Origin: Lysobacterales bacterium
GTDB taxonomy: Bacteria; Pseudomonadota; Gammaproteobacteria; Xanthomonadales; Xanthomonadaceae
DNA: 64,000 nucleotides
Direction of reading: 5' to 3'
NCBI GenBank assembly: GCA_017302135.1
Contig: JAFLDZ010000020.1
Location: forward strand, 1-64,000
Part shown: piece after piece, positions 1-64,000 of the stretch
Layout: every line of letters starts with the position of its first letter
Numbering within the stretch: the first letter of the stretch is position 1
Position numbers and translations under genes: made by a program
The notes under the pieces: model-generated
The model's database searches: none
The model's input: only the letters and a program-made list of their open reading frames with translations
Told to the model about the DNA's origin: nothing

Positions 1-131
1 TCCGAGGGTGGCAGATCGAATTGTCTGCTGGCCTCCGATACCGTCGTCTTGCCCTGAATGATGTCCAGAACCAGGGCCGACTTGCGCCGGGCCGTCCACC
101 GCTTGATCTCTTCTTCCATTACCGCGCGCAT
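1..131 (-). CDS. IS3-family transposase OrfA, N-terminal part
   Basis: Partial coding sequence reading leftward out of the window. The 43 visible codons start MRAVMEEEIKRW and contain a basic helix followed by a helix-turn-helix-like stretch (IIQGKTTVSEASRQFDL), as in the first open reading frame of IS3-type elements. OrfA binds the element ends and is normally joined to the DDE integrase OrfB by a -1 frameshift; neither the frameshift site nor OrfB is visible. An AGGAG motif five bases before the ATG at 131 supports this start over the inner ATG at 119. It is too short to show on a length-limited ORF list. Family assignment is from remembered resemblance, not a search. Confidence 0.6.
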   Translation of the reverse strand, partial: MRAVMEEEIKRWTARRKSALVLDIIQGKTTVSEASRQFDLPPS

Positions 132-183
132 CTGTGCTCCTTCTCCAAGGTTACACCTGAGCAGGAAATCTCTGGGTCATTAC
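1..183 (-). mobile_element. Left end of an IS3-type insertion sequence (runs off window)
   Basis: The minus strand carries the start of an IS3-type orfA (1-131). It is preceded by a short untranslated leader that ends in sequence no longer matching the IS66 reading frame next to it. The junction lies near 175-183, where the IS66-like frame is lost just after its conserved ...IRP residues. The rest of the element, including the other terminus, lies outside the window, so exact ends and target duplication cannot be read. Confidence 0.6.
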
Positions 184-300
184 AGGGGCGGATCCCGGTC
201 TCGATCGCGTTGTTGTCGATCGGATAGCAGCCGTCGTCCAGATAGCGGGTCAAGGCCGCTGCCCGTTTGAGGGTGTGTTGTCCGTGTCCGCAACGCCGTT
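184..300 (-). pseudogene. IS66-type transposase remnant
   Basis: A minus-strand reading frame contains ALTRYLDDGCYPIDNNAIETGIRP, split here as ALTRYLDDGCYP and IDNNAIETGIRP. This is the signature near the C-terminus of IS66-family transposases (ALxRYxEDGxxPIDNNxAExxIRP). Nothing upstream in this frame resembles the rest of the roughly 500-residue protein, and the frame is cut after IRP by the IS3-type element. It is a dead fragment. The sequence from 300 to about 436 shows nothing recognisable. Confidence 0.6.
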
Positions 301-436
301 CTGCTGTCTTGCGGCAAGGCCCGTAACCCGTACAAACCGGCGTGCTGGAGCACGCACTAAGCCGACTGAAATTTTCGAGTAGGGCGCGCCTTGGCGCGCC
401 GGATGCGAGCGACGCAAGACGTGCCGTCGAGCGACC

Positions 437-469
437 GCAAACAAGAAGCCCACGCATTGCGCGGGCTTC
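437..469 (-). terminator. Rho-independent terminator of the DUF6916-type gene
   Basis: GAAGCCC at 445-451 pairs with GGGCTTC at 463-469, with further pairing inside around a tiny loop. Read on the minus strand, the stem is followed by TTGTTTGC. It sits about 40 bases beyond the stop codon at 512, as expected for the end of that transcript. Confidence 0.65.
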
Positions 470-511
470 CGACTTATCGGGCGAACCTTACTTCACGCAT
501 CGGCAAATGAA

Positions 512-802
512 TCAGTTGAACACCGCCTGATACAGAAACCCCGCGCGCTCCTGCGCGATCGGCACCAGGAAAATCCCGGCTTCGCCGATCCTTGGATGGC
601 GCATCGCGTAGATCTGCTGCGGGAACAGGAAGGCGGCGGTGTTGCGGAACAGCAGCGAGAACGGGGCGCGCATCGCGTTGTCGGCCTTGGTCGGCAGTGG
701 GCGGGCTTCGACCAGCACGAACTCCACGTCCATGTCGTTGAGCGCGGCGGTAAACGTTTCGTTCACGCAGCCGGCGAAGTGTTCCAGCGTCAGCAATTCC
801 AT
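512..802 (-). CDS. DUF6916-type small protein
   Basis: Encodes 96 residues starting MELLTLEHFAGCV. The pattern LTLEHFxxxVxxxF followed by L(V/I)EARPLP and RxPFSLLFR resembles the DUF6916 family. Those small soluble proteins of unknown function often sit near phage-tail-like or collagen-like repeat proteins in other genomes; no such partner is visible here. I chose the ATG at 802 because the family begins with this strand, and residues upstream in the same frame look unrelated. A good terminator follows at 437-469, so this is probably a single-gene transcript. No signal peptide or membrane segment is visible. Function unknown. Confidence 0.6.
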   Translation of the reverse strand: MELLTLEHFAGCVNETFTAALNDMDVEFVLVEARPLPTKADNAMRAPFSLLFRNTAAFLFPQQIYAMRHPRIGEAGIFLVPIAQERAGFLYQAVFN

Positions 803-1070
803 GAAGTGCGGCTCCCCTGTCGTGCACCGCTGCGCGATCCGGCAGCGGGCCACATCCTCGCCGCTGCCGGGCATGGGCACAAGTCCATCAGCGACGTCGA
901 TGGAACACTGCCGACGATCGCGTGACGCAGACAAGCCTGCCCGGGCCGGGGACAATGGCGCCCCGGCGCAGCCCCGGAGCCCATCACTCCCGGTGGATTC
1001 AGCCTGCAGACGCCATCCTGAACAGGTTTCGGCCTACCGCCGTCGCCGCCCACCTCGCCTCGAAGACCCG

Positions 1071-1856
1071 ATGCCCAACGCTTCCGCCGCCGTCCGTGTC
1101 ACCGGCCTCCGCCTCGATCGTGGATCGCGCACGATCCTGCACGACATCGAGCTGAGCGTGCCGCGCGGCAGCGTCACCGCGATCCTCGGGCCCTCGGGCT
1201 GCGGCAAATCCACCCTGCTGTCGGCGCTGACCGGCGAACTGGAGCCCGCCGCCGGCACGGTCGAAGTGCTCGGCCAGCCGGTACCGCAGCGCAAGCGCGA
1301 GCTGCTGGAACTGCGCAAGAGCATCGGCGTGCTGCTGCAGGGCAACGGCCTGCTGACCGATCTGACCGCCGCCGAGAACGTCGCCCTGCCGCTGCGAACC
1401 CATACCAATCTGCCGAAAGAAGTCATCCGCCATCTGGTCGAGATGAAGCTGCACGCCGTGGGCCTGCGCGCCGCCGCTGATCTGTATCCGCGCGAGCTGT
1501 CCGGCGGCATGGCGCGCCGCGTCGCGCTGGCCCGCGCGCTGGCGCTGGACCCGCCGCTGATGATCTACGACGAGCCGCTGACCGGGCTGGACCCGATCGC
1601 CAGTGGCGTGATCATGAGCCTGATCTCGCGGCTCAACGACAGCCTCGGCCTGACCAGCATCATCGTCACCCATCACGTCCACGAAACCCTGCCCATCGCC
1701 GACCGCGCGGTGGTCATCGCCAACGGCAGCATCGTGTTCGATGGCACGCCGTCCGAACTCGAAACCAGCAGCGATCCGCTGGTGAAGCAGTTCCTGAAAG
1801 GCGAGCCCGACGGCCCCATTCCTTTCGATGCCCCCGATCGTTCGGAGGCTGCGTGA
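1071..1856 (+). CDS. mlaF: MlaF, ATPase of the phospholipid transporter
   Basis: Cytoplasmic ABC ATPase of the MlaFEDB inner-membrane complex, which moves phospholipids between the inner membrane and periplasmic MlaC to keep the outer membrane asymmetric. The 261 residues show Walker A GPSGCGKST (40-48), a Q-loop glutamine near 90, signature LSGGM (143-147), Walker B LMIYDEP (163-169) and a switch-histidine region THH (200-202). The ATG at 1071 is chosen because the ABC fold starts about ten residues later; the longer frame upstream is unconserved. The stop overlaps the mlaE start (TGATG). First gene of a tight cluster mlaF-E-D-C-B-A, so translation and assembly are probably coupled. Confidence 0.96.
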   Translation: MPNASAAVRVTGLRLDRGSRTILHDIELSVPRGSVTAILGPSGCGKSTLLSALTGELEPAAGTVEVLGQPVPQRKRELLELRKSIGVLLQGNGLLTDLTAAENVALPLRTHTNLPKEVIRHLVEMKLHAVGLRAAADLYPRELSGGMARRVALARALALDPPLMIYDEPLTGLDPIASGVIMSLISRLNDSLGLTSIIVTHHVHETLPIADRAVVIANGSIVFDGTPSELETSSDPLVKQFLKGEPDGPIPFDAPDRSEAA

Positions 1857-2605
1857 TGGCTTTCGCCGAGACGGTGCGCGGCATCGGCCGCGCCGGCATG
1901 TTTTCGCTGTCGGTGTTCCGCGCGACCAAACCGACGGCGGATTTCTGGCGGGAACTCATCCGCGAAATCTACAAGATCGGCGCGCGCACCCTGCCGATCA
2001 TCGCGGTCGGCGGTGCCTTCGTTGGCCTTTCGATCACCCTGCTGGGCTACCGCTCGCTGCAGACCTACGGCGCCGGCAACCAGATCAGTTTCCTGATCGG
2101 CCTGGGCATGTATCGCGAACTGGGGCCGGTGCTGACCGCGCTGCTGTTCATCGGCCGCGCCGGCAGCTCGATCGCAGCCGAGCTGGGGCTGATGCGCGCC
2201 ACCGATCAGATCACCGCGCTCGGGCTGATGGGCATCGACCCGGTCGGCAAGGCGGTGGCGCCGCGGTTCTGGGCGGCGGTGCTCACGGTGCCGCTGCTCA
2301 CCGCATTTTTCTGCAGTTTCGCGTTCGCCGCGAGCTGGTTCGAGGGCGTGCAGATTCTGGGCATCGACAACGGCGCGTTCTGGCAGGTGATGAAGGATGC
2401 GGTCGATTTCCAGAAGGATTTCCTGCCCGCGTTCCTGAAGTCCGCGATCTTCGGCGGCACCGCCGCGCTGGTCGCGTCCTACGTGGGCTTCCACGCCGAG
2501 CCGACCATCGAGGGCACCTCGGTCGCGACCACCCGCGCGGTGGTCAACGCGTCGCTGCTGGTGCTGATGTTCAACTTCGTCCTGTCCGCCTTCCTGTTCC
2601 GGTGA
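1856..2605 (+). CDS. mlaE: MlaE, permease of the phospholipid transporter
   Basis: Integral membrane permease that pairs with MlaF. The 249-residue protein has the family core: IGARTLPIIAVGGAFVGL, a YRELGPVLTALLFIGRAGSS segment, then EIGLM-like AELGLMRATDQITALGLMG, and closing hydrophobic helices. A GTG at 1853 lies in frame, but the SD-like CGGAGG at 1843-1848 is spaced better for the ATG at 1856, which overlaps the mlaF stop. Length is close to the family norm of about 260. The 67-base gap to mlaD is the only real gap in the first four genes of the cluster. Confidence 0.95.
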   Translation: MAFAETVRGIGRAGMFSLSVFRATKPTADFWRELIREIYKIGARTLPIIAVGGAFVGLSITLLGYRSLQTYGAGNQISFLIGLGMYRELGPVLTALLFIGRAGSSIAAELGLMRATDQITALGLMGIDPVGKAVAPRFWAAVLTVPLLTAFFCSFAFAASWFEGVQILGIDNGAFWQVMKDAVDFQKDFLPAFLKSAIFGGTAALVASYVGFHAEPTIEGTSVATTRAVVNASLLVLMFNFVLSAFLFR

Positions 2606-2672
2606 TCGCGATGACCGCCCTGCCTTCCACCGATCTGCGTTTCAAAGACACGTTCTCCACAGAGGTTTCTCC

Positions 2673-3221
2673 ATGAGTGCACGCGGCCCACGCCTCGAAT
2701 TCGCCGTCGGCGCCTTTCTGCTGCTGGCCCTGGCCTCGCTGCTGGTGCTGGCCATCGCCTCCACCAGCGGGGGTTTCGGTTTCGGCGAAAGCCGCTATGA
2801 GCTGAAGGCCCGCTTCACCAACCTCGGCCAGCTGCGGCCGATGGCGCCGGTGAAGATCGGCGGCGTGCCCATCGGCAAGGTCGCCACCATCGAACTCGAT
2901 CCGAAGAAACTCGACGCCGTGGTCACGCTCAGCATCGACAGCCGCTACAAGGATCTGCCGATCGACACCTCGGCCAGTATTCTGACCGGCGGTCTGCTCG
3001 GCGAAAGCTACGTCGGCCTGCAGCCGGGCGGCGACATGGAAGTCCTCAAGCCGGGCGAGGAGATCGCGTTCACCACGCCTGCGGTCGATCTGATCCAGAT
3101 GGCCGGCAAGTACATCTTCGGCGGCACCGGCACCAGCTCCGACAGCGGAACCAAACCGTACGCCGGGGACTCCAATGCGCCGTCCAACGCCTCCCCCACC
3201 GAACAGGCCCCGAGCCCATGA
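2673..3221 (+). CDS. mlaD: MlaD, MCE-domain lipid channel subunit
   Basis: Inner-membrane-anchored MCE protein that forms the hexameric periplasmic ring through which lipid passes between MlaE and MlaC. The 182 residues comprise an N-terminal anchor (about 10-33), the MCE fold (about 42-120, with FTNLGQLRPMAPVKIGGVPIGKV and a hydrophobic TGGLLGESYVGL stretch), and a low-complexity Ser/Thr/Pro tail (about 150-182). The ATG at 2673 follows AGAGGTTTCTCC, giving a usable SD. The stop overlaps the mlaC start as ATGA. Confidence 0.95.
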   Translation: MSARGPRLEFAVGAFLLLALASLLVLAIASTSGGFGFGESRYELKARFTNLGQLRPMAPVKIGGVPIGKVATIELDPKKLDAVVTLSIDSRYKDLPIDTSASILTGGLLGESYVGLQPGGDMEVLKPGEEIAFTTPAVDLIQMAGKYIFGGTGTSSDSGTKPYAGDSNAPSNASPTEQAPSP

Positions 3222-3883
3222 CCATGACTCTCCGTCTTATGCCCGTGCTGATCGGCGCCGCGATGTTCGCAGCGACGGTTCCGGCGCTCGCCCAGACTGC
3301 GCGCGCTGCAGCCCCCGTATCGGCTTCGATGCAGGGCACGCCCAGCCAGCTCGTCCTCAACAACAGCCAGCGCGTGCTGAGCACGCTGGAGAAGCGCCGC
3401 ACCGAGTTCGGCAAGAACCGGGCCGCGCTGCGCCAGTTCATCAGCACCGAATTCAACGCGATGTTCGATCGCGACTACGCCGCGCGCCAAGTGCTGGGCC
3501 GCCACGGCCGTGGCGCTTCGGACGAAGACGTGAAACTGTTCGCCGATGCGCTGGCCGACAATCTGATGCAGCGCTACGGCTCGTCGCTGCTCGACTTCAA
3601 CACCCAACTGCGGGTGCGGGTGAAATCCGAAACGCCGCTGCCGCGCGGACTGGGCGTGAAAGTCTCGAGCGAATTCCTGCGCCAGGGCGGCGCCGCGATT
3701 CCGGTGGACTATCTGATGCGCAAGACCGGTACGCAGTGGAAAGTGTTCGATGTGATGGTCGAAGGCGTGTCCTACGTGCAGACCTTCCGCAACCAGTTCG
3801 ACGCCGAGCTGCAGCGCAAGACCATCCGCCAGGTCGCCATCGAACTGCGCAACGGCCAGATCAAGGCGGACGCAGGCGAGTGA
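3218..3883 (+). CDS. mlaC: MlaC, periplasmic phospholipid carrier
   Basis: Soluble periplasmic shuttle that carries a phospholipid between the MlaA-porin complex at the outer membrane and MlaD. The 221 residues begin with a clear Sec signal peptide (hydrophobic to about residue 22, cleavage near ALAQT). The Tol-Tol-Ttg2/MlaC fold follows, including ALRQFISTEFNAMFDRDYAARQVLG, the core YGSSLLDFN and the late IPVDYLMRKTGTQWKVFDVMVEGVSYVQTFRNQF. ATGA overlap with mlaD suggests coupled translation. It is followed two bases later by mlaB. Confidence 0.95.
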   Translation: MTMTLRLMPVLIGAAMFAATVPALAQTARAAAPVSASMQGTPSQLVLNNSQRVLSTLEKRRTEFGKNRAALRQFISTEFNAMFDRDYAARQVLGRHGRGASDEDVKLFADALADNLMQRYGSSLLDFNTQLRVRVKSETPLPRGLGVKVSSEFLRQGGAAIPVDYLMRKTGTQWKVFDVMVEGVSYVQTFRNQFDAELQRKTIRQVAIELRNGQIKADAGE

Positions 3884-3885
3884 GC

Positions 3886-4167
3886 ATGCTCTGCAGTATC
3901 GTGCGCGCCGACGAAACACTGCGTTTCGAGGGCCCACTGCACCGCGACGCGATCGCCGCGCTTTGGCCGCGGATTCCCGACGATCTGCAGGGCGTGCGGC
4001 GGTTCGATCTTGGCGCCGTCGCTTCCATCGACAGTGCAGGCCTGGCCTTGGTTTCGCTGCTCGCAGCACGCTGCGGCGCGGTCGAAATCGAAGGCAGCCC
4101 GGAGGGTTTCGCGGAGCTGCGCGCTGCCTATCGGCTCGGCCATGGACTCGCCTTCGTTCGCGACTGA
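3886..4167 (+). CDS. mlaB: MlaB, STAS-domain subunit of the Mla transporter
   Basis: Cytoplasmic STAS protein that stabilises MlaF in the transporter. The 93 residues contain the STAS core: LRFEGPLHRDAIAALWP, then RRFDLGAVASIDSAGLALVSLLAARCG, where the D-S/T-AGL loop is diagnostic. It starts at ATG 3886, two bases after the mlaC stop; a GTG at 3880 overlapping that stop is an alternative that adds two residues. MlaB sequences are weakly conserved, so the call rests on the fold motif plus perfect synteny. Confidence 0.88.
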   Translation: MLCSIVRADETLRFEGPLHRDAIAALWPRIPDDLQGVRRFDLGAVASIDSAGLALVSLLAARCGAVEIEGSPEGFAELRAAYRLGHGLAFVRD

Positions 4168-4206
4168 CGCGACCGACGGCCCACGACTCACCGCTATCGC
4201 AACGGC

Positions 4207-4212
4207 TACACT
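4207..4212 (+). promoter_or_regulatory. -10 element for a leaderless mlaA transcript
   Basis: TACACT lies exactly 6 nt before the mlaA ATG and there is no Shine-Dalgarno sequence between them. The start point would then be at or next to the A of the ATG. It implies that mlaA can be transcribed apart from mlaFEDCB. No good -35 is visible. Confidence 0.45.
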
Positions 4213-4218
4213 CGACCC

Positions 4219-5298
4219 ATGACGACTTCGCGCCTCCCCCCCCGGGCCGCTTTTGTCCTCGCCGCGCTGCTCGCCAGCGGCTGCGCGCACAAAGCTGCTT
4301 CGCAAGACGCACCGCCGGCCACGACCGTTGTCGAGGCGCCAGCTACGAGCGCCAGCATCGCCAACGCCGAGCCGTCGGCCGACGATGTCACTGCTATGGC
4401 GCCCGCGACTGCGGCGGCGAACGCTGACGAGAGCACTGGCGCCAACGCAGAAGTCGCCGCAACTCCGCAAGCGGGCGCGCAGCAGGCGCCGACCGAAGCC
4501 GAACAGGATTTCGCCGCCATCTACGGCAACGGCGAACTTCCCCAGGAATACGACCCGGTCGCCGATCCGACCCTGCCCGCGCCTGCGGTCCAGCCGGTGA
4601 GCTACGACCCGCTGGAAAAACTCAACCGCCGCGTGCATCGTTTCAACGAAGCCGTCGATCGGCGCATCGCCAAACCATTGGCGACCGTGTACATGAAAGT
4701 CACGCCGCGTCCGGTGCGTCTGGGCGTCGGCAATTTCTTCAACAACCTCGGCCAACCGGTGAGCGCGCTCAATGCGCTGCTGCAGGGCAAGCCCAAACAG
4801 GCCGGACAGGCGCTGGGGCGGTTCCTGCTCAACAGCACGCTCGGCATCGGCGGCGTGTTCGATCCTGCCACCTCGGCCAATCTTCCGAACAAGAGCGAAG
4901 ACTTCGGACAGACGCTCGGCGTCTGGGGCTGGAAAAAATCGCGTTATGTCGAGCTGCCGCTGTTCGGCCCGCGCACCATCCGCGACGCGCTCGGCATGGC
5001 CGGCGATTCGCCGCTGTCGCCGATCCGCTCGATCGAGGAAGACAAGCTCCGCGTGTTCCTGCAGGGGCTGCAACTGGTGGACGTGCGCACCCAACTGCTC
5101 GCCGTGGACCGGATGCGCGAAGGCGCGACCGACGACTACGCCTTGGTGCGCGATGCCTGGATGCAGCGCCGGCAATATCAGATCTTCGGCGAACGCAAGA
5201 ACGAAGCCGACGAATCGCTGCCTGATTATCTGGACAACGGCGACGACAACCCGACCGTGCCGATCAACGCGATTCCGGTGATTCCCGGGACGCCGTAA
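4219..5298 (+). CDS. mlaA: MlaA (VacJ), outer-membrane lipoprotein of the Mla system
   Basis: Outer-membrane lipoprotein that, with a porin partner, removes misplaced phospholipid from the outer leaflet and hands it to MlaC. The 359 residues start with a lipoprotein signal (LLASGC, Cys22), then about 95 residues of Ala/Pro/Glu-rich linker. The VacJ domain follows: DPLEKLNRRVHRFN, LNSTLGIGGVFDPA, EDFGQTLGVWG, and Y(V)ELPLFGPRTIRDA. The linker and the acidic C-terminal tail (YLDNGDDN) make it longer than the E. coli protein of about 250. MlaA is usually unlinked to mlaFEDCB in enterics, so linkage here makes a self-contained six-gene pathway. It is convergent with rmuC, 24 bases away. Confidence 0.94.
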   Translation: MTTSRLPPRAAFVLAALLASGCAHKAASQDAPPATTVVEAPATSASIANAEPSADDVTAMAPATAAANADESTGANAEVAATPQAGAQQAPTEAEQDFAAIYGNGELPQEYDPVADPTLPAPAVQPVSYDPLEKLNRRVHRFNEAVDRRIAKPLATVYMKVTPRPVRLGVGNFFNNLGQPVSALNALLQGKPKQAGQALGRFLLNSTLGIGGVFDPATSANLPNKSEDFGQTLGVWGWKKSRYVELPLFGPRTIRDALGMAGDSPLSPIRSIEEDKLRVFLQGLQLVDVRTQLLAVDRMREGATDDYALVRDAWMQRRQYQIFGERKNEADESLPDYLDNGDDNPTVPINAIPVIPGTP

Positions 5299-5322
5299 AA
5301 GGGACGCCGTCAAGCGCTGCGC

Positions 5323-6702
5323 TCAACCCTCGTCGACTGCGTCATCCTCGCTGACGACATCTCCCAACAGCTTCTGCGCTTCGCCCGCAGGCAACGCTTC
5401 CACTTCGCGCAGCTTGCGTCCGAGCGCGCGCGAACGCACGCTGGTTTCCTCGATCTTGTTGCTGGCTTCGTCCAGTTTCTTCTTGACGCCATCCAGCACC
5501 GTGCCGAACTTGGCGAACTCGGTCTTCACCGCACCCAGCGTGCGCCAGACTTCGCTGGAGCGCTCCTGGATCGCGAGCGTGCGGAAACCCATCTGGAAGC
5601 TGGTCATCAGCGCCAGCAGCGTGGTCGGGCCGGCCACCGCAATGCGTAGATCGCGCTGCAGGGCTTCCACCAGCCCCGGACGGCGCAGCACCTCGGCGTA
5701 CAGGCCTTCGGTCGGCAGGAACAGGATCGCGAATTCGGTGGTATGAGGCGGCGATACGTACTTGTCGTGGATCTCCCGCGCCTGCTTGCGCACCTGACGC
5801 TCCAGCGCGTCGCCGGCCAGGCGTGCGGCATCCACATCGCCCAGCTCCTGCGCATCCAGCAGACGCTCGTAATCTTCGCGCGGGAATTTGGCATCGATCG
5901 GCAGCCACACCGGCGCATCGCGCTCGGAGCCGGGGAAACGCACCGCGAATTCGACGCTGGCATCGCTGCCGGGCACGGTCTTCACATTGGCCGCGTACTG
6001 GTCCGGCGCGAACACCTGCTCCAGCAGCGCGGCCAGCTGTACTTCACCGAAGATGCCGCGCGATTTCACGTTGTTCAGCACCCGCTGCAGACCGCCGACA
6101 TCCGACGCGAGCTTGTTCATGTCGCCAAGGCCCTGATGCACCTGCACCAGCATCTGCGCGACGTTGCCGAAGCTCTCGGTCAAACGCGTCTCCAGCGTCG
6201 ACTGCAGTTTCTCGTCAACGGTCGCGCGCATCTGTTCGAGCTTGGCTTCGTTGCCGCGCTGCAGCTCGCCCAGTTTCTGTTCGAGCGTGACGCGCAGTTC
6301 GGTGAGGCGCTGTTCGTTGCGGTCGGTCAATTCGCGCAGCTGTGTGCCGAGGCCATCGGCGAACTGTTTCTGTCCGCCGGCCAGTTCGCTGCGGGCTTTC
6401 TGCGCATCGTCGTTCAGCGCGGTGCGCAGTTCGTCCAGGCGCGCATCGGTGCGCAGGGTCAGATCGGCCAAGCTGCGGCCGAAGCCCTCGATCCGCTGCG
6501 CCTGTGCCAGCGCCAGACTGTCGAGCTGCTGGCGCAGTTCGCCACGCCCCGCGCGCTGTTCCTCGCGCAGCGCCTCCTCGACCCGCCCACGCAGGCGATC
6601 CAGCGCAGCGTCGGGCTTTCGCAGCAGCAGAACGACGAGCAGGACAAGAACAGCCGCAATGGCGACCAGCAACAGGATCAGCAGGAGATCGGTATCGGGC
6701 AT
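5323..6702 (-). CDS. rmuC: RmuC-type DNA recombination protein
   Basis: RmuC proteins are membrane-anchored, coiled-coil proteins with a restriction-endonuclease-like core. They limit inversions at short inverted repeats; the exact reaction is not established. The 459 residues show an N-terminal anchor (about 5-27), a long Gln/Arg/Glu/Leu-rich coiled coil (about 35-180) and the RmuC domain (about 195-430). The domain contains GIFGEVQLAALLEQV, VWLPIDAKFPREDYERLL, and FLPTEGLYAEVLRRPGLVEALQR. The ATG at 6702 is favoured because it directly precedes the anchor and because a -10 element lies six bases upstream. Confidence 0.93.
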   Translation of the reverse strand: MPDTDLLLILLLVAIAAVLVLLVVLLLRKPDAALDRLRGRVEEALREEQRAGRGELRQQLDSLALAQAQRIEGFGRSLADLTLRTDARLDELRTALNDDAQKARSELAGGQKQFADGLGTQLRELTDRNEQRLTELRVTLEQKLGELQRGNEAKLEQMRATVDEKLQSTLETRLTESFGNVAQMLVQVHQGLGDMNKLASDVGGLQRVLNNVKSRGIFGEVQLAALLEQVFAPDQYAANVKTVPGSDASVEFAVRFPGSERDAPVWLPIDAKFPREDYERLLDAQELGDVDAARLAGDALERQVRKQAREIHDKYVSPPHTTEFAILFLPTEGLYAEVLRRPGLVEALQRDLRIAVAGPTTLLALMTSFQMGFRTLAIQERSSEVWRTLGAVKTEFAKFGTVLDGVKKKLDEASNKIEETSVRSRALGRKLREVEALPAGEAQKLLGDVVSEDDAVDEG

Positions 6703-6708
6703 GGCGTC

Positions 6709-6714
6709 AGTGTA
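6709..6714 (-). promoter_or_regulatory. -10 element for a leaderless rmuC transcript
   Basis: On the minus strand TACACT is followed by six bases and then the rmuC ATG, the same layout and the same hexamer as at mlaA. No Shine-Dalgarno sequence intervenes. Confidence 0.45.
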
Positions 6715-6823
6715 CCCGTGACGCCCGTGGGGATGACGTCGATATGACGTTCTAATGACGAATGTCATTGAACTGTCATTTTGCAGCGCTAGCGTGATCT
6801 CGACTTCCCAAGAGAACCATCGG

Positions 6824-7516
6824 ATGGCTTCGATCGGAACGGGTTTGCTGGTCTTCGCTGGCGCGCTGAGTGCGTTGGCATTCTGGTCCTGGCAACGGCG
6901 CGCGCAGCGCCTGCGCTACCTCCGCGAGACGCCGCTGCCGCCGGGGCTGTACGACAAATTGCGCAAGAAACGCCCGGACATCGCCCCGGAGCACTATCCG
7001 TTCATCAACCGCGCACTGCGCGATTTCTTCGCCGCCTATCTGCTCAGCGGCTGCAAACCGGTGTCGATGCCCTCACAGGCCGCCGACGAGCTGTGGCACG
7101 AGTTCATCCTCTACACCCGCAACTACGATCGCTTCTGCCGCAAGGCATTCGGCAAGTTCCTGCATCACACGCCCGCAGTGGTGCTGTCGCGGAACTACGA
7201 CCGCAATGTCGGCCTGCGCCGGGTCTGGTGGCATGCCTGCAAACTCGAAGGCATCGACCCGCGCAACCCTGCACGGCTGCCGCTGCTGTTCGCGCTGGAC
7301 GCGAAACTCGAACTGGCCGACGGCTTCCGCTACTCGCTGGACTGCCACGGCCTGCGCGGGAAGAACGAAAGCGGTGGAGGCGGCTGCGGTTCGCAGTGCG
7401 CGACCGACATGCGCGACAGTTCATTCGATGGCACGACCGATGGCTTGGGTGACAGCGGCGGTGGCGACAGCGGAGATGGCGGCGGTGGAGACGGGGGCGG
7501 TTGCGGCGGGGATTGA
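6824..7516 (+). CDS. Glycine-rich-domain-like membrane protein with Gly/Cys/Asp tail
   Basis: Encodes 230 residues. An N-terminal hydrophobic segment (about 4-24) suggests a membrane anchor. The central part contains ADELWHEFILYTRNYDRFCRKAFGKFLHHTP, split here as ADELWHEFILYT and RNYDRFCRKAFG. This resembles the DELWHxxIL...Y..FC...G.xxHH core of the glycine-rich-domain-containing (GRDP-like) family. The last 45 residues are almost only Gly, Asp, Ser and Cys (SGGGGCGSQC to GGGCGGD) and could bind metal or be disordered. I start at ATG 6824, just ahead of the anchor, rather than an upstream ATG. Function unknown. Confidence 0.7.
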   Translation: MASIGTGLLVFAGALSALAFWSWQRRAQRLRYLRETPLPPGLYDKLRKKRPDIAPEHYPFINRALRDFFAAYLLSGCKPVSMPSQAADELWHEFILYTRNYDRFCRKAFGKFLHHTPAVVLSRNYDRNVGLRRVWWHACKLEGIDPRNPARLPLLFALDAKLELADGFRYSLDCHGLRGKNESGGGGCGSQCATDMRDSSFDGTTDGLGDSGGGDSGDGGGGDGGGCGGD

Positions 7517-7531
7517 GATTCCGCGTGCCGC

Positions 7532-8716
7532 TCAATCCACCACCCGACAGAACACCGCCTTCAGATAACGGCTTTCCTGCACATCGGTCAGCCACGGATG
7601 GTCGGCGCCTGCGCCGGCGACTTTCAGCACCTGCACGGTACGGCCGGCGTAGTACGCGGCGCGACGCACAGCGTCGAGGAACTGTTCCTCGCTGACCAGG
7701 CCGGTGCACGAGAACGTCGCGAACAGGCCGCCGGGTTTGACCACGCCCATCGCCAGCTTGTTCATGTCGAGGTATTTCTTCAGCGCGGGAATGATCTGCT
7801 CGCGATCGCGGGTCATCTTCGCGGGATCGAGAATGACGACATCGAACTGCTCGCCGCTGTTGGCGGCATCGCGCAGCCACGGAAAGAGATCGGCCTGCAC
7901 GAAACGCGGGCGGACATGGTTCAACCGGGCATTGGCCTTGGCGATCTCCAGCACGTTGTCGTCGATGTCGATGCCGACCACTTCCGCCGCACCGCGCGCA
8001 GCGGCATACACGCCGAAACCGCCGGTGTTGCAGCACAGGTCGAGCACGCGCTTGCCAGCGCACTGGTGCGACAACCATTCGCGATTCTCGCGCTGGTCGG
8101 CGAAGAAGCCGGTCTTGTGCGCACCGGCGGGATCGGCGCGGAACTGGATGCCGTATTCGGTGATGATCGCGGGCGCTGCGGGCTCCGAACCGCGAAAGTC
8201 GAAGCTTTCCTGCTTCTGCACATGCTCGTCGGCGAAGGCATGGAAGCGGCAACCCGGAAACTGTTCGCGCAGCGCGGCGTAGATCCACTCGCGATACCGG
8301 AACATCCCGGCGCTGAAATATTCGACGACCAGCAGATCGTCGTAGCGATCCACGACCAGCCCGCTCAAGCCGTCGCCCTCGCTGTGGACCACGCGCCACG
8401 CATTGCTGACCGCATCCAGCTTCAGCACATCGCGACGCAGACTTACCGCCTCGGCGATCTTGCGCGAGAACCACGCGGCATCCACTGCGATATCCGGATC
8501 GCGTTCCAGCAGACGCAGCGAGATCCGCGAGTGGCCGTTGTAGAAACCGCGCGCGGTCCAGACGCCGTCGTTGCCGATCACATCGACCAGACTGCCCGGC
8601 TTCGGGCGCTGTACGGGCTTCTCGACCAGTTTCTGGAAAATCCACGGATGACGGGACGTCCAGCTGTTCTTGAGGTGGATCTGCGGAAGGCTGGTCTGTG
8701 TGCTGTTTTCGTTCAT
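7532..8716 (-). CDS. rlmI: RlmI-type 23S rRNA cytosine-C5 methyltransferase
   Basis: S-adenosylmethionine-dependent RNA methyltransferase; E. coli RlmI makes m5C1962 in 23S rRNA. The 394 residues have an N-terminal PUA-like RNA-binding domain (SRHPWIFQKLV ... PGSLVDVIGNDG). A Rossmann methyltransferase domain follows, with motif I VLDLCCNTGGFGVYAA, acidic loop VGIDID, motif IV DVVILDPAK and a late FSCTGLVSEEQF region holding a cysteine where m5C enzymes carry one. Length is as expected. The start at 8716 is supported by TACAAT six bases upstream; the frame upstream is unconserved and overlaps the riboswitch on the other strand. Confidence 0.93.
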   Translation of the reverse strand: MNENSTQTSLPQIHLKNSWTSRHPWIFQKLVEKPVQRPKPGSLVDVIGNDGVWTARGFYNGHSRISLRLLERDPDIAVDAAWFSRKIAEAVSLRRDVLKLDAVSNAWRVVHSEGDGLSGLVVDRYDDLLVVEYFSAGMFRYREWIYAALREQFPGCRFHAFADEHVQKQESFDFRGSEPAAPAIITEYGIQFRADPAGAHKTGFFADQRENREWLSHQCAGKRVLDLCCNTGGFGVYAAARGAAEVVGIDIDDNVLEIAKANARLNHVRPRFVQADLFPWLRDAANSGEQFDVVILDPAKMTRDREQIIPALKKYLDMNKLAMGVVKPGGLFATFSCTGLVSEEQFLDAVRRAAYYAGRTVQVLKVAGAGADHPWLTDVQESRYLKAVFCRVVD

Positions 8717-8722
8717 GTCCGT

Positions 8723-8728
8723 ATTGTA
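8723..8728 (-). promoter_or_regulatory. -10 element for a leaderless rlmI transcript
   Basis: TACAAT on the minus strand is separated from the rlmI ATG by exactly six bases, with no Shine-Dalgarno sequence. It is the closest match to the TATAAT consensus among the leaderless-type promoters in the window. Confidence 0.5.
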
Positions 8729-8765
8729 GGGGCGATTGACACGGCCCCGGCTTTCCCGGAGCATC

Positions 8766-8910
8766 GTCCCTTCTGAAGGGGAGTAGCTCCCATTCGTCGC
8801 GGTCGTCATTACGAGTTCGGGTTTACCCGGCTCCGGCCCGGCGGCAGTCGCAAACGGCAGATCCATTGCCGGCGGCTGCGAGCGAGACCTTCGCCGCTTG
8901 GCGAAGGTCC
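8766..8910 (+). promoter_or_regulatory. yybP-ykoY manganese riboswitch upstream of terC
   Basis: The aptamer hallmarks are both present. AAGGGGAGTAGC at 8776-8787 is the conserved GGGGAGUAG loop strand. GCGAGACCTTCGCC at 8882-8895 is the conserved GCGAGACC strand, leading into a helix closed by GGCGAAGGT. In between are GC-rich arms. This class senses Mn2+ and commonly controls TerC/Alx, MntP and P-type ATPase genes, which matches the terC gene downstream. A TTGACA at 8736-8741 with a poor -10 about 17 bases later could be the promoter. The terminator at 8954-8984 is a likely expression platform, so Mn2+ would be expected to allow read-through. Confidence 0.88.
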
Positions 8911-8953
8911 GTCCCGTCCGACCGCATGGCCCACCATGCCCGGTCAGAAACAG

Positions 8954-8984
8954 ACGCCCAGCCTCGCGGTTGGGCGTTTTCGTT
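8954..8984 (+). terminator. Intrinsic terminator between riboswitch and terC
   Basis: A 10-bp stem (ACGCCCAGCC at 8954-8963 with GGTTGGGCGT at 8968-8977) closes on a 4-base loop and is followed by TTTTCGTTT. It lies after the aptamer and 20 bases before the terC ATG. It therefore reads as the on/off element of the riboswitch. Confidence 0.8.
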
Positions 8985-9003
8985 TCCGACTGGAGAGTGA
9001 GGC

Positions 9004-9963
9004 ATGACCACTATCGGTAGTCCCTTGTTGTGGAGCGCGTTCGCAGCGCTCGTCGTTGTCGCCCTGTTGGTCGATCTGGTGCTGATGCGCCACGGCGGCC
9101 CGCACAAGGTGACGTTCAAAGAAGCGGTGTTCTGGAGCATCGGCTGGATCGGCCTGGCGCTGGCCTTCAACGCCGGGCTGTGGTGGTACATCAGCCAACA
9201 GGCCGGCGAGGTCGTCGGCAACCGCGTCGCGCTGGAATTCCTCACCGGTTATCTGGTCGAGAAATCACTGGCGGTCGACAACATCTTCGTATTCCTGATG
9301 GTGTTCACGTTCTTCTCGGTGCCGGAAGAACAGCGCCAGAAAGTGCTGATCATCGGCGTGCTCGGCGCCATCGTGCTGCGCGCGATCATGATCTTCGCCG
9401 GCGCGTTCCTGCTCGCGAAATTCCACTGGATCCTGTACGTGTTCGGCGCGTTCCTGCTGCTCACCGGCATCAAGATGATGATCGCTGCGGGCAAGGCGCC
9501 GGACCTGGAAAAGAATCCGGTGCTGAAATGGATGCGCGGCCATCTGCCGCTCACCTCCGACTATCACGGCAACCTGCTCAGCGTGCTGAAGGACGGCAAG
9601 CGCTGGTACACGCCGCTGTTCGTGGTGATCGTGCTGATCGGCGTGACCGATCTGATCTTCGCGGTGGATTCGATCCCGGCGATCTTCGCGATCACCGCCG
9701 ACCCCTTCATCGTGCTGACCTCGAACGTGTTCGCGGTGCTGGGGCTGCGCGCGATGTTCTTCCTGTTGGCCGGCATGGCCGACCGCTTCCATCTGCTGCC
9801 CTATGGCCTGGCGATCGTCCTGATGTTCATCGGCGCGAAGATGCTGCTGATCGACGTCTACAAGATCCCGATCCTGTGGTCGTTGGGCGTGGTCGCGGCG
9901 ACGATCGCAGCGACGGTCGCGCTCAGCCTGATGCGGCCGGCGCGCCCGCCAGCTGCATCGTAA
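9004..9963 (+). CDS. TerC-family membrane protein (Alx-like, Mn homeostasis)
   Basis: Polytopic inner-membrane protein of the TerC/Alx family; Alx-like members are linked to Mn2+ export and to metalation of exported enzymes. The 319 residues include the family stretch FLTGYLVEKSLAVDNIFVFLMVF and the later IGVTDLIFAVDSIPAIFAIT, where the membrane-embedded acidic residues are the likely metal ligands. About eight hydrophobic segments span the protein, with a cytoplasmic loop near 165-195. SD GGAGAGTGAGG precedes the ATG. Control by the yybP-ykoY riboswitch upstream supports a role in Mn2+ handling rather than tellurite resistance. Confidence 0.92.
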   Translation: MTTIGSPLLWSAFAALVVVALLVDLVLMRHGGPHKVTFKEAVFWSIGWIGLALAFNAGLWWYISQQAGEVVGNRVALEFLTGYLVEKSLAVDNIFVFLMVFTFFSVPEEQRQKVLIIGVLGAIVLRAIMIFAGAFLLAKFHWILYVFGAFLLLTGIKMMIAAGKAPDLEKNPVLKWMRGHLPLTSDYHGNLLSVLKDGKRWYTPLFVVIVLIGVTDLIFAVDSIPAIFAITADPFIVLTSNVFAVLGLRAMFFLLAGMADRFHLLPYGLAIVLMFIGAKMLLIDVYKIPILWSLGVVAATIAATVALSLMRPARPPAAS

Positions 9964-9979
9964 GTGCGGGAGTGCCGCC

Positions 9980-10144
9980 ATGACACTCGGCATCGGCCTG
10001 CTGTATGTGTCCACGGGAGGCGTCGCGATCTTCGCGATCGCGGCGCTCCTGCGCAGGTTGACGATGAGTCTTTTCGACGCAAAGACGGGTTCGGTCTGGG
10101 ACTGGTTCCGGGGTATTCTGGATCTTCTGGGCACGCTCCTGTGA
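9980..10144 (+). CDS. Small membrane protein, 54 residues, downstream of terC
   Basis: An uninterrupted 55-codon frame starts 16 bases after the terC stop. The product opens MTLGIGLLYVSTGG and has one hydrophobic helix (about 3-24). An Arg pair (LLRR) follows, then an amphipathic C-terminal half with WDWFRGILDLLGTLL. Codon third positions are GC-rich like the neighbours, and a weak SD (GGGAG) lies upstream. It is too short for a usual ORF cutoff. It could be a TerC accessory peptide expressed with terC under Mn control; that is inference from position. I know no family for it. Confidence 0.5.
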   Translation: MTLGIGLLYVSTGGVAIFAIAALLRRLTMSLFDAKTGSVWDWFRGILDLLGTLL

Positions 10145-10246
10145 GCACGCTTGCCAAGGGAGCCATTCCACAGTGTTCCAACGCGAAGGCGCTCCTGGCC
10201 TTTGGGTGGCCTTGATCGGGGCCGCTCAAGGCACCACAGACTTCCC

Positions 10247-11029
10247 ATGGACCTGCGAACACCGGAAGACCTCCCCGACACCCCCGCCCAGCGCGCCACC
10301 GACCGGCGGCGTCTGCTGCGGGCGCTGAACTTCAGCCTCGCCTTCGTGCTGGTGCTGGCGGCGGTGTTCGCCCTGCAGCAGGGCGAGGACTACCGTCCGC
10401 TCACCGTGACCGCGCTGAGCGCCCAGGGGCTGTGGGGCCTGCTGACCGCGCCGCTGCTGCATGGTTCGGTCGAACACATCGCCGCGAATGCCGCATCGCT
10501 GCTCCTGCTCGGCACCCTCGCGGGCAGCGTCTACCCCAGGGCGACAGTCCGTGCGCTGCCGATCCTGTGGCTGGGCTCCGGGCTGGGTGCGTGGCTGTTG
10601 GGCGAGCCCGGCAGCCATCACCTCGGCGCCAGCGGCCTCACCCACGGCCTGATGTTCCTGGTGTTCATGCTCGGCCTGCTGCGTCGCGACCGGCCTTCGA
10701 TCGCGGCGGCGATGATCGCGTTCTTCCTCTACGGCGGCATGCTGCTGACGGTGCTGCCGCAGGAACCGGGCGTGTCCTGGCAATCGCATCTGGGTGGGGC
10801 CGCTGGCGGCGTGCTCTCGGCGATCCTGTTCCGATACCTCGACCCGATCCCGCCACGCAAGCAATACAGCTGGGAGCTGGATGGCGATGCCCCGCCCGAC
10901 GACGACGCCGAGCTGGAATTGCCCGCACCGACCGTCGTGCCGGTGCTGTGGCATCGCCCCCAGGAAGAGCGGGGGGTGGTTCTGCAATTCCCGCCGCGCC
11001 GCCCGCCCGATGCACCGGAATCGCACTGA
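10247..11029 (+). CDS. Rhomboid-family intramembrane serine protease
   Basis: Multi-pass membrane protease that cleaves transmembrane substrates. In this 260-residue protein the catalytic serine sits in GASGLTHG (Ser129) and the catalytic histidine in WQSHLGGAAGG (His181). The upstream HIAAN (77-81) matches the conserved HxxxN loop of rhomboids. Six hydrophobic segments are visible, followed by a Pro/Asp-rich cytoplasmic tail of about 65 residues without known domains. The ATG at 10247 is chosen because it is the first after the terC/small-ORF unit and precedes the N-terminal helix. Substrate unknown. Confidence 0.88.
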   Translation: MDLRTPEDLPDTPAQRATDRRRLLRALNFSLAFVLVLAAVFALQQGEDYRPLTVTALSAQGLWGLLTAPLLHGSVEHIAANAASLLLLGTLAGSVYPRATVRALPILWLGSGLGAWLLGEPGSHHLGASGLTHGLMFLVFMLGLLRRDRPSIAAAMIAFFLYGGMLLTVLPQEPGVSWQSHLGGAAGGVLSAILFRYLDPIPPRKQYSWELDGDAPPDDDAELELPAPTVVPVLWHRPQEERGVVLQFPPRRPPDAPESH

Positions 11030-11404
11030 ACAGGCCGAGCGGCCGTGCATTCCGACAGACGGTCGTCGCTCGAGCGCGGCACCCGCGGCGCAAAGCTGCC
11101 CGGAAAACGGAACAAATAGCTTAAAAATCATATATTTGAGTCAATTCTCGGATGCTTCGCATGGGCCTAGTCGTATTCAGGTTGAGGAGGCTGCGGATGC
11201 TTTGAAAACGACGCCGAAGTCCGTTAGTCTGAACAAGGGAGCTTCTGCGGCAGACTCACGGCATCTTCGTCGAGCCTGCAAGCCGCATCACGCAGGGGCG
11301 CTTTCAGCTGTCGGGGCTCGGGAACACCGGGCGATACGAGAAAACTCGAGTTCGCCAAGGCGCCAATCTCGCCGATGCGATTTGACTATCAGGAGAGAAG
11401 TCTT
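11030..11404 (+). other. 375-base intergenic region, probable long leader of the TrbM-domain gene
   Basis: No gene is apparent. It contains an AT-rich patch (about 11105-11145, with TATATT at 11131-11136) that could be a promoter. That would give a 5' leader of about 260 bases. I see no match to a known riboswitch class; only a 14-codon ATG frame (11161-11205) stands out, with no support as a gene. A good SD (GGAGAGAAG) closes the region. Confidence 0.4.
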
Positions 11405-12241
11405 ATGAACAACCGCGTGATTTCCGCGCTCGCACTGGCGGTGGCCCTGGCGTCCTCGTCGGCCGCCAGCGCCCAGAGCAGCAACAACTACCAACTGCCC
11501 GAGGGCTATGACCCGGCCGGTTACAACCCGGACGCCACCAGCGGTGAGTTGCCCGAGGGCTACGATCCGGCCGGCAACAACTCGAACACCACCAACGGCC
11601 AGTTGCCGGATGGCTACGATTCGACCGTCAACACGACCACGACCCCCTCGCTGCCCAACGATATGCAGGCGACAGTCGACAGCTTGACCCAGCAGCAGCA
11701 GGGCCAAATGCTGGAAGGCGACGAAGGCACGGCCTGCGAAGCCATCCTCTGCCTCTCGAGCGGCAGCAGCCCCAGCGAGTGCATGCCGTCGCTGCGCAAA
11801 TACTTCAGCATCAATCTGAGCAAGCCGTGGAAGACCATCCAGGCGCGCATCAACTTCCTGAAGTTGTGTCCGACTTCCAACGACACCCCGCAGATGGGTA
11901 CGCTGGTCGAAGCCATCGGTAATGGCGCCGGTCGCTGCGATGCCGCCACCCTGAACGCGACGCTGAGGACGTGGACGGGGATCGACGGCGAGTACGAGAT
12001 CAGCAACCAGATGCCTTCGTACTGCGATGCGTACTTCACCCACGAATACACCGACATCGACAACACCAAGCCGTACTACGTCGAGAAGTACGTGGAAAGC
12101 AGCTATACCGACTACGAAGGCAACACCATCTATCAATATGCGGGTGGTTATTGGGTCGACGGCGGCAGTTCCGCCAAGGTTGCCGCCAATGCCAATGGCG
12201 CGATTCCGGCTTCCAAGGATCCGGCTGCGATCGGTTTCTGA
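11405..12241 (+). CDS. Secreted TrbM/KikA-domain protein with N-terminal repeats
   Basis: Predicted exported protein of 278 residues. A Sec signal peptide (1-23, ASAQS) is followed by three imperfect repeats (about 30-75) built on (Q/E)LP(E/D)GYDPAG plus an Asn/Thr/Ser-rich spacer. A Cys-rich TrbM-like domain (about 108-165) then carries ACEAILCLSS, SECMPSL and FLKLCP, four cysteines that could form disulfides. TrbM proteins belong to IncP-type conjugation systems, but no other transfer gene is nearby. The C-terminal 100 residues are Tyr/Asp-rich and unrecognised. SD GGAGAGAAG supports the start; a strong terminator follows. Likely a free-standing envelope or secreted protein. Confidence 0.7.
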   Translation: MNNRVISALALAVALASSSAASAQSSNNYQLPEGYDPAGYNPDATSGELPEGYDPAGNNSNTTNGQLPDGYDSTVNTTTTPSLPNDMQATVDSLTQQQQGQMLEGDEGTACEAILCLSSGSSPSECMPSLRKYFSINLSKPWKTIQARINFLKLCPTSNDTPQMGTLVEAIGNGAGRCDAATLNATLRTWTGIDGEYEISNQMPSYCDAYFTHEYTDIDNTKPYYVEKYVESSYTDYEGNTIYQYAGGYWVDGGSSAKVAANANGAIPASKDPAAIGF

Positions 12242-12266
12242 GCCGGCACAACGCGATACGATCCGG

Positions 12267-12294
12267 AAAAGGCGGGGGCAACCCCGCCTTTTTC
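12267..12294 (+). terminator. Intrinsic terminator, usable in both directions
   Basis: AAAAGGCGGGG and CCCCGCCTTTTT flank a short GCAA loop, giving a GC-rich stem with an A tract on one side and a T tract on the other. It lies between the convergent TrbM-domain and DUF2238 genes and can serve both. Confidence 0.85.
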
Positions 12295-12329
12295 ATGCCC
12301 GTCATTTCATCAGCGCTGTCTTGCTGGAC

Positions 12330-12977
12330 TCAATTCCGGTTGCCGAGTTGCCGATCGTGCAACCGCGACCACAGCAACAGCGACACCGTCGCGCCGACCA
12401 GGCACAGGAACATGTCCCACTGCGTATCCCAGACATCGCCCTGGGTGGCGAGGAATGCGTCCGCGTCCGCGCCGTAGATCAACGCCGACCACCATTCGAT
12501 CAGCTCGAAGAACGCACTGAAGCTCAGGCAGGCGGCCAGTACCAGATAGAACAGCCAGCCGCCGCGACGCAGCGGCGTGCAGCGCAGCATCAATTCGCGG
12601 GCAAGGATCGCCGGCACGAAACCCTGCATGAGATGGCCGAGGCGGTCCCAGGGGTTGCGCTGGACATCCAATCCGAGCGCGGCGAAGCTGTCGCGCAGCC
12701 AGAATCCCAGCGGCGTTTCCGCGTAGGTGTAGGCGCCGCCATGGATCAGCACCAGCGCATGCGCGACCAGCAGCCAGCACAGCAATCGGGTCAGCGGAAA
12801 GCGCCGCCAGTTCAGGCCGATGATCGGAATCGCCACGATCACCCAGATCACTTCCAGAAACCAGGTCAACCGGTCCTTCGGTGCGATGCCCGAGACCAGC
12901 AGTGCGACGATTGCGATCCCGACCAGCAGCTTGCGCTCGAACGGTGCGGGCGGTGTGGCGATGGTGGTCGCGGACAT
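12330..12977 (-). CDS. DUF2238/YjdF-type membrane protein
   Basis: Multi-pass inner-membrane protein of 215 residues with about six hydrophobic helices. The motif LVLIHGGAYTYAETPLG, the stretch NPWDRLGHLMQGFVPAILARE, and FFELIEWW followed by GDVWDTQWDMFLCLVGA are typical of the YjdF/DUF2238 family. Charged residues in membrane segments (Arg, Glu, Asp) suggest transport or catalysis, but no function is established. SD GGGAG precedes the ATG. It stands alone, transcribed toward the shared terminator at 12267-12294. Confidence 0.85.
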   Translation of the reverse strand: MSATTIATPPAPFERKLLVGIAIVALLVSGIAPKDRLTWFLEVIWVIVAIPIIGLNWRRFPLTRLLCWLLVAHALVLIHGGAYTYAETPLGFWLRDSFAALGLDVQRNPWDRLGHLMQGFVPAILARELMLRCTPLRRGGWLFYLVLAACLSFSAFFELIEWWSALIYGADADAFLATQGDVWDTQWDMFLCLVGATVSLLLWSRLHDRQLGNRN

Positions 12978-13096
12978 GCGACGGCTCCCGGCGAAGGCGA
13001 AGCCACGATGTTACGTCAGCGTCGACATGACCCGGGTCCATTGTCGGCCCCGCGTGCCGGTGCTAGCGTCCGCCATCCCTGTTCCGGAGCCGGCCG

Positions 13097-14785
13097 ATGG
13101 CCCGTTTTGCCGCGTTGCTGCTGTTCGCGACCCTCGCCGCCTGCCAACGCGACGCCGAACCCGTGGACCCGGGGCTTACCGTCTCCGCGCCACCACCGGT
13201 TGCGACTGCGCCGCTGACTGCGGACGAGCAGCGCATCGCCGGCGATGTGGGCTTTCTCGCCGACGACAGACTCGAAGGCCGCGAGACCGGAACGCGCGGC
13301 TACGATCTTGCCGCCGAATACGCCGCCAAACGCTTCCGCGAGATCGGGCTGCAGCCGGCGGGCGACAACGGGACGTATTTCCAGCGCGTGCCGCTGCTGA
13401 AGGCGACGCGCGAGGCCGAGGGCGCAGCGCTGACGGTCAAGCGCAACGGCCGCGAGATCGCGCTGCGCTTCCGCGAACAATTCCTGCCTGCGCTCGACTT
13501 CAACGCCAATGCGCATGCGATCGAAGCGCCAGTGGTGTTCGTCGGTCAGGGCGTGCATGCGCCCGCATTGAATCACGACGATTTCGCCGGCCTGGATCTG
13601 CGCGGCAAGATCGCGGTGCTGTTCTCCGGTGCGCCGGCGCGCTTCGACAACGATCGCCGCGCGTTCCACAGCGCCAGCCGCGAAAAGCTGCGCGAGCTTG
13701 CCGAACGCGGCGCGGTCGGTGCGGTGTTCGTCAATACGCCCCAGGACGAAGCCGGTTCGCCCTGGTCGCGCAGCGCCGACAACTGGCAGCGTTCGGGCAT
13801 GCGCCTGCGCGACGCCGACGGCAAGGGCATGAACACGTTTCCCGAGCTGCGCGCGGTGGCGAACGTCAGCGCGGCGGCGGCCGATCTGATCTTCGCCGAC
13901 GGCCCGCAGCCAGCGGCGACCCTGTTCAAGGCGGCGCAGGACGGTACGCTGAAAGGCTTCGCGCTGCCGGGCACGCTGACCATGGCCGCGCGTACGAAGA
14001 TCGAACCGGTCGAATCGCGCAACGTGGTCGCGAAACTCATGGGCAGCGATGCGGCGCTCGCCGCCGAACACATCGTCTATACCGCGCATCTCGATCACAT
14101 CGGTATCGGTGCGCCGGTCAAGGACGATAACGGCGTCGACGACGCGATCTACAACGGCGCGCTCGACAACGCGCTCGGCGTTTCGATCCTGTTCGAGGCC
14201 GCGCGCATTCTGCATGCTTCGAAACCCGCGCCGAAACGCTCGCTGCTGTTCGTCGCGCTGACGGCGGAGGAGAAAGGCCTGCTCGGTGCCGAATGGTTCG
14301 CATCGCATCCGACCGTGCCGGCGCCATCGCTGATCGCCAACATCAACATGGACATGCCGGTGCTGCTGGCGCCGAGCAAGGACGTGGTACCGATCGGCAT
14401 CGAACATTCCACGCTGAAATCGGTACTCGCCATCGCCGCGAAAGAAATCGGCGTGGATCTTTCGCCCGATCCATTCCCGGAGGAAGTGGTGTTCGTGCGC
14501 AGCGACCAGTACGCCTTCATCCGCGCCGGGATTCCTGCGGTGTATCTCAACGGCGGCACGGTGTCCGCCGACGGCGTGCGCGATCCGAACATGGCGCTGC
14601 GGAAATTCATGCGCGAGCACTACCATCAGCCCAGCGACGAAGCCACTTTGCCGATCGCCTACGGCGACGCGCTGCGGCTGGCGAAGCTCAACGCGCGCAT
14701 TGGCCAACTCGTCGGAGATGCGGCTGAGCGGCCACGATGGAACCCCGGGGATTTCTTCGGTGAAAAATTCGTGCGGCCGAAATGA
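13097..14785 (+). CDS. M28-family zinc metallopeptidase lipoprotein with PA insert
   Basis: Envelope-anchored aminopeptidase-like enzyme, 562 residues. A lipoprotein signal ends at Cys16 (LAAC). A protease-associated insert is visible around 150-280 (VFVGQGVHAPALNHDDFAGLDLRGKIAVLF). The M28 catalytic core follows: zinc ligand His in TAHLDHIGIG, bridging Asp in GALDNALGV, and catalytic Glu pair in TAEEKGLLG. Later come an Asp in NINMDMP and a His in REHYHQPSDE. All metal-site residues are present. SD CGGAG precedes the ATG. Substrate specificity cannot be read from sequence; such enzymes are common in peptide-scavenging Lysobacteraceae. Confidence 0.9.
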   Translation: MARFAALLLFATLAACQRDAEPVDPGLTVSAPPPVATAPLTADEQRIAGDVGFLADDRLEGRETGTRGYDLAAEYAAKRFREIGLQPAGDNGTYFQRVPLLKATREAEGAALTVKRNGREIALRFREQFLPALDFNANAHAIEAPVVFVGQGVHAPALNHDDFAGLDLRGKIAVLFSGAPARFDNDRRAFHSASREKLRELAERGAVGAVFVNTPQDEAGSPWSRSADNWQRSGMRLRDADGKGMNTFPELRAVANVSAAAADLIFADGPQPAATLFKAAQDGTLKGFALPGTLTMAARTKIEPVESRNVVAKLMGSDAALAAEHIVYTAHLDHIGIGAPVKDDNGVDDAIYNGALDNALGVSILFEAARILHASKPAPKRSLLFVALTAEEKGLLGAEWFASHPTVPAPSLIANINMDMPVLLAPSKDVVPIGIEHSTLKSVLAIAAKEIGVDLSPDPFPEEVVFVRSDQYAFIRAGIPAVYLNGGTVSADGVRDPNMALRKFMREHYHQPSDEATLPIAYGDALRLAKLNARIGQLVGDAAERPRWNPGDFFGEKFVRPK

Positions 14786-14930
14786 AACGAGAAGTCGCGC
14801 GAGGTACAGCTTCGCTCGATACGCTTCGTCGACGGCTCTGAAGCCTCCATTGCCGTTGAAGGCGGATTTTTGCGTTGGAGGTTGTGGGTGACCGATGCGC
14901 GCCGCTGTTCGTGCGCGGAGTGGGAGCGAA

Positions 14931-17537
14931 ATGCATCTGCTGGAACGCGAGACGCAGCTGGCCCAGCTGACCAAGGGCTACGATCACGCTCTGCACGGGC
15001 AGGGACGATTATTGCTGATACACGGTGAAGCCGGCTCTGGCAAAACCACTCTGGTCGAGCAGTTTCTCGCGGCCTTGCCTGCGAGAACGATGCGTTTGGT
15101 CGCCGGGTGCGAATCGTTGTCCACGGCGCGCCCGTTCGGGCCCCTGATCGATCTTGCCGAAGCGCTGCCGTCCGTCATCGCCTCCGCCGTTCGTGAAGTG
15201 GGACGCAGCGATGCGCTGTTCTCCGACGTTCTCGCCTACCTGCGTCGTCCGCCGAATCCGAAAGTGCTGGTGATCGAGGACCTGCACTGGGCCGACGCCG
15301 GAACCCTCGATCTGGTGCGCTACATCGGCCGCCGATTCGCCGACGTGCCGGTGCTGTTCCTGACCACCTATCGCGATGACGATCTCGAGAACGATCATCC
15401 TTTGCGGCGATTGCTCGGCGATCTGCCGACAACCACGACCATCAGGGTAGCGGTGCCGCCGCTTTCGCATACAGCGGTGTCGACCTTGGCGCGCAATGCG
15501 CAACAGGCCGATGCAGGGCTGTACGAAATCACCGGCGGCAATCCTTTCTTCGTCACCGAAGTGCTGAACTGTCGCGACAGCGTCGTGCCGCCATCCGTCT
15601 ACGACGCCACATTGAACCGGCTGTCGCGGCTGACGGCCAACGCACGATCGGTCGCAGAGTTGGTCGCGATCAGTCCGCGCAGGATCGAACAGCGCATCGT
15701 CGACGAACTGATCGGGCAGGCCCCGAGATTGATCGATGAATGCGTCGAGAAAGGCGTGCTGCGGGTCGATGCCGGTTGGATATCGTTCCGTCACGAGCTC
15801 GCCCGGCAGGCGGCGGCGCAGTCGCTGAAGCCCGGTCGCTGCGCCGAACTGCACCGCAGCGTGTTCACGGCGCTCAGCGCGCAGATGTCCGACACGGGCC
15901 ATCTGTCGCGCCGCGTGCACCACGCACAGCTGGCACAGATGCATGCCGAGGTTCTCATGCTCGCGCCCCAGGCCGCGCGCGCCGCCGCTGCGGCCTCGGC
16001 GCATCGCGAGGCCGCGAAGCATTACACGCTCGCCTGCCGTCATGCCGCCGACCTCGATCCATCGGCACGCGCCGGATTGTTCGAGGAAGCGGCGGAAGAA
16101 TACCGGATGGTCAGCGACGTCGACGCCACCATCGAAGTCACCTGCGCCGCGCTTGATCTGAGAACGATGCTGGGGGACAGCTTGCGCCAAGGCATGAACC
16201 TGCGCCGGCTCGCGGTCGCCTTGCGCGAACGGGGCGATCGCGTCGCGTCCGAGGCCGCGATCGCGCGCGCGGTCGGGATCCTCGAACAGCACGGACCTTC
16301 GACCGAACTCGTACGCAGCTATGCCGTGCAGTCACGGATGCGCGCGTGGACCGAATACACCGAGGCGGCCCGTATCGGTGAGCGCGCACTGACCCTCGCC
16401 GAAGCCTACGAGGATCCTGCCTGTCTGGTCGAAGCACTGCACGCCTGCATGGCGGCGCGCATGTATCTGCGCGACGACCGAGTAGCGCGGGGCCAGCTCG
16501 AACGCGCGCTGCAGATCGCCATCGAGGCGAGCCTGGAAGACATGGCGGCGCAGGCATTCGTCGCCCTGCAGCTTGCCGGCGTGATCTATCGCGACCACAA
16601 CTACGCGATCGACATGGCCAACCGCGGGCTGGTCTATTGCGAAACCCGCGACCTCGACAGCTTCGTACACCAGCTGGTCGAAAACCGCGCGTTGTCGCTG
16701 TTCGAGCTCGGGCGCTGGGACGAGGCCGAAGCCGATCTTGCGCGCTGCCTCAGCGCACAGAATCTCGGCGAGCGGCTGCGCAACTCGGTGCTGTTCCTGC
16801 AGGCGAGGCTGGACGCCCGCCGCGGCCGGACCGGCTGCGACGCTTACTGGCGCATGCTCGAACGCGATACCGAAGCGGTCCCGATGGGTTACCGCGTTCC
16901 CGCCATCGCCACCGCCTGCGCCGAAGCAGCATGGCTGCGCGGCGATCTCGCCGCCGCGCAGCAGTCGGTGCGAACCGGTATCGCGACGGTGCTCACCCAC
17001 ACCGATGCGCGCCTGCTCGGCCCACTGCTGGTCTGGGCGCGGCGCTGCGGTGTCGCGGTACGCGATCGCGCGCTGGAGGTCGCGCCAGTGCACGCCTGCG
17101 AATTGGCCGGCGACATCGCCGCTGCCGCCGCACACTGGGAGGTGCTCGGCTGCCGCTACGATCGGGCCCTGACGTTGTTGCATGGCGACAGCGGGCAGGC
17201 GACCGAAGCACTGCAGGTGCTTGACGCGCTTGGCGCAAAACCCGCCGTCGAGATCGCCCGCCAACACCTGCGCGCGCTCGGCGTGCGTGGCATCAAGCGC
17301 GGCCCGCAGGCGCGCACGCAGGCCGATCCGCACGGTCTGACTGCGCGCGAGCGACAGGTGTACGAATTGCTGCAACAGGCGTTGCCCAACGCCGGGATCG
17401 CGCGGCGCCTGCATCGTTCCGAACGCACGATCGAGCACCATGTCGCGGCCGTGCTGTCCAAGCTCGGCGCCAGCGGTCGGCAGGAGTTGCTCAAACGCAG
17501 TCGTGACGCGAAAACGGTCGAGCACGAAAAAAAATAG
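14931..17537 (+). CDS. Large ATP-binding LuxR-type (LAL) transcription regulator
   Basis: Predicted cytoplasmic regulator of 868 residues. It has an N-terminal STAND/AAA-like ATPase (Walker A HGEAGSGKTT, 31-40; Walker B VLVIEDLHWAD near 112-122). A long helical, TPR-like sensor region (about 330-780) follows. The C-terminal LuxR helix-turn-helix (about 800-860) contains LTARERQVYELLQQ and the recognition segment RSERTIEHHVAAVLSKLG. This is the architecture of MalT-like LAL regulators, which bind DNA after inducer and ATP binding. SD GGGAGCG precedes the ATG at 14931. It lies just upstream of, and parallel to, two large uncharacterised genes, and may control them. Confidence 0.85.
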   Translation: MHLLERETQLAQLTKGYDHALHGQGRLLLIHGEAGSGKTTLVEQFLAALPARTMRLVAGCESLSTARPFGPLIDLAEALPSVIASAVREVGRSDALFSDVLAYLRRPPNPKVLVIEDLHWADAGTLDLVRYIGRRFADVPVLFLTTYRDDDLENDHPLRRLLGDLPTTTTIRVAVPPLSHTAVSTLARNAQQADAGLYEITGGNPFFVTEVLNCRDSVVPPSVYDATLNRLSRLTANARSVAELVAISPRRIEQRIVDELIGQAPRLIDECVEKGVLRVDAGWISFRHELARQAAAQSLKPGRCAELHRSVFTALSAQMSDTGHLSRRVHHAQLAQMHAEVLMLAPQAARAAAAASAHREAAKHYTLACRHAADLDPSARAGLFEEAAEEYRMVSDVDATIEVTCAALDLRTMLGDSLRQGMNLRRLAVALRERGDRVASEAAIARAVGILEQHGPSTELVRSYAVQSRMRAWTEYTEAARIGERALTLAEAYEDPACLVEALHACMAARMYLRDDRVARGQLERALQIAIEASLEDMAAQAFVALQLAGVIYRDHNYAIDMANRGLVYCETRDLDSFVHQLVENRALSLFELGRWDEAEADLARCLSAQNLGERLRNSVLFLQARLDARRGRTGCDAYWRMLERDTEAVPMGYRVPAIATACAEAAWLRGDLAAAQQSVRTGIATVLTHTDARLLGPLLVWARRCGVAVRDRALEVAPVHACELAGDIAAAAAHWEVLGCRYDRALTLLHGDSGQATEALQVLDALGAKPAVEIARQHLRALGVRGIKRGPQARTQADPHGLTARERQVYELLQQALPNAGIARRLHRSERTIEHHVAAVLSKLGASGRQELLKRSRDAKTVEHEKK

Positions 17538-17725
17538 GGGCTACCGCATCGCGAATTGGGTGCTCCCACCGATTCTCGCGTATCGCTCAATGCTTATCGT
17601 CCATCAGAACGAAATCATCCGCCGTGTCCGTGGCGGTGGGGAGGGACGATGGGTCGATCGAAGCTGCGCACCCGGTATATGCAAGTCCGCAAATCCCTGG
17701 ATGCTGAACCGGCGGGAGCGCGCGC

Positions 17726-19963
17726 ATGAGTGCCGTCGTCAGCGCCCCCGCGCGATTGCAGGCGTTCCTCGCCGCGCTGACCGAGTTGCAGGAGTCCGAG
17801 CGCGCGCCGCTACTACGGGCGTATCTGGAATACACGCTGGAACTCGCGCAAGCCAGCGAGCAACGCTATTACGATTTCCTCGGCGAATGCGCGGCATTGG
17901 CGGCCGACAATATGCAGGACATCCGGATCGAACATCTGGCGCAACGCCTTGATGCGGCCGAAAGTCCACCAGCGCGGCCATGGGGCGAGGTGGTGACCGA
18001 CGTGGCGCTCGGATTCGCGCTGCAACTGGGCGTGCTGTTGGGGTGGGAGATGGTGGCGGGTGGCGTGATCGCGCTCGCCGGAGGGCGCGCGCTGCTTCGA
18101 GCCACGAGGAGTGCGCAGATCGAAGTCGGTGCGGCACGCTCCAAAAGTTTTGAACTCGCCTCCAAGCATTGGTCCATGTGGCACACGCGCTCAAATCTGC
18201 TTCAGCTCGAATACGGTGGGTTCAGAGCGAAGTCGACCCGGGGAGGGTGGCTTGTGAGTCCCGCATCGGGCACATGGCGCTACGGTGGATCCGAGTCATT
18301 CGAAGTTCCATCGGGTTTGATCTATTCGCGCGACGGGAAGATCAGCTTGGACTACATACGCAAGGAGATCGACGATATTTCATTGGAAATCAAGCTCGCC
18401 GAAGCCGCGACGGACAGCAACAACAAACGCATGCAGGATGCGTTGAAGACCTATGAAGCGGCGCTTGCGGACGGCACGAAGGCTTCCGACAAGATCAAAT
18501 CAGAATGGGGCGATACCTGGCGCAACAATGTCGGCAACGAAAAGGGCGGGCTGTTGCTCAGCACGACCGAAGAGATCGTCAAGGCGATCGACGAGATCGG
18601 CAAAAACGCACACGCCGCTCCGCAATCGTCGACTGCGGTCGTCGAGCCGTTTCTCAGTTCGGAGGTCACCGGGCGTTATCTCGACTGGATCGGCGAGGCT
18701 TGGTTGGATACGACCGAGAGCTACGCCAACATGCGCCTGATGCTTCACGCCGCGAGCGACGACGATCTGGTCGAAGGCGATGATTTTCTCAAGATGATTG
18801 CTTTGCTCGGCACCGAAGTGCTGCCGCGATGGCAGGAATTGATCGCGAGATCGTTCGCCGCGCGGCCAGCGATCGTCAAAGGCATGGAAGCGGCGTTCTG
18901 GCGCGAATACCTCAGCGCCAACGGCATCCTTGCCGAGGCGCAACCGGTGAACAAAGTCGCGTCGTCTCCGCATTCGCCCGGTGCGATCGTCGGCGGATAT
19001 CTGATCAAATCTGCGGGCAAAGAACATGTCTATTCCGAACCGCAATTGGCTGCGATGCGGAAGATACTCGAAGAATCCAGCGTACCCGAACCATTCGAGC
19101 CGCCTCCGGCGAGCTACGACCACGATGCCTTGTTGTACCCCGGGGCGAGCAGGATTCCGCAGCCATTGGCGTCGAGCCTGTTCAGGAGATTCGCGCAGCC
19201 GTATTACGAGAATGCCAATCACGCCAAAACGCTCAGTCCTTTCGCGTATACGAGCAGTCGTTACGCCGGAGCCAAAGTGCCGCCGGAAGACGACGTCTGG
19301 GGATATCCGAATCCGGAATCCTTGCGCAAGATCGACGAGATGCGGTTCATGGTCGTGCGTTTTTTCGGGAGCCTCTCCGGCGACACGGTCGATCCGGCGT
19401 TGACCTCCGCGTTCGAGACCTTGAGTTTCATGGGATCTGTGTCTGGCGAGGAGGCGGCCCGAAGCCGGGACGACTGGCTGAGCGCACAGATGCAATGCGA
19501 CAGCGCCGATGGAGCGGCGCTCGTGGAAGCTGAAATTGTCGATACATTCTCCTCGGAACAGCAATTCAAGCGCATGGCCGAAAGAACGGGTTTGCTCTCC
19601 ACGGGCGAGATATCGCTGCAGATCGAACAGTTGAGGTTCGCGGACGAGTTGATGGACCTGAATCAAGATATCCAGGCGTACCAGTTGATGAAGACCGGGG
19701 CGCTGGAGCTCGGCGCGGCCGGCGATACGCGTACAGCAGAAGATCTCAAGATCGAAATTTCGTCGGAAAAGAGCAAGGTGCTCGAAGACTATCTCGCTCT
19801 GCTGGACGCAACCGGCGACGACAAAGAATTGCGGGGCGCCATCGAAGATCGATACCAGTCGGCAGTCGATGCGCTTCAGGGTTGGGAGCCCGGCATGGAC
19901 TGGGTGTGGTACGGCCCGAGCCAATCGCTGCCGGAAGATCCGTATGGCGAGTCGCTTCCTTGA
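17726..19963 (+). CDS. Uncharacterised 745-residue protein with a membrane hairpin
   Basis: I do not recognise a family. The N-terminal 80 residues are helical (LQAFLAALTELQESERAPLLRAYLEYTL). A Gly/Ala/Val-rich stretch at about 88-124 (ALGFALQLGVLLGWEMVAGG) looks like a membrane or pore-forming hairpin. The remaining 600 residues are soluble-looking, with mixed alpha/beta composition and an acidic C-terminus ending in DPYGESLP. No signal peptide is visible. GC content is clearly lower than in flanking core genes, suggesting acquisition. An SD-like GGGAG lies before the ATG. It is followed 81 bases later by another large unknown gene on the same strand, so the two are probably co-expressed and work together. 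Confidence 0.7.
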   Translation: MSAVVSAPARLQAFLAALTELQESERAPLLRAYLEYTLELAQASEQRYYDFLGECAALAADNMQDIRIEHLAQRLDAAESPPARPWGEVVTDVALGFALQLGVLLGWEMVAGGVIALAGGRALLRATRSAQIEVGAARSKSFELASKHWSMWHTRSNLLQLEYGGFRAKSTRGGWLVSPASGTWRYGGSESFEVPSGLIYSRDGKISLDYIRKEIDDISLEIKLAEAATDSNNKRMQDALKTYEAALADGTKASDKIKSEWGDTWRNNVGNEKGGLLLSTTEEIVKAIDEIGKNAHAAPQSSTAVVEPFLSSEVTGRYLDWIGEAWLDTTESYANMRLMLHAASDDDLVEGDDFLKMIALLGTEVLPRWQELIARSFAARPAIVKGMEAAFWREYLSANGILAEAQPVNKVASSPHSPGAIVGGYLIKSAGKEHVYSEPQLAAMRKILEESSVPEPFEPPPASYDHDALLYPGASRIPQPLASSLFRRFAQPYYENANHAKTLSPFAYTSSRYAGAKVPPEDDVWGYPNPESLRKIDEMRFMVVRFFGSLSGDTVDPALTSAFETLSFMGSVSGEEAARSRDDWLSAQMQCDSADGAALVEAEIVDTFSSEQQFKRMAERTGLLSTGEISLQIEQLRFADELMDLNQDIQAYQLMKTGALELGAAGDTRTAEDLKIEISSEKSKVLEDYLALLDATGDDKELRGAIEDRYQSAVDALQGWEPGMDWVWYGPSQSLPEDPYGESLP

Positions 19964-20044
19964 AACAGGATCACGAGCATAAACCACGCAGCGAGCATCC
20001 TCGATGCCGCGGCATGCGACAGAAACATTGATCGGAGAATCGTC

Positions 20045-23000
20045 ATGGCCATCAAACAGGAAATGTTCCGCTTCGTCAGCACCCGCCGTGTCGAGCGGGC
20101 GACCATGAGCCGCATCGCGAGCCGGTTGATCCGCGATCGTCGCAAGACCGCGCGATCATCGATGTTGTTCAAGCTGTTCGGGCCGGGACTGTACGAAACC
20201 AAGCTGGTGACGGCCAACAACTTCGCAGCTTCCGCCGATTTTCTCGCTGCGGACGATCCTGCCGCGCTGGTGCTTGAAACGGTGGCCGCGTTCTTCCGCG
20301 AGAAACTCGCGCCCGGCGTGCTGTTGGCGGAACTTGCCGAGGAATTCAAAGCCGAGTTTCCTCTGCTGTCCGGATTGCTCGAGCATGCGCCGCCTGCAGT
20401 GCTGGTGCAGAACACCAACGCCATGAACGCGAAAGTGTGGGATTCGTTTTACGCACAGACGATCCGTGGCTGCGACCGCTATGTGTCCACCAACTATCTT
20501 GCCGATGGACTGCGCGTGTATCACGTCTTCCGCCTGCTGTGGATGAGCCTGAAGCTGAAACTCGCGACCTGGGCGGGCGCCACGTTCGACGAGTACGACA
20601 CCCTGATCGATCTCAACGCGGCGTCTCTGACGGAGGACGACGACAAGCCCGACGGCAAGCCCGTCCAGACGAACCCGGCCAAAACCTTCGAGAATCTTCA
20701 GGATCTGACCCAGCGACTGACCCGGATCGATCTCGCCAGCGCCCAGCTCGACCGATTGTTCGACGCGCAGGCCACGCTCGCCGATGCGGGAAAAGATCCG
20801 AAACACGCACGGCTCAATGCCGATGCCGTCAAGCTGCTCAGCGCAGAGCCTGCGCTGGGCAAGCTCGATCTTGCGGCCGCGCCGGTGGAGCAAATCCGCA
20901 AGCAGTTGCGTATCGATCGCGAATTGACCGGGATTCGGCAGGAGATCGCGTTCAATGCGCTGGTCGACCCCGACGGCGAAGAAGCGGTCGATGCCGCAAC
21001 CAGTCAAGCGTTGGCCATGCACAAGAAAACGAAGACGCCCGCAGCTTCGCTCGTCAATCTGACCGCGCCCGGCGGCGTGTTCCGCGTCCCGCTCTCCGTG
21101 GGCGAGATGAAACCGCCCGCCGTAGGCGATCTGCTGATCGTCGAGCAGCAGTTGCGCCGTTACGAACTGGGCGAACTGGCCGAGATCCAGACGATCATGC
21201 GCGGCGAACGGCGCGAGCGCACCGTTCGCAAACTCAACCGTACCAGTCAGACAACGACCACGGAATCTTCGTTCGAACAGGAGGAATCGAGCAGCCTCAA
21301 AACCGACGAACGATTCCAGTTGTCGTCGCAGGCGCAGCAGAGTGCCGAGCAGAGTTTCAGCGTCCAGGCAGGCGTGAACGTGTCCGGAAAATTCGGGCCA
21401 GTGCAGGTCAGCGCGTCGGTCAATGCGTCCTTCGACACTTCCAAATCCTCGTCGGAGTCGACCTCGCAGGAATACGCGAAAACCGTGACCGAAGAAGCGA
21501 CCAAGCGGGTCAAGAACAGCATCAAGGAAAGCAGCTCGATCACGATCCTGACCGAGACCCAGGACACGACGCTGCAGGGGTTCAACAACGAGAAGGGCGC
21601 CGATCACGTCAACGGGCTCTATCGCTGGGTCGACAAGATCTACGACGCGCAGCTGGTGAATTATGGCCGGCGACTGATGTTCTCGTTGAACGTGCCCGAG
21701 CCGGCGGCCTTCTATCGCGGCCTCATCACCCAGAACGAAAACCAGGCGATGGCGGATCTGGTCGAACCCGTCCACCCGTCGGAGGAGGGTTTCGACAGTT
21801 TCAAGGATATCGATGATCTCAATTACGCCTGGATTGCGGGCATGTACGAAGCCAGCGTGCAGCCGCCGCCCCAGAAGCAACTCACAGGCAGCAAATCGTT
21901 CGTGTATCCCGATGCGATGCAGGCCGGGAAAATCGACGTGCACGATGCGGTCAACGACCTCAGCTATGTCGCCGGCGACGACACGCTGACCCTGGACCCC
22001 GGTTATCGGCTGCTCTCTGTAGCCGTCCACGCGCCGGTCGGCTCGGAGGGAGGCCATGAGTCGTACGTCAACGCGCTGAAGCTTGGAGAGGTGGCGGCAC
22101 CCTCCGCGCCGAAGGATGGAACCACGGTGGCCGAGGCCAATCTGCTTCTTGTACAAGTGGCGAACATGAGTTTTTTCATGTCGGTCCGCCGCGACCCCGA
22201 CAACGGCGACAAGAAGATCATCAAGACGAACTTCAACCAATACCAGACGCTCGGCAGCGATCTGCTCGCATTCGGAGATCTCGTCCAACCCGCAATCCCG
22301 GTGACCATCACCGCGAACTTCGAGGGAGTATTCGCCTTCACCGTGAGCTATGTCGCCTATCGAACCGACGAGGCCTACGATATCTGGAAAGCGAATACCT
22401 ATGCCGCCATCCTCAAGGCCTACAACGCAAAGAAACAAGCCTACGACCAAGCCAAGGCGATCGCGGAAAGCAAAGCGCAGTCCGCAACCGAGTCGAAGAC
22501 CTTTGCCCTGCGCGACGACCAGTACCGCAGCATCGAATTGACCGAACTCAAGCGCGGCTGTATCGACCTCATGAGCGAAGGTACGGCTGCTGGCTACACC
22601 TCGATCACCGTTGCGAAAGACGGCACACCGGACATCGTTCACGATCCGGCGGAAGGCGCTTTGCTCAACCATTGGCGTTCGCCGCTGGCGAACGGGTCGG
22701 TCGCCGAATTCTTCGAGTTGGCATTCGAGTGGGAGAACACCACATACCAGTTCCACCCATACTACTGGGCGGGCCACAGACGCTGGAAAGATCTCGCCCA
22801 GGCCAGCGGTGCCGATCCGGTCTTCGAGCAGTTCCTGCGCGCGGGCAACGCCAATGTCGTCGTCCCTGTCCGTCCCGGCTACGAACGGACAGTCATCTTC
22901 TTCCTGAAGACCGGCTTGATCTGGGGTGGCGGCTATCTGTCGCTGTTCACTTCGCAGGACATGCTCGATGTCTATGCAGACGTCGAGCTGGGGCGTCAAT

Positions 23001-23164
23001 TCGATCCGCCGCTCGATGTCGGAAGTCCCTGGGAAATCCGGTTGCCGACCAACATGATCATGCTGCAGGCGGACGATACACTGCCGGAATTCCCCCCCGA
23101 GGAACCGGTGGGAGCCCCGCCACCTGCCACGGAGCCTGTTCCGGACGAGACCGTGCCCTTCTGA
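20045..23164 (+). CDS. Uncharacterised 1039-residue protein with YRWVDK/NYG core
   Basis: Large protein of unknown function without a signal peptide. Residues about 395-520 are Ser/Thr/Glu/Gln-rich (TSQTTTTESSFEQEESSS, then AGVNVSGKFGPVQVSASVNA), ending in a charged helix (EEATKRVKNSIKESSS). The most distinctive part is about 522-557: GLYRWVDKIYDAQLVNYG followed by RRLMFSLNVPEPAAFY. I recall this arrangement from large unannotated proteins in many bacteria, some near phage-tail-like systems, but cannot assign a role. A short coiled coil (about 785-825) and a Pro/Glu-rich C-terminus follow. SD GGAGA precedes the ATG. A 947-codon frame opposite is a codon-bias shadow. Confidence 0.72.
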   Translation: MAIKQEMFRFVSTRRVERATMSRIASRLIRDRRKTARSSMLFKLFGPGLYETKLVTANNFAASADFLAADDPAALVLETVAAFFREKLAPGVLLAELAEEFKAEFPLLSGLLEHAPPAVLVQNTNAMNAKVWDSFYAQTIRGCDRYVSTNYLADGLRVYHVFRLLWMSLKLKLATWAGATFDEYDTLIDLNAASLTEDDDKPDGKPVQTNPAKTFENLQDLTQRLTRIDLASAQLDRLFDAQATLADAGKDPKHARLNADAVKLLSAEPALGKLDLAAAPVEQIRKQLRIDRELTGIRQEIAFNALVDPDGEEAVDAATSQALAMHKKTKTPAASLVNLTAPGGVFRVPLSVGEMKPPAVGDLLIVEQQLRRYELGELAEIQTIMRGERRERTVRKLNRTSQTTTTESSFEQEESSSLKTDERFQLSSQAQQSAEQSFSVQAGVNVSGKFGPVQVSASVNASFDTSKSSSESTSQEYAKTVTEEATKRVKNSIKESSSITILTETQDTTLQGFNNEKGADHVNGLYRWVDKIYDAQLVNYGRRLMFSLNVPEPAAFYRGLITQNENQAMADLVEPVHPSEEGFDSFKDIDDLNYAWIAGMYEASVQPPPQKQLTGSKSFVYPDAMQAGKIDVHDAVNDLSYVAGDDTLTLDPGYRLLSVAVHAPVGSEGGHESYVNALKLGEVAAPSAPKDGTTVAEANLLLVQVANMSFFMSVRRDPDNGDKKIIKTNFNQYQTLGSDLLAFGDLVQPAIPVTITANFEGVFAFTVSYVAYRTDEAYDIWKANTYAAILKAYNAKKQAYDQAKAIAESKAQSATESKTFALRDDQYRSIELTELKRGCIDLMSEGTAAGYTSITVAKDGTPDIVHDPAEGALLNHWRSPLANGSVAEFFELAFEWENTTYQFHPYYWAGHRRWKDLAQASGADPVFEQFLRAGNANVVVPVRPGYERTVIFFLKTGLIWGGGYLSLFTSQDMLDVYADVELGRQFDPPLDVGSPWEIRLPTNMIMLQADDTLPEFPPEEPVGAPPPATEPVPDETVPF

Positions 23165-23254
23165 TTCGTCGTCGACGGCGCTGTCTGCGCAGTCGCACTG
23201 GACGCAGGCAATGTCGGCGCTCGCCGGCTCGATAGCCGTACTTGCGTGTGCAGG

Positions 23255-25054
23255 TCAAGCCACGGGTTCGTGGGCGGCAGCCGACTGATCTTCCGCATCC
23301 GCTTCGAACAGTTGCTCCAGCTCGCTGCGCGCCTGCTTCGCGCTTTCCAGCAGCGCCGCTTCGTCGTCGTAGATCAGGTGTTGGCTGGCCAACAGCTCTT
23401 CGTCGTGTTCGCGGAACTTGTGCGCGCGTTGGGCTGCCTGTTCCGGCGACATGCCCAGCGCGATCAGCACATCGCGGCCCATCTCCAGACCGGAAGCGAA
23501 GGTTTCGCGGGTCACTTCCGCGCCCATATCCATCAGCTGCCATGCGTGTCGGCGGTCGTGCGCGCGGGCGAAGATTCTCAGCGTGGGATACAGCCGGCGC
23601 ACGACGCGGGTGACGCGCAGATTCGTCTCGGCATTGTCGATGGTGTTGATGAAGATGCGCGCATGACCGGCGCCTGCGGAGCGCAGCAGATCGGGGCGCG
23701 ACGGATCGCCGTAGTACACGATATTGCCGAAACGGCGTACGAAATCCACCTGCACCGCATCGGTCTCCACCGCCACGAACGGAATCTTCTGCGCCACCAG
23801 CATGCGCGCGACGATCTGGCCGAAACGACCGAAGCCGGCCAGGATCACCTGCGGATGGCCTTCGGGAATGGGATCGAATGCGCGCTTCGGCGCGGCTTCC
23901 GGATAGGCGCGCAACAGGCGCGACACGGCGATGATCGACAGCGGCGTCAGCGCCATCGACAGGCCGACGACCGCCACCAGCCGGTTCTGCAGCACGGCGT
24001 CGATGAGTTTGGCCTGGGTCGCTTCGGCCAATACCACGAACGCGAATTCGCCGCCCAGCGCCAGCACCACGCCGAGCTGCAGCGCTTCGCGCCAGTCCAG
24101 CCGTCCCGGTCGCAGGCCGATGCCGAAGAGCACGATCGCTTTGATTGAGAGCAGCGCCAAGGTACCGAAGACCACGACCCACGGTTCGGCCGCGATCAGC
24201 TTCAGGTCGACGCTCATCCCCACGGCCATGAAGAACAGGCCCAGCAGAAGCCCCTTGAACGGTTCGATCTGCGATTCGATCTCGTGGCGGAATTCGGAGT
24301 CCGCCAGCAGCACGCCAGCGAGGAACGCGCCCAGCCCCATGCTCAGCCCGGCGAGCTGCATCGTCCAGCCCGCACTGAGCACCGCGAGCAGCGCGCTGGC
24401 GGTGAGCATCTCCGGCACGCCGATGCGCGCGGCAAGACGGAACAAGTGCCGCAGCACATAACGTCCGCCGATCACCACCGCGACGATCGCGGCCATCGCT
24501 TTGAGCACCTCCTGCCACACCGGTTCCGTGCTTGCAGCCGCAGCGCCGAGCAGCGGAATCGCCGCGAGCAGTGGAATCGCGGCCAGATCCTGGAACAGCA
24601 GGATCGCGAACGCGAGCCGCCCATGCGGGCTGTTGATCGCCTTGCGCTCGGACAACAGCTGCAGACCGAACGCAGTGGACGACAGCGCGAGCGCAAGCCC
24701 GACCACCAGCGCGGCTTTCCACGACAGACCGAGCGCGAGCGCCAACGCGGCCAGGATCAGACCCGACAGCGCGACCTGCAGTCCGCCGACGCCGAACACC
24801 GGCTTGCGCATCAGTTTGAGGCGCGCGAACGACAGCTCCAGACCGATGACGAACAGCATCATCACCACGCCGATCTCGCTGGCGGCCAACACCGGTTCGG
24901 GATCGCTGATCACGCGCAGACCGAACGGGCCCAGCACCACGCCCGCCGCAAGATAACCGAGCACCGCGCCCAAGCCGAAACGCTTGAACAACGGCACCGC
25001 GATCACTGCGGCCAACAGAAAGACCAGCGCGAGTTGCAACCCGTTGCCGTGCAT
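23255..25054 (-). CDS. KefB/KefC-type potassium/proton antiporter
   Basis: Monovalent cation:proton antiporter-2 family. The 599 residues hold an N-terminal transport domain of about 12 helices (1-385), with GLGAVLGYLAAGVVLGPFGL, the helix-5 region ALALSSTAFGLQLL, FQDLAAIPLLA and LGAFLAGVLLADSE. A cytosolic RCK/TrkA-N domain (about 400-520) contains the nucleotide-binding ILAGFGRFGQIVARML. Such proteins export K+ in glutathione-gated detoxification; no KefF/KefG partner is adjacent, so gating is uncertain. ATG 25054 is preferred to GTG 25060 because the SD GGAGGT is correctly spaced only for the ATG. Confidence 0.88.
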   Translation of the reverse strand: MHGNGLQLALVFLLAAVIAVPLFKRFGLGAVLGYLAAGVVLGPFGLRVISDPEPVLAASEIGVVMMLFVIGLELSFARLKLMRKPVFGVGGLQVALSGLILAALALALGLSWKAALVVGLALALSSTAFGLQLLSERKAINSPHGRLAFAILLFQDLAAIPLLAAIPLLGAAAASTEPVWQEVLKAMAAIVAVVIGGRYVLRHLFRLAARIGVPEMLTASALLAVLSAGWTMQLAGLSMGLGAFLAGVLLADSEFRHEIESQIEPFKGLLLGLFFMAVGMSVDLKLIAAEPWVVVFGTLALLSIKAIVLFGIGLRPGRLDWREALQLGVVLALGGEFAFVVLAEATQAKLIDAVLQNRLVAVVGLSMALTPLSIIAVSRLLRAYPEAAPKRAFDPIPEGHPQVILAGFGRFGQIVARMLVAQKIPFVAVETDAVQVDFVRRFGNIVYYGDPSRPDLLRSAGAGHARIFINTIDNAETNLRVTRVVRRLYPTLRIFARAHDRRHAWQLMDMGAEVTRETFASGLEMGRDVLIALGMSPEQAAQRAHKFREHDEELLASQHLIYDDEAALLESAKQARSELEQLFEADAEDQSAAAHEPVA

Positions 25055-25143
25055 GCGCACCTCCGCGTTCGACCTTACCTGCAGCGCGCGGATGTCGCAA
25101 TCGCGTTATTCTGCACAACGTGTTCCATGCCCCGGGTCGCCCC

Positions 25144-25992
25144 ATGCGCCGTCTGCTGATCCTCTGCTTGCTGCTTGTCTGCAGTTCTGTCGTCTCCGCC
25201 GGGAATGGTCCGGGCGCTGTCCGCAAACAGGTCGAGTCCGCCCTCTACGTCACCGGGACCATCGACATCACGCCAGCGGGCGACGTCGTCGCCCATACGC
25301 TCGATCAGCAGGAAAAGTTGCCGAAAGGCATCGTCGACATGGCTGCCCGACTGTTGCCGCAGTGGAAGTTCGAGCCTGTCGCATTGCAGGACAAGGCCAT
25401 CAGCCGATCGAAGATGTCTCTGCTGTTTGTCGGCAGGAAACTCGACGACGGCAACTATTCGGTCGAATTGCGCAGCGCCGCCTTCAGCGGTACCAATCCG
25501 GAAGAGTCGGTCACCATCGATCCAAGAGGCCAGAAAAAACCTATTTATCCGATCGGGCTCGTCGATGCGGGGATTTCGGGCACGGTGTTTCTGATCGTGA
25601 AGATCGGCCGCGACGGCAAGGTCATCAATGTCGACGCCAGCCACGTCAATCTGCACGTGATCGGCAGCGCATCGCAGATGAATCAGTGGCGAAAGGCGCT
25701 CGCGCGGAACAGCATCGCTGTCGCCAGGCAATGGACATTCGTACCGCCGAAATCGGGACCAGCAGCGGATAAACCCTATTGGCTCGGCACGCTGCCGTTC
25801 GATTTTTACATCGAGGGACAGGAACCACCCGTCTACGGCAAATGGCGAACCTATGTCGCGGGGCCGAAAGCGTTGATCCCGTGGGAGAACGAGAAGCTGA
25901 TCGCCGAAGGCAGCACCGACGCGCTCACGCCGAATACCTTCCACACGGCAGGCAGCGGCCGCCGCCTGCTTACGCCGCTGGCGGGCGGCTGA
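25144..25992 (+). CDS. Secreted protein with TonB C-terminal-like domain
   Basis: Encodes 282 residues: signal peptide (1-20, VVSAG), an unrecognised first half that itself looks like a degenerate TonB-C repeat (GTIDITPAGDVVAHTLDQ ... WKFEPVA), and a second half with KPIYPIGLVDAGISGTVFL followed by IVKIGRDGKVINVDA and QWTFVPP. That is the Y-P-x(n)-G-x-V-x-(6)-DG-x-V pattern of TonB C-terminal domains. It has no N-terminal membrane anchor or Pro-rich spacer, so it is not an energy-transducing TonB. Free TonB-C-like proteins of this sort are common in Lysobacteraceae and unassigned. The start at the second ATG (25144) gives a proper signal peptide. Confidence 0.65.
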   Translation: MRRLLILCLLLVCSSVVSAGNGPGAVRKQVESALYVTGTIDITPAGDVVAHTLDQQEKLPKGIVDMAARLLPQWKFEPVALQDKAISRSKMSLLFVGRKLDDGNYSVELRSAAFSGTNPEESVTIDPRGQKKPIYPIGLVDAGISGTVFLIVKIGRDGKVINVDASHVNLHVIGSASQMNQWRKALARNSIAVARQWTFVPPKSGPAADKPYWLGTLPFDFYIEGQEPPVYGKWRTYVAGPKALIPWENEKLIAEGSTDALTPNTFHTAGSGRRLLTPLAGG

Positions 25993-25999
25993 TCGAAGT

Positions 26000-26716
26000 T
26001 CAACCCGCAGGGGCGTTGCCGAGACTTTCCAGCGCCAGCGTCACCATCCGCGCCAGGCCCTGTTCGCGTTCGGCGGCGGGCATGTGTTCGTCGCGATCCA
26101 GATGGTCGCTCACGGTCATCACCGACAGGCACTGCAGGCCCTCGCGCATCGCCAGGCCATAAAGTCCGGCGGATTCCATATCGATGCCGACGATGTTGTG
26201 ACGACGCAGGTGCGTGAGCAGGTCGGCATCGCCATCGTAGAAACAGTCGGTGCTGAAGATGTGGGCGACGCGAACGGCGACGTTCTGTCGCGCGGCGGTG
26301 TCGACCACCGCTTTCATCAGCGCGAAATCGGCGCAGGCGGCGAGATCGTGATCGCCGAAATGCAGACGGTTGAAGCGCGAGTCGGTGCTGGCCGATTGCG
26401 CCAGCAGCAGATCGCCCAGCGCGACTTCGCCGACGCCGCCGCAGGTGCCGATGCGCACGATCCGGCGCACGCCGTAGACCCGCGCCAGTTCGGTGGCGTA
26501 GATCGCGCTGGACGGAATGCCCATGCCGCTGCCCATCACCGACATGCGCTGCCCGCGATAACGGCCGGTGTAGCCGAGCATGTTGCGACGCGCGTTGAAC
26601 TCCACCGCATCGTCCAGGAATGTAAGGGCGATATGCCGCGCCCGCAGCGGGTCGCCTGGAAACAGGACGGTGTCGGCGATGGCGCCGGGTTCGGCATCGA
26701 TATGCGGTGTGCTCAT
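26000..26716 (-). CDS. deoD: Purine nucleoside phosphorylase DeoD
   Basis: Cytoplasmic hexameric enzyme that phosphorolyses purine (deoxy)nucleosides to base and (deoxy)ribose-1-phosphate. The 238 residues match the DeoD family throughout: STPHIDAEPGAIADTVLFPGDPLRA at the N-terminus, SVMGSGMGIPSSAIY, RIGTCGGVGEVALGD (phosphate and nucleoside site), GIDMESAGLYGLA, and the catalytic Asp in TVSDHLD. Last gene of deoC-deoB-deoD, overlapping deoB by ATGA. It is convergent with the TonB-C-like gene, seven bases away. Confidence 0.95.
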   Translation of the reverse strand: MSTPHIDAEPGAIADTVLFPGDPLRARHIALTFLDDAVEFNARRNMLGYTGRYRGQRMSVMGSGMGIPSSAIYATELARVYGVRRIVRIGTCGGVGEVALGDLLLAQSASTDSRFNRLHFGDHDLAACADFALMKAVVDTAARQNVAVRVAHIFSTDCFYDGDADLLTHLRRHNIVGIDMESAGLYGLAMREGLQCLSVMTVSDHLDRDEHMPAAEREQGLARMVTLALESLGNAPAG

Positions 26717-27945
26717 GGGCGTTCGGAACCGTGCGCGACAGTGTCGGTGAGAAAGCAGCGACCCGCCGCGAGCGGCGGCAGACCGAGATGGGTGGCGAAG
26801 CCCTGGCCGATATCGGCGAAGGACTCGCGGCGGCCGACGCAGCGCGCGCGCAGCGTCGGGCTCCAGGCCAACAGCGGTATGGTTTCGCGGGTGTGGTCGC
26901 TGCCCGGCCAGGTCGGGTCGCAGCCGTGATCGGCGCTGAGCACCAGCAGATCCTCTCGACCCAGCGCGCGCAGCAGCTCGGGCAGGCGTGCATCGAACGC
27001 TTCCAGCGCCGCGCCATAGCCGAGCGCATCGCGACGGTGCCCGTAGACGCTGTCGAAGTCGACGAAATTGGTGGCGATCAGCGCACCGTCGCCGGCCTGC
27101 GCGAGCGCATCGAGGGTCGCGTCGAACAGCGCGTCATGACCGTAAGCGGGCAACGTCCGCGACACGCCGCGATGCGCGAAGATGTCGCCGATCTTGCCGA
27201 CCGCGATGGTCTCACCCCCTGCGGCCTGCACGGCGTCGAACAGGGTCGGCGCGGGCGGCGGCAATGCATAGTCGCGGCGATGCCCGGTGCGGACGAAGCC
27301 GGCCTCCGGCGTGCCGACGAAAGGCCGGGCGATGACCCGGCCGATGTCGTACGGCGCCAGCAGGCGTCGCGCGATGATGCACACCTCGTACAGTCGCTGC
27401 AGTCCGAACGCTGTCTCGTGCGCGGCGATCTGCAGCACCGAGTCGGCCGAGGTGTAGACGATGGGTTTGCCGCTGGCCATGTGTTCCGCGCCGAGCCGGG
27501 CGATGATCTCGGTGCCGGAAGCGTGACAGTCGCCAAGCACGCCGGGCAGGCCGGCTTCATCGATCAAGGCATGCAGCAATGCGGGCGGAAAGCTGTGGTC
27601 GAGATCCGGGAACAGCCCGAACGCGCGGTCGAGCACGACGCCTGCGGTTTCCCAGTGCCCCGACGGCGTGTCCTTCCCGCAGGCGCGTTCGACGGCATAG
27701 CCCCAGCAGCTGTCGGGCACCGGCAGATCGCTGAACCCGGCCGCAGGCCGGCCACGCGCCAGGGCATGCGCCTGCGGCAGACCGAGGCGTGTGAGTGTCG
27801 GCAGCCGCAGCGGACCGCGCGGCGCTTCCGCACAGGCGGCGGCGATGTGGCCGAAGGTGTCGGCGCCCGCATCGCCGTAGGCAGCGGCATCGGGCGCCGC
27901 GCCCAGGCCCAGCGAATCCATCACCACCCAGAGCGCGCGGCTCAC
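26713..27945 (-). CDS. deoB: Phosphopentomutase DeoB
   Basis: Interconverts (deoxy)ribose-1-phosphate and -5-phosphate, linking DeoD to DeoC. The 410 residues have alkaline-phosphatase-fold features: ALWVVMDSLGLGAAPDA at the N-terminus (metal Asp), SGHWETAGV with the residues around the phosphorylated threonine, and the C-terminal metal cluster VDFDSVYGHRRD and VLSADHGCDPTWPGSDHTRE. The N-terminal homology begins at a GTG (27945); no ATG fits, so I use the GTG. The deoC stop lies 43 bases upstream. Confidence 0.93.
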   Translation of the reverse strand: MSRALWVVMDSLGLGAAPDAAAYGDAGADTFGHIAAACAEAPRGPLRLPTLTRLGLPQAHALARGRPAAGFSDLPVPDSCWGYAVERACGKDTPSGHWETAGVVLDRAFGLFPDLDHSFPPALLHALIDEAGLPGVLGDCHASGTEIIARLGAEHMASGKPIVYTSADSVLQIAAHETAFGLQRLYEVCIIARRLLAPYDIGRVIARPFVGTPEAGFVRTGHRRDYALPPPAPTLFDAVQAAGGETIAVGKIGDIFAHRGVSRTLPAYGHDALFDATLDALAQAGDGALIATNFVDFDSVYGHRRDALGYGAALEAFDARLPELLRALGREDLLVLSADHGCDPTWPGSDHTRETIPLLAWSPTLRARCVGRRESFADIGQGFATHLGLPPLAAGRCFLTDTVAHGSERP

Positions 27946-27988
27946 GGCTGCGCGTCCCGGGTTATCCACCGGATCATCGCGACCGGGT

Positions 27989-28741
27989 TCATGCTGCTGC
28001 CGCCAGCACCGCAGCGAGTTCGTCGAACAAAGCGCTGGCGCCGATGCGGAAGCGCTGGGGCGATATCCAGTCCGCGCCGAGTCGCGCATCGGCCAGTTCG
28101 AGATAGTCCGCTGCCGCCGCGAGCGTGCGGATGCCGCCTGCGGCCTTGAATCCGCAGCGCCCACCGGCCGCCGCGATCTCGTCGAGCATGATCGCCGCCG
28201 CTTCCGGCGTGGCGTTGATGCTGACTTTGCCGGTCGAGGTCTTCAGGAAATCGACACCCGCATCGAGCCCGATACGGCAGGCCTCGCGGATGCGTTCGGG
28301 CGTGGCCAGTTCGCCGCTTTCAATGATCAGCTTCAACAGCACGCCATCGCCGCAGGCTGCGCGACAGGCATCGACGCAGAGACGCGCCAGCGCCGCATCG
28401 CCCGCAAGCAGCGCACGGTACGGCAGCACCATGTCGATCTCATCGGCGCCTGCGGCGATCGCGCGCCGGGTTTCGCGCGCGATCCGCGCGGCGTCGCTGC
28501 CGCCATCGGGGAAATTCACCACCGTCGCAACCTTCGTAGACGTGTCGCCGAGGGCTTCGCGCACCGTGGTGACGTGTTCTGGATACACGCACAGCGCCGC
28601 CGGCAGGCCGGACGGCAGCCGCGCGCGGGCGCACAGCGCGCGGATCGCTTCAGGGGTGTCGTCCTCGCCGAGGCTGGTCAGATCGAGCAGCGGCAGCAGA
28701 AGCGCGGCCAGCGTGGAAGTCGAAATCGGGTTTGCGGACAC
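27989..28741 (-). CDS. deoC: Deoxyribose-phosphate aldolase DeoC
   Basis: Cleaves 2-deoxyribose-5-phosphate to glyceraldehyde-3-phosphate and acetaldehyde. In the 250 residues the Schiff-base lysine is in FLKTSTGK. The proton-relay region is EIDMVLPYRALLAGD, and GRCGFKAAGGIRT holds the second catalytic lysine. The N-terminal LLDLTSLGEDDTPEAI aligns with the D-x-T-L-x(4)-T start of the family. The start is GTG 28741, preceded by a GAGG SD. It lies 113 bases after rtcA on the same strand. I see no clear terminator between them, so RtcR-driven read-through into the deo genes is possible. Confidence 0.93.
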   Translation of the reverse strand: MSANPISTSTLAALLLPLLDLTSLGEDDTPEAIRALCARARLPSGLPAALCVYPEHVTTVREALGDTSTKVATVVNFPDGGSDAARIARETRRAIAAGADEIDMVLPYRALLAGDAALARLCVDACRAACGDGVLLKLIIESGELATPERIREACRIGLDAGVDFLKTSTGKVSINATPEAAAIMLDEIAAAGGRCGFKAAGGIRTLAAAADYLELADARLGADWISPQRFRIGASALFDELAAVLAAAA

Positions 28742-28854
28742 GGGGCGACCTCGACAGCGGCGATCTGCGGAAGCGCCAGCGTAGGGAGGACGACCGTCCA
28801 CCGCCTTGACCTGCGGCAAAACCTGCGCAGGAAATACTTGGCCCGAGTGCCGCC

Positions 28855-29874
28855 TCAGCCGGCGATGGCGACCTTCCACGCGCCGGTACCGGTCTGCATC
28901 CAGTCGATATCCACCGGCAGGAATTTCTCGATCAGCCGCGCGTTGCTGCGCAGGTGATCGCTGATCGCGGGTACGGTGAAGCTTCCGCCGCCGGCCAACG
29001 CCACCGGCAGCAGCAGCTGGTCGGACAGGTGCTCGTCGACGCAGGCGTCGCTGCGCAGATAGATGTCGGCCTCGTCGGCCAGACGCTCCGCGACCTTTTC
29101 CGAACTCACGCCGCGCTCGCCGTGGCCGGTGAAGGTTTCGGCATGATGCTCGTGACGCACGCGCAGCAGCAATGCATTTCCGGGACCGATCGACGGCCGT
29201 ACCTGACGCAGGTGCAACGCAGTTGCGGGCAGCGCAAAACGCGCGGCGAGCGTCTGCAGTTCGCGCTGACCGATGCTCGACGAAAGCCCCGACATCAACG
29301 CGACCGCTTCGATCGACTGCAGCGCACCGCGTTCGATGAATTCCGCGCGCTGCAGCGTCGCCGCCGGATTCACGGCCGCATGCAGGAGGCCGCCTCCTGC
29401 GGGAAAGAAGCCCGGGCGTTCGAGTTCGATCGATGCGTCGATGCCGATCCGTTTCAGTGCGGGCAAATAGGCGTCGGCGATGAAATCCGCGCTCGGCGCC
29501 AGCGGATTGTGGGTGCCGCCTTCCAGACGCAGACGCGACGGCGCATCGCAGCGCCACAGTGGCGGCAGCAGGGTCTGCAGCACCAGCATCGCGGAACCGG
29601 CGCTGCCGGTGGCGAAGGCGTAGTCGCCCGGCAATACCGCACCGGGCTCGAAGCGCAGCGTGGTCGCACCGAGTGCGGCGCCGTGCATGCAGGCGTTGCC
29701 GATCCGCGCTGCGGCGTTCACCGCAGTGAGATGCTGACGCATCAGCCCAGGACGCGAACGCTTCGCGCGGATCTGCTGCATCGTGAAGCCGATACCGGTG
29801 CACAGGCTGAGGCTCAGCGCGGTGCGCAGCAGCTGGCCGCCACCGGCGGAGCCGTCGATTTCGATCATGTCCAT
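28855..29874 (-). CDS. rtcA: RNA 3'-terminal phosphate cyclase RtcA
   Basis: ATP-dependent enzyme that converts RNA 3'-phosphate ends to 2',3'-cyclic phosphates, the form RtcB-type ligation can use. The 339 residues include IEIDGSAGGGQLLRTALSLSLCTG, the conserved AKRSRPGLMRQHLTAV and GGTHNPLAPSADF. Near the C-terminus HLSDQLLLPVALAGGGSFTV and SDHLRSN follow, the latter with the histidine that is adenylylated in the family. An ATG at 29904 would add ten residues; I prefer 29874 because conserved sequence begins there. It lies directly downstream of rtcB, separated by a strong hairpin (29910-29935). Confidence 0.94.
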   Translation of the reverse strand: MDMIEIDGSAGGGQLLRTALSLSLCTGIGFTMQQIRAKRSRPGLMRQHLTAVNAAARIGNACMHGAALGATTLRFEPGAVLPGDYAFATGSAGSAMLVLQTLLPPLWRCDAPSRLRLEGGTHNPLAPSADFIADAYLPALKRIGIDASIELERPGFFPAGGGLLHAAVNPAATLQRAEFIERGALQSIEAVALMSGLSSSIGQRELQTLAARFALPATALHLRQVRPSIGPGNALLLRVRHEHHAETFTGHGERGVSSEKVAERLADEADIYLRSDACVDEHLSDQLLLPVALAGGGSFTVPAISDHLRSNARLIEKFLPVDIDWMQTGTGAWKVAIAG

Positions 29875-29909
29875 CGTCTGTCTTCTGTCATGGGGCTCTG
29901 TCATGAAGC

Positions 29910-29935
29910 CCGGGCGGACATCGCTGTCCGCCCGG
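29910..29935 (-). other. Strong hairpin between rtcB and rtcA
   Basis: CCGGGCGGACA pairs perfectly with TGTCCGCCCGG across a 4-base loop (11 bp). No T tract follows on the minus strand, so it is not a standard terminator. It may be a stabilising or processing stem, or a control on rtcA translation, whose start lies about 35 bases beyond. Confidence 0.7.
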
Positions 29936-29964
29936 TTCGATCGTCGTGTCGGCGCGTGTCGGAC

Positions 29965-31191
29965 TCAGCCCTTCACGCACACCACCTGCCGCAAGGTATG
30001 CACGATCTCGACCAGATCCTTCTGCGCCTCCATCACCGCATCGATCGACTTGTACGCGGCCGGCGATTCGTCGACCACATCCGCGTCCTTGCGGCATTCC
30101 ACGTGCGCGGTGGCGGCGATGTGATCGTCCAGGCTGATCATTTTCTTCGCCTGGGTGCGGCTCATCACGCGGCCGGCGCCGTGGCTGCAACTGCAGAAAC
30201 TGTCCTCGTTGCCGAGACCGCGCACGATGAAACTCTTCGCGCCCATGCTGCCCGGGATGATACCCAGCTCGCCCTTGCGCGCGCTCACCGCGCCCTTGCG
30301 GGTCACCAGCACGTTCTTGCCGAAGTGGTGCTCGCGGTTGACGTAGTTGTGGTGGCAGTTCACCGCCTCGGCCTGGGCCTCGAACGGCTTGGCGATGGCC
30401 TTGCGCATCGCTTCCACCACGTGACGCATCATGATCTCGCGGTTGATGCGCGCATAACGCTGCGCCCAGTCGACCGCGAACACGTAATCGCCGTAGTACT
30501 GGCTGCCTTCGGGCAGATACGCGAGATCCTGATCGGGTAGATTGATCATCCAGCGACGCATTTCCTCCTTGGCCAGGGTGATGAAATGCGTACCGATGGC
30601 ATTGCCGACGCCGCGCGATCCGGAGTGCAGCATGAACCACACGCGCTGGTCTTCATCGAGGCAGATCTCGATGAAGTGGTTGCCGGTGCCGAGCGTGCCG
30701 AGATGCTTGAGGTTGTTGGTGTTCTTCAGGCGCGGATGGCGCTCGCAGATCTTCTCGAAATCGGCGACCAGCTGCGACCAGCCTTCGACAGCGAGCGCAG
30801 GCGCGTTCTCCCACGCGCCCTTGTCGCGTGCGTGGCGCTCGGCGGTACGCCCGTGCGGGACCGCGCGCTCGATCGCGCTGCGGATCGCAGACAGGTTGTC
30901 CGGCAGATCGCTCGCGACCAGCGTGGTGCGCGCCGCGATCATGCCGCAGCCGATGTCCACGCCCACCGCCGCCGGCACGATCGCGCCGATGGTCGGCACC
31001 ACCGAACCCACGGTCGCGCCCTTGCCCAGATGCACGTCGGGCATCACTGCGATCCAGCGATGGATGAAGGGCAGCTTGGCGATGTTCTGCAGCTGCTTGC
31101 GCGCTTCGTCTTCCAGCGGCACGCCGCGGGTCCAGAGCTTGATCGGCACTGCGCCCTGTTCCTGGATGACATCGTAGTGGTGGGTGGTCAT
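29965..31191 (-). CDS. rtcB: RNA-splicing ligase RtcB
   Basis: GTP- and Mn2+-dependent ligase that joins 2',3'-cyclic phosphate or 3'-phosphate RNA ends to 5'-OH ends. The 408 residues carry all active-site motifs: MPDVHLGKGATVGSV, VGVDIGCGM (metal Cys), GTLGTGNHFIEI, HSGSRG, NCHHNY, GIIPGSMG, and SHGAGRVMSR, whose histidine forms the GMP intermediate. The ATG at 31191 starts the conserved region; frames further upstream overlap the last Y-RNA-like remnant. The gene follows rsr and the Y-RNA units on the same strand, the order rsr-Y RNA-rtcBA known from Salmonella. Confidence 0.96.
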   Translation of the reverse strand: MTTHHYDVIQEQGAVPIKLWTRGVPLEDEARKQLQNIAKLPFIHRWIAVMPDVHLGKGATVGSVVPTIGAIVPAAVGVDIGCGMIAARTTLVASDLPDNLSAIRSAIERAVPHGRTAERHARDKGAWENAPALAVEGWSQLVADFEKICERHPRLKNTNNLKHLGTLGTGNHFIEICLDEDQRVWFMLHSGSRGVGNAIGTHFITLAKEEMRRWMINLPDQDLAYLPEGSQYYGDYVFAVDWAQRYARINREIMMRHVVEAMRKAIAKPFEAQAEAVNCHHNYVNREHHFGKNVLVTRKGAVSARKGELGIIPGSMGAKSFIVRGLGNEDSFCSCSHGAGRVMSRTQAKKMISLDDHIAATAHVECRKDADVVDESPAAYKSIDAVMEAQKDLVEIVHTLRQVVCVKG

Positions 31192-31234
31192 GGTGAATTC
31201 TCGCATGTGGACATGCATCTAAGAGAGGTGCGGC

Positions 31235-31345
31235 GACGAGGATGGCGGGACTCTGCGAAGCGGCGCTTCCGCTACGACGCAGTGGGACTTGAACCGGCCC
31301 GAGGGAAAAATCAAGCTGCGGCACGAGTGATGCCGCGCCTGCGGC
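31235..31345 (-). ncRNA. Degenerate Y-RNA-like unit D (T arm without D arm)
   Basis: A T-arm-like sequence (31282-31298, GGUUCAAGUCC core) is preceded on the minus strand by a GCCGCAGGCGCGGC hairpin (31332-31345). Both elements match the 5' half of unit B (T arm 31980-31996, identical hairpin 32029-32042). The acceptor-like hairpin and D arm that should follow are missing; instead there is an imperfect hairpin near 31255-31275. I read this as a decayed copy, possibly still part of the rtcB leader. Confidence 0.5.
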
Positions 31346-31373
31346 TGAGGAGGGTGAAGCGTGATGAACAGAT

Positions 31374-31501
31374 CGCCGACCGCGACAACAGTGATGAAAC
31401 ATTTTTCAAGCTCTACCAGACTGAGCTACCGTCTTGCGACGGGCGGGATTCGAACCCGAGACCGTGAAATCCTGTAGTTCCATCGGCATTCGCTGCCGGC
31501 G
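31374..31501 (-). ncRNA. Y-RNA-like unit C with permuted tRNA-like module
   Basis: Read on the minus strand: closing stem (31495-31501 with 31374-31380), then conserved GCGAAUGC (31486-31493) opposite UUGUCGC (31382-31388). An 8-bp inner stem GAUGGAAC/GUUUCAUC (31477-31484 with 31393-31400) follows. Next come a T arm CGGG-UUCGAAU-CCCG (31444-31458), a 5-bp acceptor-like hairpin with a GCAA loop (31429-31442), and a D arm GCUC-AGUCUGGUA-GAGC (31410-31426). The T arm precedes the D arm, so the tRNA mimic is permuted. This matches the design of YrlA-type bacterial Y RNAs: a Ro-binding stem plus a tRNA-like effector module. Confidence 0.82.
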
Positions 31502-31513
31502 AAGGTGAAAAGA

Positions 31514-31843
31514 TCAAGCTTCTTCGATGCAGCGCACCGAGGACGGACGGATGAACGCTTTTTTTCCGGAGTCCATCAGGATCACGAGCATCAGTCCCCA
31601 GTCCCCGAGCGGCGACTGGCCGAGCTTGGGGTCGGTGGTGCCCAGAATCCGGACATCCATGAACTTGCGTCCGTCCGACATGAACAGGTTGTGCCTGCGA
31701 TCCGGAACGATCGTTTCATCGAGGTAAGGCAGCATTTTTTCGCGCGCTTCGCGCTGACGCCTCGCGCTCAGCTTCGACGAAACGATGCCGTAGACGATCA
31801 ACACCAGGATTGCGATGACGATGATGGCCCAGATTTCGGACAT
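31514..31843 (-). CDS. Small single-span membrane protein inside the Y-RNA array
   Basis: Encodes 109 residues. An N-terminal hydrophobic helix (about 4-24, IIVIAILVLIVYGIV) is followed by a basic stretch (SARRQREAREK) and a soluble beta-rich domain (about 38-109). That domain contains PYLDETIVPDRRHNLFMSDG, DVRILGTTDPKLGQ and WGLMLVILMDSGKKAFIRP. The predicted topology puts the domain in the cytoplasm. SD GGAGG lies before ATG 31843. I recognise no family. It lies between Y-RNA-like units B and C on the same strand, so it is likely co-transcribed with rsr and rtcB. It may tie the system to the membrane; that is inference from position only. Confidence 0.72.
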   Translation of the reverse strand: MSEIWAIIVIAILVLIVYGIVSSKLSARRQREAREKMLPYLDETIVPDRRHNLFMSDGRKFMDVRILGTTDPKLGQSPLGDWGLMLVILMDSGKKAFIRPSSVRCIEEA

Positions 31844-31890
31844 GTTGTTGCCTCCATTGCAGCGCATGACTGTGTACTCCCGAGGAGATG

Positions 31891-32062
31891 GCGACGATTC
31901 GAATCAAAGCCATCGGTGATTGCGACAAGAAGTGTGGAAACGTCCTGCTCTAACCGACTGAGCCACCGTCTTACGACGGGCGGGACTCGAACCGGCCCAG
32001 GCAGAATGTTGTCTACGACGGAATCAGTGCCGCGCCTGCGGCCGACACCAATGAATCGTCGC
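31891..32062 (-). ncRNA. Probable Y-RNA-like unit B with permuted tRNA-like module
   Basis: On the minus strand, a T arm (31980-31996) carries one C-C mismatch. It is followed by an acceptor-like hairpin CCGUC-GUAA-GACGG (31966-31979) and a perfect D arm GCUC-AGUCGGUUA-GAGC (31947-31963). The 3' side has UUGUCGC (31922-31928) and then CAAUCACCG. Outer pairing exists between GCGACGAUUC (32053-32062) and GAAUCGUCGC (31891-31900). The 5' GCGAAUGC element is missing, and a GCCGCAGGCGCGGC hairpin (32029-32042) sits in its place. The 3' half nearly repeats unit A, so B may be a divergent copy or pair with A's 5' arm. Confidence 0.68.
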
Positions 32063-32079
32063 TTCGTAAATAAAGCCAT

Positions 32080-32217
32080 CGATGATTGCGACAAGGGTGG
32101 GAAAACATCCTGCTCTATCCAACTGAGCTACCGCCGCACGGATTCGCGGCGGGCGGGACTTGAACCCGCGACCTGGACCGTAATAGGGTGTAGTTTTCCC
32201 TGCATTCGCAATCACCG
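32080..32217 (-). ncRNA. Y-RNA-like unit A (YrlA-type) with permuted tRNA-like module
   Basis: The best-formed unit. A 12-bp closing stem CGGUGAUUGCGA/UCGCAAUCAUCG (32206-32217 with 32080-32091) leads to GCGAAUGC (32202-32209) opposite UUGUCGC (32088-32094). An 8-bp inner stem GGGAAAAC/GUUUUCCC follows (32193-32200 with 32099-32106). Then come T arm GCGGG-UUCAAGU-CCCGC (32153-32169), a 6-bp acceptor-like hairpin (32132-32151) and D arm GCUC-AGUUGGAUA-GAGC (32112-32128). It lies 70 bases after rsr, where Y RNAs are found in other bacteria. The Ro60-like product of rsr should bind the long stem; the tRNA-like module is a probable effector domain. Confidence 0.87.
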
Positions 32218-32246
32218 ACAGCACAACAACAAACACATCTCCCCTT

Positions 32247-32274
32247 GCCCGACCGGCCCCATTGCCGGCCGGGC
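32247..32274 (-). other. Strong hairpin after the rsr stop
   Basis: GCCCGGCCGGC pairs with GCCGGTCGGGC over a small loop (11 bp with one G-U), starting 12 bases after the rsr stop. Only scattered T residues follow. It may protect the rsr mRNA 3' end, or mark a processing or partial termination point that separates rsr from the Y-RNA region. Confidence 0.6.
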
Positions 32275-32286
32275 ATTGAACGACGT

Positions 32287-33837
32287 CTAGAACTCGATGC
32301 TCGCGATCTTCTCGACCCAGCGCTTTGCGCCGGAACCTTCTGCCGCGAAATTCGCGATCAGATCGAACACCGCGTCGCTGAACCCGCCGACGTGGAGCAC
32401 GTCGCTACGCTCAACGGTCTGGCTGTTGGCGACCGGCTGCAGATCGATACACACCAGCTTCGCCTGCGGACAACGTATCTTGATCTGCTCCCATTGGCGC
32501 ATGGTCTCGGTGGCGCCACCGCTGCGGGTATCGCGCCAACTTTCGTTGTCGGACACCAGCACCAGCAGATCGACCTTCGCTTTCTCGCGGTTCAACGCCG
32601 CAAGCGGCGCGCTGACGCTGGTACCACCGCCGCACAATGTCGCCAGCTGTCGCGCCTGCGTCATCACGCTGTCGCGCGGGTTGAGTCGCAGCGCACGCAC
32701 TTCGGTATCGAACGGCAGCACGCGCGCATCCGGATGGGTGCGCTGGATACAGGCCGCGATCAGCGCCGCCACATCCACGCAGCGCGTGGTCGTGGTCGCG
32801 CCCTTGCGATGACCGGTGACCGGCGATGCCATCGAACCCGACACGTCCACCGCCACGACGACATCACCCTCCAGCTTCGGCACATTGCGGGTCGCGATTT
32901 CCATCGCATCCTGCAGCGCCGCGCCGATCGCGTTCGGCAGCTTCGAGGTCGCTTGGAATGCGGTCAGCAACTGGTACGGAAACACGCGGGCACGCCGGAT
33001 CGATTCCGGATGACGCAGACGCTCGGCGATCATCGCGACCGCTTTGGCATCCTCGAACACGCCGTTGCGCGCGAACGTGTTGAGGTTCATGCGTAGCGAC
33101 TGCCACGAAGCGCGGCGCGCCAACACCGTCCACTGCGCCGCACTCAACGGCAGCGACGTGAAGTACTGGAACGGCAGTGCCGGCAACTCACCCTGCGCGT
33201 CGCGCTTGAATGCTTCGTAAGCACGCAGTATTTCCGGCAGCTTCGCTTCGTCGTACGGCTTTCCGATCACCCACGCATACAGCGCTTCGCGCTCGGCATC
33301 GACCGGCTTCGGATGCACCATCCTGATCACGTCCGCCAGCGACGGATCGTTGCCGATCGCGGCGTTGACGAGTTGATCGACCGACGCGCGCTGCAGCCAC
33401 TCGCGCACCAGACGCTTCGGCAGCGAGCCAAGCGACTTGCGGCCGACGCAACCGCTGCGCAGGATCTGCACGACGTTGCGGAGCAGGCGGCCGTTGTCGA
33501 CCACGCGCGGAAACGCGGCGGCGAAGACCTCGCGATCGCGCAGCGACAGGCTGGCCAGCAACAGCGCCGGCATGTCCTTCATGTGCGCGCACTGACGCGC
33601 GTAGATCGCGGTCTGCGCGACGAAGCGCGGCTCCACCTCCGCGCACAGCTTCAACACCGTCGCCAACTGCTGCTCGGCGTTGGCGTAATAGGTGCCGTTG
33701 AGGCAACCCGTCGCCGCGTACAGCGCCAGCGCCGCCTGTGGCTTGCGGGCATAGGCGCGGCCGCCGGCCTCGTTGAAAGTGGTCGCAGCCGGCAGCAGCG
33801 TGCCGCGGGTGGATGCGAAGAGCGTGGTGTTGGCCAT
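32287..33837 (-). CDS. rsr: Rsr, bacterial Ro60 (TROVE-domain) RNA-binding protein
   Basis: Ring-shaped RNA-binding protein of the Ro60 family. In bacteria it binds Y RNAs, and in Deinococcus and Salmonella it works with polynucleotide phosphorylase in RNA decay and quality control. The 516 residues comprise a HEAT-like TROVE ring (about 1-335, with CAHMKDMPALLLASLS and FPYQLLTAFQATSKLP). A C-terminal vWA domain (about 350-516) has an intact MIDAS site (VDVSGSM). The ATG at 33837 lies 43 bases downstream of a perfect sigma-54 -12 element, so 33837 is preferred to the ATG at 33879. First gene of the predicted RtcR-controlled operon. Confidence 0.95.
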   Translation of the reverse strand: MANTTLFASTRGTLLPAATTFNEAGGRAYARKPQAALALYAATGCLNGTYYANAEQQLATVLKLCAEVEPRFVAQTAIYARQCAHMKDMPALLLASLSLRDREVFAAAFPRVVDNGRLLRNVVQILRSGCVGRKSLGSLPKRLVREWLQRASVDQLVNAAIGNDPSLADVIRMVHPKPVDAEREALYAWVIGKPYDEAKLPEILRAYEAFKRDAQGELPALPFQYFTSLPLSAAQWTVLARRASWQSLRMNLNTFARNGVFEDAKAVAMIAERLRHPESIRRARVFPYQLLTAFQATSKLPNAIGAALQDAMEIATRNVPKLEGDVVVAVDVSGSMASPVTGHRKGATTTTRCVDVAALIAACIQRTHPDARVLPFDTEVRALRLNPRDSVMTQARQLATLCGGGTSVSAPLAALNREKAKVDLLVLVSDNESWRDTRSGGATETMRQWEQIKIRCPQAKLVCIDLQPVANSQTVERSDVLHVGGFSDAVFDLIANFAAEGSGAKRWVEKIASIEF

Positions 33838-33879
33838 GATCGGTGCCTTGGGGAATGCCCGTTGGTTCGAGCTGTGCAT

Positions 33880-33896
33880 TGCAATGGCCGTGCCAA
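33880..33896 (-). promoter_or_regulatory. Sigma-54 promoter of the rsr-Y RNA-rtcBA operon
   Basis: The minus strand reads TTGGCACGGCCATTGCAA, with GG and GC exactly 10 bases apart: a full match to YTGGCACGNNNNTTGCW. The start would fall near 33869, about 30 bases before the rsr ATG. The divergently placed rtcR gene encodes the matching type of activator. Confidence 0.92.
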
Positions 33897-34017
33897 CAGG
33901 CTCTGAACTTGTTTATCTTTTTGTTTTTGTTGAGTTTTTCTGGAAAATCACGATCCTCATCGATTGGAATTTTGATATAAAGATATACTTGGATCTAAGT
34001 TTTTATCTGGATGGATC
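33897..34017. promoter_or_regulatory. AT-rich rtcR-rsr intergenic region, probable RtcR upstream sites
   Basis: This 121-base stretch is far richer in A and T than the rest of the window. It holds two similar motifs, GTTTATCTTTTTG (about 33909) and GTTTTTATCTGGATG (about 33999), that could be activator sites. On the plus strand TATACT (33984-33989) could be the -10 of rtcR, about 29 bases before its ATG. I cannot define operators without comparison. Confidence 0.45.
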
Positions 34018-35619
34018 ATGTGCAGGCAACAAGTCGTCTTCGGCATGCTCGGCACCACGCTCGACAGCGGCAGGGGGCCGGGGCGCTGGGAAAAATGGCG
34101 GCCGACGGTCTCCCTCTGCATGCACGAGGATTTCCTCGTCGACCGGCTCGAACTGCTGGTGGACGAACGTCGCTACCAGCGGCTCGCCGAAGTCGTGACC
34201 GAGGACGTCGTGCAGGTTTCGCCGGAAACCGCTGTGCGTCGCAGCGACATGTACCTGGCCGATCCATGGGATTTCGAAGGCGTGTACGCGACGCTGCACG
34301 ATTTTCTGCGCGGCTATGCCTTCAAGCCCGAGGACGAGGATTACTACATCCACATCACCACCGGCACGCACGTCGCGCAGATCTGCTGGTTCCTGCTGGC
34401 CGAAAGCCGGCACTTTCCAGGACGGTTGCTGCAGACCTCGCCGCCGCGCAAACAGGAGGGCGGCGAGCCCGGCAGTTATGCGGTGATCGATCTCGATCTC
34501 TCGCGCTACGACCTGATCGCGCAGCGATTCCAGCAACAGCAGCTGGAGGATCGCGCGCTGCTGAAGAACGGAATCGCCACCCGCAACGCTGCGTTCAACC
34601 GCATGATCGAGCAGATCGAAACCGTCGCGACGCGCTCGAAGGCGCCGATGCTGTTGATGGGGCCGACCGGCGCCGGCAAGAGCCAGCTCGCGAAGCGCGT
34701 GTTCGAGCTGAAGAAACTCAAGCATCAATTGCCCGGGCGTTTCGTCGAGGTGAACTGCGCCACGCTGCGCGGCGACGGCGCGATGAGCGCGCTGTTCGGC
34801 CATGTCAAAGGCGCGTACACCGGCGCCGGCAGCGACCGCGCCGGCTTTCTGCGTTCGGCGCATCAGGGGCTGCTGTTTCTCGACGAGATCGGCGAACTCG
34901 GCCTCGACGAACAGGCCTTGTTGCTGCGTGCGCTGGAAGAGAAGCGATTTCCGCCAGTGGGCAGCGACAAGGAGGTCGAAAGCGATTTCCAGCTGATCGC
35001 CGGCACCAATCGCGATCTGCAGACCGCCGTCGCGCAGGGGCGCTTCCGCGACGATCTGCTGGCGCGCCTGAATCTGTGGACCTATCGCCTGCCGGGTTTG
35101 TCGGAGCGCGTCGAAGACATCGAACCCAATCTCGATTTCGAGCTCGAACGCTGGAGCCGCGACCAGCATCAGCGCGTCGCCTTCAATCGTGAAGCGCGGA
35201 CGCGCTTTCTCGCGTTCGCGACCAGGCCCGAAGCGCGCTGGACCGGCAATTTCCGCGATCTCGGCGCATCGGTGATGCGGATGGCGACGCTGGCGAACGC
35301 CGGGCGCATCCAGATCGAATCGGTCGACGAGGAGATCGCGCGCCTGCGCGGGCTGTGGCGCGAAAGCAGCTCACCGTCGCCGCTCGATACGCTGCTCGGC
35401 GAGCGCGTCGATGCGGTCGACCGCTTCGATCGCGTGCAGTTGGAGGAGGTCGTGCGCGTCTGCGCACAGGCGAAATCGCTGTCGGATGCGGGTCGCACCC
35501 TGTTCGCGGTGTCGCGTATGCAGCGCAGCAGTACCAACGATGCCGACCGGCTGCGAAAATACCTCGCCCGCTTCGATCTGGACTGGGATCAACTGCGCAG
35601 CGTGGGGCGCGCACGGTGA
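34018..35619 (+). CDS. rtcR: RtcR, CARF-domain sigma-54-dependent activator
   Basis: Transcription activator of the RNA-repair operon. The 533 residues have an N-terminal CARF-type Rossmann domain (about 1-170, VVFGMLGTTLDSG ... HITTGTHVAQICWFLL) thought to sense RNA-end ligands such as cyclic-phosphate tRNA fragments. An AAA+ sigma-54 domain follows, with Walker A GPTGAGKS (216-223), sigma-54-contacting GAYTGA near 265 (a Tyr variant of GAFTGA), Walker B LLFLDEIGE, and R-finger region. A C-terminal helical DNA-binding region (about 465-530) closes the protein. Its start matches the family (..VVFGxLGTTLD). It is divergent from rsr, facing a perfect sigma-54 promoter. The Tyr change is known to be tolerated in some activators. 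Confidence 0.95.
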   Translation: MCRQQVVFGMLGTTLDSGRGPGRWEKWRPTVSLCMHEDFLVDRLELLVDERRYQRLAEVVTEDVVQVSPETAVRRSDMYLADPWDFEGVYATLHDFLRGYAFKPEDEDYYIHITTGTHVAQICWFLLAESRHFPGRLLQTSPPRKQEGGEPGSYAVIDLDLSRYDLIAQRFQQQQLEDRALLKNGIATRNAAFNRMIEQIETVATRSKAPMLLMGPTGAGKSQLAKRVFELKKLKHQLPGRFVEVNCATLRGDGAMSALFGHVKGAYTGAGSDRAGFLRSAHQGLLFLDEIGELGLDEQALLLRALEEKRFPPVGSDKEVESDFQLIAGTNRDLQTAVAQGRFRDDLLARLNLWTYRLPGLSERVEDIEPNLDFELERWSRDQHQRVAFNREARTRFLAFATRPEARWTGNFRDLGASVMRMATLANAGRIQIESVDEEIARLRGLWRESSSPSPLDTLLGERVDAVDRFDRVQLEEVVRVCAQAKSLSDAGRTLFAVSRMQRSSTNDADRLRKYLARFDLDWDQLRSVGRAR

Positions 35620-35686
35620 AAGAGCGCGTCGGCGACGCGCGATTTCGAGCACACTGGCGGTATCCGACGATCAGGACGTTCCAACC

Positions 35687-36127
35687 ATGAGCATGAATCT
35701 GTTCTTCCAGGCATTCGCTCCGAAAGATCTCGAAACGATGCGCGAGGACCCCTCCCTGGTCGACGGCTGGGTCGAAAGCGAATCGCGCTGCACCGCTTCG
35801 ATCGATGTGGAAACCGCATGGGACGTGTTGAAGCACATCCTCGGCGATGCCGGCTTCCGCAGCGATGACGTGATCGAGGATGTGCTGAGCAATGGCTGCG
35901 AAGTGGTGTCTCCGGCGCTGGTCCGGGAACAGGCGAAGGCGCTGTCGTCATGGACCCACGCGGCCGTTCTCGAAGCGCTGCGCGCGATCGACGAAGACGA
36001 GGGTCTCTATCACCAGGCGGTGTATCAGGACCAGGAAGACGACCTGCTGGAGCAGTTCGACATGCTCTCGGCGTTTTTCCGGGAAGCGGCCGCGCGCGGC
36101 GATGGGGCGCTGTACTACGCGATGTAA
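35687..36127 (+). CDS. DUF1877 (YfbM-like) protein
   Basis: Soluble 146-residue protein. It begins MSMNLFFQAF and continues with SLVDGW, IDVETAWDVLKHILGD, VLSNGCEVVSPALVREQAKAL, DLLEQFDMLSAFFREAAARGDGALYY, which follow the YfbM/DUF1877 pattern (a short N-terminal strand, D-K-x-W-x-x-L-H-x-L-L segment, and an F-x-x-L-x-x-FY-x-x-A-A end). Function unknown; the family is scattered and not tied to a pathway. It follows rtcR by 67 bases on the same strand but is a common stand-alone gene, so I do not place it in the RNA-repair unit. Confidence 0.8.
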   Translation: MSMNLFFQAFAPKDLETMREDPSLVDGWVESESRCTASIDVETAWDVLKHILGDAGFRSDDVIEDVLSNGCEVVSPALVREQAKALSSWTHAAVLEALRAIDEDEGLYHQAVYQDQEDDLLEQFDMLSAFFREAAARGDGALYYAM

Positions 36128-36142
36128 CCGGACGCGGGGCCG

Positions 36143-36901
36143 TCAGGCGCGACGCTGTTTGCCGTCGCCCGAATCCGTGCCGTGGGCGAGACGCAGCAGT
36201 TCCGTGACGTTGACGATCTCGACGCGGCGGCCGGTCACATCGATGACGCCGTCGTCCTGCAGGCGGGTGAAACCACGGCTGACGGTTTCCAGCGCGAGGC
36301 CGAGGAAGCGGGCGATGTCCTCGCGGCTCATCGGCAGCTGGAACTGGCGGTCGGACTGGCCGACGTTGCGATAGCGTTCGCCCAGGCTGTGCAGGAACAG
36401 GGCGATGCGTTCGTTGGCCTGACGGCGGACGAGGATCCCCAGATGATCCTGATCGCGATCGACGCTCTGTCCGATCACCCGGAACAACTGCTGTTGCAGG
36501 CTCGGCACCTGCGCGGCGACGGCCGACAGCTGGTCGTAGGGCACTTCGCAGACGTTCGCGGCGGTCAGTGCGACGCCTTCGCAGCGATGCTCGCCGGTGC
36601 CCAGGGCATCCAGGCCGATCAGTTCGCCCGGCAAATGGAAACCGAGGACCTGCTCTTCGCCGTCTTCGCTGATGCTGACCGACTTGAATGCGCCGTCGCG
36701 GGCGACGAAGACCGCCGTCAACGGGTCGCCGAGGCGGAACAGCCGTTCGCCGCGGGCGACCGGCCGGCGACGCTGGACGATCTGGTCGAGACGCTGGAGT
36801 TCCTCCGCACCGATGCCGCCGGGCAAGCACAGCTGGCGCACGGAGCAGTAGGTGCAGCCCCGGCGTAGTTGGATCAGATCGAGAACAGAAGAATCGCTCA
36901 T
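36143..36901 (-). CDS. fnr: FNR-type oxygen-responsive transcription regulator
   Basis: CRP/FNR-family regulator of 252 residues. The N-terminus carries Cys16-X2-Cys19-X5-Cys25 and a fourth cysteine in NVCEV (Cys118), the exact layout that binds the oxygen-sensing [4Fe-4S] cluster in E. coli FNR. The cyclic-nucleotide-like fold spans about 30-150 and the helix-turn-helix about 190-235 (SREDIARFLGLALETVSRGFTRLQ, where E-x-x-SR reads the FNR half site). ATG 36901 is the start that leaves the cysteine cluster at the usual distance. It is convergent with the DUF1877 gene and divergent from cytochrome c5. It probably controls respiratory genes. Confidence 0.92.
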   Translation of the reverse strand: MSDSSVLDLIQLRRGCTYCSVRQLCLPGGIGAEELQRLDQIVQRRRPVARGERLFRLGDPLTAVFVARDGAFKSVSISEDGEEQVLGFHLPGELIGLDALGTGEHRCEGVALTAANVCEVPYDQLSAVAAQVPSLQQQLFRVIGQSVDRDQDHLGILVRRQANERIALFLHSLGERYRNVGQSDRQFQLPMSREDIARFLGLALETVSRGFTRLQDDGVIDVTGRRVEIVNVTELLRLAHGTDSGDGKQRRA

Positions 36902-37109
36902 TGCCGCTAGTGTGCCATGCCACGGCGCATCGCCGAACCCGACTTCTGTCCAAGACGATGCCGGCAGTGGGTTGTCTCCGATCCCCGGGCGTATTTCGGG
37001 GCCGGAAATGTCCATGGGCTCGAATCCGGACCGCTGCAGCCTTTATACTGCGCGGATTCTGCGGCCGCAGCCCGGCCGCTTCGTCAACACGTCGTTTTCC
37101 GGGTGAGTC

Positions 37110-37622
37110 GTGCGCAATTACGATCTGGATTTTCTGAAGCGTTTCTCGATGGTGATCGCCTTCCTTGCGGCGGTCACCCTGGGCCTGATCCTGTTCGCGG
37201 TCTATCTGCACAACGGTCAGCCGCAGACGCCGAACCCGGTCGAGGTGAAGCGCACCGATGCGCGGATATCGCCAGTGGGTGAGGTCTATGCCGGCGCCAC
37301 CGGCGCGGCTCAACAGGCTGCGGCCGACGAGGCCGCCAAAGCCTCCGCCGCATCGCAGGTCGCCTACGGCGGTACGCTGGACGGCGCGGTGATCTACGAC
37401 AACCTCTGCGCGGGCTGCCACAAGTCCGGTGCCGGTGGCGCGCCGACCATGACCGCTACGGGCATGGGTGCCCGCGCCGGTCAGGGCAAGGATCTGCTGT
37501 ATCAGCATGCGATCGAAGGCTTCCAGGGCAGCGCTGGCGTGATGCCGGCCAAGGGCGGTAACCCGGCCCTGACCGACGATCAGGTCAAGGCGACCGTCGA
37601 CTGGATGCTCGAACAGGTTTGA
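37110..37622 (+). CDS. Membrane-anchored cytochrome c5-type protein
   Basis: Class I c-type cytochrome of 170 residues. An N-terminal uncleaved anchor (about 12-33) is followed by an Ala/Glu-rich linker (50-85) and a single haem domain with Cys100-AG-Cys103-His104 and axial Met145 in GVMPAKGG. This is the cytochrome c5 pattern of a mobile or tethered electron carrier to terminal oxidases or denitrification enzymes. The start is GTG 37110; no ATG fits. It is divergent from fnr with 208 bases between them. I found no FNR box there by eye. Confidence 0.85.
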   Translation: MRNYDLDFLKRFSMVIAFLAAVTLGLILFAVYLHNGQPQTPNPVEVKRTDARISPVGEVYAGATGAAQQAAADEAAKASAASQVAYGGTLDGAVIYDNLCAGCHKSGAGGAPTMTATGMGARAGQGKDLLYQHAIEGFQGSAGVMPAKGGNPALTDDQVKATVDWMLEQV

Positions 37623-37651
37623 TCGGCCAGACTGCCGTCATCGCTCCACCG

Positions 37652-37675
37652 CAACGCCGCCTCCGGGCGGCGTTG
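37652..37675 (+). terminator. Probable terminator after the cytochrome c5 gene
   Basis: CAACGCCGC pairs with GCGGCGTTG around CTCCGG, 30 bases after the stop. Only a weak T run (TCCGTTCCGT) follows, so read-through to the nuclease gene cannot be excluded. Confidence 0.5.
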
Positions 37676-37702
37676 TCCGTTCCGTCTCCGGAGAATCGCC
37701 GT

Positions 37703-39433
37703 ATGCGCCGTCTGCGTCCGTTCCTGCTGCCCCTGTGTGCTCTTGTCTGCGCGTTCACCGGCGTCGCCTCGGCTCAGGACGCTCCGATGGCCATCGGCCG
37801 GATCCAGGGCACGGGTGAGCGCAGTCCGCTCGCGGGTCAAGCGGTCATGGTCGAAGGCGTCGTCACTGCGGTCCCGGACGACAGCCTCGGCGGCTGGTTC
37901 CTGCAGGACGCTGGCGATCGCGACCCCGCCACTTCCGACGCGCTGTTCGTGATCGATGATGGCGGCCCGCCCGTCGGCACGCGCGTTCGCGTCCATGGCA
38001 CCGTGGTCGAGGCCGATAGCGGACGCGGCACCCACACCGCACTGCAGCCGACGGGTGTGGCGCCGCTGGGCCGGGCCGCGCTGCCGCGAGCGGCAGCGAT
38101 TTCGGCAGCGCCCGTCGATTGGGAGCGCTACGAAAACATGCGCGTACGCATCACCGCGCGGCTGACGGTGGCGGGCACCCATCGTGTCGACAGGTACGGC
38201 GAATTATTGGTCAATTTCGGCGAACGACTGCGCACGCCCGCCGACGCGGTGATGCCCGGCGATGCCGCGCGCGCACTGGCGGCCGAGAACGCGCGCCGCA
38301 CGCTGCGTCTGGACGACGCCAGCGACGCGGAGCGACCCGCTTCGATCTGGTATCTGCCGAAGACCGGTCAGCCACGCACCGGCGGACAGCTGTCGAGGGT
38401 GGAAGGCGTGGTGGATCAGCGCGGCGGCGGTTACCGCCTGCAGTTGACCGCGAAACCGGCGTTCCGGCGCGCAGCCCCGCCGTCGGCCCCAGAAGTCGGC
38501 GGCGACGTGCGGATCGCCAGCTTCAACCTCGAGAATTTCTTCAACGGCGACGGCCAGGGCGGCGGTTTTCCCACGCCGCGCGGCGCACGCACCCCCGCCG
38601 AACTGCAGACCCAGCTCGCCAGACTGGCCGCTACGATCCGTGGCCTGAACCCGGATATCGCTGCGCTGATGGAACTAGAGAACGACGGCTTCGGCCCGGA
38701 GTCCGCGATCGCGATGCTGGTGACAACGCTCAATGCGGATCGGAACGGCGACGACTGGCGCTTTGTCGCGACCGATCAGCCGCAGGGCGACGATCTGATC
38801 CGGGTCGGCCTGATCTATCGCGCTGCGCGGGTGACGCCAGTCGGGACGGCGGCAACGCTGACCGACGACCTGTTCGGCACCCGCAGCCGACCGCCGCTGG
38901 CGCAATCCTTCCGTGCCGGGACCGGCGCAACCCAAGGCCCGGCTTTCACGGTTGTCGCCAATCACTTCAAATCGAAAGGCTGCGCTGAAGCGACCGGGGC
39001 CGATGCCGATCAGAAGGACGGTCAGAGCTGCTGGAACGCCGTCCGCACCGAATCCGCGCGCCGGCTCGACGCTTGGCTGCGCACCGATCCGACACGATCG
39101 GGCAGCGATCTTGCGATGATCGTCGGCGATCTCAATGCTTACAGCATGGAAGATCCTGTTCGCATGCTGACCGCTGCCGGCTGGCGGGATGCTTTCGCCG
39201 GGCAGCGCGGGCCTGCGCCTTACAGCTATGTCTACGACGCCCAGATCGGCCGTCTCGATCACGCGCTGCTCAGTCCATCGCTGGCGGCGCGGAAGATCGG
39301 CGCGGCGGAATGGCACAGCAACGCCGATGAACCCGACAGCCACGGCTACCAGACGCGGCCCGGCGATCACACCCCGTGGCGCAGCTCGGACCACGATCCG
39401 CTGGTGGTCGGTTTCCGGCTGCGGAAACCCTGA
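37703..39433 (+). CDS. Extracellular ExeM/NucH-type endonuclease
   Basis: Secreted DNase-like protein of 576 residues. A signal peptide (1-24, VASAQ) precedes an OB-fold-like region (about 28-130, VMVEGVVTAVPDDSLGGWFLQD). The exonuclease/endonuclease/phosphatase domain (about 270-573) has FNLENFF, LMELENDGF, a VVANHFKSKGC segment, VGDLNAYSMEDP (catalytic Asp/Asn) and SSDHDPLV (general-base His). This order matches ExeM/NucH nucleases used to degrade extracellular DNA or biofilm. It lacks the C-terminal sorting helix of some homologues. SD GGAGA supports ATG 37703. It is followed 25 bases later by a hydrolase gene with its own leaderless promoter. Confidence 0.88.
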   Translation: MRRLRPFLLPLCALVCAFTGVASAQDAPMAIGRIQGTGERSPLAGQAVMVEGVVTAVPDDSLGGWFLQDAGDRDPATSDALFVIDDGGPPVGTRVRVHGTVVEADSGRGTHTALQPTGVAPLGRAALPRAAAISAAPVDWERYENMRVRITARLTVAGTHRVDRYGELLVNFGERLRTPADAVMPGDAARALAAENARRTLRLDDASDAERPASIWYLPKTGQPRTGGQLSRVEGVVDQRGGGYRLQLTAKPAFRRAAPPSAPEVGGDVRIASFNLENFFNGDGQGGGFPTPRGARTPAELQTQLARLAATIRGLNPDIAALMELENDGFGPESAIAMLVTTLNADRNGDDWRFVATDQPQGDDLIRVGLIYRAARVTPVGTAATLTDDLFGTRSRPPLAQSFRAGTGATQGPAFTVVANHFKSKGCAEATGADADQKDGQSCWNAVRTESARRLDAWLRTDPTRSGSDLAMIVGDLNAYSMEDPVRMLTAAGWRDAFAGQRGPAPYSYVYDAQIGRLDHALLSPSLAARKIGAAEWHSNADEPDSHGYQTRPGDHTPWRSSDHDPLVVGFRLRKP

Positions 39434-39446
39434 TCGCCCGGGCCGT

Positions 39447-39452
39447 TATCAT
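39447..39452 (+). promoter_or_regulatory. -10 element for a leaderless hydrolase transcript
   Basis: TATCAT lies exactly six bases before the ATG at 39459, with no Shine-Dalgarno sequence. It allows the hydrolase-zapE pair to be transcribed on its own. Confidence 0.4.
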
Positions 39453-39458
39453 CCGCGC

Positions 39459-40193
39459 ATGTCTTCTCCCGTTTTCCCTGTCGTTGCCACAGCGCTGATC
39501 CTGCCGGGCCCGGCGGGCGCACTGGAAGTCGTCTTCGATCCGCCCGAGGCCGAGGTCGCCGCGCGGCCGGTGATCGCGGTGCTGTGTCATCCGCTGCCGA
39601 CCGAAGGCGGCACGATGCACAACAAAGTGGTGACGATGGCTGCGCGCAGCCTGCGCGAGCTGGGCGTGACCACCGTGCGCTTCAACTTCCGCGGCACCGG
39701 CGCGTCCGAAGGCGCGTTCGATCACGGCGAGGGCGAGCTCGACGACCTGCGCGCGGTCGTCGCCTGGGTGCGCGACGCGCGGCCCGATGCGGCGCTGTGG
39801 CTCGCTGGTTTCAGCTTCGGCGCGTACGTCAGCCTGCGCGGTGCGGCCGAACTGCAGCCATCGGTGTTGATCTCGATCGCGCCACCGGCCGGCCGCTGGG
39901 ATTTCGACAAGATCGCGCTGCCGACGATGCCGTGGCTGGTGATCCAGGGCGAGGACGACGAGGTCGTCGACCCGCAAGCGGTGTACGACTGGTTCGAGCA
40001 GACGTCGAAGGCGCGGATGTCAAAGGCACCGACGTCGCAGACACCGCCGGGGGCGGGCGCCGAGCTGATCCGCATCCCCGACACCAGCCACTTCTTCCAT
40101 CGCAAACTGATGGATCTGCGCGGCGCGATCAAGCACGGCGTTCAACCTTACCTTCGACAGTACGATCCGCCGGAGCCCGGCGCCGCACCATGA
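39459..40193 (+). CDS. Alpha/beta hydrolase (dienelactone-hydrolase-like)
   Basis: Cytoplasmic alpha/beta hydrolase of 244 residues. Visible features are the oxyanion region LCHPLPTEGGTMHNKVV, then FNFRGTGASEGAFDHGEGE and the nucleophile elbow GFSFGAYV (Ser). The acid is in QGEDDEVVDP and the base His in IPDTSHFFHRKL, so the triad is complete. The CHPHP-like opening and R-G-x-G-x-S pattern match the small KEGG-unassigned hydrolases found beside zapE in related genomes. A short Ala/Ser/Thr-rich insertion (about 187-200) is unusual. The stop overlaps the zapE start as ATGA. Substrate unknown. Confidence 0.85.
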   Translation: MSSPVFPVVATALILPGPAGALEVVFDPPEAEVAARPVIAVLCHPLPTEGGTMHNKVVTMAARSLRELGVTTVRFNFRGTGASEGAFDHGEGELDDLRAVVAWVRDARPDAALWLAGFSFGAYVSLRGAAELQPSVLISIAPPAGRWDFDKIALPTMPWLVIQGEDDEVVDPQAVYDWFEQTSKARMSKAPTSQTPPGAGAELIRIPDTSHFFHRKLMDLRGAIKHGVQPYLRQYDPPEPGAAP

Positions 40194-41290
40194 GCGAATC
40201 CGCAGCGGCACCGTCCGTGCGCTACGCCGAAGGCGCGGTGCGTGGCGACTGGAGCGACGACCCCGCGCAACACGCGGCGCTGCGCGAGCTCGACCGCCTG
40301 CATGCGGCGCTGTCTACGCCGTCGAAACGCAAAGGTCTGCTCGATACGCTGTTCGGCAAGCCAGTCACGGCATCGCCGAACGGCCTGTACGTGTGGGGCG
40401 GCGTTGGTCGCGGCAAGACCTTCCTGATCGATCTGTTCTACGCCGGCCTGCCGATCCGCGAGAAACGGCGCACGCATTTCCATCGTTTCATGCGCGAAGT
40501 GCACGAGCGACTGCGCGCGCACGCGGGCGAACGCGACCCGCTGTCGGCCATCGCGCGCGAATGGCGCGCGCAGCTGCGCGTGCTGGTGCTGGACGAATTC
40601 TTCGTCAGCGACATCGGCGACGCGATGCTGCTGGGGCGGCTGCTGACGCGTCTGTTCGAGGAAGGCGTGATCCTGGTGACCAGCTCCAACGCCGCACCAT
40701 CCGAGCTGTACAAGGACGGCCTGCAGCGTTCGCGGTTCCTGCCGGCGATCGCACTGATCGAACGTCGCTGCAACGTGGTGAACCTCGACAGTCCTCACGA
40801 CTACCGCCTGCGCGCACTCACCCGCTCGCCGGTCTACCGCGCGCCGCTCGATGCCGACAGCGACGCATGGCTGGAATCGCGCTGGCGCGAACTGGGTGGC
40901 GACGACAGCCACCGCGATGCCGGCATCGATATCGATGGCCGCCGCATCGCGGTACGCGCACGCGACAAGGGCATGGCGTGGTTCGATTTCGCGGCGGTCT
41001 GCGAAGGCCCGCGCAGCAGCGCCGACTACATCGAGATCGCGACCGAATTCCACACCGTGCTGCTCGGCGGCGTGCCGGTGCTGGACGCGCAGCGCGACGA
41101 CGCGGCGCGACGCTTCATCACCCTGATCGACGAACTCTACGACCGTCACGTCAATCTGATCTGCAGCGCCGAAACTTCAGCCGCAATGCTGTATCGCGGT
41201 GAACGCCTGACCGCCGCATTCGAGCGCACCGCTTCGCGATTGATCGAAATGCAGTCGGCCGAATATCTGGCGCTGGAGCATCGCGGCTGA
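40190..41290 (+). CDS. zapE: ZapE (AFG1-like) cell-division ATPase
   Basis: P-loop ATPase of the AFG1/ZapE family. E. coli ZapE associates with the Z-ring and is needed for division under low oxygen or stress. The 366 residues show LYVWGGVGRGKTFL (Walker A 70-77), HFHRFMREVHERL, the Walker B VLVLDEFFVSDIGDAM, sensor region VTSSNAAPSELYKDGLQR, and the C-terminal LYDRHVNLICSAE. Length is typical. It overlaps the upstream hydrolase by ATGA. It is convergent with the BNR-repeat lipoprotein gene. Confidence 0.93.
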   Translation: MSESAAAPSVRYAEGAVRGDWSDDPAQHAALRELDRLHAALSTPSKRKGLLDTLFGKPVTASPNGLYVWGGVGRGKTFLIDLFYAGLPIREKRRTHFHRFMREVHERLRAHAGERDPLSAIAREWRAQLRVLVLDEFFVSDIGDAMLLGRLLTRLFEEGVILVTSSNAAPSELYKDGLQRSRFLPAIALIERRCNVVNLDSPHDYRLRALTRSPVYRAPLDADSDAWLESRWRELGGDDSHRDAGIDIDGRRIAVRARDKGMAWFDFAAVCEGPRSSADYIEIATEFHTVLLGGVPVLDAQRDDAARRFITLIDELYDRHVNLICSAETSAAMLYRGERLTAAFERTASRLIEMQSAEYLALEHRG

Positions 41291-41326
41291 CACCGGGTCA
41301 GGCTGCGAATATCGGTATCGACAGGC

Positions 41327-42610
41327 TCAGCGCGCCGCCAATCGCACGCCACGCAGCTGCGGAACACCTTCGACCACATCGGTCCACACCACGTGCGCGG
41401 CGGTGCCGTTGAGCAGAAGTTTCGGGAAGCCGGTGGCCCGGCCTTTACCCTGCAGATCGGCGAGTTTGATGCGCTGCAGCTCCTTGGACAGATCGGTTGA
41501 ATAGCGCGCGAGCCACAGCGATTGGGCGCCGTTCTCTTCGCGCAACCAGACCGTCCAGACCTGCTGCGCGTCGATCGCGACCGCGACACGACCCTGGGTG
41601 GTGGCGCCGGTGTCCAATGCGATCGGGTCGGCGAAGGTCGCCCCGCCATCGGCGGAGCGCGCGAGTTTCACGGCCGGCTTGTCGCCTGCGGCGGTGTACC
41701 ACGCGACCGCGACGTCGTTGCCCCGCGCCGCGACCGATGGGCCGTTGACCGGGCAGGCGGGCATGTTCCAATCGTCGGCATGCACGCGCGCCGGTTTCGA
41801 CCAGGCCTTGCCGTCGAAGCGCGTGGCGTAGATATCGCGGATTTCCCGCGCGCTGCGGTCGCGATACACCAGTACCGCTCCGTCGGCCGTGGCGGCGACA
41901 TCGGTCTGGCAACAATCGCAGGTCATCGCATCGATTTCGGTTTCTGCGCTCGCACGCAGGTTGGCGTCGAACACCGCCGCACGCAGCGTCATCGCACCGC
42001 CGTGACCATCGTCATGCCCGCCATCATGGCCAGCGTGCTTGTCTGCCGCCGTCGCATCGGCGGTGCTGCGGCCATCCAGCCATGCGATACCGAGACTGCC
42101 CTCGCCCTGCGCCCACATCGAGACGAAGCCGTGTTCGGTCTTCGTGCCATCGTCGTGGACGACGCGCGGCGCGCTCCAGTTCATGCCGTGATCGAGCGAC
42201 CGCACCAGCATCACGTCGTAGGCATACGGCGCGTCGGCCGATTTCTGCAGCCAATGCGTCCACAGCGCATGATCTGCGGTCGCGACGATATGCGGGGTAT
42301 CTGCCCAGTTCGTGAACATCGAATTGCCGACCGCCACCGTGCGCGGCCCTTCCCAATGCTGGTCGGGATAGAACTCCGCGATCTGCAGTGCCGGCCGGCG
42401 ACCGCCGCCGCTGTTGATCCAGCTGAGCAGGATGCGGCCATCGGGGGCCATCGCCAGATCCGGCTGCGCCGAACCGGGCATCGCCGGCAACGGCCACGCG
42501 TCGATCGTGAGATCGCCGGTGACCACAGCTTTCGGAACGGCGGTGTCCTCGCCGCAGCCGGCAAGCAGTGCGAGGGCGATGAGAACGAAAGGGCGAAGTG
42601 GCGTGCGCAT
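41327..42610 (-). CDS. BNR/sialidase-fold lipoprotein
   Basis: Predicted lipoprotein of 427 residues: signal sequence ending LALLAGC, then a beta-propeller-like protein with Asp-box-type repeats (SLDHGMNWSAP, SADGGATFADP). It also has a His/Asp/Gly-rich loop (KHAGHDGGHDDGHGG, about 190-205) and a cysteine cluster MTCDCCQTD. The last two could bind metal. It lacks the Arg triad I would expect in a true sialidase, so enzymatic activity is doubtful. ATG 42610 is preferred because TACCCT lies six bases upstream and the signal peptide begins there. Role unknown, envelope or periplasm-facing. Confidence 0.7.
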   Translation of the reverse strand: MRTPLRPFVLIALALLAGCGEDTAVPKAVVTGDLTIDAWPLPAMPGSAQPDLAMAPDGRILLSWINSGGGRRPALQIAEFYPDQHWEGPRTVAVGNSMFTNWADTPHIVATADHALWTHWLQKSADAPYAYDVMLVRSLDHGMNWSAPRVVHDDGTKTEHGFVSMWAQGEGSLGIAWLDGRSTADATAADKHAGHDGGHDDGHGGAMTLRAAVFDANLRASAETEIDAMTCDCCQTDVAATADGAVLVYRDRSAREIRDIYATRFDGKAWSKPARVHADDWNMPACPVNGPSVAARGNDVAVAWYTAAGDKPAVKLARSADGGATFADPIALDTGATTQGRVAVAIDAQQVWTVWLREENGAQSLWLARYSTDLSKELQRIKLADLQGKGRATGFPKLLLNGTAAHVVWTDVVEGVPQLRGVRLAAR

Positions 42611-42616
42611 GGGATT

Positions 42617-42622
42617 AGGGTA
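42617..42622 (-). promoter_or_regulatory. -10 element for a leaderless BNR-lipoprotein transcript
   Basis: TACCCT on the minus strand lies six bases before the ATG at 42610 without an SD, repeating the layout seen at mlaA, rmuC, rlmI, polA and uvrD. Confidence 0.35.
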
Positions 42623-42674
42623 CGTCATCGGCGGATCGGGAACAGCGAGACCATAGACGACGGCAGCGCATGCT

Positions 42675-44558
42675 TCACGCCGCGCCGCGCCGCTTGGTCA
42701 GATGCACCAGCAGCAGCGAGATCGCCGCCGGGGTCATGCCCGGGATGCGCTGCGCCTGACCGACGGTCTGCGGTCGAACGCGCTCGAGTTTCTGCTGCAC
42801 CTCGATCGACAGTCCGCGTACGCCGGCGTAGTCGAACGCCCGTGGAATTTCGGTGTGCTCATGACGCTGCTGGCGTGCGATCTCCTCGCGCTGACGCGCG
42901 AGATAACCGGAATATTTCGCTTCGATCTCGACCTGTTCGGAAACCGCTGCATCGTCGACCGCCGGACCGAGCATCGGCACGCTGGCGAGCCTGGCGTAGT
43001 CGAGTTCCGGTCGGCGCAGCAGATCCAGGGCATGGGTTTCGCGGCTGAGCTCGATCCCCAGCGTCGCCACCGCCTCGCGGCCGAGCGCGTTGTGCGGCGA
43101 GGCCCACAGCGCGCCCAGACGTGCGGTCTCGGCGACGACGGCGTCGCGCTTGCGCGCGAAGCGTCCCCAGCGCGCATCGTCGACAAGACCCAGGCCACGG
43201 CCGGTTTCGGTCAGGCGCATGTCCGCATTGTCTTCGCGCAGCTGCAGCCGATATTCGGCGCGGCTGGTGAACATGCGGTAGGGCTCGTTGGTGCCGTGGG
43301 TGATCAGGTCGTCGATCATGACGCCGATATAAGCCTCGTCGCGACGCGGCGACCATGCATCGAGCGCACGCACGAAGCGCGCGGCGTTGAGCCCGGCGAT
43401 CAGGCCCTGCGCCGCGGCTTCTTCGTAGCCGGTGGTGCCGTTGATCTGGCCTGCGAAGAACAGACCGGAAACGAGTTTGGTTTCCAGAGAATTCTTCAGT
43501 CCGCGCGGATCGAAGAAATCGTATTCGATGGCGTAACCGGCACGGGTGATGTGCGCCTGTTCGAAACCGCGGATGCTGCGCACCAGATCCAGCTGCACGT
43601 CGAACGGCAGCGAGGTGGAAATACCGTTCGGATAGATTTCGGTCACGTCGAGGCCTTCGGGCTCGACGAAGATCTGGTGCGAGGCCTTTTCGGCGAAGCG
43701 CACGACCTTGTCTTCGATCGACGGGCAGTAGCGCGGGCCGATGCCTTCGATCTGGCCGCTGTACAGCGGCGAGCGGTGCAGCGCGCTGCGGATGATCTCG
43801 TGGGTGCGCTCGCAGGTATGCGTAATCCAGCACGACATCTGCGGCGGATGATCGGCGGTGCTGCCCATGAACGAGAACACCGGGCGAGGATCGTCGCCGG
43901 GCTGCTCTTCCATCACGCTGTAATCGAGGCTGCGGCCATCGATGCGCGGTGGCGTGCCGGTCTTCAGCCGATCGACGAGGAACGGCCGCTCGCGCAGCTT
44001 CGCGGCGAGCGTGGTCGCTGGCGGATCGCCGGCGCGGCCGGCGGCGAACTGGGTTTCGCCGATATGAACCTTGCCAGCGAGGAAGGTGCCGGCGGTCAAG
44101 ACGACGGCCGGCGCTTTGAAGTGCAGGCCGGTCTGGGTGATCGCGCCGCATACGGCATCGCTTTCAATGATGAGGTCGTCTACTGCCGACTGGAATACCG
44201 TGAGGTTCGGCTGCGATTCCACCCCACGGCGGATGAAGCTGCGGTAGAGCGCGCGGTCGGCCTGGCAGCGTGTGGCGCGTACCGCCGGCCCTTTCGATGC
44301 ATTCAAGCGACGCCACTGGATGCCGGCGGCGTCGGCGGCGCGCGCCATGATCCCGCCGAGCGCGTCGATCTCACGGACGAGATGGCCTTTGCCGATCCCG
44401 CCGATGGCCGGGTTGCAGCTCATCGCGCCGACGGTCTCGATGTTGTGCGTCAACAGGAGAGTGCGCGCACCGCTGCGTGCGGACGCGAGCGCGGCTTCGG
44501 TGCCGGCGTGGCCGCCGCCGATGACGATGACATCGAAGCGATAGAAATGAGTGTTCAT
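42675..44558 (-). CDS. mnmG: MnmG (GidA), tRNA uridine-34 modification enzyme
   Basis: FAD-dependent enzyme that, with MnmE, adds the (carboxy)methylaminomethyl group at C5 of wobble uridine in tRNA. The 627 residues include the FAD motif [56 protein letters not shown], and [16 protein letters not shown]-like [14 protein letters not shown]. The C-terminal helical domain binds MnmE. Length is typical. rsmG and parAB, its frequent neighbours, are absent. It is divergent from the sigma-54-type small RNA gene upstream. Confidence 0.96.
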
Positions 44559-44678
44559 CGACCTGATTCCGGTTTCGTGTCGTGCTTCGCGGCGTGGCCG
44601 TGAATCCCGGCGTTTCCGCACCGCATTCTAGCGAACAGGATTTCGGGGACGCTGTTCCCGGAAGCGTGGGCGCCAAAG

Positions 44679-44694
44679 TTGGCACGCATTCTGC
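44679..44694 (+). promoter_or_regulatory. Sigma-54-type promoter for a small RNA
   Basis: TTGGCACGCATTCTGC has GG at 44681-44682 and GC at 44693-44694, exactly 10 bases apart, matching the sigma-54 consensus in all but one of the core bases (CTGC for TTGC). No protein-coding gene starts downstream on this strand. The predicted start is near 44705. Confidence 0.7.
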
Positions 44695-44704
44695 TTATCT
44701 CTGG

Positions 44705-44817
44705 TGGCACTCAACGCGGCAAGCGCGAAAGCGCAGGCTGGGGTGGAACAGGGCTGGCCACGTGCGCGCTGAGGAAGCCAGGGGCCGAATGTCGGGGGAC
44801 ATTCGGCCCCTTTTTTT
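44705..44817 (+). ncRNA. Predicted small RNA, about 113 nt, sigma-54-driven
   Basis: The span from the predicted start to a very strong terminator contains no plausible open frame. The terminator is a perfect 13-bp stem GGGGCCGAATGTC/GACATTCGGCCCC (44781-44810) with a GGGG loop and seven T residues. The body has unpaired GGA motifs (GTGGAAC, GAGGAAG), which might contact a CsrA/RsmA-type protein, and a GGCCACGTGCGCGC stretch that can fold back. It lies alone between mnmG and a convergent lipoprotein gene. Identity unknown; I do not recognise it as a named RNA. Confidence 0.68.
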
Positions 44818-45003
44818 GTCTGCGATTCGGGGGATTCGGCGATACGCCGTAGATAAGGTGCCGACGCCCGACGGGGAGCGGAACAGGGGGGATCCGGATT
44901 TCCCCGCCGGGGTCGGCGATGCAGTACCGAGTTACGTCGGAATACGACGTAACCGGTCAAGCTTGTTTAGCTTGCGGCCAAATCTGGTCGTTGGCAAGCC
45001 TTT

Positions 45004-45717
45004 TCAGGGCGTCGGATCGCGACGGGATTCTCGTTCCTGGCGTTCGATACGACGCTCAGGGGCAGGCGCGGGCCGCGGCGTTTCCTGGCGCGCACGTGGC
45101 GGGCTTGCGGACTGCGGCACCGAAACCGGCGCAGGCCTCGCCTGCACCCTCCCGCCGGGCTGCGCGCCCCCGACCGACATGCCGGGCTGGGGCACCATGA
45201 TCCGGCGGCGGGTGGGTTCGCCTTCGCGGATGGCGACGCCGGGAATTCCCGGCTGCGGAGTCGCGACAGGCGGGCGCCTGCGATCGAGGTGCCGCCACGG
45301 GCCGCCATCGCGGTTGCCCAGATGCGGCCCTGTGCCGCCGGGCGGCTCAATGATCACTCCGGGGGGCGGTGTCCCCGGCGGCACCGTGTTCGGTGGACGA
45401 GGACGATGCGGCCGGCGATACGGATAAGGGGAGTAGGAATAGGGATAGCCGTAACGGTAACCGTCGTAGCCGTACGGAAACCCGTAGCGCGAATACGGGG
45501 TGTAACCGAAACCGAAGCCATAGCCAAAACTGCCGTACCAGCCGCCCGGATAGCCATAACCTATTGAACTGTAGGGTCCACCGTAGGCGTCGTAGTAATC
45601 GACCGATGGCTCAGCGTAGTAATAATCGCCGCCCTGATCGGTGCGGTAGCCGTAGGTACTGACGCAGCCGGTCAGAATCGTCGCGGAGAGCGTCGCAAGC
45701 AGACCAAGACGGAACAT
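45004..45717 (-). CDS. Tyr/Gly- and Pro-rich lipoprotein
   Basis: Predicted lipoprotein of 237 residues: signal peptide with lipobox ILTGC (Cys18), then about 85 residues dominated by Tyr, Gly, Ser and Pro (GYGYPGGWYGSFGYGFGFGY). A Pro/Arg-rich region follows (RRPHRPRPPNTVPPGTPPPG), then a basic, Gln/Pro/Ala-rich tail. The composition points to a disordered surface protein. I see no enzymatic motif. I chose the second ATG (45717) because it starts the signal peptide. It is convergent with the predicted small RNA. Similar low-complexity lipoproteins are common and unassigned in Lysobacteraceae. Confidence 0.7.
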   Translation of the reverse strand: MFRLGLLATLSATILTGCVSTYGYRTDQGGDYYYAEPSVDYYDAYGGPYSSIGYGYPGGWYGSFGYGFGFGYTPYSRYGFPYGYDGYRYGYPYSYSPYPYRRPHRPRPPNTVPPGTPPPGVIIEPPGGTGPHLGNRDGGPWRHLDRRRPPVATPQPGIPGVAIREGEPTRRRIMVPQPGMSVGGAQPGGRVQARPAPVSVPQSASPPRARQETPRPAPAPERRIERQERESRRDPTP

Positions 45718-46172
45718 CGGGAACCCCCTGTCGTATTCGATGACGGGATAGGCCCGTCCTACCGGTGCAGCATCCGGCCGCAGCATTGAACCCGTCCTTA
45801 AGAAGACGGGCCCGATTCAGCATCATGGCATTTTGTCGTCCGGCATTGAGCGATCGGGCAACGCATGTCGTGCGTGATGGATGCGGATCGCCTGTGTTGA
45901 GGCGGCGGACGCACGTCGGCGCGCGTCATCGCTGATGGTATCGGCGCGATGCTGATCTGCATGCGATCCAAGTGGCAACCCGGCGGATTCTGTTGCGTGG
46001 AAGACGCCATGTCGGATAGGGCAGTCAACGATGATGGTGGTTCTCGCCGTTGCCCATAGCGGCGCCGCGCATATGCCTTCGGCGCAGCGGCAATCGACCT
46101 GCTCGACGAACACCGCAGACGCCGGTACGAATGACACCCTGTCGCGCATATTCCGCCTGTTACGATACCGGC
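45718..46172. other. 455-base intergenic region between divergent genes
   Basis: No gene is supported. It carries an inverted repeat CCCGTC...GACGGG (45791-45810), and at its right end the -10 of the dehydratase gene. The part 45820-46130 shows nothing I can interpret; promoters of the lipoprotein must lie in its left part. Confidence 0.4.
46161..46166 (+). promoter_or_regulatory. -10 element for a leaderless dehydratase transcript
   Basis: TACGAT ends six bases before the ATG at 46173. There is no Shine-Dalgarno sequence, so the mRNA probably starts at the ATG. Confidence 0.45.
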
Positions 46173-47144
46173 ATGACCACCGCTGTGCCGACGCTGCCCG
46201 CCTTCGCCGACGTGCTTTCAGCCGCCGCCCGGATCGCACCGCATGCGCAGCAGACCCCGGTCCTGCGTTCGCAGTCGCTCGACGACATGGTCGGCTGCAG
46301 GCTGCACTTCAAGTGCGAAAACCTGCAGCGCGTCGGCGCGTTCAAATTCCGCGGCGCCTGCAACGCGATCTTCGCGCTCGACGACGTCGCCGCGTCGCGC
46401 GGCATTCTCACCCAGAGTTCCGGCAATCATGGCGCCGCAGTCGCCCTGGCCAGCCGCCTGCGCGGCACGTCCGCCACCGTGGTCGTGCCGGAGGGCGCAC
46501 CTGCGGTGAAGCTGGCGGCGATCGCCGGTTACGGCGCCCGCATCGTCCGCTGTGCGCCGACGATGGCGGCGCGCAACGCCGCTGCCGCCGCACTGGCCGA
46601 AGACACCGGCGCGCACCTGGTGCATCCCTTCGACGACGCGCACGTCATCGCCGGTCAGGGGACGGTCGCGCTGGAGTTCCTGCGCAGCGAACCCGAACTC
46701 GACGCGCTGCTGACCCCGGTCGGCGGCGGCGGCCTGCTCTCGGGCTGTGCATTGGCCGCGCGCACGCTGCGTCCCGGACTGGAAATTTTGGGTGCGGAAC
46801 CCAAGGGCGCGGCGGATGCGCATGCTTCGCTGCGCGAAGGCCGCTGCATCACCGACATGGTCGCGAACACGATCTGCGACGGGCTGCGCGGGCAGCTCGC
46901 GCCGCGGACGCTGGCGCTGTTGCGGCGCCATGTCGACGGCATTCTCATCGTCGACGACAGCGCGGTGATCGAAGCGATGCGGCTGCTTTGGGAACGGCTG
47001 AAGCTGGTGGTCGAACCCTCCGGCGCGATTGCCTTGGCGGCGGTGCTGCGCAACCGCGAGCGCTTCGCCGGGCGCCGGGTCGGCATCGTGATCTCCGGCG
47101 GCAATGTCGATCTCGACACGCTGCCATGGCAGGCGCACGCCTGA
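46173..47144 (+). CDS. PLP-dependent threonine/serine dehydratase-like enzyme
   Basis: Fold-type II PLP enzyme of 323 residues. The Schiff-base lysine is Lys58 in GAFKFRGA, the phosphate loop substrate motif SSGNHGAA is present, the PLP-phosphate glycine loop is VGGGGLLSG, and the C-terminal VEPSGAIALAAVL and ISGGNVD complete the family pattern. It lacks the ACT regulatory domain of IlvA, so it is a short catabolic-type threonine dehydratase or a serine racemase-like enzyme. Sequence alone does not decide between these. Its stop overlaps the start of the YdcF-type gene (TGATG), so the two are translationally coupled. Confidence 0.88.
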   Translation: MTTAVPTLPAFADVLSAAARIAPHAQQTPVLRSQSLDDMVGCRLHFKCENLQRVGAFKFRGACNAIFALDDVAASRGILTQSSGNHGAAVALASRLRGTSATVVVPEGAPAVKLAAIAGYGARIVRCAPTMAARNAAAAALAEDTGAHLVHPFDDAHVIAGQGTVALEFLRSEPELDALLTPVGGGGLLSGCALAARTLRPGLEILGAEPKGAADAHASLREGRCITDMVANTICDGLRGQLAPRTLALLRRHVDGILIVDDSAVIEAMRLLWERLKLVVEPSGAIALAAVLRNRERFAGRRVGIVISGGNVDLDTLPWQAHA

Positions 47145-47803
47145 TGACCCGCCATGCGCCGCCACCGTTGATTCAACGCGCTACCGGAAAACGTCGCAAG
47201 CGACGCGGCGTGTTCCGCTGGCTGAGGCGGCTGTTGTTGCTCGTGATCCTGTGGCTGTGCGGCGTCGCGGCGTACATCGTGCATGTCGGTACGCGCGACG
47301 AAGCCGCCAGCGACAAGGTGCGAGCCGATGCGATCATCGTGCTCGGCGCCGCCGCCTACGACGCGCGGCCGTCACCGGTGTTCGAGGAGCGCATCCGCCA
47401 CGGCATCGATCTCCACAAGCGCGAGCGTGCGCCGATCCTGATCTTCACCGGCGGCTTCGGCGGCAAGGGCGCGCGTTTCTCCGAATCGCAGGTCGGGCGC
47501 CGCTACGCATTGCACGATGGCGTGGCCGATCGCGCGATCCTGATCGAAACCGTCTCGCGCAACACCCGAGAGAACCTCAGCGAAGCCGCGCGGCTCATGG
47601 GCAAGCGCAAACTCCGGCGCGCAATCGTGGTCAGCGACCCGCTGCACATGTCGCGCGCGCTGCGCATCTGCCGCAGCGTCGGCATCGTCTGCCTGGGCTC
47701 ACCCACACCGACCAGCCGCTTCCGCAGCTTCGACACGCGCTGGCGCTTCCTGCTCAACGAAGTCTATTTCTTCCATCGCGACCTGTTCGTGCGCCAGCAC
47801 TGA
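47144..47803 (+). CDS. YdcF/DUF218-family membrane protein
   Basis: Encodes 219 residues: a basic N-terminus (KRRKRRG), one membrane helix (about 27-47), and a DUF218/YdcF domain (about 60-210). The domain has ADAIIVLGAAAYDARPSPVFEERI, ILIFTGGFGGKGARFSES, ETVSRNTRENLSEAARLM and VVSDPLHMSRALRIC, the known core of this family. These proteins (including SanA and ElyC) are tied to envelope integrity; the fold may bind nucleotide. The domain should face the periplasm. Coupled to the dehydratase gene by overlap. Confidence 0.88.
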   Translation: MTRHAPPPLIQRATGKRRKRRGVFRWLRRLLLLVILWLCGVAAYIVHVGTRDEAASDKVRADAIIVLGAAAYDARPSPVFEERIRHGIDLHKRERAPILIFTGGFGGKGARFSESQVGRRYALHDGVADRAILIETVSRNTRENLSEAARLMGKRKLRRAIVVSDPLHMSRALRICRSVGIVCLGSPTPTSRFRSFDTRWRFLLNEVYFFHRDLFVRQH

Positions 47804-47825
47804 CGCGCACCCGAAGGAGCTTTCC

Positions 47826-48251
47826 ATGATCATCGACGGCACCCGCGCCCACGACCGCGCCACCACGCTCATCCTCGACTACTACGCCGCCTTCAATCGC
47901 GGCGACTGGGCCGCGATGCTGGCGCTGCTCACCGACGATGTGGCCCACGATCTCAACCAGGGTCCGCGCGAAACCGGCCGCGACGCCTTCGCCGCGTTCC
48001 TTGCGCGCATGGAACGCAGCTATCGCGAACAGTTGCGCGACATCGTGGTCATGGCCGCGCCCGACGGCGTGCGCGCCGCCGCTGAATATGTGGTGCACGG
48101 CGAATACCTGATTGCCGATGAAGGCCTGCCGCCCGCACACGGGCAACGCTACGTGTTGCCGGGCGGCGCGTTCTTCGATATCCGCGACGGAAAAATCGCG
48201 CGGGTGACGAATTACTACAACCTGCATGATTGGATCGCGCAGGTCAGCTGA
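47826..48251 (+). CDS. SnoaL-like (nuclear transport factor 2 fold) protein
   Basis: Small soluble protein of 141 residues with the NTF2/SnoaL fold pattern: LILDYYAAFNRGDWAAMLALLTDDVAHDLNQG, then RDAFAAFLARM, EYVVHGEYL and FFDIRDGKIARVTNYYN. Members include ketosteroid isomerase-like enzymes and orphan binding proteins. A charged pocket residue (Asp in DDVAHD) is present, but the reaction is unknown. SD GGAG lies ahead of the ATG, in line with the upstream YdcF gene, 22 bases away. Confidence 0.85.
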   Translation: MIIDGTRAHDRATTLILDYYAAFNRGDWAAMLALLTDDVAHDLNQGPRETGRDAFAAFLARMERSYREQLRDIVVMAAPDGVRAAAEYVVHGEYLIADEGLPPAHGQRYVLPGGAFFDIRDGKIARVTNYYNLHDWIAQVS

Positions 48252-48485
48252 ATCGACAGCCTGATTGTTTGCGCACCCGCTTCGATTCCGAATTTCACCA
48301 GACCTCACTCCATCCGCAATTCCGACATCCGCAGCATCGTAGGGCATGCTCAAGCACGCCGGATGTGAACCCAGAAATACTTCATCTCGCGATGAGATAG
48401 CCCGAGTAAGCGCACAGTGCAGCGTCGTAGCTTGGATGAAGTCAAGTTCAAGCTCTCTGAAGATTCCCGGGTGCGGCTTTCGGTC

Positions 48486-49451
48486 TTATCCAAGTTGCGT
48501 CGCTGCGACTGCTGGCTTCGATTGTGCTTCCGCGATGTGCAGTACTTCGCCCAACAGTAGATACGCATTCAAGAAGAGAGCCTTTGCTTCCTCGGCCGTA
48601 ACGTCACTGTGCACACCCGTCGAGACTCTTTCATAGAGGTTGCTCAGATTCTGACGAATCTTAGTCCTTCTCGACCTGCTCTCGGTTCCGCTGTGGACGA
48701 AAGCGTTGATCCTATTTAGATGCCTATTCGGACCAAGAGACACCTCGTTTTCTCCCAATACAATCGTCCCGTCACGGGGTGGAAAGATTGAGTCTGCAAA
48801 TGAATCAATGATTCTACGCACGGTGGTCAATGCTTGGCTGACGGACTCGGGATCTCCGTCCGCTAGCCTACTCATGACCGAGGGAATTTGTTCAAGAACA
48901 GGTCCGCAGCTGTTTGAGATAAGCAAGTCAACTTCGGCTTTATATCGTTCAAAAATAGACTCAGAAAGACTGTCGAACTCCTTCTCGTAGTAGACCTCGC
49001 TTACGAACGTATGAAGGTTGGCGAGCACCCTACTTTTGATCCCACTTAGCCTCGCAATGTTGTTGGTCGTCAAAGCCAACTGTTTCTCATGCATTTGCAT
49101 TACGCGAAACGCCCAGTCTCCGCTGGTGTCAGGGGTAGATAGTGAGCGTAGCTTTGTGGTTTCAGCTATAAGTGCTGCTTCATGCTGCGCGAGCGGTCCC
49201 CAGAAACCAGTTTTCTTCTCCTTGTCTACCCATCGGCCCGTTATGCCCATGTACTTTAGAGATATTGGGCTTGAAGAGTTGTAGCCCTTCATCTCTAACT
49301 GCACCCAATATTTGATCTCGTCGGAACCCACCCATCGGGCTAGACGTGATGCTTTCAGGAGTAGAGATTCAGCACCTAGGCGACTTAGCTCAATATCGTC
49401 AAGCAGCTCTTTGACGAGCTCAAGTATGTGCTGCGATTTGCTTTGGTTCAT
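48486..49451 (-). CDS. AbiTii-type predicted defence protein
   Basis: Encodes 321 residues. The N-terminus, HILELVKELLDDIELSRLGAESLLLKASRLA followed by EIKYWVQLEMKGY (each quoted in part), matches the AbiTii domain pattern: a short leucine-rich helix pair, then (E)xxxW(I/V)xxE(L/M)xGY. AbiTii proteins are linked by context to phage abortive infection; the mechanism is not established. The C-terminal 190 residues are helical with no recognised domain. Its G+C is much lower than the neighbours (near half rather than two-thirds), which suggests recent transfer between SnoaL and bioC. ATG 49451 is chosen since the domain begins six residues later. No integrase is visible beside it. Confidence 0.7.
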   Translation of the reverse strand: MNQSKSQHILELVKELLDDIELSRLGAESLLLKASRLARWVGSDEIKYWVQLEMKGYNSSSPISLKYMGITGRWVDKEKKTGFWGPLAQHEAALIAETTKLRSLSTPDTSGDWAFRVMQMHEKQLALTTNNIARLSGIKSRVLANLHTFVSEVYYEKEFDSLSESIFERYKAEVDLLISNSCGPVLEQIPSVMSRLADGDPESVSQALTTVRRIIDSFADSIFPPRDGTIVLGENEVSLGPNRHLNRINAFVHSGTESRSRRTKIRQNLSNLYERVSTGVHSDVTAEEAKALFLNAYLLLGEVLHIAEAQSKPAVAATQLG

Positions 49452-49579
49452 GAAACATCCTGAATCGCCTAGCGCGCATTCGATCCACCTCCAAAGGGGT
49501 GGTGCTGCATATTGAGCCGGCATCTTCAAATGTGTCAATCAATCTCGCAAACGGCAGTCGCACAACACTCCAGCCCCCC

Positions 49580-50518
49580 TCACCCAACCCTACGCCGTAC
49601 CGGTATCCCACTCGCCGGAAACCGTGCCACATCATTTCCGCCCTCACGGATCGGCGCACCGTGTTCCGGCGCCCACGCCAGCGCGGAGATGATTTCCCAG
49701 GTTGCGGGCAGGCGGCCGACATCGCGAAAATTTTCGTAAGCGTTTGCGGCGGTGGCGAAGCGGGTTTTGCCGGTGAGCGTGTGGCGGCGCGCTTGCAGTG
49801 CATTGGTGGCGCCGATGGCGCGCAGTTCGCGCATCAGCGCGGGCAGGTCGTCGTAGCGGGTGACGAGGTCATCGCGGTCGAGCACGGGATTGCGGAAACC
49901 ACTGGCGATCAGGGCATCACCGAACTGCGCGATCGAGGCGAACGGGCTGACGTGCGGGATCGCGTCGGCTTCGGCGAAGGCGCTGCGCAGTTCGTACAGC
50001 GTGTCGGGGCCGAAGGTCGAGACCACCAGCATGCCGCCGGGTTTCAGAACGCGGCGGAAGCCGGCGAACACCGCCGGCAGATCTTCGACCCACTGCAGAC
50101 AGAGATTCGAGAACAGCAGATCGACGCTGTGGTCGGCCAATGGCAGCGCGCGCGCATCGGCGCAGACGCGTGCGGGGGCACGTGCCAGCATCCGCGCGAG
50201 CGGGCGCGGCAATGCGCGCGCGAAGGCCGATGTTTCGACGTCGTGCTGACGCAGCATCGGCATGGCGAGATCCAGCGCGAGTACCTGGGCTTTTGGCCAG
50301 CGTTGCTGGATCGCGCGCGAGGCGTGTCCGGGGCCGCAGCCCAGATCGACCACGAGCGACGGCGTCTGCGCTTCGCCTTCGCGGCCTTCGGCGTAGTAAT
50401 CCAGCGATTCGAGCAGACGCGCTTCGATCTCGATCTGCAGCTTCGCCGCAGAGGCGTAGCTCGCGGATGCGCGCGAGAACGCGCGGCGGACCTGGCGCGG
50501 GTCGAACAACGTGTTCAT
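49580..50518 (-). CDS. bioC: Malonyl-ACP O-methyltransferase BioC
   Basis: SAM-dependent enzyme that methylates the free carboxyl of malonyl-ACP to start pimelate synthesis for biotin. The 312 residues have LVVDLGCGPGHASRAI (motif I), LALDLAMPML, DARALPLADHSVDLLFSNLCLQWVED and the later LKPGGMLVVSTFGPDTLYELR, the BioC-type signature. Last gene of the bio cluster; its ATG overlaps the bioH stop. It lies 128 bases from the AbiTii gene. Confidence 0.93.
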   Translation of the reverse strand: MNTLFDPRQVRRAFSRASASYASAAKLQIEIEARLLESLDYYAEGREGEAQTPSLVVDLGCGPGHASRAIQQRWPKAQVLALDLAMPMLRQHDVETSAFARALPRPLARMLARAPARVCADARALPLADHSVDLLFSNLCLQWVEDLPAVFAGFRRVLKPGGMLVVSTFGPDTLYELRSAFAEADAIPHVSPFASIAQFGDALIASGFRNPVLDRDDLVTRYDDLPALMRELRAIGATNALQARRHTLTGKTRFATAANAYENFRDVGRLPATWEIISALAWAPEHGAPIREGGNDVARFPASGIPVRRRVG

Positions 50519-51312
50519 GGCACGGCACCATCCGACAGGAAGACAGTCATGTGCGCGACCACCTCATCGACATGGGTCAGGAACGGCGCGTGCCCGGCAT
50601 GTTCGATCTGCGCGAAGCCCGCGTGCGCATGGCCGGCCTGTTCGATGATCGCGGCGGCATCGCGCATCGCGCGCGGATCGACCAGCCGGTCGCGACGGCC
50701 GGCGATCCACAGGCTCGGCACGCGCAGTGCGGCGAGCAGCGGACGCTGATCGGCGGTTTCGAGGATGCGCAGGCCGTCGACGAGGACGCGCGCCGCAGGT
50801 TCGCCGCGCGCGAACAGTTCCGCGCGCAGTTCGCGCATCTCTTCTTTCGCGTGATCGGAGCCGAAGGCTTCGAGCGCGACGAAGCGGTCGAGGGTGGCGC
50901 GATAGTCGTCGCCCAGGCCTTTGGCGAATTCGCGGAAGATCTCCGCCGACACGCCGTAACGCCAGTCGGGGCCGCGCACGAAACACGGGCTGCTGCACAG
51001 TGCGATCAGCGCCGGTACGCGCGCGGGCTCTCGCACCGCCGCGTGCAGCGCGAACATGCCGCCGAGCGACCAGCCGAGCCACGGCGCTGCAGGCACCTGC
51101 GACAGGATCGCATCGCAGACCGCGTCCAATTCGAGCGGCGTGGCATCGTCGCGGCTGAGTCCATGGCCCGGCAGATCGATGAGGTACAGCGTGCGGCGAT
51201 CGCGCAGGCGTTCGACCAGGGTCGCGAACACGCCGCCGTGCATCGCCCAGCCGTGGATCAACACCAGCGGCGGGCCATCGCCGCTGACGGTCATGTGCAG
51301 CGATGCGCTCAT
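50515..51312 (-). CDS. bioH: Pimeloyl-ACP methyl ester esterase BioH
   Basis: Removes the methyl group added by BioC once the pimeloyl chain is complete. The 265 residues carry the oxyanion HGW (19-22) as in E. coli BioH. The nucleophile elbow is GWSLGG (Ser82), with an Asp in the RRDRLVDP region and a His in EHAGHAPFLTH. ATG 51312 begins conserved sequence. It overlaps bioC by four bases and the DUF7079 gene by four bases, so the genes are tightly coupled. Confidence 0.92.
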   Translation of the reverse strand: MSASLHMTVSGDGPPLVLIHGWAMHGGVFATLVERLRDRRTLYLIDLPGHGLSRDDATPLELDAVCDAILSQVPAAPWLGWSLGGMFALHAAVREPARVPALIALCSSPCFVRGPDWRYGVSAEIFREFAKGLGDDYRATLDRFVALEAFGSDHAKEEMRELRAELFARGEPAARVLVDGLRILETADQRPLLAALRVPSLWIAGRRDRLVDPRAMRDAAAIIEQAGHAHAGFAQIEHAGHAPFLTHVDEVVAHMTVFLSDGAVP

Positions 51313-51701
51313 GGCTGTGCGGCTGCGCTCCGTGCGGCAACGATCATCGGAACCAGTACGCGCCACTGCACGCCAATATCGCGCACGAACCAGTGGCTGA
51401 TGCGACGGCGCCAGCGCGGCTGTCGGCGGACCGCGTCAATGCGGGCGACCAGCCAGGCTCGATCGAAGCCGGCCCATTCGCCGGCGACCGACATCAGGTT
51501 CATGTACAGCGCCGGATGCACGTCGTACATCAGCATTTCGTGCAGCGCATCGATCGGATACGGTGACGCGGCGAGGGTGTCTGCGATGTGGCCGTGCAAC
51601 AGTCCGACATCGGTATCGAGATAGAGGTCCGACAGCGCCACCCAGACCGGGATGCGCGCGTCGATGGCATGCATATCGGGATCGTCGGATGCGGCCGGCA
51701 T
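51309..51701 (-). CDS. DUF7079-like protein embedded in the biotin operon
   Basis: Small soluble protein of 130 residues between bioF and bioH. It contains IPVWVALSDLYLDTDVGLLHGHIADTLAASPY (quoted in parts: VWVALSDLYLDTDV, HIADTLAASPY) and ends with DIGVQWRVLVPMIVAARS. The R-x-P-V-W-x-A-L-S-D-x-(F/Y)-L-D-T start recalls DUF7079. No catalytic motif is visible. Its stop overlaps the bioH start, so it is translated with the biotin genes; a role in biotin synthesis is not known. Confidence 0.6.
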   Translation of the reverse strand: MPAASDDPDMHAIDARIPVWVALSDLYLDTDVGLLHGHIADTLAASPYPIDALHEMLMYDVHPALYMNLMSVAGEWAGFDRAWLVARIDAVRRQPRWRRRISHWFVRDIGVQWRVLVPMIVAARSAAAQP

Positions 51702-51706
51702 CGGCC

Positions 51707-52930
<1,224 letters not shown>

Positions 52931-52956
52931 GGCGACGGCTCGGTCAGGCAGCGCGG

Positions 52957-54006
52957 TCAGGCTGCTTCAAAGCAGGGCGGAGAGGTGTCGACGATATCGG
53001 CGTGCACGGTTTTTGTACTTTCAAAAGCCCCGGTTTCCACCACGGGCATCGGTTTGAGGCCGAGGCGTTCGAACAGGGCGAGATCGCGCTCGGTGTCCGG
53101 ATTGCCGGTGGTCAGCAGTTTTTCGCCGTAGAAGATCGAGTTGGCGCCAGCGAGGAAACACAGCGCCTGCAATTCGTCGCTCATCGCCTCGCGGCCGGCC
53201 GACAGCCGCACCATCGAGGCCGGCATCATGATCCGCGCTGCGGCAATCGTGCGTACGAACTCGAATGGATCCAGCTCGGTCGTGCCATGCAGCGGCGTGC
53301 CTTCGACCTGCACCAGCCGGTTGATCGGCACCGAATCCGGATGCGCCGGCAGATTCGCCAGCATCTGCAGCAGGCCCGCCCGTTGCGAACGCGATTCGCC
53401 CATGCCGACGATGCCGCCGCAGCAGGTCTTCATGCCGGCGTCGCGGACGTGGCCGAGGGTGTCGAGACGATCCTGGAATTCGCGGGTCTGGATGATTTCG
53501 CCGTAGAACTCCGGCGCGGTGTCCAGATTATGGTTGTAGTAATCGAGGCCGGCGGCCTTCAGCGCCGTGGCCTGTTCGCCGCTGAGCATGCCGAGCGTGG
53601 CGCAGGTTTCGAGGCCCAGCGCCTTCACTTCGCGGATCATGTCGGCGACCTTCGGGATGTCGCGGTCTTTCGGCGAGCGCCATGCAGCGCCCATGCAGAA
53701 GCGCGATGCGCCAGCGGCCTTGGCCTGTCTGGCTTTTTCGACCACCGCATCGGTGTCCATCAGCTTCGTCGCTTCGACCCCGGTGTGATAGCGCTGGGCC
53801 TGCGGGCAGTAGGCGCAATCTTCCGGGCAGCCGCCGGTCTTCACCGAGAGCAGCGTGCTGACCTGGACTTCGCTGGGGTCGAAGTTCGCCCGGTGCGCGT
53901 CGCCCGCCCGATGCAGCAGTTCCGGCAACGGCAGCGCGAGCAGCGTTTCGATCTCGGCGCGGCTCCAGTCGTGTCGCAGGGGGCCGGAAGAACTGACAGC
54001 GGGCAT
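52957..54006 (-). CDS. bioB: Biotin synthase BioB
   Basis: Radical-SAM enzyme that inserts sulfur into dethiobiotin. The 349 residues have the [4Fe-4S] motif Cys60-PED-Cys64-AY-Cys67. The [2Fe-2S] ligands lie in [12 protein letters not shown], the ETCATLGML segment and [15 protein letters not shown], and the conserved arginine region is in [17 protein letters not shown] 54006 follows an AGGAAA SD. First gene of bioB-bioF-orf-bioH-bioC, divergent from comF. No complete BirA-type operator was visible in the 49-base gap. Confidence 0.96.
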
Positions 54007-54055
54007 CGGGGTTTCCTGACAGACAGGGTGCAGCGGGACAGGCAGTCTGGAAAGC

Positions 54056-54781
54056 ATGTTCAGCCCTGTCAACCTTATCCCTACGGGCGGCGTCCGCCAG
54101 CGCCTCGGCAGGCTGCTCGGCGGGCTGTGGCCGAGGCATTGTCTGGTCTGCGGCGAGGCCTGTCCGGTCGAAGGCCTGTGTCCGGCTTGCCGCCGGGCCC
54201 TGCCCTGGAACCGCAGCGCCTGCCAGCGCTGCGCCCTGCCATTGCCGGTTCCCGTGGCCGCCTGCGGGCACTGCCTGCGCAGGCCGCCGCCGCTGGCGGC
54301 CGTCCATGCCGCATTCCGCTACGAAATCCCGCTGGACCGGCTGCTGCCGCGACTCAAGTTCCACGACGATCTCGCCGCCGGCCGCCTGCTCGGCGGGCTG
54401 ATGTCCGAAGCGCTGGCCGGGGCCGAACGTCCGGACGCCCTGATCCCGCTGCCGCTGCACCGCAAGCGCCTGCGCAGCCGTGGATTCGATCAGACGCTCG
54501 AACTGGCGACGCCGCTGGCCCGTGCGCTGCATCTGCCGCTGATGGACGACATCCTGATCCGGATGCGCGAAACCGCGCCGCAGTCGCGGCTCGACGCAGC
54601 GGCGCGGCGACGCAATCTGCGGCGGGCATTTGCGGTGCGCGAAGGCATCGTCCTGCCGGCGCATGTCGCGCTGGTCGACGACGTGATGACCACCGGCGCG
54701 ACTCTGCACGCTGCCGCCGCCGCGCTGCGGCGCGCGGGGGCGACGCGGGTGGATGCGTGGGTGTGTGCGCGGGTGGCGTGA
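54056..54781 (+). CDS. comF: ComF-family phosphoribosyltransferase-like protein
   Basis: Cytoplasmic protein of 241 residues related to ComFC/GntX, which is involved in natural DNA uptake. A zinc-finger-like N-terminus has [19 protein letters not shown] and CQRCALPLP then CGHCLRR (eight Cys). A PRTase fold with [22 protein letters not shown] and the PRPP loop [13 protein letters not shown] follows. All ComF hallmarks are present. No other competence genes are adjacent. It is divergent from bioB. Confidence 0.88.
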
Positions 54782-54857
54782 CATCACGACGACCCGCTCG
54801 CATGTCACTGCGCTGTTGGATTCCGGCGATCCGGCATCGATCTCACCATCAGGCGAG

Positions 54858-55067
54858 TCAGCCGCCGGCAGGTGCCGACGCCGCTTCCTGCGTGCGGCCG
54901 AGCAGCCACAGCCCCGCGCCGACCAGGATCAGACCGACCCGGATCGCGATGCCCGTGGTCGGGCCCCAATTGTCGATCCACGACAGCAGCCGGAATTCCA
55001 TATCGAAGAAATGCAGCAGGAACGAGCCCGCACCGAAAATGAACAACCAGCCGCCGATCGATTTCAT
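54858..55067 (-). CDS. Small membrane protein of 69 residues
   Basis: Product begins MKSIGGWLFIFGAGSFLLHF and has two hydrophobic helices (about 4-22 and 42-58) joined by EFRLLSWIDNWG. It ends in a short Ala/Pro/Gly tail. A strong SD (AGGGGA) precedes the ATG. Proteins of this pattern are seen as hypothetical membrane proteins in related genomes. Nothing shows its role. It lies downstream of the DUF2782 gene on the same strand. Confidence 0.65.
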   Translation of the reverse strand: MKSIGGWLFIFGAGSFLLHFFDMEFRLLSWIDNWGPTTGIAIRVGLILVGAGLWLLGRTQEAASAPAGG

Positions 55068-55153
55068 GATGTCCCCTTTGTCGTAGACCCGCTCCCCACG
55101 GGGCTCCGGGTCTGGCATCCGGGAAGTGGGGCCGACAAGACGAACGACGGCGA

Positions 55154-55444
55154 TTACCACTCGAACAATTTGAAATACACCGGCGAGATGTTCTGGTCCT
55201 GATCGGGGCGGCCATCGCCGTTGCGGTCGTAAAGGTAGAACGCCGGGCCGCGTTTCGGCTGCACCTTCACCACCCGCAGCTGGCCGGCGACGCGGTACTC
55301 GGTGATCTCGTCGCCGTTGGGCTGGATTCTTGTCGCAGCGACAGCATCGGGCGGAATTTCGGCGGTGGCCTGGGAGCCGCCGGTGGTGGCACAGCCGCCG
55401 AGTACCAGCATCAGGGGCAGCGCGAACGAAGTCATCTGGCGCAT
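55154..55444 (-). CDS. DUF2782-family lipoprotein
   Basis: Encodes 96 residues: signal peptide with lipobox VLGGC (Cys17), then a short beta domain with DEITEYRVAGQLRVVKVQP, GPAFYLYDRNGDGRP and SPVYFKLFEW, the DUF2782 pattern. It lies head-to-head with polA, the usual place of this gene in Xanthomonas-type genomes. Likely envelope protein; function unknown. The ATG at 55444 is chosen because the signal peptide starts there; the first ATG overlaps the polA promoter. Confidence 0.82.
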   Translation of the reverse strand: MRQMTSFALPLMLVLGGCATTGGSQATAEIPPDAVAATRIQPNGDEITEYRVAGQLRVVKVQPKRGPAFYLYDRNGDGRPDQDQNISPVYFKLFEW

Positions 55445-55536
55445 GGCGCTCTCCAGCGGTGGGGGAGCATCGAGTATGCGCCGCCCGGGGTGAATCCAGC
55501 GTGCCGGCGGCGGTTCGGCAGCCTGGAGACGCGGGG

Positions 55537-55542
55537 TAGAAT
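55537..55542 (+). promoter_or_regulatory. -10 element for a leaderless polA transcript
   Basis: TAGAAT ends six bases before the polA ATG, and TTCGGC lies 17 bases upstream as a possible weak -35. No SD separates -10 and ATG. Confidence 0.5.
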
Positions 55543-55548
55543 CGGCCC

Positions 55549-58329
55549 ATGACACGACTCGTACTGATCGACGGTTCTTCCTACCTGTATCGCGCGTTCC
55601 ACGCGCTGCCGCCGCTGAGCAACGCGCAGGGCGAGCCCACCGGCGCGCTGTTCGGCATCGTCAACATGCTGCGCGGACATATCAAGGAAAGGCCCGACTA
55701 CATCGCCTTCGTGGTCGATGCTTCCGGCCCGACCTTCCGCGACGAACTGGATCCGCAGTACAAGGCCAACCGCCCGCCGATGCCCGACGACCTGCGCGCG
55801 CAGATCGAACCGATGATGCAGATCGTCGAAGCGCTGGGCATCCCGATCCTGCGCGTGCCCGGCGTGGAAGCCGACGATGTGATCGGCACGCTGGCGGTGC
55901 AGGGCGCCACCGACGGCTTGGCCGTGACCATCTCCACCGGCGACAAGGACTTCGCGCAGTTGGTGCGGCAGCTCGACAACGGTGCGGGCGTGGCGCTGGT
56001 GAACACCATGAGCGGCAGCCGGCTCGACAGCGACGACGCGGTGATGGCGAAGTTCGGCGTGCGCGCCGACCAGATCGTCGATCTGCTGTCGCTGATGGGC
56101 GACAGCGTCGACAACATTCCCGGCGTCGACAAATGCGGGCCGAAGACCGCCGCGAAATGGCTGGCCGAATACGGCACGCTGGAGAACGTCATCGCCCATG
56201 CCGATGCGATCAAGGGCAAGATCGGCGAGAACCTGCGCACCGCGTTGCCGCGACTGCCGCTGAACCGGCAGTTGGCGACGATCAAGCTCGATGTCGCGCT
56301 GGACGGCGGCCCGACCACGCTGGCGCTGCGCGAACCGCACGTCGACGACCTGCGCGTGCTGTACGCGCGCTACGGCTTCAATCAGGCGCTGAAGGAACTC
56401 GGCGGCGGAGATGCGGCCGCGACCGCATCCGCCGAACGCGCGGGCATGCGCAACACCGCCGCCGGCTATGCGCGCACCACGACGGTCGAAGAGGAGGCAC
56501 CGGATCCCGCACTGGCCGCGAAAGGCACATACGACACCGTGCAGACCCGCGAACAGCTGGATGCGTGGATCGCGAAGCTCACGGCCGCCGAAGAATTCGC
56601 GTTCGACACCGAAACCGATGCGCTCGATGCGATGCAGGCGAATCTGGTCGGTCTGAGTTTCTGCGCCGAACCCGGCAGCGGCTGCTACATCCCGGTCGGC
56701 CACACGTATCCGGGCGCGCCCGCGCAGCTGGATCTGCGCGAAACGCTCGATGCTTTACGCGCACTGCTGCAAAGCACACAACACCGCAAGCTCGGACAGC
56801 ACGGCAAATACGACATCCACGTGCTGCGCCGCCACGGCGTGAACGTCGACGGCTATGCCGACGACACCATGCTGGAAAGTTTCATCTGGAACTCCAGCGC
56901 TACCCGCCACGACATGGATTCGCTGGCGAAACGCTACCTCGGCTACGACACCATCAAGTTCGAGGACGTGGCCGGCAAAGGCGCGAAGCAGATTCCGTTC
57001 TCGGAAGTGGCGATCGACGACGCCACCGGTTACGCCGCCGAGGACGCCGACATCACCCTGCGCCTGCATCGCGTGCTGTCGGCGAAGCTGGCGACGATCC
57101 CGGCGCTGGAACAGGTGTATCGCGAGATCGAAATTCCGCTGGTGCCGGTGCTGGCGCGGATGGAAGCCAACGGCATCCTGATCGACGCCGACGAACTGCG
57201 CCGGCAAAGCGCAGACCTGTCGCGGCGCATGCTCGCGGCGCAGCAGAAGGCGACCGAACTCGCGGGCCGCACCTTCAATCTCGATTCGCCGAAGCAGCTG
57301 CAGGCGCTGCTGTTCGACGAACTGAAACTGCCGGCGCTGGTGAAAACGCCGACCGGCCAGCCGTCGACGAACGAGGAAGCGCTGGAAGCGATCGCCGACC
57401 AGCACGAACTGCCGCGGATCATCCTGGAGTATCGCGGCCTCGCGAAGCTGCGCAGCACCTACACCGACAAGCTGCCGGAGATGATCAATCCGGACACCGG
57501 CCGCGTGCACACCAGTTATCACCAGGCCGGCGCCGCCACCGGCCGCCTGTCGTCCACCGATCCGAATCTGCAGAACATCCCGATCCGCACCGACGACGGC
57601 CGCCGCATCCGCAAGGCGTTCATCGCGCCGAAGGGCCGCAAGCTGGTGGCCTGCGACTATTCGCAGATCGAGCTGCGGATCATGGCGCATCTGTCCGAAG
57701 ACGCCGGCCTGCTGCGCGCCTTCGCCGCCGGCGCGGACATCCATCGTGCGACTGCGGCGGAAGTGTTCGGCAAACCGCTCGAAGACGTGAGCGGCAACGA
57801 ACGCCGGGCCGCCAAGGCGATCAACTTCGGGCTGATGTACGGCATGAGCGCGTTCGGTCTCGCCAAGCAGCTGGACATCGGTCGCGGCGAGGCGCAAGAC
57901 TACATCGCGCTGTACTTCAATCGTTACCCGGGCGTGCGCGAGTTCATGGAGCGCACGCGCAAGGACGCGCACGAACGCGGCTTCGTCGAAACCGTGTTCG
58001 GCCGCCGGCTGTATCTGGACAACATCAACGCCCGCAACCAGGGCCTGCGTGCCGGCGCCGAGCGCGCTGCGATCAACGCACCGATGCAGGGCACCGCCGC
58101 CGACATCATCAAGCGCGCGATGATCGACATCGACCGCTGGATCGCCGCGCATGCCGACCGCGCGCGGATGCTGCTGCAGGTGCACGACGAACTGGTGTTC
58201 GAATGCGACGAGGATTTCGTCGACACCCTGGTGCAGGAAGCGACGGCGCGCATGTCGGCGGCGGCCGGGCTGCGGGTGCCGCTGGTGATCGATAGTGGGG
58301 TGGGAGACAACTGGGATGAGGCACACTGA
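55549..58329 (+). CDS. polA: DNA polymerase I
   Basis: Repair and Okazaki-fragment-maturation polymerase of 926 residues. The 5'-3' exonuclease domain (about 1-290) has LIDGSSYLYRAFHALPPL, VEADDVIGTLA and the H3TH segment GVDKCGPKTAAKWLAEYG. The 3'-5' exonuclease domain (about 325-510) has FAFDTETDALDAMQ and the later YAAEDADITLRLH, keeping the catalytic acids. The polymerase domain has DYSQIELRIMAHLS (motif A), RRAAKAINFGLMYGMSAFGLA (O helix) and LQVHDELVFE (motif C). All three activities look intact. Leaderless-type promoter. A C-rich small RNA follows. Confidence 0.97.
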   Translation: MTRLVLIDGSSYLYRAFHALPPLSNAQGEPTGALFGIVNMLRGHIKERPDYIAFVVDASGPTFRDELDPQYKANRPPMPDDLRAQIEPMMQIVEALGIPILRVPGVEADDVIGTLAVQGATDGLAVTISTGDKDFAQLVRQLDNGAGVALVNTMSGSRLDSDDAVMAKFGVRADQIVDLLSLMGDSVDNIPGVDKCGPKTAAKWLAEYGTLENVIAHADAIKGKIGENLRTALPRLPLNRQLATIKLDVALDGGPTTLALREPHVDDLRVLYARYGFNQALKELGGGDAAATASAERAGMRNTAAGYARTTTVEEEAPDPALAAKGTYDTVQTREQLDAWIAKLTAAEEFAFDTETDALDAMQANLVGLSFCAEPGSGCYIPVGHTYPGAPAQLDLRETLDALRALLQSTQHRKLGQHGKYDIHVLRRHGVNVDGYADDTMLESFIWNSSATRHDMDSLAKRYLGYDTIKFEDVAGKGAKQIPFSEVAIDDATGYAAEDADITLRLHRVLSAKLATIPALEQVYREIEIPLVPVLARMEANGILIDADELRRQSADLSRRMLAAQQKATELAGRTFNLDSPKQLQALLFDELKLPALVKTPTGQPSTNEEALEAIADQHELPRIILEYRGLAKLRSTYTDKLPEMINPDTGRVHTSYHQAGAATGRLSSTDPNLQNIPIRTDDGRRIRKAFIAPKGRKLVACDYSQIELRIMAHLSEDAGLLRAFAAGADIHRATAAEVFGKPLEDVSGNERRAAKAINFGLMYGMSAFGLAKQLDIGRGEAQDYIALYFNRYPGVREFMERTRKDAHERGFVETVFGRRLYLDNINARNQGLRAGAERAAINAPMQGTAADIIKRAMIDIDRWIAAHADRARMLLQVHDELVFECDEDFVDTLVQEATARMSAAAGLRVPLVIDSGVGDNWDEAH

Positions 58330-58490
58330 GCGCAGCGGGCATCCGGCCGCGAAAACAACCACCCTGCAAGTTCAGACAGGTTCTGCGCACGGGATTTCCG
58401 CGAAACTGAACGCACCTTGCACCAGCGGTGAATCGATCCTGAATTCGGCGCGCGGTTGAACCACTTCTTTACGAACTCTCTACATCGAAC

Positions 58491-58627
58491 ATGGTCAACT
58501 TACCCGTGACAGATGCAACGTCTGTCGCAGACCAGCCCTCTCCCCTAGGGTTGGTCGCCGGAACGTAAGACTCTCCCCAAGTCCCGTTCCCAGCCCCGCC
58601 GGTTCCCCCGCCTGCGGGGCTTTTTAT
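58491..58627 (+). ncRNA. sX13-like small RNA downstream of polA
   Basis: A candidate promoter (TTGAAC 58456-58461, TCTACA 58479-58484) is followed by stem-loops. GACAGA/TCTGTC is a short hairpin. ACCAGCCCT pairs with AGGGTTGGT (nine pairs) around a CTCCCCT loop, and a terminator AGCCCCG/CGGGGCT (58592-58621) ends in TTTTTATT. Unpaired C-rich runs (TTACCC, CTCTCCCC, GTCCCGTTCCC) fit a regulator that pairs with G-rich ribosome-binding sites. Xanthomonas sX13 has such C-rich loops and, as I recall, lies beside polA. Position and design match; sequence identity must be checked. Confidence 0.65.
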
Positions 58628-58727
58628 TGCCTGCGATTCGGGCCCGCGATTGGGCCGGCGATCTGGCGCGGTTGCGGGCTTTGCGTTTGCCCTCCTGCGG
58701 GCGAGACTGGCGTTCTTGCCGCTGCGG

Positions 58728-59228
58728 ATGTCCTCGATGGCCGAAATCTTCCAACTCTCCGCCCCCTGGTGGCATTTCGCACTGCGCGCGGTCGCCGTCT
58801 ACGTGCTGGTGATGCTGCTGGTGCGGCTGTCGGGCAAACGCGCGGTCGGCCAGTTCACGCCGTTCGATCTGGTGCTGCTGATCCTGATCGGCAATGCCGT
58901 GCAGAACGGCATGAACGGCGGCGACAATTCGCTCACCGGCGCGGTGATCCTGGCCGTCTGTCTGATCGCGCTGAACTACGGCGTCGCTTTCGTCGCCGCG
59001 CGCAGCCCGCGCGCACGCACGTTCATCGAAGGCAAACCGGTGGTGCTCGCGCGCGACGGCAAGGTGTTCCGTGAGGTGCTCAAACGCGAGCTGGTGAGCA
59101 ACGCCGATTTCCTGGAAGCGATGCGCGAAACCGGATGCAGCGGCATCGAACACATCCGCGTCGCCACACTCGAAACCAATGGCCGCATCAGCATCGTGTT
59201 GAGCGATGACGCGCCGCGATCAGCCTGA
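58728..59228 (+). CDS. DUF421 (YetF-like) membrane protein
   Basis: Encodes 166 residues: two to three N-terminal membrane helices (about 15-85, including VRLSGKRAVGQFTPFDLVLLILIGNAVQN, quoted in part as RLSGKRAVGQFTPFDLVL) and a soluble C-terminal domain (about 95-165) with FIEGKPVVLARDGKV and LETNGRISIVL. The G-K-R-x-x-x-Q-x-(T/S)-xFD motif defines DUF421/YetF, some members of which affect spore or envelope traits. Function is unknown. The ATG at 58728 or 58737 could be used; 58728 is closer to an acceptable SD. It runs toward convergent hemF. Confidence 0.85.
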   Translation: MSSMAEIFQLSAPWWHFALRAVAVYVLVMLLVRLSGKRAVGQFTPFDLVLLILIGNAVQNGMNGGDNSLTGAVILAVCLIALNYGVAFVAARSPRARTFIEGKPVVLARDGKVFREVLKRELVSNADFLEAMRETGCSGIEHIRVATLETNGRISIVLSDDAPRSA

Positions 59229-59233
59229 TCGCA

Positions 59234-60790
<1,557 letters not shown>

Positions 60791-60807
60791 CTGCAATCTT
60801 GCGATGG

Positions 60808-61731
60808 TCATTCGCGCAAAGCACCATCCATCGCATAGGCGTCGACCGGCGGCAAGACCTCACCTGACTCCCGATCGTATTGACGCAATACTTCATCGAA
60901 ACCGAATCGCGGGCTCCAGCCAAGCCGGGCAAGGGCGGCTTCGGCGCAATACACGCGATCGATCGATGGTGGAAGGGTCCACTGGCGCCCATGGAATGCT
61001 TCGACCAGCCCGGGACAGCGCTCCGCGATCAGCGCCGGTGCGTCGCTCTTCAGCCGCTCCGCGTCTGTCCGACGGAACGGCGTGGCGCCGGAGATCAGGA
61101 AGGTTTCGCTCGATGCGCCCGCATGATCCAACGCAGCGGCATGGGCGGCGGCGACATCGCGGGCATCGATGCCGCGATGCAGGCGCAACACCGCCATCGC
61201 GTTCGCGGGCTCCGGAAAGCAGCGCGACATGCGCAGGATGCGCAGCGAAGGTCCGCCTTGTCCTGCAGCTTCGTGCAGCAGCGCTTCGGCGGCGAGTTTC
61301 GTGCGGTGATACACGGTGCGCGGCTGCGGTTCGAGCGCTTCGTCGACCCATACCGCGCGATCCGCTGCGCCGGTGGCATCCCCGTACAGCGCTGTCGTAC
61401 TGGTGAAGACAATCCGGGAGACGCCTGCCGTCGTGGCGAGATCGAGCAGGCGCCGCGTGGCATCGACATTGATGCGCTGGAATTCGGTGTCGGGCACATG
61501 GCCGACGTGCGGCGCGTGCAACGCGGCGGTATGCACGAGCGCATCGACGCCATCCAGTGCCCGACGCAAGACGGTTTCGTCGGCCAGGTCGGCCACCCAT
61601 TGCACTGCCGAGCCCGGGCTGCGATCCAACCCTTGCGGGCGATCGCCGCGACGCGCGAGCCGGATCCAGATCGCGCGACCCACGCGGCCGCTGGTTCCGG
61701 TGATCAGACAGCGGCGGCGATGGGCATTCAC
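60808..61731 (-). CDS. NAD-dependent epimerase/dehydratase
   Basis: Extended short-chain dehydrogenase of 307 residues. The N-terminal Rossmann motif is CLITGTSGRVGRAIW (TGxxGxxG), with an Asp in the ADL region. A Ser/Thr segment FTSTTALYG, active-site Tyr and Lys in VYHRTKLAAE (YxxxK), and C-terminal substrate-binding half follow. The family acts on sugar-nucleotide or similar substrates; specificity cannot be read here. The start is GTG 61731, overlapping the uvrD stop (GTGA), so the pair is coupled. An ATG at 61767 would extend into uvrD and is less likely. Confidence 0.82.
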   Translation of the reverse strand: MNAHRRRCLITGTSGRVGRAIWIRLARRGDRPQGLDRSPGSAVQWVADLADETVLRRALDGVDALVHTAALHAPHVGHVPDTEFQRINVDATRRLLDLATTAGVSRIVFTSTTALYGDATGAADRAVWVDEALEPQPRTVYHRTKLAAEALLHEAAGQGGPSLRILRMSRCFPEPANAMAVLRLHRGIDARDVAAAHAAALDHAGASSETFLISGATPFRRTDAERLKSDAPALIAERCPGLVEAFHGRQWTLPPSIDRVYCAEAALARLGWSPRFGFDEVLRQYDRESGEVLPPVDAYAMDGALRE

Positions 61732-63923
61732 GCCGGCTGCAGATTCGCGTACGCCATCACCAGCCACTTGCTGCCCTCGTCCTCGAAATTCACCTGCACG
61801 CGCGCATGCGCGCCGCTGCCTTCGATGTCGGTGACGACGCCGCTGCCGAATTTCGCATGGGTCACGTTCTGGCCGATGCCCAAGCCGGGGCTTTCCTGCA
61901 GCGAGGCGTGGCCGCGATTCTGCTGCCAGGCATCGCGGCGCGCGTTCGGGTTGTACATCGGCCGCGCGACCTGGATCTTCGGGCGGATTTCGTGGATCAG
62001 CGCCGGCGGAATCTCGCGCAGGAAGCGCGACGGCAGGCCGTACATGTCCTGGCCGTGCAGACGCCGCGCTTCGGCATAAGTGATCACAAGTTTCTGCCGC
62101 GCGCGGGTGATGCCGACGTAGGCGAGCCGGCGCTCTTCTTCCAGCCGCCCGGCTTCATCGACCGATTTGTTGTTCGGGAACAAGCCTTCTTCCATGCCGA
62201 CCAGGAAGACCAGCGGAAATTCCAGACCCTTGGCGCTGTGCAGGGTCATCAGCTGCACGCCGTCTTCGCCGGCTTCGGTCTGGCCTTCGCCCGCTTCCAG
62301 CGCGGCATAGGCGAGGAAGGCGACCAGTTCCGGCAACGCGGCGGTTTCCTCGTCGTCGCCCTTGATGAAGCGCGAGGCCACCGACACCAGTTCGTCGAGG
62401 TTGTCGGTGCGCGAATCCAGCGAGCCTTTCGACAGCGCAGCGTAGTGGTCGCGCAGCGCGGAGCGCGCCAGCACATGATCGATCTTGTCCTTCAGCGGCA
62501 GCTCGATCGACTCTTCGGCGATGCTGTCGATCAACCCTTCGAACATCGCCAAGGCATTGCGCGCGCGTCCGGACAGCAGATCGCTGCGCGACACCAGCGC
62601 GCCCGCCTTCCACAGCGATACACCGTGGGTGCGCGCATAGCGACGCACTTCGTCGAGCGTGCGTTCGCCGATGCCGCGCGTCGGGGTGTTCACGGCGCGC
62701 TCGAACGCCGCGTCGTCGTCACGATTGGCGACCAGCCGCAGGTAGGCCATTGTGTCCTTGATTTCGGCGCGCTCGAAGAAGCGCATGCCGCCGTAGACGC
62801 GGAACGGAATCTGTTCGCCCAGCAGGGTTTCTTCGAATGCGCGCGACTGCGCATTGCTGCGGTAGAGGATCGCGGTTTCGCCGTGGCTGCCGCCGTCGCG
62901 CACCCAGGCACGGATGCGTTCGATCACGAACCGGGCTTCGTCGATTTCGTTGTAGGCCGAATACAGATCGATCGGCTCGCCTTCGCCGCTGTCGGTCCAT
63001 AGCTGCTTGCCGAGCCGCGACGGGTTGTGCGCGATCACCGCGTTGGCGGCGTTGAGGATATTCGCGCTGGAGCGGTAGTTCTGTTCGAGGCGGATGGTGC
63101 GCGCGCCGGGGAAGTCGCGCAGGAAGCGTTGCACATTCTCCACTTTCGCGCCGCGCCAGCCGTAGATGGCTTGGTCGTCGTCGCCGACCGTGAACACCTG
63201 ACCGGTGTCGCCGGCGAGCAGGCGGATGAACGCGTACTGCAGGCTGTTGGTGTCCTGGAACTCGTCGACCAGCAGCTGCTGGAAGCGATGGCGATAGTGC
63301 TGCAGCAGCGCGGGGTGATCGCGCAGCACCTCATGCGCGCGCAGCAGGATTTCGGCGAAATCCACAAGCCCTGACTGTTCGCAACGCTCCTGGTACAGGG
63401 TGTAGGCGCGCAGCATCACGCTGGCCCATTCGTCCTTCTCGGGCTGGATGTGCTGCGGTCTGCGACCTTCGTCCTTCTGCGCGTTGATCCACCACGCGAT
63501 CTGGCGCGGCGGGAAGCGCGCTTCGTCCAGCTCCAGCGCCTGCACCACGCGCTTGACCAGTCGCAGCTGGTCGTCGCTGTCGAGAATCTGGAAACTCTCC
63601 GGCAGCTTCGCGTCCTGCCAGTGCAGGCGCAGCAGCCGGTGCGCAAGGCCGTGGAAGGTGCCGATCCACATGCCGCGACTGCCGCCGGGCAACAGCGATT
63701 CGGCGCGATGGCGCATCTCGCCTGCGGCCTTGTTGGTGAAGGTCACCGCGAAGATGCCGTGCATCGGCACGCCGTGCACCTCGTGCAGCCACGCGATGCG
63801 GTGGGTCAGGACGCGGGTCTTGCCGGAACCGGCGCCGGCCAGCACCAGCATGTGCGCCGGTTCGGCGCTGACGGCTTCGCGTTGTGCGGCGTTGAGGCCG
63901 TCGAGCAGGTGGGAAACATCCAT
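61728..63923 (-). CDS. uvrD: DNA helicase II UvrD
   Basis: Superfamily 1A 3'-5' helicase for nucleotide-excision and mismatch repair. The 731 residues show motif I AGAGSGKTRVLTHRI (about 29-43), Ia FAVTFTNKAAGEMRHR and motif II VDEFQDTNSLQY. Motif III is VFTVGDDDQAIYGWRGAKVEN, motif IV LEQNYRS, V/VI LMTLHSAKGLEFPLVFL and EERRLAYVGITRAR. The C-terminal segment ends in a UvrD-type tudor-like region (VTHAKFGSGVVTDIEGSGAHARVQVNFED, quoted in part: VTHAKFGSGVVTDIEG). It is complete and starts at ATG 63923, six bases after TAAAAT. The rest of the window to 64000 holds no gene. Confidence 0.97.
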   Translation of the reverse strand: MDVSHLLDGLNAAQREAVSAEPAHMLVLAGAGSGKTRVLTHRIAWLHEVHGVPMHGIFAVTFTNKAAGEMRHRAESLLPGGSRGMWIGTFHGLAHRLLRLHWQDAKLPESFQILDSDDQLRLVKRVVQALELDEARFPPRQIAWWINAQKDEGRRPQHIQPEKDEWASVMLRAYTLYQERCEQSGLVDFAEILLRAHEVLRDHPALLQHYRHRFQQLLVDEFQDTNSLQYAFIRLLAGDTGQVFTVGDDDQAIYGWRGAKVENVQRFLRDFPGARTIRLEQNYRSSANILNAANAVIAHNPSRLGKQLWTDSGEGEPIDLYSAYNEIDEARFVIERIRAWVRDGGSHGETAILYRSNAQSRAFEETLLGEQIPFRVYGGMRFFERAEIKDTMAYLRLVANRDDDAAFERAVNTPTRGIGERTLDEVRRYARTHGVSLWKAGALVSRSDLLSGRARNALAMFEGLIDSIAEESIELPLKDKIDHVLARSALRDHYAALSKGSLDSRTDNLDELVSVASRFIKGDDEETAALPELVAFLAYAALEAGEGQTEAGEDGVQLMTLHSAKGLEFPLVFLVGMEEGLFPNNKSVDEAGRLEEERRLAYVGITRARQKLVITYAEARRLHGQDMYGLPSRFLREIPPALIHEIRPKIQVARPMYNPNARRDAWQQNRGHASLQESPGLGIGQNVTHAKFGSGVVTDIEGSGAHARVQVNFEDEGSKWLVMAYANLQPA

Positions 63924-63929
63924 CCCGGC

Positions 63930-63935
63930 ATTTTA
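63930..63935 (-). promoter_or_regulatory. -10 element for a leaderless uvrD transcript
   Basis: TAAAAT on the minus strand lies exactly six bases before the uvrD ATG, with no SD. It is one of eight such arrangements in the window. Confidence 0.5.
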
Positions 63936-64000
63936 GGCCGGATCACCGGTGCGCGCCCGGTTTTTCAGCGGGCGCTCCGGTCGGCGCGACTCAATGATCG

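What the first reader, a model, noticed from the sequence alone, without database searches (positions are those of the whole stretch)
17726..23164. Two large unknown proteins next to a LAL regulator on a lower-GC insert
The 745- and 1039-residue proteins lie in tandem, have lower G+C than flanking genes and no signal peptide. The first has a Gly/Ala membrane-hairpin-like stretch, reminiscent of pore-forming proteins. The second has a Ser/Thr/Glu/Gln-rich block and then YRWVDK...NYGRRLMF...PEPA. I recall that block from large, widespread but unannotated bacterial proteins. With the upstream 868-residue sensor-type regulator this could be a self-contained module, such as a toxin-like or surface complex.
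Basis: partly seen in the sequence, partly recalled or inferred. Interest (0 to 1): 0.72.

Follow-up and report, generated by a model that had tools for sequence, protein, structure and literature searches.

The report
Mobile two-part toxin-like effector cassette
The two unknown genes and the regulator beside them form an 8.5-kb mobile cassette; one of the two belongs to a widespread, unnamed protein family that is nearly always paired with a different effector or toxin gene, so it is probably the constant 'carrier' half of an undescribed two-part weapon system.

Summary
Two intact ORFs (745 and 1039 aa) lie on a lower-GC stretch beside a LAL-type regulator. All three genes form an 8,511-bp insert: a congeneric genome (90.7/92.2% DNA identity in the flanks) has 67 bp at the same place, and another congener carries the same trio (63-68% protein identity) elsewhere.

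The 1039-aa protein belongs to a large family without a Pfam, NCBIfam, PHROGs or PADLOC model (at least 455 relatives, many phyla, Archaea included). Its gene is followed in tight operon by one gene that differs from locus to locus: about 23 unrelated families, among them patatins, LodA-type oxidase, PLD, arginine deiminase, PhoD and toxin domains. In Flavobacteriia these partners have swapped C-terminal tips, orphan tips and SUKH immunity genes. This is polymorphic-toxin logic with a separate, unannotated carrier. The 745-aa protein is the local partner, unrelated to the others and of unknown activity.

The delivery mechanism is inferred only. AlphaFold models show long beta-ribbons around a conserved Ser/Thr/Glu amphipathic hairpin, plus a jelly-roll. 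A pore or translocator is plausible but unproven.

The parts
14786..23296 (.). Inserted cassette (8,511 bp) carrying regulator, partner and carrier genes; no terminal repeats found
   Evidence: Congeneric genome G1038 has 67 bp between the same M28-peptidase and cation-antiporter genes (flanks 90.7 and 92.2% identical); G1037 and G1039 also lack it
14895..17537 (+). LAL-type regulator (AAA_16 ATPase + LuxR HTH), 880 or 868 aa; probable regulator of the cassette
   Evidence: Pfam AAA_16 3.3e-20, GerE 8.2e-12; 63% ortholog in the same position in L045; in 20 relatives a full-length match occurs only in G1044, the genome of L045
17726..19963 (+). Partner ('cargo') protein, 745 aa, with Gly/Ala-rich hydrophobic stretch at residues ~86-125; activity unknown
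   Evidence: No family hit; orthologs only beside the closest carrier relatives, L045 65% and L046 ~23%
20045..23164 (+). Carrier-family protein, 1039 aa: N-terminal FRFVxxR motif, helical N domain (~40-325), long beta-ribbons (359-408, 493-551) around the Ser/Thr/Glu/Gln hairpin block, jelly-roll (~612-773), long helices (775-843), conserved C-terminal domain
   Evidence: At least 455 relatives; AlphaFold2 models; conservation profile
21239..21565 (+). Ser/Thr/Glu/Gln-rich block with amphipathic beta-hairpin (residues ~399-507), low AlphaFold confidence but high conservation
21620..21703 (+). Family signature YRWVDK..NYGRRLMF..PEP (residues 526-553)
   Evidence: Y526, Y540, P551 and P553 invariant in A4; the same columns at 1.0 in the 79-row alignment

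Best explanation
The cassette encodes a two-part effector (toxin-like) system under its own regulator. The 1039-aa protein is the constant carrier: it uses a conserved N-terminal motif and helical domain, a long beta-stalk with an amphipathic hairpin, and a variable jelly-roll to present or deliver a separately encoded partner. The 745-aa protein is the partner in this lineage. Shown: the cassette is a mobile unit; the carrier family is widespread; each carrier sits next to one partner gene drawn from ~23 unrelated families, many of them toxins or extracellular/membrane-damaging enzymes, with immunity genes in Flavobacteriia. Inferred: the two proteins work together outside the producing cell; the partner is the active agent; the beta-ribbon/hairpin is the membrane-crossing or docking device. 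Not known: how the pair leaves the cell (no signal peptides) and what the 745-aa protein does.
For: Tight coupling: the next gene downstream is on the same strand in 78/83 loci and within 100 nt in 58/83, versus 12/79 for the upstream gene (Fisher p 8.6e-13). Partners fall into ~23 families unrelated to each other by BLAST and HHalign. Pfam hits among 68 partners: Patatin 9, PT-TG 3, PAD 2, Tox-MPTase4 2, PhoD 2, LodA, PLD, CdiA_C tRNase, M23, Rv2525c-like. SUKH/SMI1 immunity genes: 6 of 10 small genes tested behind partners in Flavobacteriia and relatives, plus Imm22. Orphan copies of toxin tips lie beside the operons. Partner families recur in other positions or orientations: lipase-like family upstream in L042 and L029; PAD divergent in L073; L072-type convergent in L102 and opposite-strand upstream in Legionella, so an upstream partner, as here, is not exceptional. 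Partner families interleave on the carrier tree. Insert proven. Trio conserved at 63-68% in L045.
Against: No experiment. No recognisable toxin or enzyme motif in the 745-aa protein, and no immunity gene in this cassette. Immunity genes were seen only in Bacteroidota loci. AlphaFold confidence is moderate (mean pLDDT 67 and 75, pTM 0.47 and 0.54) and the hairpin is the least confident part. No fold match of the whole carrier; only its jelly-roll resembles known folds (best Z 9.3, a common arrangement). No secretion signal identified. No shared docking domain among the partners.
Confidence: 0.62

Rival explanations
1. Beta-pore translocase: a specific version of the best explanation, in which the carrier oligomerises, its Ser/Thr-rich hairpins form a transmembrane beta-barrel and the partner passes through it, working like the B component of binary (AB) toxins.
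For: Long beta-ribbons (27, 21, 21 and 31 residues) flank the Ser/Thr/Glu/Gln block with an alternating G/A/V hairpin turning at YGP; the block is among the most conserved parts although AlphaFold leaves it unstructured, while the jelly-roll varies most; separate adjacent 'A-like' genes.
Against: No sequence match to solved translocases in a profile search of the PDB. CDTb appears in Foldseek only at E 0.2 with probability 0.08, which is not significant. The beta-alternation of the hairpin ranks only 8th to 24th among windows of the core.
Confidence: 0.25
2. The carrier is an adaptor or chaperone that loads its partner onto an existing secretion machine (for example T6SS in this host), comparable to MIX/FIX-type delivery domains.
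For: No signal peptides on carriers; this genome has a T6SS sheath gene (VipB); precedent that delivery domains and toxins may be encoded by adjacent genes (PMC7073777).
Against: The family also occurs in Bacillota, Actinomycetota, Cyanobacteriota and Archaea, where T6SS is absent or unusual (general knowledge). No contractile-system family among the 25 most frequent Pfam families of the neighbours. No phage/eCIS sheath in this genome.
Confidence: 0.2
3. An anti-phage or abortive-infection system: the carrier is a sensor or scaffold and the partner is the killing effector inside the same cell.
For: Patatin and PLD partners also match phospholipase effector models of defence systems (CBASS and antiphage phospholipase models); no signal peptides; sporadic, mobile distribution.
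Against: No PADLOC model matches the two window proteins. LodA-type oxidase, M23 peptidase, PhoD and arginine deiminase are mostly extracellular enzymes (general knowledge). SUKH immunity and orphan toxin tips point to interbacterial toxins. Patatin partners match Legionella effector VpdC better (9.4e-16 versus 3.4e-5).
Confidence: 0.1
4. A structural or storage assembly (a jelly-roll shell or surface fibre) that displays or houses an enzyme, not a weapon.
For: The jelly-roll domain resembles capsid and endospore-appendage folds; cargo enzymes lack signal peptides.
Against: Jelly-rolls are a common fold; toxin domains and immunity genes are not expected for a storage shell.
Confidence: 0.08

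Closest known systems
Polymorphic toxin systems (CdiA, Rhs, LXG, TANFOR; Zhang et al. 2012 PMC3482391; TANFOR PMC7073777)
   Same: Constant delivery part with exchangeable toxins, orphan tips, SUKH immunity genes (in the Flavobacteriia loci)
   Different: Here the constant part is a separate protein of an unannotated family, found across many phyla and Archaea, without signal peptide; many partners are whole enzymes, not C-terminal tips
Binary (AB) toxins with separate translocase and enzyme genes (protective antigen / C2II / CDTb type)
   Same: Separately encoded, adjacent translocase-like and enzyme-like proteins; Ser/Thr-rich amphipathic hairpin in a beta-rich core (by analogy)
   Different: No sequence or significant fold match; no signal peptide; a much wider range of partners; pore formation untested
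MIX/FIX delivery domains of T6SS effectors
   Same: Delivery protein and toxin may be adjacent genes
   Different: Carrier family is not restricted to T6SS-bearing bacteria
lodAB (CTQ-dependent lysine oxidase) loci
   Same: L054 partner is a LodA homologue, followed by an apparent FAD-protein gene
   Different: Here it stands behind a carrier gene of the new family

Membership tests
Polymorphic toxin system (for the carrier family as a whole) | Constant delivery part combined with many unrelated toxin/effector parts | tested here: met
   ~23 partner families; recognised toxin domains PT-TG, Tox-MPTase4, CdiA_C tRNase. That the constant part delivers is inferred
Polymorphic toxin system (for the carrier family as a whole) | Adjacent immunity genes | tested here: met
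   Met in Flavobacteriia only: SUKH-1 in 6 of 10 genes tested; Imm22. Not seen in this window
Polymorphic toxin system (for the carrier family as a whole) | Orphan or displaced toxin tips | tested here: met
   L103:14291-15154, L109:16953-17573, L062:14376-14936 and L121:15341-15874 match tips of other toxins
Polymorphic toxin system (this window's cassette) | Recognisable toxin domain in the partner | tested here: not met
   745-aa protein: no Pfam, NCBIfam, PHROGs, PADLOC or PDB match
Binary (AB) toxin translocase | Sequence homology to known B components | tested here: not met
   No Pfam hit to such a family in 49 members at E<=0.05; PDB profile search without a relevant hit
Binary (AB) toxin translocase | Oligomeric beta-barrel pore | not testable with these tools
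   Monomer models only
Binary (AB) toxin translocase | Fold of known translocases | tested here: inconclusive
   Models of moderate confidence; CDTb at E 0.2 only; only the jelly-roll was matched
TANFOR polymorphic toxins | TANFOR domain and Sec signal peptide | tested here: not met
   No TANFOR model among the NCBIfam matches of 49 carriers or of 68 partners (13 families listed)
T6SS effector adaptor | Co-occurrence with T6SS | tested here: inconclusive
   This genome has VipB, but relatives lie in Gram-positives and Archaea
Known anti-phage defence system | Match of the proteins to a defence model | tested here: not met
   PADLOC: none for the 745- and 1039-aa proteins

The most novel reading that the evidence does not exclude
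The family is an undescribed class of protein-delivery device, shared by many bacterial phyla and some Archaea: a stand-alone carrier with a beta-stalk/hairpin that carries whole, unrelated enzymes or toxins into or onto target cells without a classical secretion machine.
Probability: 0.35. Interest if true: 0.92.

Novelty: new variant of a known kind. Interest (0 to 1): 0.74.

Why it matters
A family with hundreds of members, bacterial and archaeal, has no entry in Pfam or NCBIfam although it marks a gene position at which effectors and toxins are exchanged. If it is a carrier, it gives a search handle for new toxins and enzymes (the gene next door; more than half of the partners matched no Pfam family) and raises a testable question about how leaderless protein pairs act outside the cell. 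It also gives a direct role to try first for two large hypothetical proteins.

Tried and rejected
Family scans of both proteins and the regulator and PDB sequence searches gave no family for the two unknowns. Viral contigs and phage records: no relatives by direct search, so a phage-structural origin is not supported; weak PHROGs hits (tail tube E 0.009 in 2 of 70) were taken as chance. First genome-wide alignment (A1) was too divergent to search with, so a smaller set (A2) was used. The 745-aa protein: no further homologues in 299 genomes of the order or 369 of the class, nor in plasmids. A shared docking domain among partners was sought by profile comparison and not found. Terminal repeats of the insert: none. 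Fold searches of both carrier models gave no match for the whole protein; only the jelly-roll was really tested, and no known translocase stood out. Paper searches found no description of the family; subscription papers and preprints are not held, so absence is weak evidence. The 745-aa protein was not modelled: with three sequences the model would have been poor, and the second folding job was better spent on the carrier core.

Full report
1. The observation. Both ORFs are intact at the stated coordinates. The regulator upstream carries AAA_16 and LuxR-type HTH domains. The GC drop is about two standard deviations for both genes. The Gly/Ala stretch of the 745-aa protein is borderline transmembrane. 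The Ser/Thr/Glu/Gln block and the YRWVDK..NYG..PEPA signature are present, and the signature is a hallmark of a family.

2. An insert with an empty site. In three genomes of the same genus the M28-peptidase gene (window 13097-14785) and the cation-antiporter gene (window 23255-25060) are neighbours, tail to tail (the family names of these two flanking genes are mine, from their sequence, not from a scan). The alignment with G1038 leaves 8,511 bp in the window (14786-23296) against 67 bp in the relative. The insert begins directly after the peptidase stop codon and replaces the last ~14 codons of the antiporter gene. No terminal repeats were found at its ends, and its only long genes are the three described. 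Another congener (L045; same contig as G1044:C241) carries the same three genes in the same order at 63, 65 and 68% protein identity with other neighbours. The three genes therefore travel as one unit. This is the strongest evidence that the regulator belongs to the module.

3. The 1039-aa protein belongs to a large unannotated family. Nothing in Pfam, NCBIfam, PHROGs, PADLOC or the PDB sequences matches it. One scan of species genomes gave at least 455 relatives; 80 loci were kept, and plasmids gave 14 more, in Pseudomonadota, Bacteroidota, Actinomycetota, Cyanobacteriota, Bacillota, Chloroflexota, Myxococcota, Acidobacteriota and Archaea. It is sporadic: 7 of 398 sampled genomes of the phylum. 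The window's genome holds two copies. The window protein with L045 and L046 forms a distinct, well supported branch with a long stem.

4. Its neighbours. The next gene downstream is on the same strand in 78 of 83 loci and within 100 nt in 58; the upstream gene serves as internal control (12 of 79; p 8.6e-13). Genes were called by a simple codon-usage script, so single calls may be off. These downstream genes are not one family: BLAST and profile comparison leave about 23 unrelated families, none related to the 745-aa protein. Pfam recognises patatins, toxin domains (PT-TG, Tox-MPTase4, CdiA_C tRNase), arginine deiminase, PhoD, LodA, PLD, M23 and others; NCBIfam adds Legionella effector VpdC-like patatins and lectins. 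The partners almost never carry a signal-peptide-like start (heuristic). In Flavobacteriia many share a ~600-aa N-terminal part and differ at the C-terminal tip; stand-alone copies of such tips lie close by, and SUKH immunity genes follow. Beyond that no further gene is conserved in the neighbourhood. Partner families also occur upstream or on the other strand of a carrier, so the order partner-carrier in the window is unusual but not unique. On the carrier tree, 12 partner clusters need at least 18 changes, and related partners sit with distant carriers (for example patatin and PhoD partners in separate clades). I did not test this count against shuffled labels.

5. The 745-aa protein. It was found only beside the closest relatives of the carrier: L045 (65%) and a diverged, contig-edge copy in Bradyrhizobium L046 (~23%, aligned through to the C-terminus, which ends in a WEP..W.WYGP motif in all three). 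It is therefore best read as the lineage's own partner. Its activity is unknown. The hydrophobic Gly/Ala stretch would fit a membrane-active protein, but that is only a hint.

6. How it may work. AlphaFold2 gives moderate models: the full window protein (pLDDT 67, pTM 0.47) and the core of a central member from Nitrosospira with 70 sequences (pLDDT 75, pTM 0.54). Both show very long beta-strands before and after the Ser/Thr/Glu/Gln block, a jelly-roll, long helices and a conserved C-terminal domain. The block is low in confidence but about as conserved as the C-terminal domain (mean 0.5 against 0.13-0.29 in the jelly-roll), so it is not an ordinary linker. It contains an alternating hairpin turning at YGP. 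68 of 72 members with a complete start carry an N-terminal [hydrophobic]-F-[RK]-F-x-x-x-R type motif by a loose pattern. Only the jelly-roll finds structural matches (P-domain, GOLD, BcsB, capsids; best Z 9.3), a common arrangement that says little about function. I infer a carrier that presents or translocates the partner, with the jelly-roll as a possible target-binding part; the pore version is a quarter-likely variant. These steps are inference.

7. Comparison with known systems. It works like a polymorphic toxin system, and the family meets the three tests I could run (exchangeable parts, immunity, orphan tips); the window's own cassette does not meet the toxin-domain test. It resembles binary AB toxins in gene layout and in the hairpin, but fails the homology test and cannot be filed there. 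TANFOR toxins, the closest published Bacteroidota class, have Sec signals and T9SS links (PMC7073777) and do not match. No paper on this family was found in the open library searched.

8. Verdict. Observation confirmed; interpretation partly supported and sharpened. The module is real and mobile; the carrier/partner logic is well supported by comparative genomics; the biochemistry is open.

Noticed in passing
G000:C10:27439-30564 (L037:7440-10565): A second carrier-family gene in the same genome, from a different clade, followed by a 614-aa partner (L037:10743-12587) that has ~50% identical counterparts behind carriers in a cyanobacterium (L057) and an actinobacterium (L110).
   Followed up: partly
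L037:3105-4712 and L045:13405-14522: The same secreted S8 protease (I9 propeptide, P-domain; 74% identical) lies near the second carrier in the window's genome and directly downstream of the cassette's carrier in its congener; it could be a shared insertion region or an activating protease.
   Followed up: no
L097, L108, L122, L089, L102: In Legionella and some others the carrier is split or shortened: the gene starts at the core, and in L097, L108 and L089 the N-terminal motif is on the gene immediately upstream.
   Followed up: no
L032:8399-8899 and L060:17372-17875: M15/VanY-type peptidase (endolysin-like) genes near carriers in two Flavobacteriia; a possible release-by-lysis element.
   Followed up: no
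window 44708-44816 and 58517-58626: Two known Xanthomonadaceae small RNAs, asX1 and sX13, by Rfam.
   Followed up: no
window 48486-49538: Another low-GC island (2-kb GC down to 0.556) with a 350-aa unknown ORF on the minus strand between higher-GC genes.
   Followed up: no
window 11375-12241: Secreted-looking 288-aa protein with imperfect LPEGYDPAG repeats near its N-terminus.
   Followed up: no
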